From: Prevotella sp.
GTDB lineage: Bacteria; Bacteroidota; Bacteroidia; Bacteroidales; Bacteroidaceae
Assembly: GCA_017474925.1 (NCBI GenBank)
Contig: JAFVGN010000004.1
Span: forward strand, 1 to 58,960
Length of the DNA: 58,960 nucleotides
Direction of reading: 5' to 3'
In this document: piece after piece, positions 1 through 58,960 of the stretch
Numbering within the stretch: position 1 is the first letter of the stretch
How the letters are laid out: every line of letters starts with the position of its first letter
Translations under genes and position numbers: made by a program
Notes under the pieces: generated by a model
The model's input: only the letters and a program-made list of their open reading frames with translations
Databases searched by the model: none
What the model was told of the DNA's origin: nothing

Positions 1-1071
<1,071 letters not shown>

Positions 1072-1113
1072 TTAATATTTAAAGTTACTAATTGTTTTTA
1101 ATACATATGGCTG

Positions 1114-1121
1114 CAAAGTTA
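1114..1121 (-). promoter_or_regulatory. candidate -7 box for atpD
   Basis: On the minus strand the bases read TAACTTTG, matching the Bacteroidetes -7 consensus TAnnTTTG, about 50 nt before the atpD start. No clear -33 TTTG sits at the usual 19-20 bp distance, so this is a moderate call. Confidence 0.5.
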
Positions 1122-1213
1122 ATAATTATTTTCTTAAAAAAAAACAATATTGCTAATTTTTTTTGAAATATAGCAGTGCAGCCGACTTGAATACGTGGTT
1201 ATAGTGCCTCTTT

Positions 1214-2521
1214 CTATTCTGTAAAAAACTGTGTGAATGCCTTGACAGCATAGATATGGTCGTCCACGCTGCCTGTTTCCCGACAACTATGCATGGCGAG
1301 GATGGCATTGCCCATATCAACACCTCTCAAGGGTATTGACGAAGCAAGAATGTTGCCCAGCGTGCTGCCACCAGCCACATCGGAATGGTTGACAAACCGC
1401 TGACAAGGTACGCCTGCCTTCCGGCATATTTCGGCAAACACGGCCGCCGAAACGGCATCGCTGGCATATTTCTGGGCGGCATTGAATTTGATGACAGGAC
1501 CGCCGCCGAGTACTGGATGGTTTGTCGGGTCGTACTTCTCACTATAATTGGGATGCCAGGCATGGGCATTGTCAGCAGAAATCATGAATGCCCGCTCTAC
1601 AGCCTGGTAAAATGCCTCCTCTCTCCCACCCTGAGCCAGCACGATTCGCTTCAGCATCATGGCGAGGAACGGGCTGCCGGCTCCTTGCTTGGTTTGCGAA
1701 CCCGTCTCTTCGTTGTCGAAGATGGCCAGAACCTTCGTGGCATCAGTAGTTTCCGCTCCAATCATCGCCTCCAGTCCAGCAACGCACATCGACAGGTCGT
1801 CCAACCGACCAGAGGAAATGAATTCGTCGTGAACGCCGAAAGTACAGGCAGGTGTGGCGTCAGCAAGATAGAGGTCAAAGTCGAGGATGTCTTCCTGACG
1901 GATCTCCAGTTCCGTGCAGATGACGTTCATCAGCAGATTACCACGCTCCAGTTCGTTGCTGACGATTCCCAGAATCGGCAACATATCCTTCTGTTTACTC
2001 AGTTTCACGCCATCGTTCACCTGACGGTTGAAATGGATTGCCAGATTGCTAATCTGAAGTAGCGGGCGTTTGACGTGCAGCAGCAGCGTCTGAGGATTGA
2101 ATGCATCCTTCCCACGGACAATGACTCGTCCTGCAATCGTCAGTGGTCGGTCGAACCACGTCGACATGATAGGACCGCCATACACCTCGGTATTCAACTT
2201 CACAATACCACCCTCGCACAGCATTTCGGCGTGGGGCTTGATGCGGAATGTTGGAGAGTCGCAATGGGCACAGATCATCCTAAAGCCTGCTTCTGCCATC
2301 GGTTTGCGTCCGATATGAAAAGCATAGATGGAGGAATCGTTCTTTGTAACATAGAACTTGCCACCACCGTTAATCATCGATTGAGCTTGCTCTTGTTCGC
2401 TGAGGGGTCTTTGGGGGTCTATTCGTTGGTAGCCCGCCTTTTCCAATTGGCAGGCAATGTTTTTCGTTGCCAGGAAGTTTACTGGCGATTCATTCAGGAA
2501 GTTTAATAAACGTTCTATCAT
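1214..2521 (-). CDS. apeB: M18 family aminopeptidase
   Basis: A 435-aa cytosolic zinc aminopeptidase of the M18 (aspartyl aminopeptidase-like) family, which removes N-terminal residues from peptides. Visible signatures in order are the metal-binding CAHCDSP near residue 86, GRLDDLSMC, the metal and catalytic segment FDNEETGS, ADNAHAWHPNY, and the C-terminal VNHSDVAGGSTLG with another metal ligand. Length is usual for the family. I start at ATG 2521, giving MIERLLNFLN. An in-frame TTG nine bases upstream is possible but less likely. No signal peptide is seen. It is followed upstream by a separate lipoprotein gene on the same strand 31 bp away, so co-transcription with that gene is plausible. 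Confidence 0.93.
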   Translation of the reverse strand: MIERLLNFLNESPVNFLATKNIACQLEKAGYQRIDPQRPLSEQEQAQSMINGGGKFYVTKNDSSIYAFHIGRKPMAEAGFRMICAHCDSPTFRIKPHAEMLCEGGIVKLNTEVYGGPIMSTWFDRPLTIAGRVIVRGKDAFNPQTLLLHVKRPLLQISNLAIHFNRQVNDGVKLSKQKDMLPILGIVSNELERGNLLMNVICTELEIRQEDILDFDLYLADATPACTFGVHDEFISSGRLDDLSMCVAGLEAMIGAETTDATKVLAIFDNEETGSQTKQGAGSPFLAMMLKRIVLAQGGREEAFYQAVERAFMISADNAHAWHPNYSEKYDPTNHPVLGGGPVIKFNAAQKYASDAVSAAVFAEICRKAGVPCQRFVNHSDVAGGSTLGNILASSIPLRGVDMGNAILAMHSCRETGSVDDHIYAVKAFTQFFTE

Positions 2522-2552
2522 ATTGTTCAAATTGTTAAGTGCAAGATAAACA

Positions 2553-3053
2553 TCATTGGTCCTTGAAAGACTGTTCAGGGTCTAATTCGCCGTCAAAACT
2601 GATGAGGTCACTGTTCTGGGGACGTACATCGATGTATGCCTCTCCTGTATCATACAGCTCAACGATATATTCGTAGTTGTCCTCGCTCGTTTTCACGCTC
2701 ATTTCTATTCTGGTAAGGTTTGCTTTCGGATGACTCTCTTTATAAGACAAAATCCGTTCTACGAAGTTCAAAACCTGTGGATTGGATGACATCGGGGCTT
2801 GATGTGCAACCCCTATATATGGCAGATAACTTCTGACCGTATCACCTCGTACTTCCAAGGAGTAATTGGATGTGATTGTTTTTGAAGCATACCGCATCGG
2901 ATGCATCGTCCTGACGTCGATGTACATCTGTCGTTTCTTCAAAGCTTCAGACACAGCTTTCCTCATCAACTCTTTTTGCTCCTCACGCTTCTGAAGAGAG
3001 ACGCACCCCGTCAATAGAATGGTGGCTATGATGAATGACAAAAACTTTTTCAT
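2553..3053 (-). CDS. DUF4251 family lipoprotein
   Basis: A 166-aa protein with a lipoprotein signal peptide (MKKFLSFIIATILLTGC, lipobox LTGC, Cys17). The mature part carries the DUF4251 pattern: a charged helix, a segment ending RTMHPMRYASK, SNYSLEVRGDTVRSYLPYIG, and a C-terminal VELYDTGEAYIDV. The family is common in Bacteroidales and has no established function. A purine-rich AAAAAGAGGAAC sits just before the ATG, stronger than most ribosome-binding sites here. The gene lies 31 bp upstream of the M18 aminopeptidase start on the same strand and may share its transcript. The domain assignment is by recognition of the pattern only. Confidence 0.8.
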   Translation of the reverse strand: MKKFLSFIIATILLTGCVSLQKREEQKELMRKAVSEALKKRQMYIDVRTMHPMRYASKTITSNYSLEVRGDTVRSYLPYIGVAHQAPMSSNPQVLNFVERILSYKESHPKANLTRIEMSVKTSEDNYEYIVELYDTGEAYIDVRPQNSDLISFDGELDPEQSFKDQ

Positions 3054-3221
3054 CGTTCCTCTTTTTAAAAATGTATATACTATATTATATGTTGAACCTT
3101 AGATTCAGAATGATGATACAAAAATAGATTAATTTCTGGAAATAGCATAAAAATTGTAGACATTTTTAAGTGTTTTTACTAAAAAAACGGATATATATAG
3201 TATTTTTACGAGAATAATATG

Positions 3222-3229
3222 TATATTTG
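3222..3229 (+). promoter_or_regulatory. candidate -7 box for the sensor pair
   Basis: TATATTTG fits TAnnTTTG and lies 30 bp before the ATG at 3259. The surrounding DNA is very AT-rich, so the -33 element cannot be placed confidently. Confidence 0.45.
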
Positions 3230-3258
3230 CAAACGAATCATCCAAAACAGACTTAACC

Positions 3259-4284
3259 ATGAAGCCAATACGGAAAATAAAAACGTCGTATACTACACAG
3301 CTGACGTTGTGGGTAGCGGTTTTTGTGCTGATTATTTCGGCAATGGTTATTTTCCTTCTGGCACGTTTTTCGCAGGATTGCATTAATGAAGAATCCATTG
3401 AAACGACACAGCAGACACTTGAAAACACGGCATTGAGAGTTGACAATACGCTGCAGCAGGCAGAAATTACGGCACAACTGGAAAATCAGACGCTGCGGGT
3501 TAACCGCCGGCTCATTGAGCAACAGATTGACGACAACGGCTATCTCGTGACCATCAAGCAGACGCTGCCCAATTCAAAGCTCTTCGTAACGAGAAGGGAC
3601 AGTAGCCAACTCAGCAGTTTCTTAATTGCCGACGATACGGGCTACCGCTTAGTGAAGAACGAGGATGATGAGAGTTATGTCTTCTACGCAGCAGTTGGCA
3701 AACGTCCATTTAGTATCGTAGTCGTCGCACCGACAGAAGACATCTTCGGAAAATACACCGATGTGCAGTATTTTATCCTGATATGTGGCATAGCCGGTGT
3801 CCTCGTCTTGCTCTACATCCTCTATGCCGTTATCGGCTACCATCTCCATCCGCTGCACCATCTGGCTGACTCAGCACAGGCCATCGCTGAGGGGAACCTG
3901 GAAACCACCTTTGTCGACAGCCGACACAAGGACGAAATCGGACAGCTGCAGAACAGTCTGAAGAAAATGCAGAGCTCGTTGGCAGACTACATGGATGAAA
4001 TGCAGAAAAAACAGGCTGCGATGACGCTGCAGAACGAGGAGCTGCAAGGAGCTTATAGAGAGGCACAGGCCTATGAGGTTCTTCGTACACGACATCTTCA
4101 CGAGATGACAGACAAGATGAAGGAACCGATTCAGCAATTGTGCCGTTCGACCGACTGTATCAGTAATGAGTACAGGAGAATGACTAAAAAGGAGATAGCT
4201 CTGCATGAAAGCAATATCATGCAGGCCACAGAGACCATCACACAACTGCTTGACCAACTGTTTAAAAACCCTGCTGCGCTATGA
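3259..4284 (+). CDS. membrane sensor with HAMP domain and degenerate histidine-kinase dimerisation segment, no ATPase domain
   Basis: A 341-aa inner-membrane protein. A TM helix at about residues 15-37 is followed by a short extracytoplasmic domain to about 170, a second TM helix (about 172-192), a HAMP domain (HLHPLHHLADSAQAIAEGNL onward), a coiled coil, and a HisKA-like helical hairpin. The H-box position reads HLHEMTDKMKEPI, where the usual HEIRTPL phosphoacceptor His is replaced by Asp. No HATPase_c domain follows. The extracytoplasmic part looks like a shortened version of the dCache domain of the next gene, suggesting divergent paralogues. Its stop overlaps the next start by four bases (ATGA), implying translational coupling. 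It probably acts through heterodimerisation or direct signalling; the partner is unknown. Confidence 0.75.
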   Translation: MKPIRKIKTSYTTQLTLWVAVFVLIISAMVIFLLARFSQDCINEESIETTQQTLENTALRVDNTLQQAEITAQLENQTLRVNRRLIEQQIDDNGYLVTIKQTLPNSKLFVTRRDSSQLSSFLIADDTGYRLVKNEDDESYVFYAAVGKRPFSIVVVAPTEDIFGKYTDVQYFILICGIAGVLVLLYILYAVIGYHLHPLHHLADSAQAIAEGNLETTFVDSRHKDEIGQLQNSLKKMQSSLADYMDEMQKKQAAMTLQNEELQGAYREAQAYEVLRTRHLHEMTDKMKEPIQQLCRSTDCISNEYRRMTKKEIALHESNIMQATETITQLLDQLFKNPAAL

Positions 4285-5765
4285 GGTCTCTGATACGTTT
4301 CATCCAACAGCGGTTGTCCATCCGCCTGGGCTTCCTGATAGTCATCATTATCACGGTGGTCTTCTCTCTGCTGTTCGACTTCCTCTTCTACCGTTGTAAA
4401 CAGTACATTCACCTAGCGGCAATTGAACGCGCCACACAGCTCTTGGACAATACTGCCGAGCACATCAACGGCATTATGGCAGAGACGGAGATTGTAACCA
4501 ATTACAAAGCCGCCAACATCTCCCGTCACTTGACACCCGACTCACTACTCGCATATTCCCGACAGACCGTCATAGACTATCCGTTCCTCACGGGCTTTGC
4601 CATCTCCATGGAACCGTACTTCTTCCCGGAAAAGGGTCGCTACTTCTCGGCATATACCCTGCAACAGGACGATACGATTACCACGGTGCGCGAAGGACCG
4701 TTTGAGTATTTCGACAAGATATGGTATAGCTCGTCCCGCAATCTAGGAGCTCCCTGTTGGGTCGATGCCTTCGACGACTATAATGAGGGGACCCTCTCGT
4801 CCAAGGACATCTTGACGTCGTATTGCTGCCCTATTCGCGATGCTAACGGCAAGTTCATAGGCTCCATTACCGCCAGTCTTACACTGAAATGGCTTTCAGA
4901 AGTCGTCGCTTCCATTCAGCCCTATCCTAACTCTTCGGCCATCATGATTGGACGAACCGGTATTTACCTTGTACACCCCGATACATCAAAGCTTTTCCGC
5001 GAAACCATCTTTAGCGATGCGGCTCCAGAAGCACAAAATGACATCAACGCCTTGGGCAAAGCCATGCTCGCAGGACGTAGTGGCATGACACAGACCATCG
5101 TTGACGGCAATAATGCCTATTTTTTCTATCGTCCATTGGAGCGTACAGGATGGAGCATCGCCATTGTCTGTCCTGAGAGTGACGTTTTCAGCCGCTACAA
5201 CAGACTCCTTTATATCGTGTGGACCTTCATTGGCATAGGGCTGCTGCTACTTATGCTTTTTTGCTACCAGACAGTCCGTCGCACAGTACAGCCGCTGAAA
5301 CTGCTTGCACATCAGGCCCAGCGCATTGCTGACGGACACTTCGACGAACCGCTTCCCCCCAGTCATCGGCGAGACAGCGTAGGCCGACTGACTAACAGTT
5401 TCATACGGATGCAGCAATCGTTGACCAAGTCCGTGGCTGACATCCGCCGAGTGAACGACGAGCTTGAACAGCGTAACGAAGAACTTACCAAGGCCTACCA
5501 AGTAAAGATGGAAGCCAACAAGCAGAAAATAGAATTGATACAGAGCCTGTATCACGAGATACGTACCCCACTCAACATTGTCTGCGGATTCACGCAAGTG
5601 CTCTCTGCCAGTCTTCACGAGGTTGAAGGTGGTGACACGTCGGGTAATTATGACGATGTAAGTATTCTTAACGATGAGGAAATTGCCGACATCACAGAAC
5701 GTATGAAGCAAAGTGCTAATGATATTAGCCGCCTCACACACGAACTCGGTCAGGCTTCGATTTAG
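4281..5765 (+). CDS. dCache-HAMP-HisKA membrane sensor lacking a kinase ATPase domain
   Basis: A 494-aa protein. TM1 is at about residues 17-37, then a large periplasmic double-Cache-like domain (contains YFFPEKGRYFSAY, CCPIRDANGKFIGSI and MIGRTGIYLVHPDTSK), TM2 at about 308-329, HAMP (VQPLKLLAHQAQRIADGHF), a coiled coil, and a HisKA segment with intact H-box YHEIRTPLNIVCGF. The protein ends about 65 residues after the H-box, with no N, G1 or G2 boxes of an HATPase_c domain. The next gene begins about 105 bp downstream, so there is no room for a frameshifted ATPase. It overlaps the preceding gene by 4 bp. It senses a periplasmic ligand. Output could be cross-phosphorylation by another kinase or regulation of one, which is inference. 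Confidence 0.78.
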   Translation: MRSLIRFIQQRLSIRLGFLIVIIITVVFSLLFDFLFYRCKQYIHLAAIERATQLLDNTAEHINGIMAETEIVTNYKAANISRHLTPDSLLAYSRQTVIDYPFLTGFAISMEPYFFPEKGRYFSAYTLQQDDTITTVREGPFEYFDKIWYSSSRNLGAPCWVDAFDDYNEGTLSSKDILTSYCCPIRDANGKFIGSITASLTLKWLSEVVASIQPYPNSSAIMIGRTGIYLVHPDTSKLFRETIFSDAAPEAQNDINALGKAMLAGRSGMTQTIVDGNNAYFFYRPLERTGWSIAIVCPESDVFSRYNRLLYIVWTFIGIGLLLLMLFCYQTVRRTVQPLKLLAHQAQRIADGHFDEPLPPSHRRDSVGRLTNSFIRMQQSLTKSVADIRRVNDELEQRNEELTKAYQVKMEANKQKIELIQSLYHEIRTPLNIVCGFTQVLSASLHEVEGGDTSGNYDDVSILNDEEIADITERMKQSANDISRLTHELGQASI

Positions 5766-5790
5766 ATAAGATGAAATCAGACGTAGAAGC

Positions 5791-5836
5791 GCGCAATGCT
5801 TAAAACACTCGTTTTTAGGTATTGCGCACTTCATTT
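5791..5836 (+). terminator. hairpin terminator after sensor operon
   Basis: GCGCAAT at 5791-5797 pairs with ATTGCGC at 5821-5827, and the inner bases extend the pairing imperfectly (TAAAA with TTTTA). A T-rich tract, CATTTTTTC, follows. The descending arm overlaps the -33 element of the next promoter. Confidence 0.65.
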
Positions 5837-5852
5837 TTTCACTGTACCTTTG
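5822..5852 (+). promoter_or_regulatory. promoter of the TonB receptor/M16 protease operon
   Basis: TACCTTTG at 5845-5852 is a full Bacteroidetes -7 box, and TTG at 5822-5824 lies 20 bp upstream as the -33 element. The ATG of the receptor is 18 bp after the -7 box, so the leader is very short. Confidence 0.7.
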
Positions 5853-5869
5853 TGTATCAATTTAAGAGT

Positions 5870-8602
5870 ATGCAGAAACAAAGATTATTATTGACTATCA
5901 TCGTGGTGATGATGCTACAATCAATTTGTGCACAGGGGGTTATACGTGGAATAGTTGTCGACAAAGAGACGAGCGAACCCATTATCGGAGCAACTATTTC
6001 GGATGCAGGCAAACGTAACCCACTCACCATAACTGATGCAGAAGGACGGTTTTCTATACCTAAAAATAATTATCCGAAGCAAATCAAGATTACGTATATT
6101 GGATATAAATCGCTCATTTCCAAATTGACGGACAAAGGACGTTATGAGTTGGAAGCCGAAGTGAGCAAACTGGGCGAAGTAGTGGTCACTGCACAAGAGA
6201 GTCATGGACTGACAAGTGCATCGAAAATAGAGAAACACGCAATGGAACACCTGCAGCCATCGAGCTTTGCCGACCTGATGGAGTTGTTGCCAGGCGGACG
6301 AAGCAGCGACCCTTCTCTGACCACTCCCAACACCATCCATATCCGCGAGATACCAATCACAAGCAGCAATTACTCAACCTCATCATTAGGAACAAGCTTC
6401 GTCATGGATGGTGCACCCATCTCTACTAATGCCAACATGCAGTATCTGGCTGGAGCCTGGGATGCTGTAGCCACCGACCGTGACAATGTCAATGCGGGTG
6501 TTGACATGCGTACCATACCGACCGATGACATTGAAAGCGTGGAGATTGTTCGTGGAATTCCTAGCGTCGAATATGGCGACCTGACCAGTGGCCTGGTAAA
6601 AATTGAACGCCGACAGGGAGGACATGACCTGAATTTCCGTCTAAAGAGCGATATGGGCTCTAAACTATTCTATGCCGCCAAGGGGTTCGAATGGAAGGCG
6701 AAGCGACTGAGTCTGAACCTGAGTGCCGACTATCTGAACGCCAAGGCCGACCCACGTAACCGTCTGGAAAACTACAAGCGCCTGACGCTCTCTGCCCGAT
6801 TGCATAAGACGTGGGAGCAAGAAGCATACCATTTGGGACTCACAGCCAATCTCGACTATACGGGCTCGTTCGATAATGACAAGGTTGACCCCGACCTGAA
6901 CCATAGCATTGAAGACTCATACCGTTCGAGCTATAACCGTTATGCTGCGCTGGTTTCCCTACAAATGAAGATGAAACGGTCCATGTGGCTTAAATCGGTA
7001 GAGGCCATCCTTTCTTCTTCCTACGAATACAACCTGACAGAACGTACAAGACTTGTCCAGCTGTCCCGGATGACGGTAGCACCACTTGCCAAGGAAGAGG
7101 GCGAGAACGATGCCTATATCCTACCTTTTAAATATATGGGACACCACGAAACGGAAGGTAAGCCGCTAAATGTCTATGTGAAGATGAACGGACGACTGCA
7201 GATACCTAGCAACATGGTTTCCAACACGCTGTTATTGGGGGTGGATTGGAATTTGGACAAGAACTTGGGACGCGGACAGGTATTCGACCCATATACACCC
7301 GTCTATACAGGCATTTCGTCACGCCAGCGCAAATTGTCGGATATCCCGGCGAACCGCCGACTGTCTGCCTATGCTGAAGAGAACATCAAATGGCCTACCA
7401 GGATTGGGACCGTTGAAATGGCTGCAGGTCTGCGTGCTACACAAATGATGAATATGCCATCGGAATACGTCATGCATGGCAAGTGGTACTTTGATCCGCG
7501 TGTCAACATCGGTTATTCCTTCCCACGCTTTACGCTCTTTGGACAGCCGACATTTGTTCGTATAGCAGGCGGTGTGGGTCAGCACACCAAGATGCCAACG
7601 ATGGAACAGCTGTTTCCGGACATGCTCTATATCGACTTCGTGCAGCTGAACTACTACCACGACAATCCTGACTACCGGCGCATCAATCTGATGACCTATA
7701 TCCGCGATCCACGCAATACGGCATTGGAGCCAGCACGTAACCTAAAGTGGGAGGTTTCGACGGACATCCAGGTCGGAGGGAACCGCTTGTCAGTTACCCT
7801 TTTCCATGAGAAGATGTCGTCAGGATTCCGCACCCAGTCCTATTACGAGTCTTTTCACTATAAACAATATGACACTTCAGGTATAGATGCTGCCACATTA
7901 ACCGGTCAGCCTTCGCTGGATAATCTGCCCTACTCCGAGATGGATGAGTTGTCAGGCTACAGCAACTACACCAATGGTAGCATGACGCTGAAAGAAGGAG
8001 TGGAATATACGCTTGAAACCATACGCTTCCCTATCATACTGACACGCCTGACCATCAACGGAGCCTATTTCCGTACCACCTACGATAACTCTATTGTTGA
8101 CAGTTACCGTCCCTATCAGGTGGTTGACAACCGTCAGATACAGTATGTAGGTCTCTATGCCAACGATGACGGCTATGTACGTGAGTCGTTGAATACGAAC
8201 TTCACGCTGGATACCGATGTGCCAAAACTGAAGCTGGGCTTCTCTATTTCTGCCCAATGTCTGTGGTTCACCACCTCACAGCGAAAGGAAACTAGCAATT
8301 ATCCTGTGCAATATATAGCCCCCGACGGTAGCATACATGAGTGGCAGGAACAATATGCCGAGGACACCTATCTGCGCTGGCTTGTCAGAGACTATTCACC
8401 CTCCCAGTTTGAGAAAGACCGGGTTCCTTTTGCTATGAACCTGAACTTCAAGGTGACCAAGAAGCTATTTAACGACCACCTGAAAGTGGCCATGTTCTGC
8501 AACAAGCTATGGGACTATACCCCCGACTATGACAGCCGCGGTACTACTATACGGCGGCATGTAACTCCTTATTTCGGACTGGAATGCAACGCAACATTCT
8601 GA
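5870..8602 (+). CDS. TonB-dependent outer-membrane receptor with carboxypeptidase-regulatory-like N-terminal domain
   Basis: A 910-aa receptor. It has a signal peptide (MQKQRLLLTIIVVMMLQSIC...), an N-terminal CarboxypepD_reg-like beta domain (VIRGIVVDKETSEPIIGATI), a plug domain (about residues 105-240, with DDIESVEIVRGIPSVEYGD) and a 22-strand-type barrel ending HVTPYFGLECNATF. It transports a ligand across the outer membrane with TonB energy. No SusD partner follows; instead there are two lipoproteins, a barrel protein and an M16 protease. It is therefore not a polysaccharide SusC and more likely handles a peptide, protein or chelated nutrient. I chose ATG 5870 because the translation from there begins with a proper signal peptide and lies just after the promoter. 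Confidence 0.88.
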   Translation: MQKQRLLLTIIVVMMLQSICAQGVIRGIVVDKETSEPIIGATISDAGKRNPLTITDAEGRFSIPKNNYPKQIKITYIGYKSLISKLTDKGRYELEAEVSKLGEVVVTAQESHGLTSASKIEKHAMEHLQPSSFADLMELLPGGRSSDPSLTTPNTIHIREIPITSSNYSTSSLGTSFVMDGAPISTNANMQYLAGAWDAVATDRDNVNAGVDMRTIPTDDIESVEIVRGIPSVEYGDLTSGLVKIERRQGGHDLNFRLKSDMGSKLFYAAKGFEWKAKRLSLNLSADYLNAKADPRNRLENYKRLTLSARLHKTWEQEAYHLGLTANLDYTGSFDNDKVDPDLNHSIEDSYRSSYNRYAALVSLQMKMKRSMWLKSVEAILSSSYEYNLTERTRLVQLSRMTVAPLAKEEGENDAYILPFKYMGHHETEGKPLNVYVKMNGRLQIPSNMVSNTLLLGVDWNLDKNLGRGQVFDPYTPVYTGISSRQRKLSDIPANRRLSAYAEENIKWPTRIGTVEMAAGLRATQMMNMPSEYVMHGKWYFDPRVNIGYSFPRFTLFGQPTFVRIAGGVGQHTKMPTMEQLFPDMLYIDFVQLNYYHDNPDYRRINLMTYIRDPRNTALEPARNLKWEVSTDIQVGGNRLSVTLFHEKMSSGFRTQSYYESFHYKQYDTSGIDAATLTGQPSLDNLPYSEMDELSGYSNYTNGSMTLKEGVEYTLETIRFPIILTRLTINGAYFRTTYDNSIVDSYRPYQVVDNRQIQYVGLYANDDGYVRESLNTNFTLDTDVPKLKLGFSISAQCLWFTTSQRKETSNYPVQYIAPDGSIHEWQEQYAEDTYLRWLVRDYSPSQFEKDRVPFAMNLNFKVTKKLFNDHLKVAMFCNKLWDYTPDYDSRGTTIRRHVTPYFGLECNATF

Positions 8603-8635
8603 CAATAGAATCAAAAGAAATAACATATTCAAGAT

Positions 8636-9022
8636 ATGAAACAAATAGTGACCTATATCATATTATTATCATTAGGATTTCTATCCCTGACGGCCTGTCA
8701 TCAGGAAGAGAACGACCTGTTTGCCATAGCCGTCATAGACCTGGTTTCCGACGAAGCGGTGAGTATCATACAGGTACAGGCACAGGCAAAGCTGACGAAC
8801 GTCAACACCCGTCAGGTGACCACTACGACCAACTTCGATGGGGCTACGCTGCATGTTGAGCTGCTGCGCGGTGCCTACGAGGTACTCATAGAGGGTGTCG
8901 CAACTTGTCAGGAGCCCGATGGCAAAAATCGCCTACGCCAGTTCAGGGCTCAGACAGATTACGTGGAATTGGCAGGTAAGGGAACGAATACAACAACACT
9001 TAAAATCATTTGGCTCGACTGA
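8636..9022 (+). CDS. small lipoprotein related to the N-terminal domain of the DUF4876 protein
   Basis: A 128-aa lipoprotein (signal MKQIVTYIILLSLGFLSLTAC, lipobox LTAC). The mature domain has the same order of motifs as the first ~130 residues of the DUF4876 protein at 10543: KLTNVNTRQVTTTTNFDG against TLTNVQTQKVVNVTNDQF, then LRGAYEVLIEGV against LEEGTYNIEVKG, then a strand-rich end TTTLKIIWL against STVKLTVSTF. It appears to be a stand-alone paralogue of that Ig-like domain. It lies 33 bp after the receptor and 1 bp before the next ATG, so it is co-transcribed. Likely an outer-membrane-anchored accessory of the receptor. Confidence 0.75.
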   Translation: MKQIVTYIILLSLGFLSLTACHQEENDLFAIAVIDLVSDEAVSIIQVQAQAKLTNVNTRQVTTTTNFDGATLHVELLRGAYEVLIEGVATCQEPDGKNRLRQFRAQTDYVELAGKGTNTTTLKIIWLD

Positions 9023-9023
9023 T

Positions 9024-10517
9024 ATGAAGAGACTACTATTCTATATCATCATGTGTGGGTATTCTGCTTTGGCCTTGGCCTCAAGTGCCGACTCGGCTTT
9101 GGTGGAACACCACTCGCTATGGCGTACCATTGACAGCGAGGCTCGACAGAATCCAGCGCTACATGGCTTGGCTTACCGTCTCTCCTTGTCAGAATTATCG
9201 CTGGGCATCAACATGAGTCGTCAGTCGGAGGCTTTTGTGCTGGAGAATGGCAAAGGATATACTCTGCCCTATCTGGGCGTGGAGTCTTTCCTGAAACTGT
9301 CGGAACGTACATCCGTATGGGGAACGGCATCCTATAAGACTGGCAGTCGGCGTGAAATAAAATGGAACTCGACGTCCGATTATGATTTGTTGCAACCCTA
9401 TGTCCTGGCTGACACCTTAGGAGGCGATACCCGTTGTGAGCAATACCTCTTCTCCGGAGGCTATGCCACCCGATTGCAGCAATGGCTACTTGGAGCAGAA
9501 ATGCTGGTTAGGGCCGAACAGGAGTATCGCGACCAGGACCCTCGTATGCGTGGCGTGGTTACCGAACTTCGACTGCGGATAGGTGCCGGACGTGAGATAA
9601 GGGGGTATAGTCTTGGTGCTGCTTTCGAAGGCAACATCTACAAGCAGACCAACAGCGTCGAATTCTATAACGAGGAGGGAGTCATCCCTGAATACCAGAT
9701 GACGGGCCTCGGTACTGAATACAGCCGCTTCTCTGGCGACAAACGCAGCATCTACTACGATGGCGGTGGCGTAGCCCTGCTCATGAATGCTTATCCTGTC
9801 GATGGACGAGGATTGTATGCAGACCTGACGTTGGACGAGCATCGTTACCACCGTAAGCTGGCAGACTACAATTCCATGCCGCTTACCGATCTCTATCAGG
9901 AGCATGCAGGTCTGACTATTGGCTGGAAAAACTCAGGGAAAAGCCGTCTGGCACTCTATGGAAAAGCCAACTATACCCGTCGCACGGGCGATGAGCATGT
10001 CGGTGGCACTTCTAATGCCCGCTATTTTCCGGTCATTGCCTGTCTGACCATGTATAAAGGCCACATCGTTGAGATGTCAGCAGGCGGCATCTACGGACGC
10101 AAGTCGTGGAATGTCTCGGCAGAAGGCGGCTATCGTAATCAGACGGAGAAATATGTCTATCCGGAACGCCAGATGGACTATAGCCAACTTTATGGCCGGC
10201 TGACTGGCCAATGGTTTTTGAAGGCATCCTCTGTATTACTGCTGACGCTGGAAGGCCATGCTGCCTATACCGCCCATCTGGACGACCAGGTGGTGATGCC
10301 CTATGCCAACATGGACGCCAAGACTATCCAGCTGATCAGTCATAAGAGAGATTATGCCAAGGCCAACTACACGGAACTGGGTGGTGGCGTGCGTGCCGAC
10401 TATTCCCTGCCAGGAGGCCGCTACGCACTCTTCGCACGACTGGCGGCGGGTACGGTGCTATGTTCCGTAGGTTCACACCAGACCGATTTGCATGCATCAT
10501 TGGGAATTACATTTTAA
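9024..10517 (+). CDS. DUF6850 family outer-membrane beta-barrel protein
   Basis: A 497-aa exported protein (signal MKRLLFYIIMCGYSALALAS). The mature part is rich in alternating aromatic strands, with TYR/TRP-girdle motifs such as RLSLSELSLGINMSRQSEAF and HAGLTIGWKNSGKSRLALYG, and ends in HASLGITF, a typical barrel C-terminus ending in Phe. This matches the DUF6850 barrel family seen beside DUF4876 proteins in Bacteroidales. Function is unknown. I start at ATG 9024 because the preceding gene stops at 9022 and the signal peptide begins there. It is part of the TonB receptor operon. Confidence 0.75.
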   Translation: MKRLLFYIIMCGYSALALASSADSALVEHHSLWRTIDSEARQNPALHGLAYRLSLSELSLGINMSRQSEAFVLENGKGYTLPYLGVESFLKLSERTSVWGTASYKTGSRREIKWNSTSDYDLLQPYVLADTLGGDTRCEQYLFSGGYATRLQQWLLGAEMLVRAEQEYRDQDPRMRGVVTELRLRIGAGREIRGYSLGAAFEGNIYKQTNSVEFYNEEGVIPEYQMTGLGTEYSRFSGDKRSIYYDGGGVALLMNAYPVDGRGLYADLTLDEHRYHRKLADYNSMPLTDLYQEHAGLTIGWKNSGKSRLALYGKANYTRRTGDEHVGGTSNARYFPVIACLTMYKGHIVEMSAGGIYGRKSWNVSAEGGYRNQTEKYVYPERQMDYSQLYGRLTGQWFLKASSVLLLTLEGHAAYTAHLDDQVVMPYANMDAKTIQLISHKRDYAKANYTELGGGVRADYSLPGGRYALFARLAAGTVLCSVGSHQTDLHASLGITF

Positions 10518-10542
10518 TCATCATATTAACAAAGAAAAGAAA

Positions 10543-11778
10543 ATGAAAAAGACTGTTATTTTGAGCATCATCATGATGCTGAGTGTTGGACTCTTCGTGA
10601 CGTCCTGTAAGAGTGATGACGAAACACCTGTCGTACCCATGACAGCCGTGATTCTGGAAATACCCTCCAATCTGGAGAATGCCGTGCTGTCAAATGCCTC
10701 AGGCACATTAACCAACGTTCAGACCCAGAAGGTGGTCAATGTTACCAACGACCAATTCGTCAAGACTGGCAACAACTATCAGATACAGCTGGCTAACTTG
10801 GAAGAAGGGACGTACAACATTGAAGTAAAGGGCCATCTCGACTTCACGTTGAACGGTATTGCTGGACAGAAGGACTTTGAGGTCAAATCGGATAACGTAA
10901 GCATCTCCGAGAAGTCGTCGACAGTCAAGCTGACGGTATCAACCTTTACTGCCCAGGGTGGTTTTGTTATCAGCGAAATCTTCTTTACGGGTACCAGTAC
11001 CGCAGAGGGCAAGAGCTACAGTGGCGACCAATACATGATTATCACCAACAACAGCGACGTGACCCTCTATGCCGACAGCATCGCCGTGCTGGAGTCAGCA
11101 TTCCTGACAACCCAGAAGCAGGACTATACACCAGACATCATGGCCACCGACTTCTCTGTACAAGCCTGCTACATGATTCCCGGCAACGGCAAGAGTGTGC
11201 CTGTAGCCCCTGGCGCATCGCTGACCCTGGCTGTCAACGCCATCAACCACAAGGCTGAGCAGCCTCAGTCTATCGACCTGAGCGGTGCCGACTTCGAGTT
11301 CTACGACGAGTCGTCGAACGCCAACTTCACCGATCCAGACGGCAAGGCGCCCAACCTCGACAAGTGGTACTGCTATACCGCTACGATCTATCAGTTCCAC
11401 AGCCGTGGCTTCAACTCCATGGCTATCGCCAAGATGAAGACTACCAAGGAGGACTGGCTTGAGAACTACGTTTACGATGCCACCTACCTGTTCGTCTATG
11501 GCGATTTCTCCAAGGAGATGACCAAGAAGGGCATCTACAGAGTGCCCAACTCATGGATTCTGGATGGTGTGAACCTTAGCGTGGAGTCTGTTCGCGAGTG
11601 GAACGTACTGGATGCCAGCGTTGATGCCGGATGGACCTATTGCGGAAAAGTGGACAAGGATGTGACCCGCTTCAACAAGTCGGTTATCCGCAAGCAGGAT
11701 GACAACGGCAAGTATATCGATACCAACAACTCTACCAACGACTTCACACCCGAGGCTCCTGCTTCGCTACTGAAGTAA
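10543..11778 (+). CDS. DUF4876 domain lipoprotein
   Basis: A 411-aa lipoprotein (MKKTVILSIIMMLSVGLFVTSC, lipobox VTSC). An Ig-like N-terminal domain (to about residue 140) precedes a domain starting GGFVISEIFFTGTSTAEGKS, with DQYMIITNNSDVTLYADSIAV, which resembles a lamin-tail-like fold. The C-terminal part has WKYD-type loops ending in RFNKSVIRKQDDNGKYIDT. The pattern is that of DUF4876, a Bacteroidales family without a proven function. The RBS region AAAGAAAAGAAA leads the ATG at 10543. It lies between the barrel protein and the M16 protease in one operon and probably sits on the outer membrane with the receptor. Confidence 0.78.
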   Translation: MKKTVILSIIMMLSVGLFVTSCKSDDETPVVPMTAVILEIPSNLENAVLSNASGTLTNVQTQKVVNVTNDQFVKTGNNYQIQLANLEEGTYNIEVKGHLDFTLNGIAGQKDFEVKSDNVSISEKSSTVKLTVSTFTAQGGFVISEIFFTGTSTAEGKSYSGDQYMIITNNSDVTLYADSIAVLESAFLTTQKQDYTPDIMATDFSVQACYMIPGNGKSVPVAPGASLTLAVNAINHKAEQPQSIDLSGADFEFYDESSNANFTDPDGKAPNLDKWYCYTATIYQFHSRGFNSMAIAKMKTTKEDWLENYVYDATYLFVYGDFSKEMTKKGIYRVPNSWILDGVNLSVESVREWNVLDASVDAGWTYCGKVDKDVTRFNKSVIRKQDDNGKYIDTNNSTNDFTPEAPASLLK

Positions 11779-11798
11779 TGAACGACCATTGACAAGTG

Positions 11799-14609
11799 AT
11801 GAAACATATTCTATTCCCCCTTTTTGCTCTGTTGCTGCTGCCCATGACGGCAGCGGCGCAGAGCCTGCCTCAGGATCCTACCATCCGTAAGGGCAAGCTG
11901 AAGAACGGCATGACCTACTATATCCGCCACAACGCGAAGGAAGCAGGTCTTGCCGACTTCTACATAGCCCAGCGGGTGGGCAGTATCCTTGAAGAGCCCC
12001 GCCAGCGTGGACTGGCCCACTTCTTGGAACACATGGCCTTCAACGGCACGAAGAACTTCCCCGGCAAGGGAAAGCGGTTGGGCATCGTACCTTGGTGCGA
12101 AACCATCGGCGTGAAGTTCGGTGCCAACCTGAATGCCTATACTTCAATCGACCAGACGGTGTATCACATTGGTTCTGCACCCTTGAAACGCGAGGGCATC
12201 ATCGACTCGTGCCTGCTGGTGCTTCACGACTGGAGCCACTATCTGCTGCTCGAGGATGCAGAAATCGACAAAGAGCGAGGCGTCATCCACGAAGAGTGGC
12301 GCACGCGTCGTGCCGGCATGGCCGTACAGCGACTTATGGAGCAGGCTATGCCTAAGGTCTATCAAGGTACGAAGTATGAGGACTGCATGCCCATCGGCTC
12401 GATGGATATCGTCGATCATTTCCCCTATCAGGACCTGCGCGACTACTATCAGAAGTGGTACCGCCCCGACCTGCAGGCCATCATCGTTGTCGGCGACATC
12501 GACGTTGACAAGATGGAGAAGAAAATCAAGAAGGTCTTCTCATCCATCCCCATGCCCAAGAATGCTGCCGAGCGTATCTACTACACCGTTGACGACAACG
12601 ATAAGATGATTGTCGACATCGAGAAGGACAAGGAGCAACCCGTTGTGCTATGCCACATATACCAGAAGCGAGAGGCTACTCCAGACAACGAGAAAAACAG
12701 CGAGAAATACTTGCGCGACAACTATATCGACGGATTGATTGGCAGCATGCTCAACGATCGGCTGGTAGAGCTACGGCAGCTGCCTGTCCCGCCATTCCAG
12801 AGTGCTACGGGGCGTGCCTCCCAGTTTTTCCTCAGCCGCACCAAGGATGCTTTCTCCCTGAGTGTCAGCTGCAAGCAGGATAACATCCTGGGAGGTATCA
12901 TATGCGCTGTCGGCGTGGCTGAGCGTGCACGCCAGCACGGGTTTACGCAGTCAGAACTCGACCGCGCCAAGAAACTGCGTCTGAATGCTGCCGAGCGCCG
13001 GCAGAAGATGAAGGACGACTATCGTAATTCACACTATGTAAGCGAGTGTGTGGACAATTTCCTGGAAGGCGAGCCGCTGGTCAGCGTCGATTTCATGCTG
13101 GAGAACACCCAGAAACTTGACCACGAAGTAACGCTTGCGGAAGTGAACGCTGCCGTCAGGGAACTCATCACCGACAAGAACCAGGTGGTCGTGATGTATG
13201 CACCTGACAAGGAAGGCTTCGAAATACCCTCCGAACAGCAGATTGAGCAAGTGATTCTGGCTACCCAACAGATGGCTTTTGCTCCCTACGTCGAAGCTCA
13301 GCTGGCCGAGACGTTAGTGAGCGAACTGCCGAAACCAGGCAGTATTGTGGACGAGAAGCCCTATCGTCACGGCTTCACGGCAATAACTTTGAGCAACGGT
13401 ATGAAGATCTATGCCAAGAAGACCGACTATGAAGCTGATGCTGTAACCATACGTATGCAGGCCGAAGGCGGCACATCGCTCTATGGTGACGAGGACATTC
13501 CCAACTTTGCCCTCATTTCGAGCGGGGTGACCGAAGGCGGTGTCGGACAGCTTGATGCCGTTACCTTGCGCAAGATGCTGACGGGTAAGAGCGTCCGCGT
13601 GTCACCCTCTGTGGGCAGCAAGGGACAGAGCATCTCAGGCAGCGCATCTGTAAAGGACATGCAGACCATGTTCCAACTGGTCTACCTCTACTTCACCCAG
13701 CCCCGCCGAGACGATGATGCCTTTGCCAGCCTGATGAACCGCCAACGTGCCTTTCTGGCCAATCGCAACGCTTCGCCGAAAGTCGACTACAATGACTCTA
13801 TCCGTGCCATTCTCTACGGCCACCATCCGCGAATGGAGCCTGTCGTGCAGTCCACACTCGATAAGGTTAGTTATGACCGCATCCTAGACATCTACAGGGA
13901 GCGTTTTAGCGATGCCGACAACTTCAAGACAGTCATCATCGGTAACTACGACGACGAGCAACTGCGCCAGTTGTTATGTCAGTATCTGGCCACGCTGCCA
14001 TCCAACGACAAGCACGAAGAAACCGACTACAGTCGCGTTCCCCAAGTGGTTGACGGAACTTCCGTCCACGTATTCCGCAAGCAGCAGGCCACGCCCCTGG
14101 CCAATGTCGGTATCTATCTGACAGCCGACCTTCCCTTCACCGCACAAAGCGATTTGGAACTCGACTTCCTGAAGCGTTGTCTGTCCATAGCCTATACCGA
14201 CTCAGTACGCGAGGAAAAAGGCGGTACGTATGGTGTCAGCGTTGACTTCGACTTAGACAAAGACGACAAACCCAATGCTACGATGAAGATAGCCTATAAT
14301 GCCGATCCCGACAGATATGAGGAACTGAATCCCATCATCTATCAGCAGCTTAAAAACATTGCTGACAACGGCCCTGCCGCTTCATCCATGCAAAAGGTAA
14401 AGGAGTATCTCGTCAAGCAGTATGCCCAGGCTGCCATCACCAACGACTACTGGAGCTACGTCATCTGGCACGAACTCGACGACGACATTGACTTCGACCG
14501 CGACTACTGCAAGATGGTTCAGGAGATGAAGCCTGAAAACGTGCAGCGAATGGCTCAGCAACTCTTAGCCGCCAAGCGTTGCATCGAGGTAACCATGCTG
14601 TCAGAATAA
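11799..14609 (+). CDS. periplasmic M16 family zinc metalloprotease
   Basis: A 936-aa exported pitrilysin/insulinase-type protease with a signal peptide (MKHILFPLFALLLLPMTAAA). The inverted zinc motif HFLEH is at residues 74-78 (His74, Glu77, His78), and the third ligand fits Glu155 in DAEIDKERG, 77 residues after His78 as in pitrilysin. Two M16 halves are visible; the C-terminal half, from about residue 520 (YRHGFTAITLSNGMKIY), lacks the zinc motif, as is normal. It degrades peptides enclosed in its chamber, probably in the periplasm. As the last gene of the TonB receptor operon it suggests processing of an imported polypeptide. GTG at 11796 directly before the ATG is an alternative start. 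Confidence 0.9.
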   Translation: MKHILFPLFALLLLPMTAAAQSLPQDPTIRKGKLKNGMTYYIRHNAKEAGLADFYIAQRVGSILEEPRQRGLAHFLEHMAFNGTKNFPGKGKRLGIVPWCETIGVKFGANLNAYTSIDQTVYHIGSAPLKREGIIDSCLLVLHDWSHYLLLEDAEIDKERGVIHEEWRTRRAGMAVQRLMEQAMPKVYQGTKYEDCMPIGSMDIVDHFPYQDLRDYYQKWYRPDLQAIIVVGDIDVDKMEKKIKKVFSSIPMPKNAAERIYYTVDDNDKMIVDIEKDKEQPVVLCHIYQKREATPDNEKNSEKYLRDNYIDGLIGSMLNDRLVELRQLPVPPFQSATGRASQFFLSRTKDAFSLSVSCKQDNILGGIICAVGVAERARQHGFTQSELDRAKKLRLNAAERRQKMKDDYRNSHYVSECVDNFLEGEPLVSVDFMLENTQKLDHEVTLAEVNAAVRELITDKNQVVVMYAPDKEGFEIPSEQQIEQVILATQQMAFAPYVEAQLAETLVSELPKPGSIVDEKPYRHGFTAITLSNGMKIYAKKTDYEADAVTIRMQAEGGTSLYGDEDIPNFALISSGVTEGGVGQLDAVTLRKMLTGKSVRVSPSVGSKGQSISGSASVKDMQTMFQLVYLYFTQPRRDDDAFASLMNRQRAFLANRNASPKVDYNDSIRAILYGHHPRMEPVVQSTLDKVSYDRILDIYRERFSDADNFKTVIIGNYDDEQLRQLLCQYLATLPSNDKHEETDYSRVPQVVDGTSVHVFRKQQATPLANVGIYLTADLPFTAQSDLELDFLKRCLSIAYTDSVREEKGGTYGVSVDFDLDKDDKPNATMKIAYNADPDRYEELNPIIYQQLKNIADNGPAASSMQKVKEYLVKQYAQAAITNDYWSYVIWHELDDDIDFDRDYCKMVQEMKPENVQRMAQQLLAAKRCIEVTMLSE

Positions 14610-14622
14610 ATACTGATGTGAC

Positions 14623-14669
14623 AAAAAAAGGTGAGAGGTAATAGAAATGTTGGTTACCTCTCACCTTTT
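14623..14669. terminator. bidirectional terminator between convergent genes
   Basis: AAAAGGTGAGAGGTAA at 14626-14641 pairs perfectly with TTACCTCTCACCTTTT at 14654-14669 across a 12-nt loop. A flanking A-run on the left and T-run on the right allow termination in both directions, fitting the convergent M16 and dsbD-like genes. Confidence 0.88.
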
Positions 14670-14688
14670 ACATCTTACATCATACATC

Positions 14689-16749
14689 TCACATCTTCTT
14701 GAGCCCTTTTTTCAAGAAATTGATGTATTCCGCAACGTCCTCGTTGTATGCACGACTGCCAGCGAGGGGCTTACCATCGCTGTCGAGCATCACATAGAAG
14801 GGCTGGGCGTTAGCACCAAACTTCGAGCTCTGCAAGTAACTCCACTTGGCTCCTACCGTGCGCAGGGTCTTGGTGTTGCCCTCAGCATCCTTCACTTCAT
14901 AGGGCTCCTTCAGCGGGGTCTTGTCATCAACATAGAGCGATATGAGCACAAAATCGTTCGTCAGCATGTCAGCTACCTGCGGGTCGGTCCATACAGCAGC
15001 TTCCATCTTGCGGCAGTTTACGCAGCCAAAGCCAGTGAAGTCTATCAGCACAGGCTTGCCCTGGGCCTTCGCAGCCGCCATGCCTTCCTCATAGCTGGTG
15101 TATTTGGCTTCGACGACTTTGCTGTTCAGGTTGAAGTCCTGCGTGTTCATCGGGGGTGCAAAGGCTGAGACTGCCTTACAGGGTGCACCCCAAAGTCCTG
15201 GCACCATATAGACGGCAAAGGCCAGCGACACCAGTCCCCCCATGATGCAGAGCACGGGCATCGGCTTGTTCAGCTCTCCTCCTATCTCGTACGTCTGGAA
15301 CTTCAGCCAGCCGCATAGATAGGCTCCCAGTAGGGCAAATATGACAATCCATAGCGACAGGAACACCTCACGGTCGAGCAGATGCCAGCCGTAGGCCAGA
15401 TCGGCCACGGAGAAGAACTTCAGCGCGAAGGCCAGCTCGATGAAACCCAGCACGATTTTCAGCGTGTTCATCCACGAACCAGACTTTGGTGCCTGCTTCA
15501 GCCATGCGGGGAAGAGGGCGAAGAGCGTGAACGGCAGAGCAAGTGCCAAGGCAAATCCGAACATGCCGAGGGCGGGTGCGAGCCAGTTGCCGCTAGTGGT
15601 GGTCTCCACCAACAGCAGACCGATAATCGGGGCTGTACAGGAGAATGACACGAGTACCAAGGTGAAAGCCATCAGGAAGATACTGAGCAGTCCGCTGGTC
15701 TCCGAAGCTTTCGTATCCACCTTGTTGGCCCATGAGTCGGGCAGTCTGATTTCAAACCAACCGAAGAAACTCAGGGCGAACACGACCAGCAACAGGAACA
15801 GGAAAATGTTGAAGACGGCATTCGTCGACATTGCGTTCAGCGTGTCGCTGCCGAAAATGGCCGTCACGAGCAATCCCAGTCCCAGATAGATGACGATGAT
15901 GCTTACTCCGTAGGTTACGGCATCCCGGATGCCTTTCTCCTTGTCATTCTTCGAACGCTTCAGAAAAAAACTTACCGTCATCGGGATAATGGGCCAGATG
16001 CAGGGCATGCAAACGGCCAGAAGTCCGCCGATGAAACCCATCAGTAAAATATACAATAAGGTATGGTCGGCAATATTGTCGCTGCCCCCCATCGCCTTCA
16101 GCTCGTCAACGACGGGTGCCCAGAGGCCAGAGGAGTCGTTGTCCGATACAGTTACCATAGCATTTGCGGAGTCTGGGCGCTCCTGACTGTTTCCGTCAGC
16201 CTGCTTCACGGAGTCCACCTCTACCCTATCCTCCTTGGCAACTGCCATCTCCTCAGGCTTGGCTTCCTCCTTGGGCTTGGCGGCAACGGGACTATTGCCT
16301 TTCCCCTTGAATTCAGCCTCCGACGGCGGCAGACAACTCTGGTCGTTGCAGGCCCCGTATTCCACATAGCAGTCGATGTCGTACTGAGGCTTGGTAAACC
16401 GAATCTTCTGCGCAAAGGTGACGGCATTCTCAAAAAAGCGCAGATTCATGTCGAACAGCTTGTCAAACTGCTTGATTTCCTTGCCACGCGCTTGCAACTT
16501 ACCTACAGGTTCCGCGCCGTCCATCTTCACCACATTGAACGATGCGCTGATGGGACCGTCCTCACCCAGATTGGTCGAATACACATGCCACCCTGCGTCG
16601 ATTGTGGCGCTGAACAGAATTTCAGCCTCCCCGTCTTTCAGCTCCTTCAGCTGCGATTTGAAGTGTACCGGATTCACCATCTGCGCCAGCACATTGACAT
16701 GCATGACGCATAAAAAACACATAACTGCGTACAACTTGTTATTCATCAT
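14689..16749 (-). CDS. dsbD: DsbD-like thiol:disulfide interchange protein (cytochrome c biogenesis TM domain plus thioredoxin)
   Basis: A 686-aa inner-membrane protein that moves reducing equivalents from cytoplasmic thioredoxin to periplasmic thiols. It has a signal peptide, an N-terminal DsbD-alpha-like domain (MVNPVHFKSQLKEL to about residue 150, with CYVEYGACNDQSCLPP), an acidic/charged linker, eight or so TM helices (about 225-520, with CMPCIWPIIPMTVSFF and FSCTAPIIG carrying the conserved Cys pair) and a C-terminal thioredoxin domain with GFGCVNCRKME as the CxxC. Length and order are standard. Either of two adjacent ATGs (16749, 16746) could start it. Confidence 0.93.
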   Translation of the reverse strand: MMNNKLYAVMCFLCVMHVNVLAQMVNPVHFKSQLKELKDGEAEILFSATIDAGWHVYSTNLGEDGPISASFNVVKMDGAEPVGKLQARGKEIKQFDKLFDMNLRFFENAVTFAQKIRFTKPQYDIDCYVEYGACNDQSCLPPSEAEFKGKGNSPVAAKPKEEAKPEEMAVAKEDRVEVDSVKQADGNSQERPDSANAMVTVSDNDSSGLWAPVVDELKAMGGSDNIADHTLLYILLMGFIGGLLAVCMPCIWPIIPMTVSFFLKRSKNDKEKGIRDAVTYGVSIIVIYLGLGLLVTAIFGSDTLNAMSTNAVFNIFLFLLLVVFALSFFGWFEIRLPDSWANKVDTKASETSGLLSIFLMAFTLVLVSFSCTAPIIGLLLVETTTSGNWLAPALGMFGFALALALPFTLFALFPAWLKQAPKSGSWMNTLKIVLGFIELAFALKFFSVADLAYGWHLLDREVFLSLWIVIFALLGAYLCGWLKFQTYEIGGELNKPMPVLCIMGGLVSLAFAVYMVPGLWGAPCKAVSAFAPPMNTQDFNLNSKVVEAKYTSYEEGMAAAKAQGKPVLIDFTGFGCVNCRKMEAAVWTDPQVADMLTNDFVLISLYVDDKTPLKEPYEVKDAEGNTKTLRTVGAKWSYLQSSKFGANAQPFYVMLDSDGKPLAGSRAYNEDVAEYINFLKKGLKKM

Positions 16750-16788
16750 ATAATTGCTCCTTTGAACTAACTGGTGTTATGTTTGGTG

Positions 16789-16796
16789 CAAAAGTA
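16789..16796 (-). promoter_or_regulatory. candidate -7 box for dsbD-like gene
   Basis: The minus strand reads TACTTTTG, a TAnnTTTG match, 40 bp before the ATG. The -33 position is not well conserved. Confidence 0.5.
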
Positions 16797-16935
16797 CGAA
16801 AAATCAGTTAGAAATTAGTATCTTTACGGATGTTTTTTAGTAGTATTAGTGAAATTGCATTTAATTAATGTATACATAAATTATTTAGAAGAAATACAAA
16901 AAATGTTTGTTTTATGAAGTTTTTGCAATCTCTGC

Positions 16936-16966
16936 TTTGCAATTTAGAATCTTTTTTGTACCTTTG
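16936..16966 (+). promoter_or_regulatory. promoter of the AAA ATPase gene
   Basis: TTTG at 16936-16939 and TACCTTTG at 16959-16966 are separated by 19 bp, a full match to the Bacteroidetes promoter. The ATG follows 27 bp after the -7 box. Confidence 0.75.
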
Positions 16967-16993
16967 TGGCTGTTTTAAAACAAATCGCACAGA

Positions 16994-18181
16994 ATGGAAG
17001 CTTTTTTTAGGACGCACCGATACTTGGTGGAGCATGTGAATGCTCCCGTACGTCGTACCCTGATGGACGAGATTGACTGGTCTGACCGCATGATCGGCAT
17101 CAAAGGTATGCGCGGCATAGGAAAAACTACATTCCTGTTGCAATATGCTAAAGAAAACTTTGATATTCAGGATCGTAAGTGCCTGTATATCAATATGAAC
17201 AATTTTTATTTCCAAGGTCGTGGCATTGCCGATTTTGCCGGTGAGTTTGTCAGACATGGCGGTCGTGTATTGTTGATTGACCAGGTTTTCAAGCAGCCGG
17301 AATGGTCTCGGGAGCTTCGCAAGTGCTACGACCTGTATCCTTATCTGAAGATTGTTTTCACGGGTTCCAGCGTGATGCGCCTGAAAGAAGAGAATCCAGA
17401 GCTCAATGGCATTGTCAAGTCTTACCACTTGAGGGGATTCTCATTCCGAGAATTTGTAAATTTACTCACAGGTTCGGATTTCTGCCCTTACACGCTAGAG
17501 GATATACTTGAAAACCATGAGCACATAGTCAAGCAGATTCTGCCCAAGATGTCGCCTAACCGCTATTTCCAGGATTACATCCACCATGGTTTCTATCCTT
17601 TTTTCCAGGAGCACCGCAATTACTCGGAGAACCTGTTAAAGACCATGAACATGATGACGGAGGTGGATATCCTGCTTGTGAAACAGATTGAGTTGAAGTA
17701 TCTGACAAAAATCAAGAAGCTGTTCTATCAGTTGGCAGAGGAAGGTCCTAAGGCTCCTAACGTCAGTAAGCTGGCGAAAGACATAGAGACCAGCCGTGCT
17801 ACGGTGATGAACTATATCAAGTACCTGACTGATGCCCGCCTGCTGAACATGATCTACCCTATAGGCGAATCGTTTCCCAAGAAGCCGTCGAAGGTGATGT
17901 TGCACAACTCCAACCTGCTCTATGCCATCTACCCTATCCGCGTAGAAAAGCAGACTGCGATGGAGACGTTCTTTGTCAACTCGCTGTGGAAGGACCATAA
18001 GGTGAATCAGGAAGGACGTGACCCCTATTATCTGGTTGATGGCAAATACAAGTTCCGCATCTGCGATGCAGAAAATTTCAATAAGATAAGGTGTACGCCT
18101 GATACGATTTACGCTCGTTTTAATACAGAAATTGGAAGGAAAAACCAAATCCCTTTGTGGCTTTTAGGATTCCTATATTAA
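16994..18181 (+). CDS. AAA_14-type ATP-binding protein with DUF4143-like C-terminal region
   Basis: A 395-aa cytosolic protein. The Walker A motif GMRGIGKTT is at about residues 38-46. A Walker B-like strand reads VLLIDQVFKQPEW (about 93-105), with Gln where most AAA_14 proteins have the catalytic Glu. A sensor strand KIVFTGSSVMRL follows. The C-terminal half has a winged-helix-like segment (NVSKLAKDIETSRATVMNYIKYLTDARLL) and ends IPLWLLGFLY, typical of the DUF4143-associated group in Bacteroidales. Its function is not established; related proteins are often in accessory or defence-like contexts. It has its own promoter and is 43 bp upstream of nifJ on the same strand. Confidence 0.82.
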   Translation: MEAFFRTHRYLVEHVNAPVRRTLMDEIDWSDRMIGIKGMRGIGKTTFLLQYAKENFDIQDRKCLYINMNNFYFQGRGIADFAGEFVRHGGRVLLIDQVFKQPEWSRELRKCYDLYPYLKIVFTGSSVMRLKEENPELNGIVKSYHLRGFSFREFVNLLTGSDFCPYTLEDILENHEHIVKQILPKMSPNRYFQDYIHHGFYPFFQEHRNYSENLLKTMNMMTEVDILLVKQIELKYLTKIKKLFYQLAEEGPKAPNVSKLAKDIETSRATVMNYIKYLTDARLLNMIYPIGESFPKKPSKVMLHNSNLLYAIYPIRVEKQTAMETFFVNSLWKDHKVNQEGRDPYYLVDGKYKFRICDAENFNKIRCTPDTIYARFNTEIGRKNQIPLWLLGFLY

Positions 18182-18224
18182 AAACAAAATATTTTATTCA
18201 TTTAATACATTTTATTCTAAACAA

Positions 18225-21797
<3,573 letters not shown>

Positions 21798-21893
21798 GAG
21801 CAATGACAAGCTCGCTTAATCATTGCCGAGCGAAGATTCAATCTCGACGAAGTCAAAATTGGGAGGACTAATCCCCTATCCTATTATATTAAA

Positions 21894-21928
21894 AGAGGTG
21901 GAACCGATGTGGTTTCACCTCTTTTTTT
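21894..21928 (+). terminator. terminator after nifJ
   Basis: AGAGGTGGAACC at 21894-21905 pairs with GGTTTCACCTCT at 21911-21922 with one G-T wobble across a 5-nt loop, followed by a run of T. Confidence 0.88.
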
Positions 21929-21962
21929 ATGTATTTATGCTATTTATATCAGAAATAATGCG

Positions 21963-21970
21963 TATCTTTG
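21963..21970 (+). promoter_or_regulatory. -7 box of the xylanase gene
   Basis: TATCTTTG fits TAnnTTTG, 53 bp before the ATG at 22024. The -33 region is AT-rich without a clear TTTG. Confidence 0.55.
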
Positions 21971-22023
21971 TAGCCTCAATAAATCAAGTAACTGTCGAAT
22001 TGATTATCACCGTTTTTATCACA

Positions 22024-23892
22024 ATGAAGAAATTACTACTATGTCTGCTTGCTACCGGTCTTCTAGCACCGGCCTTAGCACAGGAAAAATTCGAAAAAGG
22101 CAAGCCCAACAACGACAATTATCGCTATTTGGATGATTACAAAGCCCTTAAGGAGTATATCAACCATGATAAGTACCCTAATTTCAAACTTGGCGTGGGT
22201 ACCGACGTCAATGGGTATCTCCAGAACAATTCCATCGTTCAGAAGATGGTCAACAAGAACTTCGACGAGACCGTTGCAGGCAACGAGATGAAGATGGGAA
22301 GCGTTGTGAACAACAATGGTGAAACGAATTTCACGACGGTGAAGAACTATGTGAACAAAGCCACCAATGCCGGTATCAATGTCTATGGCCACACCCTCGC
22401 CTGGCACTCGCAGCAACCCAAGGGCTGGTTGCTGAAGCTACTGGCCGACAAGCCTGATCCTACAGCCGAAGAAATATATACTGTGGTTGCCAGCAAGGAT
22501 TTTCGCAATAACAAGACTATTGGCTTCTGGAAAGCTGACGAGGCCGAAAACGGGTATACTCTCAAGTTCGATGCTACCAATGGGCTGATTATTGTAACCA
22601 CGAAGTCCAAGCCCTGGGAAATTCAGTTCGTACCAATGGACAACATCATGCTCCAAACCGGTAAGACCTACAAGATGACCTTTACCGTGAAAGGTTCAAA
22701 GACTGGCAAATTGGATGGTCGCATAGGTGACTGGTATGGCGGTGCCAACTTCACCATCAACTTCACCAACGAGTGGCAAGATGTGAGTGTTGACATCAAT
22801 CCAACCATGGATAGCAATTTCATGCTGATTCACGTACCCAACTACATTGGCGACGTGTATATCAAGAGCATCAAGTTTGAGGGTGATAAGAGACCGACAA
22901 TTCCTCAGACCAAGCAAGAGATGCACGACACGTTGGTCTATGCCATGGACAAGTGGATCAAGGGCATGATGGAGGCCTGTGACGGCAAGGTGAAGGCTTG
23001 GGACCTCGTCAACGAGGCCATCTCAGGTGGTGGCAACGACGGTCAGGGTAACTTCCTCTTGCAGCACTCTGAGGCTTATAATCCTAACGGTAATCCTGAT
23101 GCCACATGGGATGTAGGCGGCGACGCTTTCTTCTGGCAGGACTACATGGGCGACCTCGAATATGTGCGTCAGGCCTGCCGTCTGGCTCGTAAATACGGAC
23201 CCGAGGACATCAAGCTCTTCATCAACGACTACAATCTTGAATCAGACTGGGACAACAACGGAAAAGTGAAGAGCCTTGTCGGATGGATTAAGAAATGGGA
23301 GGCTGACGGTGTCACCAAGATCGACGGTATCGGCACCCAGATGCACATCAGCTGCTTTGAAAACGACCAGATTCAGGACGGCATCAAAAAACACATTACA
23401 GCCATGTTCCAAATTATGGCAGCATCGGGCAAGTTGGCACGTGTCAGCGAGTTGGATATGGGTTATGTCCGCGGTTCAAACAGATGGGCAAGCTCTATCA
23501 AGACTGAGCAACTGACCGAAGCCGAACACAAGAAGATGGCCGATTTCTACGAGTGGATTATCAAGGAGTATTTCCGCCTCATACCTCCTGCTCAGCAGTG
23601 GGGCATCTGCCAGTGGTGTGCTAACGATGCACCGTCAAACAGCGGTTGGCGCGGTGGCGAGCCTGTCGGCATCTGGGATGCCAACTTCTACCGCAAACAC
23701 GTCTATGCCGGATTCGTCCGCGGACTGAACGGCAGTGACCCCACAGCCATCGAAGTCATCAAGGCTAATGAGACTCCTGACACCTCCAAGGGCATCTACA
23801 ACCTTCAGGGCGGCCGTCTCTCAGCCACCTCCCTCGATGAACTTCCCGCTGGTCTCTACATCGTCAACGGCAAAAAGGTTGTGGTCAAATAA
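22024..23892 (+). CDS. GH10 endo-1,4-beta-xylanase with an inserted carbohydrate-binding module
   Basis: A 622-aa secreted glycoside hydrolase (signal MKKLLLCLLATGLLAPALAQ) cleaving internal beta-1,4-xylosidic bonds. GH10 motifs are present on both sides of an insertion: the N-terminal part includes TDVNGYLQNN and VYGHTLAWHSQQP, then a CBM4/9/22-like beta-sandwich fills about residues 158-290, then the barrel resumes. The acid/base is Glu331 in WDLVNEA and the nucleophile is Glu476 in RVSELD. Such insertions are known in Bacteroidetes xylanases. A short C-terminal tail, from IYNLQGGRLS to VNGKKVVVK, looks like a secretion-linked sorting tail. It has its own promoter, with no adjacent xylan SusCD pair, so it stands alone here. 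Confidence 0.93.
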   Translation: MKKLLLCLLATGLLAPALAQEKFEKGKPNNDNYRYLDDYKALKEYINHDKYPNFKLGVGTDVNGYLQNNSIVQKMVNKNFDETVAGNEMKMGSVVNNNGETNFTTVKNYVNKATNAGINVYGHTLAWHSQQPKGWLLKLLADKPDPTAEEIYTVVASKDFRNNKTIGFWKADEAENGYTLKFDATNGLIIVTTKSKPWEIQFVPMDNIMLQTGKTYKMTFTVKGSKTGKLDGRIGDWYGGANFTINFTNEWQDVSVDINPTMDSNFMLIHVPNYIGDVYIKSIKFEGDKRPTIPQTKQEMHDTLVYAMDKWIKGMMEACDGKVKAWDLVNEAISGGGNDGQGNFLLQHSEAYNPNGNPDATWDVGGDAFFWQDYMGDLEYVRQACRLARKYGPEDIKLFINDYNLESDWDNNGKVKSLVGWIKKWEADGVTKIDGIGTQMHISCFENDQIQDGIKKHITAMFQIMAASGKLARVSELDMGYVRGSNRWASSIKTEQLTEAEHKKMADFYEWIIKEYFRLIPPAQQWGICQWCANDAPSNSGWRGGEPVGIWDANFYRKHVYAGFVRGLNGSDPTAIEVIKANETPDTSKGIYNLQGGRLSATSLDELPAGLYIVNGKKVVVK

Positions 23893-23994
23893 CCGCTCGG
23901 TCACCATCGGGAGCTTGGAATTTTAAGTTGTGAGTGATGCTCACGAGTTGAATCACATTAGAGAAGATATTTAAACAAGCTAAACAAACTGCAC

Positions 23995-25560
23995 ATGCTA
24001 CAAAAGGTGATTTATTTATTTGTATTGGCGGCAGTGTTTGTCTCTTGTTCTGGAGGCAAGACGAAGTACCGCATCGGTGTATCACAATGCTCTGAAGACG
24101 TGTGGCGCGACAAGCAGAATGCAGAATTGAGGATGGGAGCTTACTTCCATGACAATGTGGAACTGAAGTTCGCTACCGCCTATGACAGCGATGAACGGCA
24201 AGTTCAGCAGATTGACAGCCTGGTTAATGACGGTATTGATCTTTTGATTGTTGCTCCCAATCAGGTGTCGACCATTTCGCCCGCCATTGACCGGGCCTAT
24301 GACAAAGGCATTCCCGTCATTGTGTTTGAGCGCAAGACCAGTTCTCAGAAACATACCGCCTTTATTAGTGCCGATAACTACGAAATGGGACACGTCATGG
24401 GCGATTATATCGTCTCGAGACTTCATGGACACGGAACGGTGCTTGAGATAAGAGGTCTGGAAGGCTCGTCACCTGCCATTGAGCGCCATAATGGTTTTAC
24501 GGACGCCATCAAGAATGCTCCCGGCATCAAGGTTGTGGCGTCGCTGCAGGGCGACTGGACGGAACCGACAGCCTACGAGACTACGAAACAATGGCTCGAT
24601 AATAATAAAGAGGTTCGCGTAGACCTGGTGTTCGGTGCCAACGACCGCACAGCGATGGGCGCCCGAAGAGCGGTAGCAAATTCTTCACTCTCCACTCTTC
24701 ACTCTTCACTCTTCTGCGGCATCGACGGTCTTCCTGGTGAGAATGGCGGCATCCAGCTGGTACGTGACTCGCTGCTCGATGCATCGTATATCTACCCCAC
24801 CCACGGTGACCAGATTATCGACTTGGCAGTACGCATCTTAGAGGGGAAGCCCTTCGACAAGGAGACGCTGATGATGTCGGCCCTTGTCACCCACGACAAT
24901 GCCAAGGTGCTGCTGATGCAGAGCGAGGAACTGATGAAACAAGCTGAGCGGTTGGATTTGCTGCACGACAAGGCTGACAACTATCTGCACGAACTTGACA
25001 CGCAGCGCGTCGTCAACTGGCTGTCAGTCGGCATCATCGTCCTGCTGGTCATCGTCTTCATACTTTTCTACCTCTACCATCTTCGAAAAATAGCTATCCA
25101 GCGTGAACGTGTGGTCAACACGTTATGGAACCTCAGACCAGAAGACGTTCCAATAGTCCAAGAGTCCTCAGAAACACAGAATACGCCAGAGGTCGCCGAG
25201 GAAACGGAAGACAATGTGGCCGAGGAGAGCGAACCAGCTGCCGTGTCTGTCTTTATCACTCGATTCAAGGAAGTTGTCGAAGCACGGTTGGCCGATAGTG
25301 ACATCAGCGTAGAAAATCTGGCCTCAGACATGAACTTGAGCCGCGTCCAGCTTTACCGGAAGGTCAAGACGGTGACAGGCTCCTCGCCCGTCGAATTGTT
25401 GCGTACAGCCCGATTAAACCGCGCCTACCAGATACTGCTTACCACCGACAAGAGTGTGAGCGAGGTGGCGTACGCTGTCGGATTCACCGCTCCCTCCTAT
25501 TTCACCAAATGCTTCAAGGAAGAATACGGCATGGTGCCGGGTGACGTGAGGAAGAATTGA
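23995..25560 (+). CDS. membrane-spanning one-component regulator: periplasmic sugar-binding domain, TM helix, AraC-type DNA-binding domain
   Basis: A 521-aa protein. The N-terminus has a hydrophobic signal with a lipobox-like FVSC (Cys19). Residues about 25-335 form a periplasmic-binding-protein fold of the LacI/RbsB type (YRIGVSQCSEDVWR, LLIVAPNQVSTISPAIDRAY, VFGANDRTAMGARRAV, FCGIDGLPGENGG). One TM helix is at about 343-366. A linker rich in Glu and Ala is followed by an AraC HTH pair (about 420-521, with NLASDMNLSRVQLYRKVK and VAYAVGFTAPSYFTKCFKEEYG). The periplasmic start resembles that of fructose-sensing hybrid two-component proteins, but there is no HisKA, ATPase or receiver domain. 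It stands before the first SusC operon and is the likely sensor-activator for it. A CACTCTT-type repeat is embedded in frame at 24681-24714. Confidence 0.85.
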   Translation: MLQKVIYLFVLAAVFVSCSGGKTKYRIGVSQCSEDVWRDKQNAELRMGAYFHDNVELKFATAYDSDERQVQQIDSLVNDGIDLLIVAPNQVSTISPAIDRAYDKGIPVIVFERKTSSQKHTAFISADNYEMGHVMGDYIVSRLHGHGTVLEIRGLEGSSPAIERHNGFTDAIKNAPGIKVVASLQGDWTEPTAYETTKQWLDNNKEVRVDLVFGANDRTAMGARRAVANSSLSTLHSSLFCGIDGLPGENGGIQLVRDSLLDASYIYPTHGDQIIDLAVRILEGKPFDKETLMMSALVTHDNAKVLLMQSEELMKQAERLDLLHDKADNYLHELDTQRVVNWLSVGIIVLLVIVFILFYLYHLRKIAIQRERVVNTLWNLRPEDVPIVQESSETQNTPEVAEETEDNVAEESEPAAVSVFITRFKEVVEARLADSDISVENLASDMNLSRVQLYRKVKTVTGSSPVELLRTARLNRAYQILLTTDKSVSEVAYAVGFTAPSYFTKCFKEEYGMVPGDVRKN

Positions 25561-25651
25561 GAAATCCTTGAACTAAAGGCACAAAGTTTCCCGAAGGACG
25601 ATGAGAAAACTGAGAATTATCGTTCATTCCATCGCAAAAATGTTACATTGC

Positions 25652-25714
25652 AACATATTTTGCACGGGATGAACGATATTTTTATTCCCTCTAACCATAT
25701 AGTTACTACTTTTG
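25652..25714 (+). promoter_or_regulatory. candidate operator plus -7 box upstream of first susC
   Basis: AACATATTTT at 25652-25661, a 9-bp spacer, and GAACGATA at 25671-25678 form a bipartite motif. The -7 box TACTTTTG is at 25707-25714, exactly 36 bp from the G of GAACG. No -33 TTTG is present, as expected for an activator-dependent promoter. The same layout recurs before the second susC and, in a tandem form, before the GH32 gene. Also, ATCGTTCAT at 25619-25627 is an inverted copy of ATGAACGAT at 25669-25677. Confidence 0.6.
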
Positions 25715-25759
25715 CGATAGAAAATCGTAACAACAGTATTAACTAAAAACAAATTGCAA

Positions 25760-28700
25760 ATGAAACAGACGAAAAGATTGATTCTGAGTTTCCTGGCTCT
25801 ACTGCTATGTACAATAATGTACGCGCAACAGGAAATTACGGGAACCGTGTCTGACGATATGGGACCCGTCATTGGTGCAACGGTGATGGAGAAAGGCACC
25901 ACCAACGGCACAGTGACCGACTTCGACGGTAACTTCAAGCTGAAGGTGGAAGCTGGCAAGACGCTGGTATTCTCCTACATTGGCTACAAGACCACTGAGC
26001 TGCCTGCCACTGACAACATGAAAGTGACATTGCAAAGCGATGCTCAGGTTTTGAACGAAGTGGTGGTAACTGGTTATCAGGTACAGCGTAAGGCAGACCT
26101 TACTGGCTCTGTCGGTGTGGTAGATACCAAAGACTTTAAGGCAAGCGACACCGACCCCATGACATCACTACAGGGAAAAGTACCTGGTATGACCATTACT
26201 TCCAACGGATCACCTTCCGGCGAAGCAAATGTTCAAATCCGTGGTATCGGTTCCATGGGTGGTTCAAGCACGGCTCCTCTTTACATCGTAGACGGCATTC
26301 CCTATAGTGGTTCGCTGAATAACATGAATGCCTCAGACATTGAGTCAATGCAAGTACTGAAGGATGCAGCCTCTGCCTCTATCTACGGTTCACGTGCTGC
26401 CAATGGTGTCATTGTCATCACCACCAAAAAGGGTAAGAAAGGCGACAAATTCAATATCGATTTCTCCGCTTCGGTCTCTGTTGCCTGGATGACTCAAAAA
26501 ATGAAGCTTCTGAACACCCAGCAGTATGCTACTGCTCTGGTTCAGGCGGCTCTTAACGACGGAAAGAATCCTGTTGACTATGCTTCCAACTACGGTTTGA
26601 CTCTGAATGCAGTCAACGGCACTCCCATCTCGGTATACAATCCCGCTACAGGTGCCATGGATTCTTACTCCGTTGGCGGACTCTACGATGGCTTTATGAA
26701 TAGTAGAAAAACCATGCTGTACAGCGATACTGACTGGGTTGACGAAATAGGACGTACTGGTGTCACCCAGAACTACGACCTGTCCTTCTCTAAGGCTACC
26801 GACAAGGGATCGTCCCTCTTCTCTTTGGGTTACAAGAAAGCTACGGGTGTCCTGAAGTATACGGACTTTGAGAATTTCTCAGCTCGCATGAATAGTAGCT
26901 ACAAGCTAAACAGTATTATCAGCGTAGGTGAGAACGCTCAGGTTTCTTATTCAAACAGCGTGGACTGTGCTCCCCTGGAAAATGCCCTGAAGATGGCTCC
27001 CACACTGCCTGTCTACGAGATTGATGGTGAAACATTCTCAGGACCTGTCGGAGGTATGAGCGACCGCCAGAACCCAATGCGCGAACTTTACCATAACAAG
27101 GACAACCGCCTGAAGAAGTGGCGCATCTTTGCCAACGCCTACGTTGACGTCACTCCCGTCAATGGGCTGCTCTTCCGTTCCAATTTCGGTATCGACTACA
27201 CCAATAGCTACATTCGCAGTCTGCTGCACACATGGGATTCTGACGTTGTGAAGAACAGCACCAATGCAAGCACCATGGCCCAGACCCACAGCACCAAGTG
27301 GACATGGTCGAACACCTTGCAGTATAACTTCGACATTGCGGAAAGCCATAACCTCAACATCCTTCTTGGTATAGAAGCCCATCAGGACAATGGCATCGAT
27401 TTCTCGGGTCGTCGCACCGACTATCCGCTGGAAACCATCGACTACATGTGGCCCAGTGCTGGAACAGGTATCCAGACCGTCGTAGGTTCTGGCGACGAAT
27501 ACAAACTGATGTCATACTTCGGCAAGATTGACTACAACTGGAACGACCTGTTGCTGGCCAGTTTCACACTGCGTTACGACGGCTCCAGCCGTTTCGGTAA
27601 GAACAACCAGTATGGTACCTTCCCCTCTGTATCTCTCGGTTATCGTCTCTCCAAGCATATCCATGCCGACTGGCTGCGTGACTGGAAAATCCGTGCCAGC
27701 TACGGTGTGACCGGTAATCAGGGCATGAACTCGAACACCGCCCACTACGGACTTTATGCTGCCGACTACGGTTCCGGACGTGACATCTCTACTGCCTACG
27801 ACCTCAACTTACAACATTCTGGTACCTTCCCCTCTGGCTATCGCAAGGTGCAGTCGGCTAACGAGGACCTGAAATGGGAACAGTCGTCACAGTGGAACTT
27901 CGGTACTGATTTCTCACTCTTCGGTGGCGACCTCTATGGATCATACGACCTGTTCTTCAAGGAGACCAAGGACATGCTCGTCCAGCCAGCCTTCCTCGGT
28001 GCCATCGGTGAGGGCGGATAGACTTGGATCAACGGTCCCACGCTGAAGAACTGGGGTATGGAAGGCGTCCTTGGCTATCGTCACAAAACAGCTTGGGGCT
28101 TGTCGTACGACATCACAGGAAACATTGACTTCTTCCGCTCAAAGGTGACCTATCTGCCTGAGAATTCGAAGAACTCCTATGAACATAACGACTATCACAA
28201 TCTGGCTCAGGACGAGAAGGCATATGGTTCACGCATCGGCTATGTAGTGGAAGGACTCTATCAGTCGCGCGAGGAGGTTCTCTCATGCGGACAGGCCGGT
28301 GCTCGCGTCGGTGGTCTGAAGTATGCCGACCTCAATGGCGATGGTATGATCAACGAGAAAGACCGTACATGGGTCTACAATCCCGTACCCAACTTCTCTT
28401 ACGGTTTCACTGTCAACCTCAGCTATCGTGACTTCGACTTCACCATGTTCTGGCAGGGTGTCTCAGGCGTTGACGTCATCAACGACCAGAAATTCCAGAC
28501 CGACTTCTGGAGCATTACCGATGCTGGTTCGAATAAGGGCTCACGTCTGATTGATGCGTGGACTCCCGCCAACAATGGTTCCAGTATTCCTGCTTTAACC
28601 ACATCCAATGGTGCCGACGAGGGCCGTATGTCGTCTTACTTTGTCGAGAACGGCTCATATATCAAGATGCGTACCCTGCAGTTGGGCTACAGGCTACCCG

Positions 28701-28867
28701 TACAGCTCGTCAAGAAGCTGTTGCTCTCCAGTGCCCGCATTTATCTCTCTGGCGACAATCTCTGGACCATCAAGTCAAGTTCACTGACCTGTTCCGACCC
28801 AGAGAACACTGCTTGGAACTATCCGCATACTGCTTCCTTTACCTTCGGTGTCCAGGTGGGATTTTAA
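25760..28867 (+). pseudogene. SusC/RagA-type TonB-linked outer-membrane transporter interrupted by an in-frame amber codon
   Basis: Read through, this is a 1035-codon SusC-type transporter of a fructan locus: signal peptide, carboxypeptidase-regulatory-like domain (ITGTVSDDMGPVIGATVMEK), plug (LYIVDGIPYSG, VLKDAASASIYGSRAANGVI) and barrel ending FTFGVQVGF. Codon 754 (28019-28021) is TAG, between GAIGEGG and TWINGPTLKNWGMEG, and the frame stays open and conserved on both sides. A single base change therefore splits it into 753 codons and a remainder whose first ATG is 28058. The truncated product would lack about 280 barrel residues. It could be a recent null mutation or a sequence error. The first ~310 bp are about 96% identical to the second susC. 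It is followed by susD and a surface-binding lipoprotein. Confidence 0.85.
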
Positions 28868-28934
28868 CTTTAGTGAAGAGTAAATAATTTGCTACCGCTC
28901 TTGTGTAAAAATATAATAAACAAATATTAAGATT

Positions 28935-30701
28935 ATGAAACAGAATAATATAAATATAACAGGAAGAAGAAGTCTGAAAGTTATGTTGAAGTGTTTGCTG
29001 TGCACAGCATTCTTCACTTTTCACTCTTCACTCTTCACTTCTTGTAGTGTCGACGATGTGAAGCCGCAGGGTATGCTGGACGAAGAGACAGCAAAGTCGA
29101 GCCCTGATAAACTCGTAACAGCAGCATACGCCATGCTGGGCGACGACTGGTACTCCTATCCGTTTAATCTCTGGCCCTATGGCGACATGAGTGCAGACGA
29201 CTGTCTGAAAGGCGGTTCTGGCGAGAACGACACTGGCTATCACCCCATGGAGATTTTCACCACCCTGCAGCCCGACCGTGGAGAGTTCGACGAACTGTGG
29301 TATCGTTTGTATGTAGCAATCTCACGTTGTAACCGCGCCTTAGAGTCGATGGTCGACGTTGAGGAAACTGCCTCCATCAAGCAGATGAGAGCCGAAGTAA
29401 AGTTCCTGCGTGCTCATTTCTATTATAAACTGCAGCAGATGTGGTACGAGGTGCCATTCATCACCGAGGGCATGTCGAATGCCGAGATTGAGGCTACCCC
29501 GCAGAGCAGCCACGACGAGCTGATGCAGACTATCATCAATGAGTTCCAGTATGCTTACGAGAATCTGCCCGAGGCTGGCCCCAATACCACTGGCCGTGCT
29601 CATAAGGTGGCTGCAGCAGCCTATCTGGCCAAGTGCTACCTGAACTGGGCATACGGTGACGGCTATGAGGCTAACACTGGCTATAGCCACGTTGACCAGA
29701 CCAAGATTCAGAAGGTCATCGAGTACACCGAGGTGGTGAAAAACTCACCCTACGATTATCTCGATACCTACGGACACATCTTCCTGCAGGACTATGCCAA
29801 CTCCTGCGAGAGCATCTTTGCCGTACAGCACTCCAACAAGTCCGACGATGGTACAACCTACGGTCGTGCCAACTGGTCGAACATGCTGAATGGCGTGTGG
29901 GGCATCTGGTCGTGCGGCTGGGACTTCCACAAGCCCTCACAGAACCTCGTCAATGCTTTCAAGACCCGTAATGGTCTGCCTATGGACGATTTCGATGCCG
30001 ACCACAACGCCATCGTTGTCAACGGTGCCGACTCGAAGTTTAAGTACGACCCCCGTTTGTTCCACACCGTCGGCATGCCCTCCTATCCTTATAAGTATGA
30101 GGATCAGTTCACGCTGACCAAGGCCAATAGCCGTACTCCCAACACCTATGGCTACTATTGCTCCATGAAGGAGATTCCCCAACGCTCCAAGGGTGAGGAC
30201 TACGACAACCCCTGGCAGGCTTTCGGACAGAACGACTATGTGCTTCGATATACCGACGTCATGCTGATGCGTGCCGAGGCTCTTATTGAGAAAGGCGATC
30301 TGAACGGTGAGGCCCTGCAAATCATCAACGAAATTCGCTCGCGTGCCAAGCGCGACATCAGCGGCACGTCGCTAATCAAGTATGCCAAGGACCAGTGTGA
30401 TATTTCACTCTATGGTGCCTTCGCCTCAAAGGACGATGCTCGTAAGGCTCTGCGCTGGGAACGCCGCGTGGAACTGGCCATGGAGGGTCACCGTTTCTTC
30501 GACCTGCGCCGCTGGGGCCTGCTGTCCACCACGCTTAACAAGTATTTCGAGAGTGAAAAGACTGACGAGTATGATGGTCAGACCTATGCCCAGTACTATA
30601 AAGAGGCCTTCTTCACTGCCGGCAAGAATGAATACTTCCCCATTGCCAACAACCAGATGAACTACGTTCAGGGACTCTATCATCAGAATAAAGGATACTA
30701 A
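28935..30701 (+). CDS. SusD/RagB-type surface nutrient-binding lipoprotein (first fructan operon)
   Basis: A 588-aa lipoprotein (lipobox LFTSC, Cys about 37, after an unusually long N-terminus beginning MKQNNINITGRRSLKVMLKC). SusD hallmarks are visible: DKLVTAAYAMLGDDWY, MRAEVKFLRAHFYYKLQQMW, RAHKVAAAAYLAKCYLNWAY (TPR-like helices), VLRYTDVMLMRAEALIEKGD and WERRVELAMEGHRFFDLRRWG. It caps the SusC barrel and captures the oligosaccharide at the cell surface. It follows the interrupted susC by 67 bp in the same operon. Its upstream leader and signal-peptide DNA is nearly duplicated before the next gene. Confidence 0.93.
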   Translation: MKQNNINITGRRSLKVMLKCLLCTAFFTFHSSLFTSCSVDDVKPQGMLDEETAKSSPDKLVTAAYAMLGDDWYSYPFNLWPYGDMSADDCLKGGSGENDTGYHPMEIFTTLQPDRGEFDELWYRLYVAISRCNRALESMVDVEETASIKQMRAEVKFLRAHFYYKLQQMWYEVPFITEGMSNAEIEATPQSSHDELMQTIINEFQYAYENLPEAGPNTTGRAHKVAAAAYLAKCYLNWAYGDGYEANTGYSHVDQTKIQKVIEYTEVVKNSPYDYLDTYGHIFLQDYANSCESIFAVQHSNKSDDGTTYGRANWSNMLNGVWGIWSCGWDFHKPSQNLVNAFKTRNGLPMDDFDADHNAIVVNGADSKFKYDPRLFHTVGMPSYPYKYEDQFTLTKANSRTPNTYGYYCSMKEIPQRSKGEDYDNPWQAFGQNDYVLRYTDVMLMRAEALIEKGDLNGEALQIINEIRSRAKRDISGTSLIKYAKDQCDISLYGAFASKDDARKALRWERRVELAMEGHRFFDLRRWGLLSTTLNKYFESEKTDEYDGQTYAQYYKEAFFTAGKNEYFPIANNQMNYVQGLYHQNKGY

Positions 30702-30803
30702 GTGAAAGTGAAGAATGAAGAAGGTTTAGCTCGACGGCCCGAAGGGGAAAGTCAATTTGCTACCACTCTTGTGTAAAAAATAAAATAAACAAACAATAAG
30801 ATT

Positions 30804-32396
30804 ATGAAAAAGAATAATAAAAATACAACAGGAAGAAGTCTGAAAGTTATGATGAAGTGTCTGCTGTGCGCAGTATTCTTCACTCTTCACTCTTCTCTCT
30901 TCACTTCCTGTCAGGACCACGACCTTCCCAGTTCAGGAACCATGCAGGTAGACAGTCCCGACGTTTCACAGATCACGGGTACACCCAGTGGTGTAAACAA
31001 TTACGACTATACAATTACATGGCCCCAAAGCACCCAGGGTGCTGTCATGCAAGTAGCCGTCTATAAGAACGGGTCGCAGATGCAGGCACTCACACCCTGT
31101 CCAGGCAACAACTTCACACTGAAGAATCTTGAGACCAACCAGCTCTACGAGTTTCTCTTCAAATATGCCACCGATGATGCTCTCTCCAATGGCGTCATGA
31201 CCAGTTACACCCGTCTCGGTGCTACGGCTGTCAGCGACATCAAGATGGAGCAAATTGACCTGAGCGATGACGAGCACGACCTTCAGATTACATGGAAAGG
31301 CAGTGCTGATGCCACGTCGTACATCCTGACGCTGGTCAATGGTGACGGTAGCCGCATAGTCAACGAGACTGTTAACAACACGTCCTACCTGCTGAAGAAT
31401 GTCAATATGAAGGAGCGTTGGGAGGCTACCATCATAGCCCAAAACAACGAAGGCAAAGCCCTACCCGTCCACGCCTCAGCCAAGATTGGCGGCAAGATTC
31501 CCGCCTTCTTGTCTGAATACCCCACCCCCGAGGAACTTGTTGCCAACGGCGACGACGACGAGGCCAGCGCCTGGCTGTGGTTCCACGAGAACTACCCCAA
31601 GGGCGAATACATCTATTTCGGCAACATCAGCACCGTGGAAGACATTGCAGACTACCGCATGCTCTTCTGGCTTCGTGACATCGAGACCGGCAACGTCGAC
31701 GACGTATGGGCATTCTCCGACGTCGCCAAGAATGCTGCACCCTGCATCGAGCAGTATGTCAAGAACGGCGGCAACCTGCTGCTCTGGCAACATGCCGTGC
31801 CCTATATCGGCACCATCAACCGCCTGCCCACCGCCCTGCTGCGCAGCGTCGGCAACTCCATCAACTGCGGACCCGGCGGCTACAATCCCGACGTGTGGAA
31901 GATGGGCGTATGCTGCAACACCGGTTCCTTCTACAAGGACTTCAGCACCCACGCCATCTATGCCGACATGCCCGTCGAGAAGCTCAGCGACACCTGCCCC
32001 GCAGGCATCGCCATGAAGGGCAAGGGCTGGACCGAGGACCACAACTGCCTGTTCTTCGACATCCCCGCACAGCTCACCGGTCTCGACAACAAGTCCGAGG
32101 AGTGCTACAAGAGCCTTACCGACGACTACGGCATCTGGCCGTTAGGCACCTGGGACTCGCAGGTGGAATATGTCTCCCAGCTCAACGTGTGGGAGGCCAA
32201 GGGCGCCCCGCTGGCTCCCGAAGGCTACCAGAAGGGTTGCGGCACCGTACTGTGCATCGGCAATGGCGGCTGCGAGTTCTCCATGAAGAACGATGACGGC
32301 ACGCCCGACAAGAGCGCCAGCCCCAAGAACAACTCCTGCCAGCCCAACATCCTGAAACTGGCCGCCAACAGCATACAATACCTCATGTCCGTCTGA
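30804..32396 (+). CDS. surface glycan-binding lipoprotein with fibronectin-like and DUF4960-like domains
   Basis: A 530-aa lipoprotein whose signal region (GRSLKVMMKC...SSLFTSC) closely matches that of the SusD before it. Two Ig/fibronectin-type III-like domains (about residues 50-130 and 138-225; TITWPQSTQGAVMQVAVYKN, LQITWKGSADATSYILTLVN) precede a C-terminal alpha/beta region (about 235-530) with WLWFHENYPKGEYIYFG, YVKNGGNLLLWQHAVPYI and NNSCQPNILKLAANSIQYL. This resembles the DUF4960 protein in the SusE position of fructan loci. It probably binds fructan at the cell surface. No catalytic triad is evident. It is the last gene before a strong terminator. Confidence 0.78.
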   Translation: MKKNNKNTTGRSLKVMMKCLLCAVFFTLHSSLFTSCQDHDLPSSGTMQVDSPDVSQITGTPSGVNNYDYTITWPQSTQGAVMQVAVYKNGSQMQALTPCPGNNFTLKNLETNQLYEFLFKYATDDALSNGVMTSYTRLGATAVSDIKMEQIDLSDDEHDLQITWKGSADATSYILTLVNGDGSRIVNETVNNTSYLLKNVNMKERWEATIIAQNNEGKALPVHASAKIGGKIPAFLSEYPTPEELVANGDDDEASAWLWFHENYPKGEYIYFGNISTVEDIADYRMLFWLRDIETGNVDDVWAFSDVAKNAAPCIEQYVKNGGNLLLWQHAVPYIGTINRLPTALLRSVGNSINCGPGGYNPDVWKMGVCCNTGSFYKDFSTHAIYADMPVEKLSDTCPAGIAMKGKGWTEDHNCLFFDIPAQLTGLDNKSEECYKSLTDDYGIWPLGTWDSQVEYVSQLNVWEAKGAPLAPEGYQKGCGTVLCIGNGGCEFSMKNDDGTPDKSASPKNNSCQPNILKLAANSIQYLMSV

Positions 32397-32452
32397 GCAA
32401 CAGCAGATGCTTCATGCATAGTTAGTTAAAGTTAGTAGTTTATTTTTGACGG

Positions 32453-32491
32453 TCCGCCCGGTGACGTGAACAAACGCCGGGCGGATTTTTT
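32453..32491 (+). terminator. terminator of the first susCD operon
   Basis: TCCGCCCGG at 32453-32461 pairs with CCGGGCGGA at 32477-32485, followed by six T. Confidence 0.9.
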
Positions 32492-32547
32492 AGTCTCCCC
32501 CTGCTGCCCTTCTGCCACCATGACATCCAAAAAAACACCAATATTAT

Positions 32548-32578
32548 TTTGCCGTTTTTACTTTTCTTCGTAACTTTG
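32548..32578 (+). promoter_or_regulatory. promoter of the second membrane regulator
   Basis: TTTG at 32548-32551 and TAACTTTG at 32571-32578 are spaced by 19 bp, a full constitutive-type Bacteroidetes promoter. The ATG at 32609 is 30 bp further. Confidence 0.72.
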
Positions 32579-32608
32579 CACACTGTCTTTACTAAGCAAC
32601 ACGACAAG

Positions 32609-34219
32609 ATGAGAAACAGCGTCACATACCTTATTATATTTATACTCACACTGCTGACTTCGTGCTCAGAGGCAGAGAAAACTTACAGAATCGGTGTGGC
32701 ACAATGTTCCAAAGGCCCGTGGCGCGAAAAGGTGAACCAGGAAATGCTGGCAGCCCAGCATCTGTATGAACACGATGTCAAGGTGGATATAGCCAACTCG
32801 TTTGACGAGCCTGAGTGGCAGGCCCGCCAGATTGACAGTTTGGCACAAACCGGCATCGACCTGCTGGTGGTAGCCCCCTACGAAGACATACAGCCCATCA
32901 ACGATGCCATAGCACGGGTGCTGAAAGCCGGCATCCCAGTGGTCAGCTTCGACCGCAAGACCAGTGCCGACTATACCGCCTTCATCGGTGGCAACAACGT
33001 CGAGGCCGGCCTGATAGTGGGACAATACATTGCTTCGATTGTCAGAGGCAAGCTACTAGTGTCGGAAAATCCCGTACCCCATGGCGTACGGGCTAAAAAG
33101 CCCCTGGTCATGGAGATTACCGGACTGCTAAGCAGCACACCTGCCCTTGAGCGCCACCTTGGTTTCGCAAAAGCCATGGACGAACTGCCCGAAGTGGAAT
33201 ACATCTGCCGCAAAAGCGACTGGTCGAGCGACGCATCCTGCAGAATCGCAACACAACTGATAGACTCGCTGCGACGGCATGACCCCGCACAGCTGGACCG
33301 CACCTTCGTATTCTGCCATAACGACGGCATGGCAACAGGCGTCTACAAGGCTGTAGTCGAGCAGAATGTAGAGGGGCGTATCAAGATCCTCGGCATTGAC
33401 GGCATGCCCGGCGAGGGATTGGAGTACGTCAAGTTCGGACACCAGATAGGCACCTACTACTATCCTACCCATGGCGAGAAGATAGTCAGGCTGGCTCTTG
33501 ACATACTGACAGGAAAACCATATGAACGCGAGAATCCCATGCTGGGCTTTGTCGTCACACCCGATAATGTAGATCTGGTAACAACCGAGTCTATAGAGCT
33601 AATGCGGCAAAACGAGCATATGGTGACCATACACGACAAGCTCGAAGCCTATTTCGGCCTCTACAACACCCAGCACAAGGTCCTCATTGGCAGTTTTGTG
33701 TGCATCGTGCTGCTCGTCATTGCCGTCGTCATGATATGGCGAGCCTATTTACAGACACAGAAAGCTATCAGAAAACGGCAGGAACTGAACGTGGAAGAGA
33801 TACTTTTCTATACCAATTCCGACAGCCGCACACTGCGTAAGGTCTTCGAGACACCGCAAGAGGAAATGCCCAAACCCCGTTCTCAGGATACCATTTTTGC
33901 AGAAACCCTGAACGAATCAATCCGCCAGAACATGTCAAACCCAAACCTTAAAATGGACGATCTTGGCGAGACGGTGGGTTTGAGCCGCGTGCAGCTATAT
34001 AGGAAAGTAAAGGCCATCACCGGGCTTACACCCGTAGAATTGCTTCGCCAGATGCGCCTGCAACAAGGCTACATCCTTCTGACAACTACCAACAAGACTG
34101 TTCAGGAGATTGCCTTTGAGGTGGGATTCAGAACACCGGGCTATTTTTCCAAGTGTTTCCGTCAGCAATATGGCAAATACCCAATGGAACTGAGGGATTC
34201 AACAAATATGACTTTGTAG
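32609..34219 (+). CDS. membrane-spanning one-component regulator: periplasmic sugar-binding domain, TM helix, AraC-type DNA-binding domain
   Basis: A 536-aa paralogue of the regulator at 23995. Signal with lipobox-like LLTSC, then a periplasmic-binding-protein domain (YRIGVAQCSKGPWREK, LLVVAPYEDIQPINDAIARV, CHNDGMATGVYKAVVEQ, ILGIDGMPGEG), a TM helix at about residues 365-387 (GSFVCIVLLVIAVVMIW), a short linker, and an AraC HTH domain (about 440-536, with DDLGETVGLSRVQLYRKVK and IAFEVGFRTPGYFSKCFRQQYG). No kinase or receiver domain. The recognition-helix segment SRVQLYRKVK is identical in both paralogues, so they may bind similar sites. It stands directly before the second susC with its own promoter. 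ATG 32609 gives a signal sequence right after the promoter. Confidence 0.86.
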   Translation: MRNSVTYLIIFILTLLTSCSEAEKTYRIGVAQCSKGPWREKVNQEMLAAQHLYEHDVKVDIANSFDEPEWQARQIDSLAQTGIDLLVVAPYEDIQPINDAIARVLKAGIPVVSFDRKTSADYTAFIGGNNVEAGLIVGQYIASIVRGKLLVSENPVPHGVRAKKPLVMEITGLLSSTPALERHLGFAKAMDELPEVEYICRKSDWSSDASCRIATQLIDSLRRHDPAQLDRTFVFCHNDGMATGVYKAVVEQNVEGRIKILGIDGMPGEGLEYVKFGHQIGTYYYPTHGEKIVRLALDILTGKPYERENPMLGFVVTPDNVDLVTTESIELMRQNEHMVTIHDKLEAYFGLYNTQHKVLIGSFVCIVLLVIAVVMIWRAYLQTQKAIRKRQELNVEEILFYTNSDSRTLRKVFETPQEEMPKPRSQDTIFAETLNESIRQNMSNPNLKMDDLGETVGLSRVQLYRKVKAITGLTPVELLRQMRLQQGYILLTTTNKTVQEIAFEVGFRTPGYFSKCFRQQYGKYPMELRDSTNMTL

Positions 34220-34237
34220 TCAACAACTGTTGCGTGA

Positions 34238-34300
34238 AACATATTTTCTATTTTGCGAACGATAATTGATAGTAGATTACCTTTCGCTTTTTTAATTTTG
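34238..34300 (+). promoter_or_regulatory. candidate operator plus -7 box upstream of second susC
   Basis: AACATATTTT at 34238-34247, a 9-bp spacer and GAACGATA at 34257-34264. The -7 box TAATTTTG at 34293-34300 is again 36 bp from the G of GAACG. There is no -33 TTTG. The identity of half-sites, spacer length and distance to the first susC region argues for a shared regulator. Confidence 0.62.
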
Positions 34301-34341
34301 CATCAGCTAATTTTGATTTAATAACTAAAAAACTGTATGCA

Positions 34342-37300
34342 ATGAAACAAGCGAAAAGATTGATTCTGAGTTTCCTGGTTCTACTGCTATGTACAATAAT
34401 GTACGCGCAACAGGAAATTACGGGAACCGTGTCTGACGACATGGGACCCGTCATTGGTGCAACGGTGATGGAGAAAGGCACCACCAACGGCACAGTGACC
34501 GACTTCGACGGTAACTTCAAGCTGAAGGTGGAAGCTGGCAAGACGCTGGTATTCTCCTACATTGGCTACAAGACCACAGAGCTGCCTGCCACTGACAACA
34601 TGAAAGTGACAATGCAAAGTGATGCCCAGGTCTTGAACGAAGTGGTAGTAACGGGTTACACCACCCAGCGCAAGGCAGATCTGACAGGTGCTATTTCGAC
34701 AGTTAATGTAGATGAAATAGCAAAACAAAATGAGAACAACCCGATGAAAGCCCTTCAGGGTCGCGTGCCAGGCATGAACATTCAGGCCGACGGTAACCCG
34801 AGCGGTGCTGCGACGGTTCGCATCCGTGGTGTGGGAACGCTGAATGACAACGACCCGCTCTACATCATCGACGGTGTGCCCACGAAGGCTGGTATGCACG
34901 AACTGAACGGTAACGACATTGAGAGCATCCAGGTGCTGAAGGATGCCGCTTCAGCCTCTATCTATGGTAGCCGCGCCGCCAACGGTGTCATCATCATCAC
35001 CACCAAGAAGGGTAAGGATGGTAAGGTAAAGGTGAACTTCGACGGTAGTGTCGCTGCCTCGTTCTATATCAACAAGATAGAGACGATGAACGCCAGCGAG
35101 TGGGGCCGCGCCTTCTGGCAGGCTAACATCAACGACGGTCTTAACCCCAACAACAATAATGTTGGCTACAATTATGAATGGAGCTATGACAAGTTTGGTA
35201 ACCCGATGCTAAACCACATGACGATGAACATGTTCCTTGATGAGAACGCTTCTGTACGTACCGGTGATACCGACTGGTTTAAAGAGATCACCCGCACGGG
35301 TGTCGTTCAGCAGTATAACCTGTCAGTAAGCAATGGCTCTGAAAAAAGCAATTCATTCTTCAGCGTCGGCTACTATGACAACCAAGGCACCATTAAGGAT
35401 ACGTGGTTCAACCGTCTCTCTGCCCGTGCCAACAACGACTTCAAGCTATTTGACGGAGCTGTCACCATCGGCGAGAACTTCACCATCAACCGTACCAAGG
35501 GTGTGGATGCTCCCGGTGGTGTTCTAGAGCACGCTTTGGAGTTCAACCCCAACTTTCCCATCTATGCAGAGAACGGCAAATATGCTCAAGCCCTGGGTGC
35601 CTACAGCGAGCGCGAGAACCCGCTGAGTATGATTGCAAACTCAAAAGATAACGAATATACACAATGGCGTTCGTTTGGCGATATACACCTGAGCGTCACA
35701 CCGTTCAAGAACTTCATGGTTCGCACCACCTTCGGTATGGACTACACGCAGAAGGCGCAACGTTTCTTCACCTATCCCATTGAGAACGGTAAGGTACGCC
35801 GTACCGACTCTGAATCAGAGAGCAAGCAGGAACATTGGATGCGCTGGATGTGGAACGCCATCGCAACGTACAATCTGGAGATTGGAAAACACCGTGGTGA
35901 CGCGATGGTAGGTATGGAGCTGAACCGTCAGGACTATACGTGGGATAGTGCCAAGCGCTACGAATATGCCATTCTAAACACTGACTATATGTGGCCATCG
36001 GCAGGTTCTGGACGCCAATTGGCAGAGGGTTCAGGAGATGGTTTCAGTCTCGTATCGTTCTTTGGCAAGGTGAACTACACCTATGACGACAAGTATCTGG
36101 CATCTGTTACTATCCGTCGCGACGGATCGAGCCGTTTCGGTTCTAATAACCAGTATGGTACCTTCCCGTCAATCAGTGCTGGATGGCGAATTTCACAAGA
36201 AAAATTCATGGAGAAGCTTACATGGCTCGATAACCTGAAGTTGCGCTACTCTTGGGGACAGACCGGTAATCAGGAAATTTCGAACACCGCTCGATATACT
36301 CTCTATAAATCAGTGGTATCTACAGGCCTTTGGGGCAGTGGTCAGGCAGGCACGTCATACGACATAACAGGCAATAATGGAGGTTACGATCTCGACAATG
36401 GCTTCGTACGTACCCAACGTGGCAATGAGGACATCAAGTGGGAGACAACCACTCAGAACAATATCGGTATCGACTTCGCCATTTTGAGGAACGAGGTCTA
36501 TGGATCATTCGACTGGTATAACAAGAATACAACCGACATTCTTCTCTTCATGGAGGGTATAGCCACTATGGGTGAAGGGTCTGGTCAGTGGACGAATGCA
36601 GGTGAGGTAAAGAACACAGGATGGGAGTTCAGCATAGGTTATCGTCATTCCCTGCTCAATGGTTTTTCATGGGACATCAACGGAAACATCAGTAAATACA
36701 ATAACAAGGTCGTAAAGTTGCCTGATACGGTTGCTGCCAATGGAAAATATGGTGGTAATGGTGTGAAAAGCGTGGTTGGTCATGCGATGTTCTCACAGGT
36801 GGGATATATCGCCGACGGCATCTTCAAGAGCCAGGACGAGATTGACAACCATGCCATACAAGAAGGGGCTGGTCTTGGACGCATTCGATACAAGGACTTG
36901 AACGGTGACGGTAAGATTACGGAAGACGATCAGGACTGGATCTACGATCCCACTCCAGATTTCACATGGGGTCTGAACATCTACCTGCAATACAAGAATT
37001 TCGACCTTACCATGTTCTGGCAAGGTGTACAAGGAGTCGATGTTGACTGTCGTGGTTTTAAATCACAGACTGACTTCTGGGCAAACTCAGCCATCAACGT
37101 ACCTTATCTGAATAAGGGTGTCCGGGTCCTCGATGCGTGGAGTCCTACAAATCCTGACAGCGACATCCCAGCACTGACCACTAGCGACACAAACAACGAA
37201 GGTCGCCTGTCTTCTTACTACATCGAGAACGGTTCGTATGCCAAGCTCCGCACCATTCAGCTAGGCTACAACATGCCAAAGAGTATCACGGAAAAGCTTC

Positions 37301-37446
37301 GCATGGACCGCATCCGCCTCTATGTATCGGCTCAGAACCTGGTGACCATCAAAAGCAGCACGTTCACAGGTGCAGACCCAGAGAACCCAGGATTCAACTA
37401 TCCTATACCTCTTAACCTTACATTCGGTGTGAATGTCGGATTTTAA
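34342..37446 (+). CDS. SusC/RagA-type TonB-linked outer-membrane transporter (second fructan operon)
   Basis: A 1034-aa intact SusC. Signal peptide (MKQAKRLILSFLVLLLCTIMYA), carboxypeptidase-regulatory-like domain (residues about 25-100), TonB-box/plug (NEVVVTGYTTQRKADLTGAI, LYIIDGVPTKAG, VLKDAASASIYGSRAANGVIIITTKKGK) and barrel ending LTFGVNVGF. It imports oligosaccharides, by context fructans, across the outer membrane with its SusD partner 35 bp downstream. The first ~310 bp are nearly the same as in the first susC, after which the two proteins diverge strongly, so the pair likely differ in substrate while sharing a homogenised N-terminal domain. Confidence 0.95.
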   Translation: MKQAKRLILSFLVLLLCTIMYAQQEITGTVSDDMGPVIGATVMEKGTTNGTVTDFDGNFKLKVEAGKTLVFSYIGYKTTELPATDNMKVTMQSDAQVLNEVVVTGYTTQRKADLTGAISTVNVDEIAKQNENNPMKALQGRVPGMNIQADGNPSGAATVRIRGVGTLNDNDPLYIIDGVPTKAGMHELNGNDIESIQVLKDAASASIYGSRAANGVIIITTKKGKDGKVKVNFDGSVAASFYINKIETMNASEWGRAFWQANINDGLNPNNNNVGYNYEWSYDKFGNPMLNHMTMNMFLDENASVRTGDTDWFKEITRTGVVQQYNLSVSNGSEKSNSFFSVGYYDNQGTIKDTWFNRLSARANNDFKLFDGAVTIGENFTINRTKGVDAPGGVLEHALEFNPNFPIYAENGKYAQALGAYSERENPLSMIANSKDNEYTQWRSFGDIHLSVTPFKNFMVRTTFGMDYTQKAQRFFTYPIENGKVRRTDSESESKQEHWMRWMWNAIATYNLEIGKHRGDAMVGMELNRQDYTWDSAKRYEYAILNTDYMWPSAGSGRQLAEGSGDGFSLVSFFGKVNYTYDDKYLASVTIRRDGSSRFGSNNQYGTFPSISAGWRISQEKFMEKLTWLDNLKLRYSWGQTGNQEISNTARYTLYKSVVSTGLWGSGQAGTSYDITGNNGGYDLDNGFVRTQRGNEDIKWETTTQNNIGIDFAILRNEVYGSFDWYNKNTTDILLFMEGIATMGEGSGQWTNAGEVKNTGWEFSIGYRHSLLNGFSWDINGNISKYNNKVVKLPDTVAANGKYGGNGVKSVVGHAMFSQVGYIADGIFKSQDEIDNHAIQEGAGLGRIRYKDLNGDGKITEDDQDWIYDPTPDFTWGLNIYLQYKNFDLTMFWQGVQGVDVDCRGFKSQTDFWANSAINVPYLNKGVRVLDAWSPTNPDSDIPALTTSDTNNEGRLSSYYIENGSYAKLRTIQLGYNMPKSITEKLRMDRIRLYVSAQNLVTIKSSTFTGADPENPGFNYPIPLNLTFGVNVGF

Positions 37447-37481
37447 AGCGAAGTAATAAACAAACTAAACGATTTCAAATT

Positions 37482-39221
37482 ATGAAGACAATATATAGAT
37501 TTTTCGGTGCCATCTGCATGAGTTGCAGTATGATGTCCTGCTCCCACTTCTTGGACGAGCAAGTGCCGCAGGCTACCTTGACTCAGGACGAAGTGAAACA
37601 GCCTGAGTATATAGACAACGTGCTTATCTCTGCCTATGCCGGTCTTCTGTCGTTCGAAGACATGAATGCATCGTTCTCACTCTGGAACTACGATACGCGT
37701 TCGGACGATGCCTATGTCGGCGGCAGTTCCTTCAGCGACGGTGAACCTTTCCACCGCCTTGAAAAGGGTGTTGGCGTGGCAACGGACGACTGGCCCTTCA
37801 ACTCTATTTGGGAAAAGCTGTACAAGTATCTTTCACGTGTCAGTCTTTCGCTCGACGTCCTCGCTAGCTCCGATCAAGAGAACGCCACGATCCAGCAGCG
37901 TACTGCCGAAATGAAGTTCCTGCGCGCCTATGGCCATTTCCAGTTGAAGCGCCTGTTTAAGAAGATTCCTTTCGTAAACAAGCTGAACATGACGGAGGAG
38001 GACTATATGAATCTCTCGAACACCGAGTATACCAACGACGAGGGGTGGCAGCAGATTATCAACGACCTTGAGGATGCATACAACGTCCTTCCTGTGACAC
38101 AGGCAGAAAAAGGCCGTCCCACCAAGGCTGCCTGTGCGGCATTCCTGGCTAAGGTGTACCTCTATAAAGCCTACCATCAGGACGATGCGAACAGCAATCA
38201 GGTTACATCCGTCAATACAGAAGAACTGTCGAAAGTAGTGGAGTATACGAATGCCTCCATCTATAACGGCTATGGTTTGGAACCCGACCTTCATAGCAAC
38301 TTCCGTCCCGAAGAACAGTACGAGAATGGCAGGGAAAGCATTTGGGCCATCCAATACTCGAAGAACGACGGGACGGTTTATGGAAACCTGAACTTCTCGA
38401 ACCGTCTGATAGTCCCTTGCATTCCCAAGGTACACGACTCTGGATGTGACTTCTACAAACCCTCTCACAACCTCGTGAATGCCTATCGCACCAACAGCGA
38501 CGGTCTGCCTATGCTCGAAACGACGGCAGAAAAAGACTATACCGTGGGCAGTGGAGAGACGGTAGACCCGCGTCTGTTCATCGCCGTAGGTGTGCCTGGC
38601 ACTCCGTATATGTTCAACACAAGCTTTATGATAAACGAGACCAATGCTTGGAGCCGTTCAGGTGGCTTGTACGGCTACTACGTGTCGCTAAAGCAGAACG
38701 TTGACCCAGCGCTGACCGACATCTATCTCTTTTTGTGCGACTCACAGTGGGCAAGTTCTATGAACCGCATCGTGCTGCGCTATGCCGACGTGCTGCTGAT
38801 GCGTGCAGAGGCCCTGGCCCAGCTTGGACAAACCACAGAAGCCATCGCATTGGTGAATCAGGTACGCGACCGTGCAGCCGGTATGATGATCAATAGTATG
38901 GTAGCGAATTATCCCAATAAATATGGTGTACACTTTGCAGTTGGCAAATACAACGGAAGCTATAGCAAGGATGAGACCATGAAAATTGTCAAGATGGAGC
39001 GCCGTCTGGAGCTGGCAATGGAGAGCGAGCGTTTCTTCGACCTTGTGCGTTGGGGCGATGCAGCTAATGTGATCAACAAGTTCTACAGCACTGAGAGCGA
39101 AAAGATGAACTTCCTGGCTGGTTCGCAGTTCACTGCCAACAAGAACGAGTATCTTCCCATACCTAAGGAGCAGATTGCAGCCTCTAACGGACACTACTCG
39201 CAAAACTGCGGACAGTGGTAA
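37482..39221 (+). CDS. SusD/RagB-type surface nutrient-binding lipoprotein (second fructan operon)
   Basis: A 579-aa lipoprotein (MKTIYRFFGAICMSCSMMSC, lipobox MMSC). SusD pattern: DNVLISAYAGLLSFEDMN, RTAEMKFLRAYGHFQLKRLF, TKAACAAFLAKVYLYKAY, VLRYADVLLMRAEALAQLGQ, MERRLELAMESERFFDLVRWG. It forms the lid of the intact SusC. Divergent from the SusD at 28935 in the middle regions, in line with a different ligand. The gap to the next gene is made of AT-rich AATTGA-type repeats. Confidence 0.94.
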   Translation: MKTIYRFFGAICMSCSMMSCSHFLDEQVPQATLTQDEVKQPEYIDNVLISAYAGLLSFEDMNASFSLWNYDTRSDDAYVGGSSFSDGEPFHRLEKGVGVATDDWPFNSIWEKLYKYLSRVSLSLDVLASSDQENATIQQRTAEMKFLRAYGHFQLKRLFKKIPFVNKLNMTEEDYMNLSNTEYTNDEGWQQIINDLEDAYNVLPVTQAEKGRPTKAACAAFLAKVYLYKAYHQDDANSNQVTSVNTEELSKVVEYTNASIYNGYGLEPDLHSNFRPEEQYENGRESIWAIQYSKNDGTVYGNLNFSNRLIVPCIPKVHDSGCDFYKPSHNLVNAYRTNSDGLPMLETTAEKDYTVGSGETVDPRLFIAVGVPGTPYMFNTSFMINETNAWSRSGGLYGYYVSLKQNVDPALTDIYLFLCDSQWASSMNRIVLRYADVLLMRAEALAQLGQTTEAIALVNQVRDRAAGMMINSMVANYPNKYGVHFAVGKYNGSYSKDETMKIVKMERRLELAMESERFFDLVRWGDAANVINKFYSTESEKMNFLAGSQFTANKNEYLPIPKEQIAASNGHYSQNCGQW

Positions 39222-39269
39222 AAAATGAAGAATTGGAAATTGAGAATTGAAAATTGAAAAATGAAAATT

Positions 39270-40664
39270 ATGAAAAAGATATATTGCATGATCATAGCAG
39301 CGTGCGCCATCTTCGGTCTTAGCGCCTGCAACAGCGACGACCATACAGGCAGCATCGATGTCAGCGGCTCCTGCCTTGTCGAGAAGTTCGTGCTCAATGG
39401 CCAGTACGAGGGTGTCATCAATACCGAGAAACGGTTGGTGAAGGTAAAAGTCCCCGTAGATTTCGACCAGAAGAGCGATATGGAGATAACCAGCTTAATG
39501 GTATCTCCCGGTGCCCAGAGCAATCTGAAAGTAGGCCAACATGTCAATTTCGATGCCGACCGCAATCTTCACATCACCAACGGTGACATCGTGATGGACT
39601 ATCAGGTGAGCGTCCGTAACGACGAGGCTTTGATGTCGCTCTTCATCCTCGAAGGCGTCAAGGGAGCCATCAACCAGGCAGACAAGACCGTCACTGTCGC
39701 TATCATGGCCAATAGCGGCATCGATCTCAGCAATGCCACTTTCGAGGTGGAATACAGCGAAGATGCAGTGTGCAGTCCTGCCAGTGGCACAAAGGGTAAC
39801 TTTACCGAACCATTCCAGATTACGCTTGCAGACAATACTGCCACTAATATCTACACGGTATATGTGACCCTGATAGCCAACCCCGTGGCCATTTTCGTCG
39901 GTGATGCCGAGAACATTGAACAGCTGAACGACGAGGAGAAAGCCGCCGCCAAGTGGCTGACCGGAAACATCCCCAATGCGGCATACGCTTCGTGGAGTGA
40001 TATTTCCAGCGGCAACATCAGCCTGGCTGAATGCAAGCTCATATTCTTCCACCGTCATTGTACAGCATACGGCAACTACAGCAGTTTTGCCAGTGCTGAG
40101 ACGGAAGCCATGACGGCTCTGGCCCGCATGAAGGATTTCTGGCAGAATGGCGGTGCATTCGTACTGGGACGTTCGGCCGTGAACTATGCTATTGCCTTGG
40201 GTGCTATGCCTGAGAATGTATATCCCAACAACTGCTGGGGCGGCGGTGGCGGCGAAGGCTCCGACAAGATGGGCGACGACCCCTGGCACTTCTTTGCCTA
40301 CGACGTGAGCTACCCGCTGTGGAAGGATCTGAAAATCTATCCTGGTGCTCCAGAGGATGCCGTCTACACGCTAGACAAGGACTATACCATCTGCAATACT
40401 ACATCCCAGTTTGCCCTTTGGGAGCCATACGTCAATGCTGAAGCTTTCGAGATGCTGTCTGGCGGACGTGCCTTGGCTCACGGCGGCGACGGTGCCATTG
40501 TGGCATGGGAGCTGAAGGCTGCCAACGGTGAGTTCGGCAAGGGTGGAGTCATCTGCTTTGGTTCAGGACTCTACGACTGGAATTCACCCACACCTTACGA
40601 ACCCTATTATCACGACAACATGGGTACTATCATGCTCAATGCATTCAATTATTTAACCAAATAA
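39270..40664 (+). CDS. surface glycan-binding lipoprotein, DUF4960-like (second fructan operon)
   Basis: A 464-aa lipoprotein (MKKIYCMIIAACAIFGLSAC, lipobox LSAC). Two small beta-sandwich repeats come first (about residues 30-105 and 106-195; VEKFVLNGQYEGVINTEKRL and SLFILEGVKGAINQADKTV), then a C-terminal alpha/beta domain (about 205-464) with AIFVGDAENIEQLNDEEKAA, LIFFHRHCTAYG, FWQNGGAFVLGRSAVNYAIA and GGVICFGSGLYDW. The last domain corresponds to the C-terminal region of the protein at 30804, so the two are analogous surface binders of the two operons. ATG 39261 nine bases upstream is an alternative start within repeat DNA. No enzyme motif is seen. Confidence 0.76.
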   Translation: MKKIYCMIIAACAIFGLSACNSDDHTGSIDVSGSCLVEKFVLNGQYEGVINTEKRLVKVKVPVDFDQKSDMEITSLMVSPGAQSNLKVGQHVNFDADRNLHITNGDIVMDYQVSVRNDEALMSLFILEGVKGAINQADKTVTVAIMANSGIDLSNATFEVEYSEDAVCSPASGTKGNFTEPFQITLADNTATNIYTVYVTLIANPVAIFVGDAENIEQLNDEEKAAAKWLTGNIPNAAYASWSDISSGNISLAECKLIFFHRHCTAYGNYSSFASAETEAMTALARMKDFWQNGGAFVLGRSAVNYAIALGAMPENVYPNNCWGGGGGEGSDKMGDDPWHFFAYDVSYPLWKDLKIYPGAPEDAVYTLDKDYTICNTTSQFALWEPYVNAEAFEMLSGGRALAHGGDGAIVAWELKAANGEFGKGGVICFGSGLYDWNSPTPYEPYYHDNMGTIMLNAFNYLTK

Positions 40665-40677
40665 AAAACAGGAAATT

Positions 40678-42297
40678 ATGAAGACAACGATATATTCAGC
40701 ATTCGGACTCCTCCAATTGGTGCTCACCGTTGGATTGTCGGCCACGGCGCTGACAGCATGCAGCGATGACAAAGCCGTAGGCGACCCCTCACGCGACTGG
40801 AACGGCACCACAACGTTCTTCGCCTCAACCGATGCACAGGGCTTCGGTACGTACTATAACCCCTCAGTTGGACGCGTAGGCGACCCCATGCCTTTCTACG
40901 ACCAGAGGGAGGGCGACTTCAAGGTGCTCTACCTGCAGGAATTCACAAACAACATGACCCATCGCTTCCACCCCATCTGGGCCGTCAGCACCAAGGACGG
41001 TGCCAACTACCAGTCGCTTGGCGAAATACTGCCCTACGGTGCCAACGACTACCAGCAGGATGCAGCCCTCGGCACCGGCTGTTGCTATGAGAAGGATGGT
41101 ACCTATTATATTTATTATACGGGACACAACGGCAACTGCAAGAACCGTGAAGTGGTAATGCGTGCTACCTCCGCCGACTTTAAGACCTGGACAAAGGATG
41201 AGCTTTGGACGCTCAATGGCCCAGACTTCGGCTATTCAGGCAACGATTTCCGCGACCCGCAGGTCTTCGTAGCCGACGATGGGCTCTATCACATGGTCAT
41301 CGCTACCTATCCCGTCAATGGCGGCGATCCCTGCTTCGCCGAGTTCAAAAGCTCTGACATGAAGAATTGGGAGCACGTAGGTCGCTTCAAGATGATATGG
41401 GACCGCATGCTTGAGTGTCCCGACATCTTCAAGATGGGCAACTGGTGGTACCTTGTCTATAGCGAGAGCTTCAGGGCCAGTTGGAGCCGCAAGGTGAAAT
41501 ATATGATGGCGACAAGCTACGAGGAGTTGAAAGCCTGCTTCAACGACGGACCGAAGTGGCCTGCCGATGGTCATGAGGGTGTGATGGACAGCCGTGCCTT
41601 CTATGCTGGCAAGACTGCTTCCAACGGTACCGACCGTTACATCTGGGGCTGGTGTCCCTACCGCTCAGGCGCTGACATCCATGAGAAGAACGTCAGCGTG
41701 GGCGCTGGCGACGGCAACGAACCTAACTGGTCGGGTGCGATGGTGTGCCACAAAATCATCCAGCACGAAGACGGTACACTGACTCTGGGCGCAGTGCCTG
41801 CTTTGGCCTCGAAATACAATCAGGCTGTTAGTGCTAATGTCATGGAGTCGAACGGCTATAATGGCGGTACGCTCTCTGGTGATGGCGCATACGTCCTATA
41901 CAACCGTCTCGGTACGGCCAACCATATCTCCTTCACTGTCAAGACCTCCAACAACTGGGATAAGTTTGGCATCTCTTTCGTTCGTGGTACAGATTCTAAG
42001 AAGTACTATACGATGGTTGTTAATCCAGAGGACGAGAATCACCGTAAAGTGAACTTCGAGCAGGAAGGCGATGAAGGCCAAGGCTTCATCGAGGCCGCCG
42101 ACGGCTACTGGTTTGAACGGCCTGCCGACAATACGTACCATGTGGACATCTATACCGACAATTCGGTGCTGGTGATGTACATCAACGATGTCTGTGCCTA
42201 TACGCAGCGCATCTACGGCATCCAAAAGAACTGCTGGAGCATCAACGGCTATGGCGGCACCGTCACGGTGAGCGACGTCAGGGTCGAAGAACAGTAG
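40678..42297 (+). CDS. GH32-like lipoprotein, predicted surface endo-fructanase
   Basis: A 539-aa lipoprotein (signal ending LSATALTAC, Cys about 29). The five-bladed propeller of clan GH-J is indicated by three acidic motifs in the right order: GDPMP with Asp69 as nucleophile position, FRDPQ with Asp193, and ECPD with Glu246 as acid/base. The first motif departs from the usual WMNDPNG, so this is a divergent GH32-like branch. A C-terminal beta-sandwich (about residues 390-539, HISFTVKTSNNWDKFGISF) completes it. The lipid anchor and its place after the SusCD and surface binder suggest endo-cleavage of levan or inulin at the cell surface. It ends the second operon, before a terminator. Confidence 0.8.
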   Translation: MKTTIYSAFGLLQLVLTVGLSATALTACSDDKAVGDPSRDWNGTTTFFASTDAQGFGTYYNPSVGRVGDPMPFYDQREGDFKVLYLQEFTNNMTHRFHPIWAVSTKDGANYQSLGEILPYGANDYQQDAALGTGCCYEKDGTYYIYYTGHNGNCKNREVVMRATSADFKTWTKDELWTLNGPDFGYSGNDFRDPQVFVADDGLYHMVIATYPVNGGDPCFAEFKSSDMKNWEHVGRFKMIWDRMLECPDIFKMGNWWYLVYSESFRASWSRKVKYMMATSYEELKACFNDGPKWPADGHEGVMDSRAFYAGKTASNGTDRYIWGWCPYRSGADIHEKNVSVGAGDGNEPNWSGAMVCHKIIQHEDGTLTLGAVPALASKYNQAVSANVMESNGYNGGTLSGDGAYVLYNRLGTANHISFTVKTSNNWDKFGISFVRGTDSKKYYTMVVNPEDENHRKVNFEQEGDEGQGFIEAADGYWFERPADNTYHVDIYTDNSVLVMYINDVCAYTQRIYGIQKNCWSINGYGGTVTVSDVRVEEQ

Positions 42298-42367
42298 ACA
42301 TGCCGTGGCCATGCTTAACGGACAGTTAGTAGTATTCTAAATAGACTGAAGATGGTTTTCAGGACGG

Positions 42368-42408
42368 TCCTCCCCCGGGCATACCGCATGCCCCGGGGGA
42401 GGATTTTT
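42368..42408 (+). terminator. terminator of the second susCD operon
   Basis: A GC-rich arm TCCTCCCCCGGGCAT (42368 onward) pairs with ATGCCCCGGGGGAGGA with one extra C, followed by ATTTTTG. A second perfect hairpin follows directly (42409-42430). Confidence 0.9.
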
Positions 42409-42430
42409 GCCGGGCACGGGGATGCCCGGC
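42409..42430 (+). other. second hairpin immediately after the terminator
   Basis: GCCGGGCA at 42409-42416 and TGCCCGGC at 42423-42430 form a perfect 8-bp stem with a 6-nt loop. No T-run follows. It could back up termination or protect the 5' or 3' end of a transcript. Confidence 0.55.
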
Positions 42431-42444
42431 GGCGGCAGATGATG

Positions 42445-42525
42445 GTATTTTTGTTACTATGAACGTTTTTTTGTAGTGTTTGAATCATTATTTATAGTGT
42501 TATGCTTGATAAATGACTAATTTTG
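42445..42525 (+). promoter_or_regulatory. tandem candidate operators plus -7 box upstream of the GH32/MFS/fructokinase operon
   Basis: GTATTTT at 42445-42451, a 9-bp spacer, GAACG at 42461-42465. Exactly 21 bp further a weaker copy reads TTTTTTT-N9-GAATC with GAATC at 42482. The -7 box TAATTTTG is at 42518-42525. It lies 36 bp from the proximal G (the same as at both susC promoters) and 57 bp from the distal one, so both copies sit on the same helical face. Confidence 0.55.
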
Positions 42526-42553
42526 CAGCAAAATCTAACTAAAAACGTGTGAC

Positions 42554-44227
42554 ATGAAAAAATTATTGTTGACCTTGATGGCGTTAGCTGCACTGACAAT
42601 TGCTCAGGGGCAGGTACAGCCGATGGTGCTTGGCGAGAACCACGCCATGCTGAAACTGGAGCAGGGCAGAAAGATGCTGTTGCTCCCCGTACAGGAGAAA
42701 GAAGAGATTGCGGCCATTGCCGTGCTCGATGGCAGGAACGAAATGGTGAAACGGCTGAACGTGAAGTTGGCTGTTGACAAGGTGGACTATCTGGTGCCAG
42801 TGGAACTAAACGGTGCCAAATTGCTCGACATCACGTTCCATGGCGACCGCCGCACAAAGGGTGCCGTCAAAGATTTTGCCTGCTGGCGCGAAATGAAGTA
42901 CAGCGAAACGTTTGACACCTCGAACCGTGAGCGCTTCCGCCCGCTGTACCACCACACGCCGCTGTACGGATGGATGAACGATCCGAACGGAATGTTCTAT
43001 AAGGACGGTGTATGGCACCTGTACTATCAGTACAACCCTTATGGCTCCATGTGGGAGAATATGACGTGGGGACACTCTACGTCGCGCGACCTCATTCACT
43101 GGGAGGCTCAGCCGCTGGCAATAGAGAGCGACTGGCTCGGCAGCATTTTCAGCGGCTCGTGTGTCGTCAACGGCAATGACGTCGTGGCTTTCTACACTTC
43201 GGCAGGACAGCACCAGACGCAGTCGATGGCGGTGTCGAAAGACGGGGGAAAGACCTTTACCAAATATGAGGGCAACCCCATCGTTACGAGTGACAAGCCC
43301 GACTTCCGTGACCCTAAGGTATTCTGGCACGAAGGGACAAAGCGCTGGATTATGCCACTGGCGGTAGGACAGGAGATGCAGTTCTACTCGTCCAAGGACA
43401 TGAAAGCGTGGAAGTATGAATCGTCCTTTGGCCAGGAGTACGGCAATCATGGCGGTGTCTGGGAATGTCCCGACCTGTTTGAGCTGAAAAACGAGAAAAC
43501 GGGCATGAGCAACTGGGTGCTGCTTTGCAACATCAACCCCGGCGGTCCTTTTGGCGGTAGTGCTACACAGTATTTCGTCGGACAGTTTGATGGCCATAAG
43601 TTTACGTGCGAGTCGATGCCGAAGGTGACGAAATGGATGGACTACGGCAAGGACCACTATGCTACGGTATCGTTCTGCAATGCACCTGACAACCGCCGTG
43701 TCGTACTGGCGTGGATGTCCAACTGGCAGTATGCCAACCAAGTTCCTACCATGCAGTTCCGCTCGGCCAACTCCATACCCCGCGACCTCGGACTGTTCAA
43801 GTACGGCGAGGAGACCTATGTCAGCGTGACACCTTCACGGGAAATGGACGCAGTGCGCGGCAAAAAGCTGAAGCAGCCCACAGAGGCCTGCGAGATTGTC
43901 GTGGACATGAAAAGCCAGACAGAGATTGTGCTGTCGAACGCAAAAGGCGAGCAGGTGGTCATGACCTACGACGGCAAGAAGCAGACTTTCTCGATGGACC
44001 GTACCAAGAGCGGTGACATTAGCTTCAGCAGCGACTTCCCCTGCGTGACTGTGGCTCCGACCTACGGGAACCTGAAGCAGCTCCGCATCTTCATCGACCG
44101 CTGCAGCATCGAGGCCTTCGACGCCGACGGCAAGATGGCTATGACCAATCTGGTATTCCCCTCGGAGCCTTATAGAAATATAAAGGTAAAGGGCGGAAAA
44201 GCAACTATTTACGAAATCAAATACTAA
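42554..44227 (+). CDS. GH32 exo-beta-fructosidase (levanase/inulinase type), periplasmic
   Basis: A 557-aa exported enzyme (signal MKKLLLTLMALAALTIAQGQ) that releases fructose from fructo-oligosaccharides. An N-terminal domain of about 100 residues (DUF4980-like, as in Bacteroides fructan-locus GH32 enzymes) precedes the propeller. Catalytic triad: Asp143 in WMNDPNG, Asp253 in FRDPK, Glu304 in ECPD. The C-terminal beta-sandwich has RIFIDRCSIEAFDADGK, the usual GH32 C-domain signature. A cleavable signal without a lipobox suggests the periplasm. It begins the third transcription unit, six bases before the MFS gene. Confidence 0.95.
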   Translation: MKKLLLTLMALAALTIAQGQVQPMVLGENHAMLKLEQGRKMLLLPVQEKEEIAAIAVLDGRNEMVKRLNVKLAVDKVDYLVPVELNGAKLLDITFHGDRRTKGAVKDFACWREMKYSETFDTSNRERFRPLYHHTPLYGWMNDPNGMFYKDGVWHLYYQYNPYGSMWENMTWGHSTSRDLIHWEAQPLAIESDWLGSIFSGSCVVNGNDVVAFYTSAGQHQTQSMAVSKDGGKTFTKYEGNPIVTSDKPDFRDPKVFWHEGTKRWIMPLAVGQEMQFYSSKDMKAWKYESSFGQEYGNHGGVWECPDLFELKNEKTGMSNWVLLCNINPGGPFGGSATQYFVGQFDGHKFTCESMPKVTKWMDYGKDHYATVSFCNAPDNRRVVLAWMSNWQYANQVPTMQFRSANSIPRDLGLFKYGEETYVSVTPSREMDAVRGKKLKQPTEACEIVVDMKSQTEIVLSNAKGEQVVMTYDGKKQTFSMDRTKSGDISFSSDFPCVTVAPTYGNLKQLRIFIDRCSIEAFDADGKMAMTNLVFPSEPYRNIKVKGGKATIYEIKY

Positions 44228-44233
44228 AACAAT

Positions 44234-45394
44234 ATGGGTAATCAAAACAAATCAATCTATCTCATCCCCGTCATGCTCTGCTTCTTCTGCATGGGCTTCG
44301 TGGATCTGGTGGGCATTGCCTCCAACTATGTGAAGGAAGACCTGGGGCTGACGGACTCTGTAGCCAACGTATTCCCCTCGCTCGTGTTCTTCTGGTTCCT
44401 TATCTTCAGTGTTCCCACAGGTATGCTGATGAACGCAATTGGTCGTAAGAAGACCGTGCTGCTCTCGCTCATCGTCACCATTGTGTCGCTGTTCATCCCG
44501 CTGTTAGGTGAAAACTTCGCCGTGATGCTCGTAGCCTTCTCGCTCCTCGGCATCGGTAACGCCTTGATGCAGACCAGCATCAACCCACTGGCTATGCTGA
44601 TTATCGGCGACAAGAACCTTGCCTCGACACTCACCTTCGGCCAGTTCGTCAAGGCCATCGCCTCGTTCCTTGCTCCTTATCTGGCCATGTGGGGTGCAAC
44701 AGCCATGATGCCATCGTTCGGCTATGGTTGGAAAGTACTGTTCCTGGTGTATTTCGTCATCGGCATATTGGCCGCTGCACTGCTGTGGGTAACACCGATT
44801 CAGGAGGAAATGCAGGAGGGCAAGTCGTCGTCGTTCATGGACTGCATCAAGTTGTTGTCGAAGCCCATCGTGCTGCTGTCGTTCTTCGGCATCATGTGTC
44901 ATGTGGGCATTGACGTGGGTACCAACACAACTGCCCCCAAACTGCTCATGGAGCGCGTGGGTATGTCGCTCAACGAGGCAGCCTTTGCCACTTCGCTCTA
45001 CTTCATCTTCCGTACCATCGGAGCATTGACGGGGTCGTTCTTCCTGCGAGTATTGAAGACCCGCTGGTTTTTCATCATCAGCGTCTGTCTGATGGCTACC
45101 TCGATGGTGCTCATGTTCGGTGGCGAGTCTAAGGCTGTGCTCTATACCGCCATAGCCCTTGTGGGTTACGGCAACTCCAACATCTTCTCGATGGCTTTCT
45201 CTGAGGCATTGCTCTCCGTGCCCGACAAGCAGAACGAAGTCTCAGGTCTGATGATTATGGGACTCTTCGGCGGCACCATCTTCCCACTCATCATGGGATT
45301 CATGAGCGACGCCATGGGACAGGCCGGAGCAGTCGCCGTGATGGCCGTCGGTGTCATCTACCTCTTCACTTATGTTCCACAAGTCAAACACTAA
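44234..45394 (+). CDS. MFS sugar porter (FucP-like), predicted fructose transporter
   Basis: A 386-aa inner-membrane protein with about 12 TM helices, including YLIPVMLCFFCMGFVDLVG, the loop NAIGRKKTVLLSL and GIGNALMQTSINPLAMLI. The pattern fits the FucP/FHS branch of the major facilitator superfamily, which imports monosaccharides by proton symport. Placed between the fructosidase and the fructokinase, six bases from the former and 12 from the latter, it is most simply the fructose importer. Substrate assignment is by context. Confidence 0.88.
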   Translation: MGNQNKSIYLIPVMLCFFCMGFVDLVGIASNYVKEDLGLTDSVANVFPSLVFFWFLIFSVPTGMLMNAIGRKKTVLLSLIVTIVSLFIPLLGENFAVMLVAFSLLGIGNALMQTSINPLAMLIIGDKNLASTLTFGQFVKAIASFLAPYLAMWGATAMMPSFGYGWKVLFLVYFVIGILAAALLWVTPIQEEMQEGKSSSFMDCIKLLSKPIVLLSFFGIMCHVGIDVGTNTTAPKLLMERVGMSLNEAAFATSLYFIFRTIGALTGSFFLRVLKTRWFFIISVCLMATSMVLMFGGESKAVLYTAIALVGYGNSNIFSMAFSEALLSVPDKQNEVSGLMIMGLFGGTIFPLIMGFMSDAMGQAGAVAVMAVGVIYLFTYVPQVKH

Positions 45395-45406
45395 AACCTC
45401 AAAAAT

Positions 45407-46291
45407 ATGAATACAAAACGTTATGTAGTAGGACTCGGAGAAGTTCTGTGGGATGTACTTCCCGAAGGTAAGAAACTGGGTGGCGCACCCGCTAACTTTG
45501 CCTATCATGCCGGGCAGTTCCTGGGCATGGACAACACCATCGCCGTCAGCGCACTCGGCGAGGACAAACTGGCTGACGAGACCATCGAAGCCCTGAAGGA
45601 GCACGGTCTGAACGACCTACTGCCCCGTGTTCCCTACCCCACTGGTACCGTACAGGTACAACTCGACGAGCAGGGCATCCCCACCTATGACATCAAGGAA
45701 AACGTGGCCTGGGACAATATCCCCTTTGACGACGACATCGCCGAAATAGCCAGCAACTGTCGCGCCGTCTGCTTCGGTTCGCTGGCCCAGCGCAACGTCG
45801 TCAGCCGCGAGACCATCCAGAAATTCCTCGATGCCACACCCGCCGACTGCCTGAAGATCTTCGACATTAACCTGCGCCAGCAGTTCTATACTCAAGAGAT
45901 TCTGCGTGAATCGTTCCAGCGTTGCAACATCCTGAAGATTAACGATGAGGAACTGGTGCTCATTGGCCGTATGTTCGGCTATCCTGGTCTCGACATTGAG
46001 AACAAGTGCTGGCTCATTCTGGGCAAGTACAACCTCGACATGCTGGTGCTCACCTGCGGCACCAACGGCAGTTATGTCTTCACCCCTGGCCATGTGTCGT
46101 TCCAAGAAACACCCAAGGTCAAGGTGGCCGACACGGTCGGCGCAGGCGATTCCTTCACGGGCTCGTTCGTGGGCAGCATCCTGAATGGCAAGTCTGTTCC
46201 TGAGGCCCATCGTACTGCCGTCCAGGTATCCGCATACGTCTGCACCCAGAACGGTGCCATGCCCACCTACCCTGATGAACTGCTGAAATAA
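45407..46291 (+). CDS. PfkB-family fructokinase
   Basis: A 294-aa cytosolic sugar kinase. It starts RYVVGLGEVLWDVLPEGKKLGGAPANFAYH (first PfkB signature with GGAPAN) and has the anion-hole/catalytic segment DTVGAGDSFTGSFVG near residue 245, where the Asp of GAGD is the base. It phosphorylates fructose entering by the MFS porter to feed glycolysis. Last gene of the fructan locus; a large hairpin lies about 47 bp after the stop. Confidence 0.93.
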   Translation: MNTKRYVVGLGEVLWDVLPEGKKLGGAPANFAYHAGQFLGMDNTIAVSALGEDKLADETIEALKEHGLNDLLPRVPYPTGTVQVQLDEQGIPTYDIKENVAWDNIPFDDDIAEIASNCRAVCFGSLAQRNVVSRETIQKFLDATPADCLKIFDINLRQQFYTQEILRESFQRCNILKINDEELVLIGRMFGYPGLDIENKCWLILGKYNLDMLVLTCGTNGSYVFTPGHVSFQETPKVKVADTVGAGDSFTGSFVGSILNGKSVPEAHRTAVQVSAYVCTQNGAMPTYPDELLK

Positions 46292-46337
46292 AGAAAATCC
46301 TATATCATTCCGCTCGAGCTTGCTCGCTTTGCTCGCA

Positions 46338-46378
46338 AAGAACGCCAGAACACTGATAATGTTTGTTCTGGCGTTCTT
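46338..46378. terminator. long hairpin after the fructan locus
   Basis: AAGAACGCCAGAACA at 46338-46352 pairs perfectly over 15 bp with TGTTCTGGCGTTCTT at 46364-46378. There is only a short T-run, so termination is likely but the hairpin could have another role. Confidence 0.65.
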
Positions 46379-46643
46379 AGTACTATTGCAGAACGTTGTA
46401 ATTGTTTGGTGACAATTTTCAAATCGAGATATGCATACTGGTGTAGTAGGCAGTATGAAAACTGACGAGGTTCTTCAAGAGGTGCTTGAGAATTCTTCTG
46501 ATTGTTTGCATAGTTATAATTGTAGTCATATTTTTCAACTGCAAATATACTATGATGACGGCATAAACACAATTATATTCAACGAACCACTAGTTTTTTA
46601 TAACGAAAATCGAGTGAACAAATGTTTTCTCTTGCAAAAGTCC

Positions 46644-46680
46644 ACGAGCCGTAATCTCACCATCAACGAGCCGTAATCTC
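46644..46680 (+). repeat. upstream cluster of 22-bp-period repeats (two copies)
   Basis: ACGAGCCGTAATCTC occurs at 46644-46658 and 46666-46680, a period of 22 bp. Three further copies with the same period lie downstream of the kinase-like gene at 47565-47623. Confidence 0.85.
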
Positions 46681-46822
46681 GTTGGGAAAGAGTTTTTCGC
46701 AGCCTGCATCGATTCTTGAAAAGCGTGTCGACATTGACACTTCATGTTGATACTGCTCACGCTTAGCTGTGTTCAAAAAATATTCTCTTTTGGTCGAAAA
46801 ATTAAAATTAAGTAGCAAAAGA

Positions 46823-46854
46823 TTTGGAAGATAAGCTAAAACTGTCTATCTTTG
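46823..46854 (+). promoter_or_regulatory. promoter of the kinase-like gene
   Basis: TTTG at 46823-46826 and TATCTTTG at 46847-46854 are 20 bp apart, a full Bacteroidetes promoter, 22 bp before the ATG at 46876. Confidence 0.75.
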
Positions 46855-46875
46855 CACAATAGAATAAAAATAAGG

Positions 46876-47553
46876 ATGATAAATGACGGTACTCAACGAA
46901 TACCACCGCAAGGTGACAGCAGAGAAGATGAAGTCGGTAGCTTATTGGCAGCAGCATCCGATTTCGCACGAGGCGTGCTTGAGTCAATTCAAGCGCTTGC
47001 GGGAACAGCGTCTTGCAAGGGAGTCCAAATTGCAAGACTAAAAGAATGGGCTATCAGACATGAGTGTTGGATAGACAAAGATACACTTGGTACATTTTCT
47101 GATCGTGGTTCTGAGAATGAAGTCTATACTTCATCCGATAGTAAAAATGTATACAAGTTAAATGACTTCAGATATTCTGACGATAACTTAACACCATTCT
47201 TTGAACGTATTATTGTACATAACCAGTTATTTCCAGATTGTGAGTATTCGTTTCTTGGTTTTGCAGAGAATCGAGATGGCAAGGTCTGTGCCGTACTTCG
47301 TCAGCCATTCATCCTATCCCAGCGCGAGGCTACTCAAACAGAGATCAATGAAGAAATGGAACGATTGGGATTTAACAAAGAACTGGATGACGGATATTTT
47401 ACCAATAGCGACTACGACATTTTCGATGCTGTGCCTAATAATGTGTTGAAAGGCGAAGACGGACATTTATACTTTATTGACACTATTATCTATAAAACAG
47501 GAACTGGAGGTTATGATACATACCAAAGCCTGTCGCCACGCGCGGGCAGATAA
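46876..47553 (+). CDS. polyvalent-protein-type kinase domain protein
   Basis: A 225-aa protein. From about residue 62 (LKEWAIRHECWIDKDTLG) it follows the pattern of the putative kinase domain found in Bacteroidetes mobile-element polyvalent proteins: a glycine-poor loop DRGSENEVYTSSDSKNVYKLND with a possible ATP-binding Lys, HNQLFPDCEYSFLGFAE, VLRQPFILSQREATQTEI, and the C-terminal NNVLKGEDGHLYFIDTIIY, where Asn and Asp are the metal-binding positions. Such kinases occur on mobile elements; targets are unknown. It has its own promoter and is bounded on both sides by 22-bp-period repeats. A 52-codon frame overlaps its 5' end in another frame (46883-47041), so the true start could lie further downstream. 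Confidence 0.65.
   Translation: MINDGTQRIPPQGDSREDEVGSLLAAASDFARGVLESIQALAGTASCKGVQIARLKEWAIRHECWIDKDTLGTFSDRGSENEVYTSSDSKNVYKLNDFRYSDDNLTPFFERIIVHNQLFPDCEYSFLGFAENRDGKVCAVLRQPFILSQREATQTEINEEMERLGFNKELDDGYFTNSDYDIFDAVPNNVLKGEDGHLYFIDTIIYKTGTGGYDTYQSLSPRAGR
46883..47041 (+). CDS. possible small overlapping ORF (52 aa), unrecognised
   Basis: ATG at 46883 opens a frame beginning MTVLNEYHRKVTAEKMKSVA and ending LARESKLQD before TAA at 47041. It overlaps the 5' end of the kinase-like gene in a +1-shifted frame. Its composition (charged, helical, few rare codons) looks protein-like, and it is only 29 bp after the -7 box. It may be the real first gene of the unit, with the kinase starting later, or a chance frame. 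Confidence 0.3.
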   Translation: MTVLNEYHRKVTAEKMKSVAYWQQHPISHEACLSQFKRLREQRLARESKLQD

Positions 47554-47564
47554 ACTTGCTAAAC

Positions 47565-47623
47565 ACGAGCCGTAATGTCGTGGAACGCGACCCGTAATCT
47601 CACCATTGACGAACCGTAATCTC
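47565..47623 (+). repeat. downstream cluster of 22-bp-period repeats (three copies)
   Basis: Copies start at 47565 (ACGAGCCGTAATGTC), 47587 (GCGACCCGTAATCTC) and 47609 (ACGAACCGTAATCTC), spaced exactly 22 bp. The segment from CCGTAATCTCACCAT to the last CTCGT matches the upstream cluster with only three differences over about 34 bp. Confidence 0.85.
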
Positions 47624-47719
47624 GTCGCAGAACACTTTGTACTTACATTGCCGAACGCCTGCAATATCGATAAAATCAATTTTGCAATATAGAATGAACG
47701 GTAATCCCAGAAAAAATCG

Positions 47720-47727
47720 TATCTTTG
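47720..47727 (+). promoter_or_regulatory. -7 box of the small unknown gene
   Basis: TATCTTTG fits TAnnTTTG, 23 bp before the ATG at 47750. No well-spaced -33 TTTG. Confidence 0.5.
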
Positions 47728-47749
47728 CAGGCAAAAAATAGCAGATGAT

Positions 47750-47971
47750 ATGACTACATATACTTCACTGAATTATTATTCATCAAGAAATCCGTTGAAC
47801 GCCCGCATAGCTGAAAACATGCTGGATGTGACTTCAATCCAAGAGGGCTTTGTTGTTTTTGAAAAGAAGGCATGGTTTTGTTTCTCGAAAGCATATGAGA
47901 TTTGCAAAGAATTGATTGAGGACTCCCCTGTGTCAGTATGGAAAGTGCCAGACTACTATAATAGTGCCTAA
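47750..47971 (+). CDS. small hypothetical protein
   Basis: A 73-aa protein beginning MTTYTSLNYYSSRNPLNARI and containing QEGFVVFEKKAWFCFSKAYE. It has no signal peptide or TM helix. A -7 box precedes it. I do not recognise the family. It follows the kinase-like gene and the second repeat cluster on the same strand and could belong to the same accessory cassette. Confidence 0.5.
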   Translation: MTTYTSLNYYSSRNPLNARIAENMLDVTSIQEGFVVFEKKAWFCFSKAYEICKELIEDSPVSVWKVPDYYNSA

Positions 47972-48057
47972 ATATAAAAGCTGGAGTGAGGAGGAGTACT
48001 CAGAGGATGCCAGAGACAACCTGAGGTCTATAACTCTCCAATACTCTAAAAAACTCC

Positions 48058-48225
48058 CCAGTAATAATGTTTCCTCTGCGTGACCTCTGCGAACTCTGCG
48101 ACTCTGCGCGAAAAGTAAACCCGCAGAACATATCTCCTTCCTCGAAAACTACTCCTTCCTCGTTACTCCTTACTCCTTCCTAGAAAACTCGAAATCTTCC
48201 TTCCTCCTTCCTTGAAAATTTGGGA
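48058..48225. repeat. low-complexity repeat tract (CTCTGCG and ACTCCTTCCT motifs)
   Basis: Four CTCTGCG units occur within about 45 bp (48073-48113), followed by several CTCCTTCCT or ACTCCTTAC units to about 48213. The tract lies between convergent genes and codes for nothing recognisable. Together with 47972-48057 it fills the gap before the barrel gene. Confidence 0.7.
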
Positions 48226-48230
48226 CGAGA

Positions 48231-48791
48231 TCAGAACTTATATCTGGCACCAAAGCAAAAGATACCGCGCTCGCCAAAGCCTATTTCACCGAATCCGCGT
48301 AACTTGCTGCCAACCTCGAAACCGATGCCTGTACCTTGGAACATGAACGTCATCTTCGAATCGCCCTGGACTTTGGGGTCGCCATTGGTGTCACCGGAAT
48401 AGAACAACACACCGACAGCAAAACCAGAGTACATGCCGAAATGGTCTCTGCGGAACCAGTTGAACTTCATGGCTGGCATCAAAGTAATGAAACGCTCACT
48501 GTAATTATCGCCCCCATCCTTGTTTGCTACCTTACATCCTGCGATAGAAGCCATGGCACCGATGGCAACGACGGGAGTCACGTGGTGGTAATACTCAATA
48601 CCGACAGGTCCCCAATAGGAGGACTGGTCACCAACAGCACCGATAAAGGCCTCGGTGAAGGAAGAGACAATATTCGAAGCTGAACCAAAGCCATAGTAAA
48701 CACCTATCTCGTTCTCTAACTCATCGTTCTGTGCGTTCACAGTAACCGTTGCCATCATAGCAGCTACGACCATCAAGAAAATCTTTTTCAT
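48231..48791 (-). CDS. small outer-membrane beta-barrel protein
   Basis: A 186-aa exported protein (signal MKKIFLMVVAAMMATVTVNA, cleavage before QND). The mature part has alternating amphipathic strands (EIGVYYGFGSASNIVSS, HFGMYSGFAVGVLFYSG, GIGFEVGSKLRGFGEIGFG) and ends FCFGARYKF with a terminal Phe, as expected for an eight-strand barrel. No specific family is recognised. ATG 48791 is chosen because the signal peptide starts there. The promoter lies 38 bp upstream. Confidence 0.75.
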   Translation of the reverse strand: MKKIFLMVVAAMMATVTVNAQNDELENEIGVYYGFGSASNIVSSFTEAFIGAVGDQSSYWGPVGIEYYHHVTPVVAIGAMASIAGCKVANKDGGDNYSERFITLMPAMKFNWFRRDHFGMYSGFAVGVLFYSGDTNGDPKVQGDSKMTFMFQGTGIGFEVGSKLRGFGEIGFGERGIFCFGARYKF

Positions 48792-48828
48792 ATGCTTTCC
48801 TATTAAACTATTTGTTACCTTTGTGCGG

Positions 48829-48859
48829 CAAAGGTAGTTAATAATAATCAACTGGCAAA
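48829..48859 (-). promoter_or_regulatory. promoter of the small barrel gene
   Basis: On the minus strand TTTG (48859-48856) and TACCTTTG (48836-48829) are 19 bp apart, a full match. Confidence 0.78.
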
Positions 48860-48953
48860 GGAATTTTCAGAATTATGAAGCAGGAAACCATATTTTATTG
48901 ATGCAGATTGTGTTAAAGGCAGTTAAATGGCCGTGGACTTCCTTTTTCTTTTG

Positions 48954-48961
48954 TATCTTTG
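48954..48961 (+). promoter_or_regulatory. -7 box of the alcohol dehydrogenase gene
   Basis: TATCTTTG, 39 bp before the ATG at 49001. A T-rich stretch lies upstream without a clear TTTG. Confidence 0.5.
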
Positions 48962-49000
48962 TGGTTAATTACAACAAACTATACAAAACAGAACAACAAC

Positions 49001-50188
49001 ATGATTAATGATTTCAATTTCTATGCCCCGACGAGGGTGGTTTTCGGACGTAATGCCGAGAAAAAGATAGGTGAGTTGGTGGCCAGTTGTCAGTGTCGCA
49101 AAGTGTTGATACACTATGGTGGCGGCTCTGCAGAACGTTCCGGCTTGCTGAATGTAGTCCGCGAGCAACTGAACACGGCAGGCATCCCCTATGTCGAGTT
49201 AGGCGGCGTTGTACCTAACCCGCTGCTGTCGAAGGTGTACGAAGGCATTGAACTGTGCCGCCGCGAACAGGTCGACTTCATACTGGCCGTAGGAGGCGGC
49301 AGCGTCATCGACTCGTCCAAGGCCATCGGCTATGGTGTGCCATACGAGGGTGACGTCTGGGACTTCTGGGATAGCAAAGGAACGCCCAAGCAGTGTCTGC
49401 CCATCGGTGCTGTGCTGACCATTCCTGCGGCAGGCAGCGAGATGTCGAGCAGTACTGTTATCACGAAAGACGAGGGGCTGGTCAAGCGCGGCTTCAACTG
49501 CGACTTGTGTCGTTGCAAGTTCGCCGTGATGAACCCAGAGCGCACCTACACCCTACCCCCTTACCAGACGGCTGCGGGAGCTACCGACATCATGATGCAC
49601 ACCATGGAACGGTATTTCTCAAAATATGAGGACATGACGCTGACCGATGCCATCAGCGAAGCGCTGCTGAGAACCGTCAAGGACGCAGCACTTGTTGTCA
49701 TGCAGCACCCCGAAGACTATCGCAACAGGGCCCAGATCATGTGGGCCAGCTCTCTGGCACATAATGACTTGACGGAATGCGGTCTGGAGAAGGACTTTGC
49801 CACACACCGTCTGGAACACGAGCTGAGTGCGCTCTTCGGTGTGACTCATGGTGCAGGACTGGCTGCGATATGGCCTTCGTGGGCCAGGTATGTCAAAGCC
49901 CGCCACCTGAGTCGTTTTGTCCAGTTTGCCGTCAATGTCATGGGCGTTGAGAACGACTTTTCCCATCCTGAGGAAACAGCAGAAAAGGGAATCCGTGCCA
50001 TCGAGGAGTTCTATCATAAGATAGGAATGCCCATCAACATCAAAGAGCTGCTGGGTCGTGAGATTACGGACGAAGAGATTGAGGTCCTGGTGGAAAAGTG
50101 CTCGCGTGGACGCACGATTACCGTCGGTGCAATGGAAGTGATTGGTACCAAGGAGATGCGCGACATCTACCAGATGGCCAATAAATGA
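49001..50188 (+). CDS. iron-containing alcohol dehydrogenase (YqhD/BDH type)
   Basis: A 395-aa cytosolic NAD(P)H-dependent dehydrogenase reducing aldehydes such as butyraldehyde. Visible motifs are FYAPTRVVFGRNAEKKIGEL, the nucleotide-binding AVGGGSVIDSSKAIGYG, IPAAGSEMSSSTVIT, and the metal-ligand region MHTMERYF and EHELSALFGVTHGAGLAAIWPSW. Length is normal. ATG 49001 gives the family start MINDFNFYAPT. It is a single gene, convergent with the TRIC-type gene. Confidence 0.92.
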   Translation: MINDFNFYAPTRVVFGRNAEKKIGELVASCQCRKVLIHYGGGSAERSGLLNVVREQLNTAGIPYVELGGVVPNPLLSKVYEGIELCRREQVDFILAVGGGSVIDSSKAIGYGVPYEGDVWDFWDSKGTPKQCLPIGAVLTIPAAGSEMSSSTVITKDEGLVKRGFNCDLCRCKFAVMNPERTYTLPPYQTAAGATDIMMHTMERYFSKYEDMTLTDAISEALLRTVKDAALVVMQHPEDYRNRAQIMWASSLAHNDLTECGLEKDFATHRLEHELSALFGVTHGAGLAAIWPSWARYVKARHLSRFVQFAVNVMGVENDFSHPEETAEKGIRAIEEFYHKIGMPINIKELLGREITDEEIEVLVEKCSRGRTITVGAMEVIGTKEMRDIYQMANK

Positions 50189-50200
50189 CCGTTAGGAAGT

Positions 50201-50232
50201 GACGAAGTAGGGGGCAAACTCCCCTACTCGTC
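50201..50232. terminator. bidirectional hairpin between convergent genes
   Basis: GACGAAGTAGGGG pairs with CCCCTACTCGTC, nearly perfectly. The stop codon of the minus-strand gene is inside it. Confidence 0.65.
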
Positions 50233-50841
50233 TTTCAGTATAGGAAGTGCCAAGTGGTAGCGTACGGCCAAAAAGCGCATGATGCTAACCACGGCAAATG
50301 CCGATATAACCGTTACTTCAATAGATACATTCAAATAATCTAATAACCAATAGGTTAACCCACCGAGTATCGATGCCATAGCATAGATTTCCCTATGGAA
50401 GATGACAGGTTCGTTGTTCAGCAGGACATCACGGATGACGCCACCCGCAGAACCCGTTATGCATCCCATGATGATGGCCACCCAGTAAGGCTGTCCGAAA
50501 GCCAGTGACTTCTGTATGCCAGCTATGGTGAAGAGAGCCAGTCCAAGCGTGTCAAACACAAACCAAGTGTTGCGCAAGCCCTCCATGTGCTTGGCAAACA
50601 CAATGACAAACAGCAAGGCCATCGCCGTACAAATCATATAGATGGGATTGGTCATCCAGAAGGGTGTGGTTCCCAGCATGACGTCACGTATGGTACCGCC
50701 GCCGATGGCTACAGCGATGCCGCAGACATAGCCACCGAACCAGTCGAAGTGCTTGGCTGCCGCGTGTCGTATTCCGGAAATGGCAAAGGCAAAAGTGCCG
50801 AGGAACTCGACTAAATGCTGAATGATATCATTATACTCCAT
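50224..50841 (-). CDS. TRIC/UPF0126 family cation channel-like membrane protein
   Basis: A 205-aa protein with about six to seven TM helices in two repeats. It has the family motifs FLGTFAFAISGIRHAA, AIGGGTIRDVMLG and, in the second repeat, GSAGGVIRDVLLN. Prokaryotic TRIC-family proteins conduct potassium; some UPF0126 members have been linked to glycine or other small molecules. It lies 10 bp downstream of rarA and is co-transcribed. Confidence 0.9.
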   Translation of the reverse strand: MEYNDIIQHLVEFLGTFAFAISGIRHAAAKHFDWFGGYVCGIAVAIGGGTIRDVMLGTTPFWMTNPIYMICTAMALLFVIVFAKHMEGLRNTWFVFDTLGLALFTIAGIQKSLAFGQPYWVAIIMGCITGSAGGVIRDVLLNNEPVIFHREIYAMASILGGLTYWLLDYLNVSIEVTVISAFAVVSIMRFLAVRYHLALPILKDE

Positions 50842-50850
50842 ACTGCTTCT

Positions 50851-52125
50851 TCAATCCTTGAAACGGTCGCCCCAGTAGTTGACCATCCGCTCATATAGTT
50901 TTTCTTCTGCCGGCGAGTGCTGGCCGTGCCAAATCCGTTCGCCCTGCAAAGCATCGGGCATATACTGTTGTCGTGTGAAGTGTCCAGGGAAATCGTGTGG
51001 ATACTGGTAGCCGTCACTATAGCCCAAGTCTTTCATGAGCGACGTCGGTGCATTGCGAAGATGCAGGGGGACAGGCTGGTTTCCAGTCCGCCGCACCAGT
51101 GCCAGCGCCTGATCAATACCCAGATATGCCGAATTGCTCTTGGGTGACGTAGCCAGATAGACAGCAGCTTCAGCAAGAGCTATCCGCGCTTCAGGCCAGC
51201 CAATCTTCATCACCGTGTCGAAGGCCGCATTGGCCAGCAGCAGGGCATTGGGGTTAGCCAGTCCGATGTCCTCGGAAGCCGATATCACCAACCGTCGGGC
51301 AATGAACTGCGGGTCCTCTCCTCCTTCTATCATGCGTGCCATCCAGTACAGCGCTGCGTCAGGGTCTGACCCACGGATGCTTTTGATAAACGCAGAGATG
51401 ATGTCATAATGCATCTCGCCGCCCTTGTCGTATGCCAGCGGATTCTGTTGCAGGCATGCGACCACCGTTTCGTCGTTGATAACGACTTTTTCTTTGGTTG
51501 AACTTTCAACCACTAACTCCAATATATTCAGCAGCTTACGGGCATCGCCACCACTATACCGAATCAACGCTGAAGTCTCCTCTAACGCGATGTCCCGTTC
51601 TTTCAGGAAAACGTCTTTCGTCAGCGCCCTGTTCAGCAACTCCATCAAGTCGTCCTTTTCCAGCGATTTCAGTACGTACAGCTGACAACGTGACAACAAC
51701 GGACGTATGACCTCAAATGACGGATTCTCCGTCGTTGCTCCAATCAGCGTTACGATGCCTTTCTCAACAGCCCCGAGCAGCGAGTCCTGCTGTGATTTGG
51801 AGAAGCGGTGTATCTCGTCGATAAACAATATCGGAGAAGCCTCGTTGAAGAAACGCCCTTTCTGGGCCCGTTCAATGACGTCGCGGACATCCTTCACGCC
51901 ACTGGTGACGGCAGAGAGCGTGAAAAAGGGAGTCTGCAGCCGATGGGCAATAATCTGGGCCAACGTGGTCTTCCCCACCCCTGGAGGTCCCCAGAGGATA
52001 AAAGAGGATATGTGTCCTGCATCAATCATCTTGCGCAGCACAGCCCCTTCGCCAACCAGATGTTTCTGGCCTATGTAGTCGTCCAACGTACGTGGACGCA
52101 GTCTTTCTGCTAACGGTTCACTCAT
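50851..52125 (-). CDS. rarA: replication-associated recombination protein A
   Basis: A 424-aa AAA+ ATPase acting at stalled replication forks. It starts MSEPLAERLRPRTLDDYIGQ, a hallmark of the family. Walker A is WGPPGVGKTTLAQ and Walker B is PILFIDEIHRFSKSQQD. Sensor 1 is GATTENPSFEV. The C-terminal RarA domains include YWMARMIEGGEDPQFIARRL and the end-domain motif with LRNAPTSLMKDLGY. ATG 52125 is chosen from the family start. A full promoter places the transcript start within a few bases of it. Confidence 0.95.
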   Translation of the reverse strand: MSEPLAERLRPRTLDDYIGQKHLVGEGAVLRKMIDAGHISSFILWGPPGVGKTTLAQIIAHRLQTPFFTLSAVTSGVKDVRDVIERAQKGRFFNEASPILFIDEIHRFSKSQQDSLLGAVEKGIVTLIGATTENPSFEVIRPLLSRCQLYVLKSLEKDDLMELLNRALTKDVFLKERDIALEETSALIRYSGGDARKLLNILELVVESSTKEKVVINDETVVACLQQNPLAYDKGGEMHYDIISAFIKSIRGSDPDAALYWMARMIEGGEDPQFIARRLVISASEDIGLANPNALLLANAAFDTVMKIGWPEARIALAEAAVYLATSPKSNSAYLGIDQALALVRRTGNQPVPLHLRNAPTSLMKDLGYSDGYQYPHDFPGHFTRQQYMPDALQGERIWHGQHSPAEEKLYERMVNYWGDRFKD

Positions 52126-52134
52126 TTCAGTCGA

Positions 52135-52165
52135 CAAAGGTACGAATAAGCGAGTGAAATACAAA
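52135..52165 (-). promoter_or_regulatory. promoter of rarA giving a near-leaderless transcript
   Basis: On the minus strand TTTG (52165-52162) and TACCTTTG (52142-52135) are 19 bp apart. The ATG is at 52125, only 9 bases after the -7 box, so the untranslated leader must be nearly absent. Confidence 0.7.
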
Positions 52166-52245
52166 AGGAAAACTCGTTTTTCTTTTTATTTCCGAGCGAA
52201 AGTACTTTCTTGCGAAGCAAAAAGGTACGAATAAGTGAGCGAAAT
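52136..52245. repeat. 25-bp direct repeat carrying the rarA -7 box
   Basis: AAAGGTACGAATAAGCGAGTGAAAT at 52136-52160 recurs at 52221-52245 with two changes, 85 bp apart. Both copies include the complement of most of TACCTTTG. Confidence 0.8.
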
Positions 52246-52319
52246 GCCAAATTTATTTGGACTTTTCCGGGCGAAAGCCATATTTAATTCACTATCATTA
52301 AAAAAATACAGCGAAAAAC

Positions 52320-52350
52320 TTGCGAATAGAAAATAAAGTATGTACTTTTG
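52320..52350 (+). promoter_or_regulatory. promoter of the acidic-tail protein gene
   Basis: TTG at 52320-52322 and TACTTTTG at 52343-52350 are 20 bp apart, 35 bp before the ATG at 52386. Confidence 0.72.
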
Positions 52351-52385
52351 CAAACAAATAGTATCATTAACAAATGTAAATAGAC

Positions 52386-53210
52386 ATGAAGAAAGAAGAA
52401 AATGCCGAACAGCCATCCAAAAAGAATGCAGGACTGAAGAATCTCAGCAAGAGTTCAGTATGGGATATCCAGGAGAACGATGTGTTCCGTTTGCTGGAAG
52501 CTGGTGCTAAGGATGCAGAGATCAAGGAAAACCTGCGTCACTATACCGACATCATCCGTAGTGCATTCATGGTGGAAGAACTGAAGGACGACGACAAGGT
52601 TGTAAAGCAGAAGTATACCAAGATGGGCTACAAGGTCAGCTCCATTAAGATTGGCGAAGATGCCAAGCTCATTCTGGCCCTGAAGAAGCGCCCCATCATG
52701 CGTGTCACAGACCTGACCTACGAGAACATCCGCCATATCACTGCCGCCAAGCTCATGGAAGTCATAGAACGTAACTTCGGCGGTGGCTGGGACTCGCTCT
52801 CCCAGTCCATTCAGGACATCATTGAAAGTGGCTTCGATATATCCACGACAACCCTTCCCAAGGACCGTTTGCACAAGAAAGGCGGTATGTACGAGAAGAA
52901 AGTTGCCGACGGCTATGAAGTTCTTGAGATTCCCAAAGGTACCTGGGTCGAGGCCATCTTTGCCAAACTGAAGCCCGAAACCATCAAGCCTCGTGTGAAG
53001 TATAATGAGTACGGCAGCGAGGACGACGAGGACGAGGATGCAGATGTTGAGATTGAGGACAACTACAATGCTCCCGACGAGGATGACGATATTCTGGAAG
53101 AGCCCAATGACGACGAGATTACGGAGGACAACTACCGTACGACTTTCGACATAGAGACCGATCCGGACGAAGATGCAGAGAGTCTCTCCGACTATATTGC
53201 CGACGAATAA
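52386..53210 (+). CDS. hypothetical protein with strongly acidic C-terminal tail
   Basis: A 274-aa protein without a signal peptide or TM helix. Residues about 1-200 are mixed helix/strand (SVWDIQENDVFRLLEAGAKD, VTDLTYENIRHITAAKLMEV, NFGGGWDSLSQSIQDIIES). From about 205 the chain is dominated by Asp and Glu (SEDDEDEDADVEIED onward). I do not recognise the family. It lies 47 bp upstream of hppA on the same strand and the two are probably co-transcribed. Acidic tails of this type are found in nucleic-acid-binding or metal-binding proteins, but no function can be claimed. Confidence 0.72.
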   Translation: MKKEENAEQPSKKNAGLKNLSKSSVWDIQENDVFRLLEAGAKDAEIKENLRHYTDIIRSAFMVEELKDDDKVVKQKYTKMGYKVSSIKIGEDAKLILALKKRPIMRVTDLTYENIRHITAAKLMEVIERNFGGGWDSLSQSIQDIIESGFDISTTTLPKDRLHKKGGMYEKKVADGYEVLEIPKGTWVEAIFAKLKPETIKPRVKYNEYGSEDDEDEDADVEIEDNYNAPDEDDDILEEPNDDEITEDNYRTTFDIETDPDEDAESLSDYIADE

Positions 53211-53257
53211 ACATTCTATCAATTCAATAACACTAAACTCTAAACTCAAAAACCTAC

Positions 53258-55444
53258 ATGAACATTCCAAGTGTATTCTGGCTCGTGCCCATTGCATCTA
53301 TCGTCGCTTTGGGCATGGCCTTTTTCTTCTTCCGTCAGATGATGGGCGAAGACGAGGGAACACCCCGCATGAAGGAGATTGCCCTCTACGTGAGAAAAGG
53401 TGCTATGGCCTATCTGTGGCAACAGTACAAGGTCGTAGGCATCGTGTTTGTGGTGCTCTGCGCCCTGTTTGCCTTCATGGCCTACGGTCTCAATGTGCAG
53501 AACCCCTGGGTTCCGTTTGCCTTCCTCACGGGTGGTCTCTTCTCGGGCTTGGCTGGTTTCTTCGGCATGAAGACAGCCACATACGCTTCTGCCCGCACGG
53601 CTAATGCTGCCCGCCAGAGTCTGAACAGCGGTTTGAAGGTTGCCTTCCGCTCTGGTGCCGTCATGGGTCTTACCGTCGTTGGTCTCGGCCTGCTCGACAT
53701 TGCCCTCTGGTTCATTGTCCTCAATGGACTCACTGATGACTCGCTCATCACCATCACCACCACCATGCTTACCTTTGGTATGGGTGCTTCCACGCAGGCT
53801 CTCTTTGCCCGTGTGGGTGGCGGTATCTACACCAAGGCTGCCGACGTGGGTGCCGACATTGTAGGTAAGGTCGAAGCCGACATCCCTGAGGATGACCCGC
53901 GCAACCCCGCTACCATTGCCGATAACGTAGGTGATAACGTGGGTGACGTGGCTGGTATGGGTGCCGACCTCTACGAGTCATATTGCGGTTCTGTGCTCTC
54001 TACTGCTGCCCTTGGTGCTGCTGCCTTCTCTGTGGCTGGTCTCGAGGTTCAGTTGCGTGCCGTCATCGCCCCCATGCTGATTGCTGCTGTGGGTGTCTTC
54101 CTGTCGCTCTTCGGCATTTTCCTTGTTCGCACTAAGGAGGGAGCTACCATGCGCGACCTGCTCAAGTCTTTGGCGCTCGGCACCAATGTCAGTGCCATCC
54201 TCATAGCCATTGCCACCTTCGGCATCCTTTTTTTCCTTGAGATAGAAAACTGGCTCGGCCTCTCCTTCTCTGTCATCAGCGGACTCGCTGCTGGTGTTAT
54301 CATTGGTCAGGCCACTGAGTATTACACCTCTCACAGCTACAAACCCACCCAGAAAATCTCTGAGGCTGGTCTTACGGGTTCCGCCACCGTTATTATTAAA
54401 GGTATAGGCACGGGCATGATTTCTACCTGCATCCCTGTCATCACCATTGGTGTCGCCATCATTCTCAGCTTCGGCTTTGCCAACGGCTTCGACCTCTCCA
54501 TGTCTAGCGAGAGTCTGGCTCACGGACTCTATGGCATTGGTATCGCCGCTGTGGGTATGCTCTCTACACTGGGAATCACCCTGGCCACCGACGCCTACGG
54601 ACCTATTGCCGACAATGCCGGTGGTAATGCTGAGATGTCTGAATTGGGCGAAGAGGTGCGTCATCGCACCGATGCCCTCGACGCTCTGGGTAACACCACC
54701 GCAGCCACTGGTAAGGGCTTTGCCATTGGTTCTGCCGCTCTCACTGCCCTCGCTCTCCTCGCCTCTTACATCGAGGAAATCAAGATTGCGATGGACCGTG
54801 CTGGTGTCATGATGGAGAATGTCAAGGGCGAAACCATCTCAGCTGCCCAGGCCACCATCCCTGACTTCATGAACTACTTCCAGGTCAACCTCATGAACCC
54901 CAAGGTACTCGTAGGTGCTTTCATTGGCGCTATGGCTGCCTTCCTGTTCTGCGGACTCACTATGGAGGCTGTAGGTCGTGCTGCCCAGAAGATGGTTGAA
55001 GAGGTTCGCCGTCAGTTCCGCGAGATTCCTGGCATCCTCGAAGGCACAGGCACTCCCGACTATGGTTCCTGCGTTGAAATCTCCACCCGTGCTGCTCAGC
55101 ACGAAATGATATTCCCATCGCTCCTCGCCATTGCCATTCCTATCGTTGTAGGCTGTGTCCTCGGCGTTGCAGGTGTCTTAGGCCTGTTGGTAGGCGGTTT
55201 GGCAGGTGGTTTCACGCTGGCTGTCTTCATGGCCAATGCCGGAGGTGCCTGGGACAATGCCAAGAAGATGGTTGAAGAAGGCAACTTTGGCGGCAAGGGC
55301 TCCTTTGCTCACAAGGCAACGATTGTCGGCGATACGGTCGGCGATCCCTTCAAGGACACATCAGGACCTTCGCTTAACATTCTCATCAAGCTCATGTCTA
55401 TGGTGTCTATCGTGATGGCCGGACTGACTATCTTGTTCATCTGA
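53258..55444 (+). CDS. hppA: ion-translocating membrane pyrophosphatase
   Basis: A 728-aa integral membrane protein with about 16 TM helices that couples pyrophosphate hydrolysis to Na+ or H+ export. The substrate-binding segment is GGGIYTKAADVGADIVGKVE, then DDPRNPATIADNVGDNVGD, and the C-terminal acidic motif GDTVGDPFKDTSGPSLNI. The segment GNTTAATGKGF has Ala where potassium-independent enzymes have Lys, so the enzyme should be K+-dependent, and in this lineage often Na+-pumping. Ends with a terminator. Confidence 0.95.
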   Translation: MNIPSVFWLVPIASIVALGMAFFFFRQMMGEDEGTPRMKEIALYVRKGAMAYLWQQYKVVGIVFVVLCALFAFMAYGLNVQNPWVPFAFLTGGLFSGLAGFFGMKTATYASARTANAARQSLNSGLKVAFRSGAVMGLTVVGLGLLDIALWFIVLNGLTDDSLITITTTMLTFGMGASTQALFARVGGGIYTKAADVGADIVGKVEADIPEDDPRNPATIADNVGDNVGDVAGMGADLYESYCGSVLSTAALGAAAFSVAGLEVQLRAVIAPMLIAAVGVFLSLFGIFLVRTKEGATMRDLLKSLALGTNVSAILIAIATFGILFFLEIENWLGLSFSVISGLAAGVIIGQATEYYTSHSYKPTQKISEAGLTGSATVIIKGIGTGMISTCIPVITIGVAIILSFGFANGFDLSMSSESLAHGLYGIGIAAVGMLSTLGITLATDAYGPIADNAGGNAEMSELGEEVRHRTDALDALGNTTAATGKGFAIGSAALTALALLASYIEEIKIAMDRAGVMMENVKGETISAAQATIPDFMNYFQVNLMNPKVLVGAFIGAMAAFLFCGLTMEAVGRAAQKMVEEVRRQFREIPGILEGTGTPDYGSCVEISTRAAQHEMIFPSLLAIAIPIVVGCVLGVAGVLGLLVGGLAGGFTLAVFMANAGGAWDNAKKMVEEGNFGGKGSFAHKATIVGDTVGDPFKDTSGPSLNILIKLMSMVSIVMAGLTILFI

Positions 55445-55462
55445 TGATTCGTCAATAAGAAT

Positions 55463-55498
55463 AAAAAGGCTCGGAACTTGGGATTTCGAGCCTTTTTT
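55463..55498 (+). terminator. terminator after hppA
   Basis: AAAAAGGCTCG at 55463-55473 pairs with CGAGCCTTTTTT at 55487-55498; the T-run is part of the arm. Confidence 0.9.
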
Positions 55499-55528
55499 CA
55501 TCTTTTTCCAAAAAAAGTTGCGAAAAAG

Positions 55529-55560
55529 TTTGGTGGGTTCACATAAAGTTCGTACCTTTG
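55529..55560 (+). promoter_or_regulatory. promoter of tRNA-Lys
   Basis: TTTG at 55529-55532 and TACCTTTG at 55553-55560, 20 bp apart, 22 bp before the tRNA. Confidence 0.82.
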
Positions 55561-55582
55561 CACCCGCAAACAAGAAAAGGAT

Positions 55583-55658
55583 GCACCCGTAGCTCAGTTG
55601 GTAGAGCACCTGACTCTTAATCAGGGTGTCCAGGGTTCGAGCCCCTGCGGGTGTACCA
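55583..55658 (+). tRNA. tRNA-Lys (anticodon CTT)
   Basis: A 73-nt cloverleaf plus encoded CCA. Acceptor arm GCACCCG pairs with CGGGTGT (a G-U at position 1-72), D-arm GCTCAGTTGGTAGAGC, anticodon stem CCTGA/TCAGG with anticodon CTT at 55616-55618, T-arm CAGGGTTCGAGCCCCTG. No variable-arm extension. Confidence 0.97.
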
Positions 55659-55667
55659 CTAACAAGA

Positions 55668-55697
55668 AGAGATAAGTTATACTTATCTCTCTTTTTT
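55668..55697 (+). terminator. terminator after tRNA-Lys
   Basis: AGAGATAAGT at 55668-55677 pairs with ACTTATCTCT at 55681-55690 over a 3-nt loop, followed by CTTTTTT. Confidence 0.88.
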
Positions 55698-55725
55698 GTT
55701 TTTATCACTAAAATAATCAAAAAAC

Positions 55726-55757
55726 TTTGGAGGTTTAAAATATTTGTCTTACCTTTG
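55726..55757 (+). promoter_or_regulatory. promoter of the antitoxin gene
   Basis: TTTG at 55726-55729 and TACCTTTG at 55750-55757, 20 bp apart. Confidence 0.78.
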
Positions 55758-55789
55758 CAATCAGATGTATTACAATTGAATTACAGAGT

Positions 55790-56044
55790 ATGGCAACAAC
55801 GACGATTAGAAAGCCCGCCTCGTTCAGACTTAGGGCTGACCTCTTAGAGGGATTAAAGCAAAATGCTGCACGAGAGAACAGGACACTCAACAACTATGTT
55901 GAGAGTGTACTGCTCGGTATCGTATTTGATGAACCTAATGAGGTGACTAAAGCCGCTATCAAGGAGGCTAAGTCAGGTAAGAACCCCAATAAGGTTTATG
56001 ATAGTGTTGATGAACTCTTTAAGGATCTCGATTCGGGTAAATGA
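55790..56044 (+). CDS. RelB/DinJ-like antitoxin of a YafQ-type toxin-antitoxin pair
   Basis: An 84-aa protein starting MATTTIRKPASFRLRADLLE, with a ribbon-helix-helix-like N-terminus (SFRLRADLLEGLKQNAARENRTLNNYVESVLL) and a helical toxin-binding tail (EVTKAAIKEAKSG, DSVDELFKDLDSGK). It fits the antitoxin proteins found beside YafQ toxins in Bacteroidales. It would bind its own promoter and neutralise the toxin. The toxin downstream is only a remnant (56054-56158), so this antitoxin is now an orphan here. Full promoter and standard length suggest it is still expressed. Confidence 0.82.
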   Translation: MATTTIRKPASFRLRADLLEGLKQNAARENRTLNNYVESVLLGIVFDEPNEVTKAAIKEAKSGKNPNKVYDSVDELFKDLDSGK

Positions 56045-56053
56045 AAAAGCTGC

Positions 56054-56158
56054 ATGGAATGTCATATAGAAGGCGATTTCCTTCTGATATGGATTAACGA
56101 AGAGACCGACACCATTGAACTTGTAAGACTTGGATCCCATTCTGAGCTATTCAAATAA
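56054..56158 (+). pseudogene. C-terminal remnant of a YafQ-family mRNA interferase toxin
   Basis: An open frame of 34 codons starting at ATG 56054 reads MECHIEGDFLLIWINEE to VRLGSHSELFK. It aligns with the last third of YafQ toxins, whose C-terminal half has (E/D)(C/A)H(I/V)E-DWLLI and (T/S)H(S/A)xLF with catalytic His and Phe positions. The first ~55 residues are missing; the antitoxin stop is 9 bases upstream. A deletion between antitoxin and toxin is the simplest explanation. Confidence 0.75.
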
Positions 56159-56201
56159 GAGTATTTATATCAATTACAATCAATAATAAACCCATCAATA
56201 A

Positions 56202-58592
56202 ATGAAGAAACTTTTATCAACTATCGTGCTGGCCATTGTTGCAACTGCCGGGTGGGCACAAACTCGAATCTGGAATAACATTGTTACAGGCTATTCCAAT
56301 GTACCATTTGTTAAAATAACCAAGGTTGTACTGAGTGCCGACAGCACTGAGGTGTTCATGCATTTCGACATGCCAGAACGTGCTGCAGGCCAGGAAGGTG
56401 TATTGGCTGCGAAATCGCTACTCCAGGCCGACGGTAAGACCTACGAAGCAAAGAACGCCGTAGGTATGAAACTGGGGCAGCCCGTCAAGATACCTAAGGA
56501 CTGTAAGGTAGACTTCTCGCTGGTGTTCGATGCCCTGCCAGCATCTACATGGCTGTTTTCTATAAGTGATCCCGGCATGTGGATAATTAATGCTGTACGC
56601 GATGCTGATGCGAATGCTGATGCTGATGTAACCCCCGTTGGCATCACCGACACTTATTGGCGCAACACGCTTACTGGCGACTGGCTGGTAGGATTCGGCC
56701 AGCACCATGTAATATATGATAATAAGGTGTGGGATATCCTGAATCAGAAAGAACAGAAGGACGCCTACGAGCTTACTCTGAACAATGGACTTACCATCAA
56801 GGTGGGTAAACTGAAGAAAGGTATTCGCCCGATAACTATCGGCGATGCTAAAGCTATCGCCTGCAGTGCGATCACTAATCTGTCGATAGCCGACTATCCT
56901 ACGAAAGATACTCGCAAGGGATTTGTAGACAACGGCTATCGTGAGGGCGACAGCGTTACCATCATAGGCTGGCTGAAGGATATGCCCGAGCAGGCAAGGA
57001 AACGGAGTGACGAGTTCGAAGTGAGGTTCAGTCATTTCATCACCGATAAAACCGAAAGCTATACGGCAAAGCTCGACTCGCTGGGACGATTTACACTCCG
57101 AATGCCCATACTCAATTCTACAACAGCAATACTCGACCCGCGAAGATCTTGGGAATGGTCTGTATTAGAACCTGGAAAGACGTACTTCTTCCTGAACGAC
57201 TTCACGACTGGCCAGAAGCTGTTTATGGGCGATGACGTACGTTTGCAAAACGAGCTTGTGGCTTGTGATGCAGCATGGCCGGATGCGCGCATCAATAAAG
57301 GCGAGAGCGCCATGCAATTTAAGGCGCGCACGGATAGTGACTGTGAAGCCATAATAGCCAAGATGCAGGAGTATATCGCACATCGCCCGAACATATCGCA
57401 GCGCTATATCGATTACATTAAAGGACTGTGTATGGCAGGGCAGGGCAACTCGATGATGCAGGCCCGATTCGATGTGCCTGGCAAAAGTCTGCCCAAGGAG
57501 TATATGGATTATGTTACCACCAAGCTGTGGCAGCCCATGCCTAAACCTTATACGCTCTATATGAACTTCGCACCATTTATGCGCGACTATCTTGACCACC
57601 TGAGAGATGAGCGCCACTCTGTGAGCATTGATCCTTACACAATTACGTTGAACGACGGTGCCTATCCCATCATTTTACGCCAGGCTAGGGCCGATGGCAA
57701 GGTATCGATTACCGACGAAGAGCTGGCCCTCCTGGAGCGTTATGCCGTGGAATATCACAAGGAGTATGCCAAACAAGCCAAGAACCAGTCGATAGACAGT
57801 CTCAACATCGACCTGACTGGCACCGATTTAGATAAGCTTGGCATTGCGGAGCAGTATCTTGCCATTATGGAGCGTCCTGATGTGAAGAAGGCGATAGAGC
57901 AAGAAATCTCGTTGATAGATTTGTATTACCAAAAGCAGGCTATCGAATCGGCAACTACCGATAGGGCATTGATTGATCTGGCCTTGGCTCGCAAATTCTA
58001 TTGGAAGCTTAACTCGTTCCGCAAGTCGCTTGACCCTTCTGATTTGAATTTCGCCAATAAAGAAATCAAGTTGGCATCGGCACTCAACTTTGTTTTGGCC
58101 ACAAACGATAAGTATGTAGCCTTGGAGCATCAGGACTTGGCTAATGCAGCCAGTCTACGTCCATCAACCGATGTTGAGAACATGACCGATGGCGAGAAGA
58201 TGCTGCGCAAGATTATCGAGCCATATAAAGGCCGAGTAATCTATCTCGATGTATGGGGCACTTGGTGCGGCCCTTGCAAGCAGAAACTAAAGGACTCGTG
58301 GAAAGTAAAAGAGGCACTCAAGGATTACGATATCGTATATCTCTACCTCTGTAATGGCAGCAGCGATGAATCGTGGAAGAATGTGATCAAGGAGTACAAC
58401 CTGACAGGACCAAACTGTGTTCATTATAATCTGCCCAAAGAACAGCAGAGTGCTATCGAGCATTACCTGAGTGTAAACAGCTTCCCTACATATAAAATCA
58501 TCGATAAGCAGGGAAACATCCACGATCTAGGTTGGCTCGACGATCAAAATCTGGAGGCATTCAAACAGACTATGGGAAAATTCTGCAAGTAA
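56202..58592 (+). CDS. large exported thioredoxin-domain (TlpA-like) protein
   Basis: A 796-aa protein with a signal peptide (MKKLLSTIVLAIVATAGWAQ). A long N-terminal region (about residues 20-650) has beta-rich segments (WNNIVTGYSNVPFVKITKVV, KAKLDSLGRFTLRMP) and then helices, as in Bacteroidetes exported TlpA-like proteins. The C-terminal thioredoxin domain has VIYLDVWGTWCGPCKQKLKD with Cys689 and Cys692, and cis-Pro in NSFPTYKIID. It probably works as a periplasmic thiol:disulfide oxidoreductase or resolves stress-linked disulfides. Single gene with a strong terminator. The exact substrate is unknown. Confidence 0.85.
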   Translation: MKKLLSTIVLAIVATAGWAQTRIWNNIVTGYSNVPFVKITKVVLSADSTEVFMHFDMPERAAGQEGVLAAKSLLQADGKTYEAKNAVGMKLGQPVKIPKDCKVDFSLVFDALPASTWLFSISDPGMWIINAVRDADANADADVTPVGITDTYWRNTLTGDWLVGFGQHHVIYDNKVWDILNQKEQKDAYELTLNNGLTIKVGKLKKGIRPITIGDAKAIACSAITNLSIADYPTKDTRKGFVDNGYREGDSVTIIGWLKDMPEQARKRSDEFEVRFSHFITDKTESYTAKLDSLGRFTLRMPILNSTTAILDPRRSWEWSVLEPGKTYFFLNDFTTGQKLFMGDDVRLQNELVACDAAWPDARINKGESAMQFKARTDSDCEAIIAKMQEYIAHRPNISQRYIDYIKGLCMAGQGNSMMQARFDVPGKSLPKEYMDYVTTKLWQPMPKPYTLYMNFAPFMRDYLDHLRDERHSVSIDPYTITLNDGAYPIILRQARADGKVSITDEELALLERYAVEYHKEYAKQAKNQSIDSLNIDLTGTDLDKLGIAEQYLAIMERPDVKKAIEQEISLIDLYYQKQAIESATTDRALIDLALARKFYWKLNSFRKSLDPSDLNFANKEIKLASALNFVLATNDKYVALEHQDLANAASLRPSTDVENMTDGEKMLRKIIEPYKGRVIYLDVWGTWCGPCKQKLKDSWKVKEALKDYDIVYLYLCNGSSDESWKNVIKEYNLTGPNCVHYNLPKEQQSAIEHYLSVNSFPTYKIIDKQGNIHDLGWLDDQNLEAFKQTMGKFCK

Positions 58593-58612
58593 TGAGAATC
58601 ATTTTAATTCAT

Positions 58613-58642
58613 AAAGGGAGTTAGAATTCTAACTCCCTTTTT
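58613..58642. terminator. terminator after the thioredoxin-domain gene
   Basis: AAAGGGAGTTAG at 58613-58624 and CTAACTCCCTTT at 58629-58640 form a perfect palindromic stem with a 4-nt loop, followed by TT. Confidence 0.9.
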
Positions 58643-58684
58643 AACTAAACGAATATAAATACGTCTCTAAAATCAAATAAATCA

Positions 58685-58960
58685 ACGTGAGTTCGACGAA
58701 TTTAGAACAATGCTAATTTGTTATCTCAAGCCTTTTCACATGAGATGCACGGCTTCTTGGGGAAGAAGCAGTATGCAGCCAAGGCGCCAAGCAGGTTAAC
58801 CATGAAGTTGTCAAACGAACTGTGCCTGGAATGCTCAACCTGAGCAATGTTCTTCAGCTCGTCATTGACGGTCTCTATGATAGCCCTCTTTCTGGTCAGC
58901 AGCCTGTCTGACATACTCATCAGTGCGCCTTTCATGTTACTCTTGAGTTTTGTTATCAAC
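58685..58960 (-). mobile_element. end of an IS982-like insertion sequence (truncated by window edge)
   Basis: The transposase C-terminus at 58726-58960 is followed by about 40 bp that include ACGTGAGTTCGACGAATTT from 58685, a plausible terminal inverted repeat. The other end lies outside the window, so the boundary is a proposal. Confidence 0.6.
58726..58960 (-). CDS. IS982 family transposase, C-terminal part
   Basis: Reading leftward from the right edge the frame is open and ends at 58726. It contains [53 protein letters not shown] and YCFFPKKP, which match the C-terminal end of IS982-type DDE transposases, including the late catalytic Glu in the IIETVND segment. The N-terminal part lies beyond the window. 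Confidence 0.88.

Follow-up and report, generated by a model that had tools for sequence, protein, structure and literature searches.

A fixed-geometry tandem-repeat operator before the fructan genes of a Prevotella locus and its probable membrane-bound regulators

What do the three fructan transcription units of this Prevotella sp. have in common upstream of their promoters, and which proteins could read it? The window, i.e. the whole stretch of 58,960 nucleotides analysed (contig JAFVGN010000004.1, assembly GCA_017474925.1), encodes in order regulator 1, susC1 (in two frames), susD, DUF4960, regulator 2, susC2, susD, DUF4960, GH32, GH32, MFS and PfkB. Just past this locus, at 46852-47553, lies a gene for a Kinase-PolyVal domain protein, of a type met in mobile elements. 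The nearest named contigs, in which regulator 1 is found at 99% identity, belong to two sheep-stomach MAGs labelled Prevotella sp. and Bacteroidaceae.

A preliminary description had proposed that a bipartite operator, RTATTTT-N9-GAACG, precedes all three units. This pattern indeed matches exactly, on the plus strand, at 25655-25675, 34241-34261 and 42445-42465, against 0.02 matches expected from shuffled windows, none of 100 shuffles containing three; with one mismatch allowed, the only extra match is at 3054-3074 on the minus strand. The whole own assembly (2.28 Mb, 64% complete) contains the same three copies, all preceding fructan genes, with no further copy, none on the opposite strand and no match to the reversed control pattern. 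Genus-wide, the bare pattern was rejected as a marker because it is not specific: it matches in 124 of 200 genomes, many of which are also matched by the reversed control. Our results show that the motif is a real and conserved operator, correctly spotted but incompletely described. Its parts and those of the locus are as follows.

23995..25560, plus strand: regulator 1, 521 aa, Peripla_BP_4 sensor and HTH_18 (Pfam)
25620..25626, minus strand: inverted distal half-site of site 1, TCGTTCA (TGAACGA on the minus strand), 87 bp from the -7 box
25649..25656, plus strand: slot-58 half-site of site 1, TGCAACAT; it holds the start of the AACATATTTT first described
25670..25677, plus strand: slot-37 half-site of site 1, TGAACGAT
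25707..25714, plus strand: -7 box of susC1, TACTTTTG
25760..28021, plus strand: susC1, interrupted, behind site 1, with a second ORF at 28058-28867
32609..34219, plus strand: regulator 2, 536 aa, same architecture as regulator 1 (Pfam), different clade
34235..34242, plus strand: slot-58 half-site of site 2, TGAAACAT
34256..34263, plus strand: slot-37 half-site of site 2, CGAACGAT, with no inverted arm
34293..34300, plus strand: -7 box of susC2, TAATTTTG
34342..37446, plus strand: susC2, behind site 2
42460..42467, plus strand: slot-58 half-site of site 3, TGAACGTT, which is the GAACG first described, in the other register
42481..42488, plus strand: slot-37 half-site of site 3, TGAATCAT
42518..42525, plus strand: -7 box of the GH32 unit, TAATTTTG
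42554..44227, plus strand: GH32, behind site 3, followed by the MFS transporter (44234) and the PfkB kinase (45407)

When positions are counted from the -7 box (TAnnTTTG), half-sites at 58 and 37 form a 21-bp direct repeat, and a third, inverted half-site is often present at 86-87 bp. From the G of GAACG to the T of the box there are exactly 36 bp at susC1 (25671 to 25707, TACTTTTG) and susC2 (34257 to 34293, TAATTTTG), just as had been claimed, and 57 bp, that is 36 + 21, at the GH32 promoter (42461 to 42518, TAATTTTG). At site 3 (42445), the RTATTTT half lies in another slot than at sites 1 and 2, GAACG fills the distal slot 58, and the proximal slot 37 is occupied by TGAATCAT at 42481. A common register for all three sites was thus rejected, site 3 being shifted by one repeat. 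The single pattern of the preliminary description holds for sites 1 and 2, which share a register, and is one repeat unit out at site 3, because the window has both slot forms and site 3 is of the second kind. The half-sites themselves had to be redrawn, as the actual units are not RTATTTT and GAACG but TGnA(A/C)(C/G), 21 bp apart. Site 1, described as bipartite, does have two direct half-sites, to which the overlooked inverted one at 25620-25626 must be added.

At a cutoff of E <= 1e-40, relatives of regulator 1 are encoded by 134 of 200 genomes of the genus, and downstream of the best 30 of these relatives there is mostly a near-palindrome of about 60 bp, not a bipartite site. The geometry was analysed in 60 stretches around regulator hits and 40 more including other genera, a hand-picked and not random sample, with a distance histogram built on 134 boxes of 164 susC- and GH32B-like genes. 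Of 106 GAACG occurrences, 84 are exactly 36 or 57 bp away from the box (47 and 37, respectively; the next offset has 4), and of 81 CGTTC occurrences at these fructan-gene boxes, 65 are 86 or 85 bp away (42 and 23, respectively; the next offset has 2). The 1244 other boxes of the same stretches have a mean of 1.5 GAACG per offset, yet 24 at 36 and 21 at 57. Most of these look like further operators, being located before MFS genes, before ORFs of ~300 and ~790 residues, on the other strand, or before susC or GH32 genes missed by the gene filter; a few, e.g. L074:8098 and L255:17156, look like chance. Lack of conservation at orthologous fructan loci had been named beforehand as refuting the proposal; conservation was looked for in relatives and found, and the shared operator, its two direct half-sites and its fixed promoter spacing are kept before the orthologous susC and GH32 genes for fructan use.

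A GAACG slot was called in 67 of 88 susC genes, as slot 37 with the inverted arm (32), slot 58 with the arm (19) or slot 37 only (16); the other 21 have the arm only (4), nothing (7) or no box (10). For GH32B-like genes (n=76, paralogs included), slot 58 was called in 18, 8 of them with the arm, and the remaining genes have the arm only (3), none (20) or no box (35). No GAACG slot was found in stretches L109, L112, L247, L267 and L268. At the listed promoters, when slot 37 is TGAACGAT, slot 58 mostly has a weaker form, e.g. TGCAACAT, and when slot 58 is TGAACGA or TGAACGT, it is slot 37 that is mostly weaker; the strong form occupies both slots in few cases (L084:14773, L095:3787, L117, L264). 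In the window, slot 37 is the strong one at sites 1 and 2 (first kind) and slot 58 at site 3 (second kind). The window and 60 Prevotella-type stretches contain about 65 pairs of degenerate half-sites spaced by 21 bp, of which 56 are positioned at exactly (58,37), the next offset having 2. The operator precedes susC, GH32 and MFS genes in relatives, and susC1, susC2 and GH32 in the window.

Promoters of Bacteroidetes have a -33/-7 form. Over 125 distinct sites of the window and relatives, the mean information content is 0.89 bits in the region 60-31 bp before the box and 0.32 bits in the region 30-1. A canonical -33 TTTG, starting 23-25 bp before the box, is present in 2 of these 125 sites, in agreement with the absence noted in the preliminary description. 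TTG at 27 (22/125) and TTTG at 28 (8/125) belong, by their position, to the flank of slot 37 and not to a canonical -33. The low information close to the box and the missing TTTG thus fit activator-dependent promoters.

Could the two susC sites be alike merely through recent duplication of their units? Over ~350 bp (from 25737 and 34319), susC1 and susC2 have nearly identical 5' ends, as such a duplication would leave them, but the strong similarity starts at 25737, just 23 bp before the start codon, and the operator regions are diverged outside the slots, as had been observed, and of different subtypes. As the element moreover recurs at syntenic loci of many other genomes, this explanation is almost certainly wrong. 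Near-identical 5' ends beside diverged upstream DNA suggest gene conversion. Separately, susC1 (25760-28867) is split in two frames of 755 and 269 residues, most syntenic relatives having one frame of ~1,040 residues.

The inverted arm raises another possibility, namely that the near-palindrome and its T run are an intrinsic terminator of the upstream regulator gene, conserved for reasons unrelated to promoter control. At site 1 and most regulator-1-type sites the arms could pair and a T run follows, and in most regulator-1-type rows the element begins 14-70 bp past the regulator stop codon. A terminator belongs at the 3' end of a gene, but in L082 and L258 the complete element separates divergent genes, with 57 and 175 bp to the regulator gene start; L256 is alike at 640 bp, judged by the distance to the regulator alone. 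Sites 2 and 3 have no second arm, and the arms, where present, are conserved in sequence and fixed in their distance from the -7 box. The terminator was therefore rejected, and we consider it very improbable; an operator acting on the downstream promoter remains the preferred reading. A mirrored divergent promoter was also considered and is not claimed for the window, since the candidate box on its minus strand, AAACTTTG at 25589-25582, has the mirrored distance but one mismatch, and the six operators with exact mirrored boxes leave a wider gap to the regulator than is seen in the window.

Which proteins, then, could bind this operator? Between the Peripla_BP_4 sensor and the HTH_18 domain of both window regulators lies one strong hydrophobic segment, starting at about residue 342 in regulator 1 and 358 in regulator 2, and a weaker one is N-terminal. 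No HisKA, HATPase or REC was found in either protein with Pfam and custom-built domain profiles. The proteins at 23995 and 32609 have the sensor and the C-terminal AraC domain of HTCS regulators; they are not filed as HTCSs, as no kinase or receiver is detected in the chain by either means. Among solved structures, both sensors match best to 2x7x ("sensor protein"; E = 7e-79 and 4e-50), which we take to be the BT1754 fructose sensor. Both regulators are thus predicted to be a BT1754-like sensor joined to an AraC domain across the membrane.

The inverted arm co-varies with the clade of the adjoining regulator. At susC genes directly behind members of the regulator-2 clade, susC2 included, slot 37 is present in 11/11 and the inverted arm in 0/11, a twelfth member, with no susC directly downstream, being excluded from these rows; directly behind other regulators, the arm is present in 57/71. 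The difference (both window sites included, L266 left out) has a Fisher p = 3e-7, not to be taken literally as the rows are related. Four of the 14 rows where the arm was not called (L254, L255, L256, L258) do have both arms, their -7 box having been missed. Sites 1 and 2 are operator subtypes that track the clade of the adjoining regulator, and this co-variation supports the assignment of site 1 to regulator 1 and of site 2 to regulator 2, as far as the compared sequences can tell. The preliminary assignment of the regulators at 23995 and 32609 is borne out to this extent, and the data do not point to one regulator serving all three sites.

Alternatively, the operator could be read by some other regulator, either a distant HTCS or a wider sugar regulator, with the adjoining one-component proteins acting elsewhere. 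Site 3 and several MFS and GH32 sites have no adjoining regulator gene, and the same geometry is found with full HTCSs and at one more place in the own genome. This place, C65:60160-60232 (stretch L314), has TGAAACAT and TGAAACGT exactly 58 and 37 before a -7 box; it is a TGAAACA-type direct repeat upstream of a 247-residue ORF, outside the fructan locus. The 58/37 geometry is consequently not confined to fructan genes in the own genome, while the GAACG half-site is, and geometry alone does not identify the regulator. That the operator subtype follows the clade of the adjoining regulator argues against another reader, as does the finding of the GAACG motif nowhere else in the own assembly, 64% complete though it is; we regard this alternative as improbable. 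Taken as a whole, the data are best explained if the fructose-type PUL regulators whose genes adjoin the element bind to it, which we hold to be very probable.

How specific is the element? A sequence-only model of 98 positions was derived from 21 sites including the three of the window, whose own scores (71, 47 and 42.5 bits) are thus high by construction. These three, and site 1 read on the other strand (44 bits), are the only matches above 40 bits in the own genome, the next being C65:60160 at 23 bits. Among 40 relatives, 29 match at E <= 0.01, including 21 of the 24 of the genus; 8 of 16 from other families match, at most at 23.4 bits. In 15 other-genus loci with full HTCSs (L233-L247), GAACG is absent from the slots, and 5/5 degenerate half-site pairs 21 bp apart, among 294 boxes, have the exact (58,37) position; three of them precede GH32 genes and two a ~795-residue ORF.

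Direct-repeat sites beside regulators with no phosphorelay resemble those of SusR, which is itself not known to use one. SusR-like PUL regulators also have direct-repeat sites, at 67 or 77 bp from each other (PMC3878776, as excerpted), unlike the window sites, 21 bp apart, and the protein is here an AraC domain with a sugar-binding-protein sensor. HTCS sites of Bacteroides are, according to the same excerpts, direct repeats averaging 21 bp (PMC3878776). This is the form seen here, with a tandem repeat of ~21 bp at all three sites upstream of PUL transport and hydrolase units, so that the element appears to be an HTCS-type PUL operator, of a kind already known. The closest counterpart, HTCS_Fru (BT1754), likewise has a ~21 bp direct repeat and a fructan locus with transporter and kinase, and shares with the window regulators the AraC-type DNA-binding domain and the sugar-binding-protein-type sensor (PMC3878776, same excerpts). 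The window differs by one half-site sharpened to TGAACGAT and, at many sites, an inverted third half-site, in a comparison made without the published HTCS_Fru logo; the sharpened half-site and the inverted arm would be features of this lineage. Unlike HTCS_Fru, the window regulators have no kinase, ATPase or receiver, and would thus lack the phosphorelay at an otherwise HTCS-type operator. AraC/XylS activators have head-to-tail half-sites as here (PMC9723621, in excerpt). The present system differs in that the sensing domain is predicted to be periplasmic and the protein to be membrane-bound, and in that many sites have arms in both orientations. No one-component or kinase-less HTCS was found in the titles and abstract openings of the listed papers or, beyond these, in excerpts of PMC10766802, PMC11784079, PMC3878776 and PMC11253607.

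A mechanism can be proposed, in which each AraC-type DNA-binding domain would read TGnA(A/C)(C/G)AT and two domains would bind head-to-tail at slots 58 and 37; as 21 bp make two turns, both would lie on the same face of the DNA. By the usual model of AraC activation, the proximal domain could then take the place of the absent -33 element for RNA polymerase. The inverted half-site at 86-87 makes regulator-1-type sites nearly palindromic and may accommodate one more subunit, which would stabilise or gate occupancy. The window regulators might act as one-component systems, in which periplasmic binding of a sugar, assumed from homology to be of the fructose type, would be transmitted through the transmembrane segment to the AraC domains with no phosphorelay.

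The regulators adjoining this operator in relatives are of three progressively simpler versions of one membrane sugar sensor. Among 115 regulators found in the stretches, classified by domain profiles plus Pfam on four intermediates and four HTCSs, 38 are full HTCSs, with HisKA, HATPase, REC and AraC in 38/38. In the class of 726-774 residues, 8 of 9 have HisKA and REC with no HATPase, the ninth, L266, resembling a frameshifted HTCS. The short class is devoid of HisKA, HATPase and REC in 67 of 68 members, the exception, L069_17201, being cut by the stretch end. The ATPase-less, HTCS-like regulators (726-772 aa) stand in the place of the one-component regulator in L098, L102, L104, L105, L106, L107, L251 and L271. 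A GAACG slot is present at the susC directly downstream in 8/12 HTCS rows, 6/7 intermediate rows and, for one-component regulators, 42/52 rows outside and 11/11 inside the regulator-2 clade.

The sensor tree implies 11 architecture changes, of which at least 5 are forced by starred branches for the one-component label, two labels (L266, L069_17201) being wrong. A tree of the short DNA-binding domain, with L266 omitted, needs 7 changes and forces 1, and the two trees disagree over the placement of the intermediates. Many independent kinase losses were rejected for these reasons, the trees giving no common order or number of losses, and domain exchange among regulators is possible. That one operator was kept while its signalling machinery was stripped, from full HTCS through ATPase-less to one-component regulators, all syntenic, seems to us slightly favoured on balance.

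Besides the operator itself, a structured sequence was observed in L092, L100, L102, L105, L106, L251, L259 and L269, beyond the operator, running against susC toward the regulator 3' end. This candidate RNA is ~150 nt long, with a first hairpin of ~78 nt, and is divergent from susC at the fructan operator in most cases. On the strand of the RNA, its -7 box is preceded by GAACG at a distance of exactly 36 bp in 7 of the 8 stretches and of 37 bp in L259; of three named contigs also carrying it, L130 and L202 have the 36-bp distance and L159 has no GAACG before the box. Its positions are the following.

L105:12155-12320, plus strand: RNA candidate
L102:6560-6725, minus strand: RNA candidate
L251:5899-6064, minus strand: RNA candidate
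L269:6128-6293, minus strand: RNA candidate
L106:12873-13038, plus strand: RNA candidate
L259:12914-13084, plus strand: RNA candidate
L092:13233-13398, plus strand: RNA candidate
L130:3946-4111, minus strand: RNA candidate
L159:9710-9875, minus strand: RNA candidate
L202:2801-2966, minus strand: RNA candidate
L100: RNA candidate, first half alone

In the fold of ten sequences (L100, which has no second half, being omitted), 92.6% of cells are paired, against 32-43% when the alignment is slid, a difference favoured by the derivation of the structure from these same ten sequences; helix 2 is the weakest (74% paired). Ten pairs are changed on both sides, against 3.0 in shuffles (0/500 as high). 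As the first-hairpin loop is complementary to the RNA's own 3' part, two folds could be mutually exclusive or a pseudoknot could form. The eight stretches gave no Rfam match at or above a family's gathering score, and no small-RNA literature on Prevotella PULs was found with the terms searched. The RNA 14-mer GGTCTGCGACAACC occurs 23 times in 22 of 200 genomes (reversed control, 4), at least 10 of the 23 occurrences being within 1.5 kb of regulator 1 relatives; of those ten, eight are beside regulators of 742-792 residues (ATPase-less, three by domain search and five by length alone) and two beside one-component ones. The RNA is not claimed for the window, where the 14-mer has nothing nearer than two mismatches; the own genome has two copies with one mismatch.

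Two protein families also have their own operator. The first, of ~290-310 residues, is found in L064 (14060-14944), L067, L071 (14299, minus strand), L076 (17341-18255), L082, L095 and L254, its members being 68-88% identical to that of L064; like-positioned ORFs in L074, L100 and L071 (12409) share just 44-73 residues with it. The second, of ~770-795 residues, is found in L111 (2606-4948), L114 (7404-9773), L117, L119, L233 and L235, in Prevotella-type as well as other-genus HTCS loci, and is 62-78% identical to the L111 protein. No Pfam match was found for the L064, L076, L111 and L114 proteins, nor any NCBIfam match for those of L064 and L114.

In a one-contig genome (G045), a one-component regulator at L118:11689-13206 directly precedes a fructan susC, with coordinates resembling those of the Segatella copri inulin PUL. 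No contiguous HTCS is reported for this PUL in the excerpted text of PMC11784079, and our finding may point to the regulator missing beside it (PMC11784079), G045 being taken as S. copri from its coordinates alone. More generally, the operator provides a testable element of fixed geometry for fructan use in Prevotella, here from the ruminant gut. If it was indeed kept while the signalling machinery was stripped, the phosphorelay of the fructose HTCS would be dispensable, and a periplasmic sugar-binding domain could directly drive a membrane-tethered AraC dimer. Regulators that have or lack the kinase parts at the same kind of site form a natural series in which to ask what the phosphorelay of HTCSs contributes.
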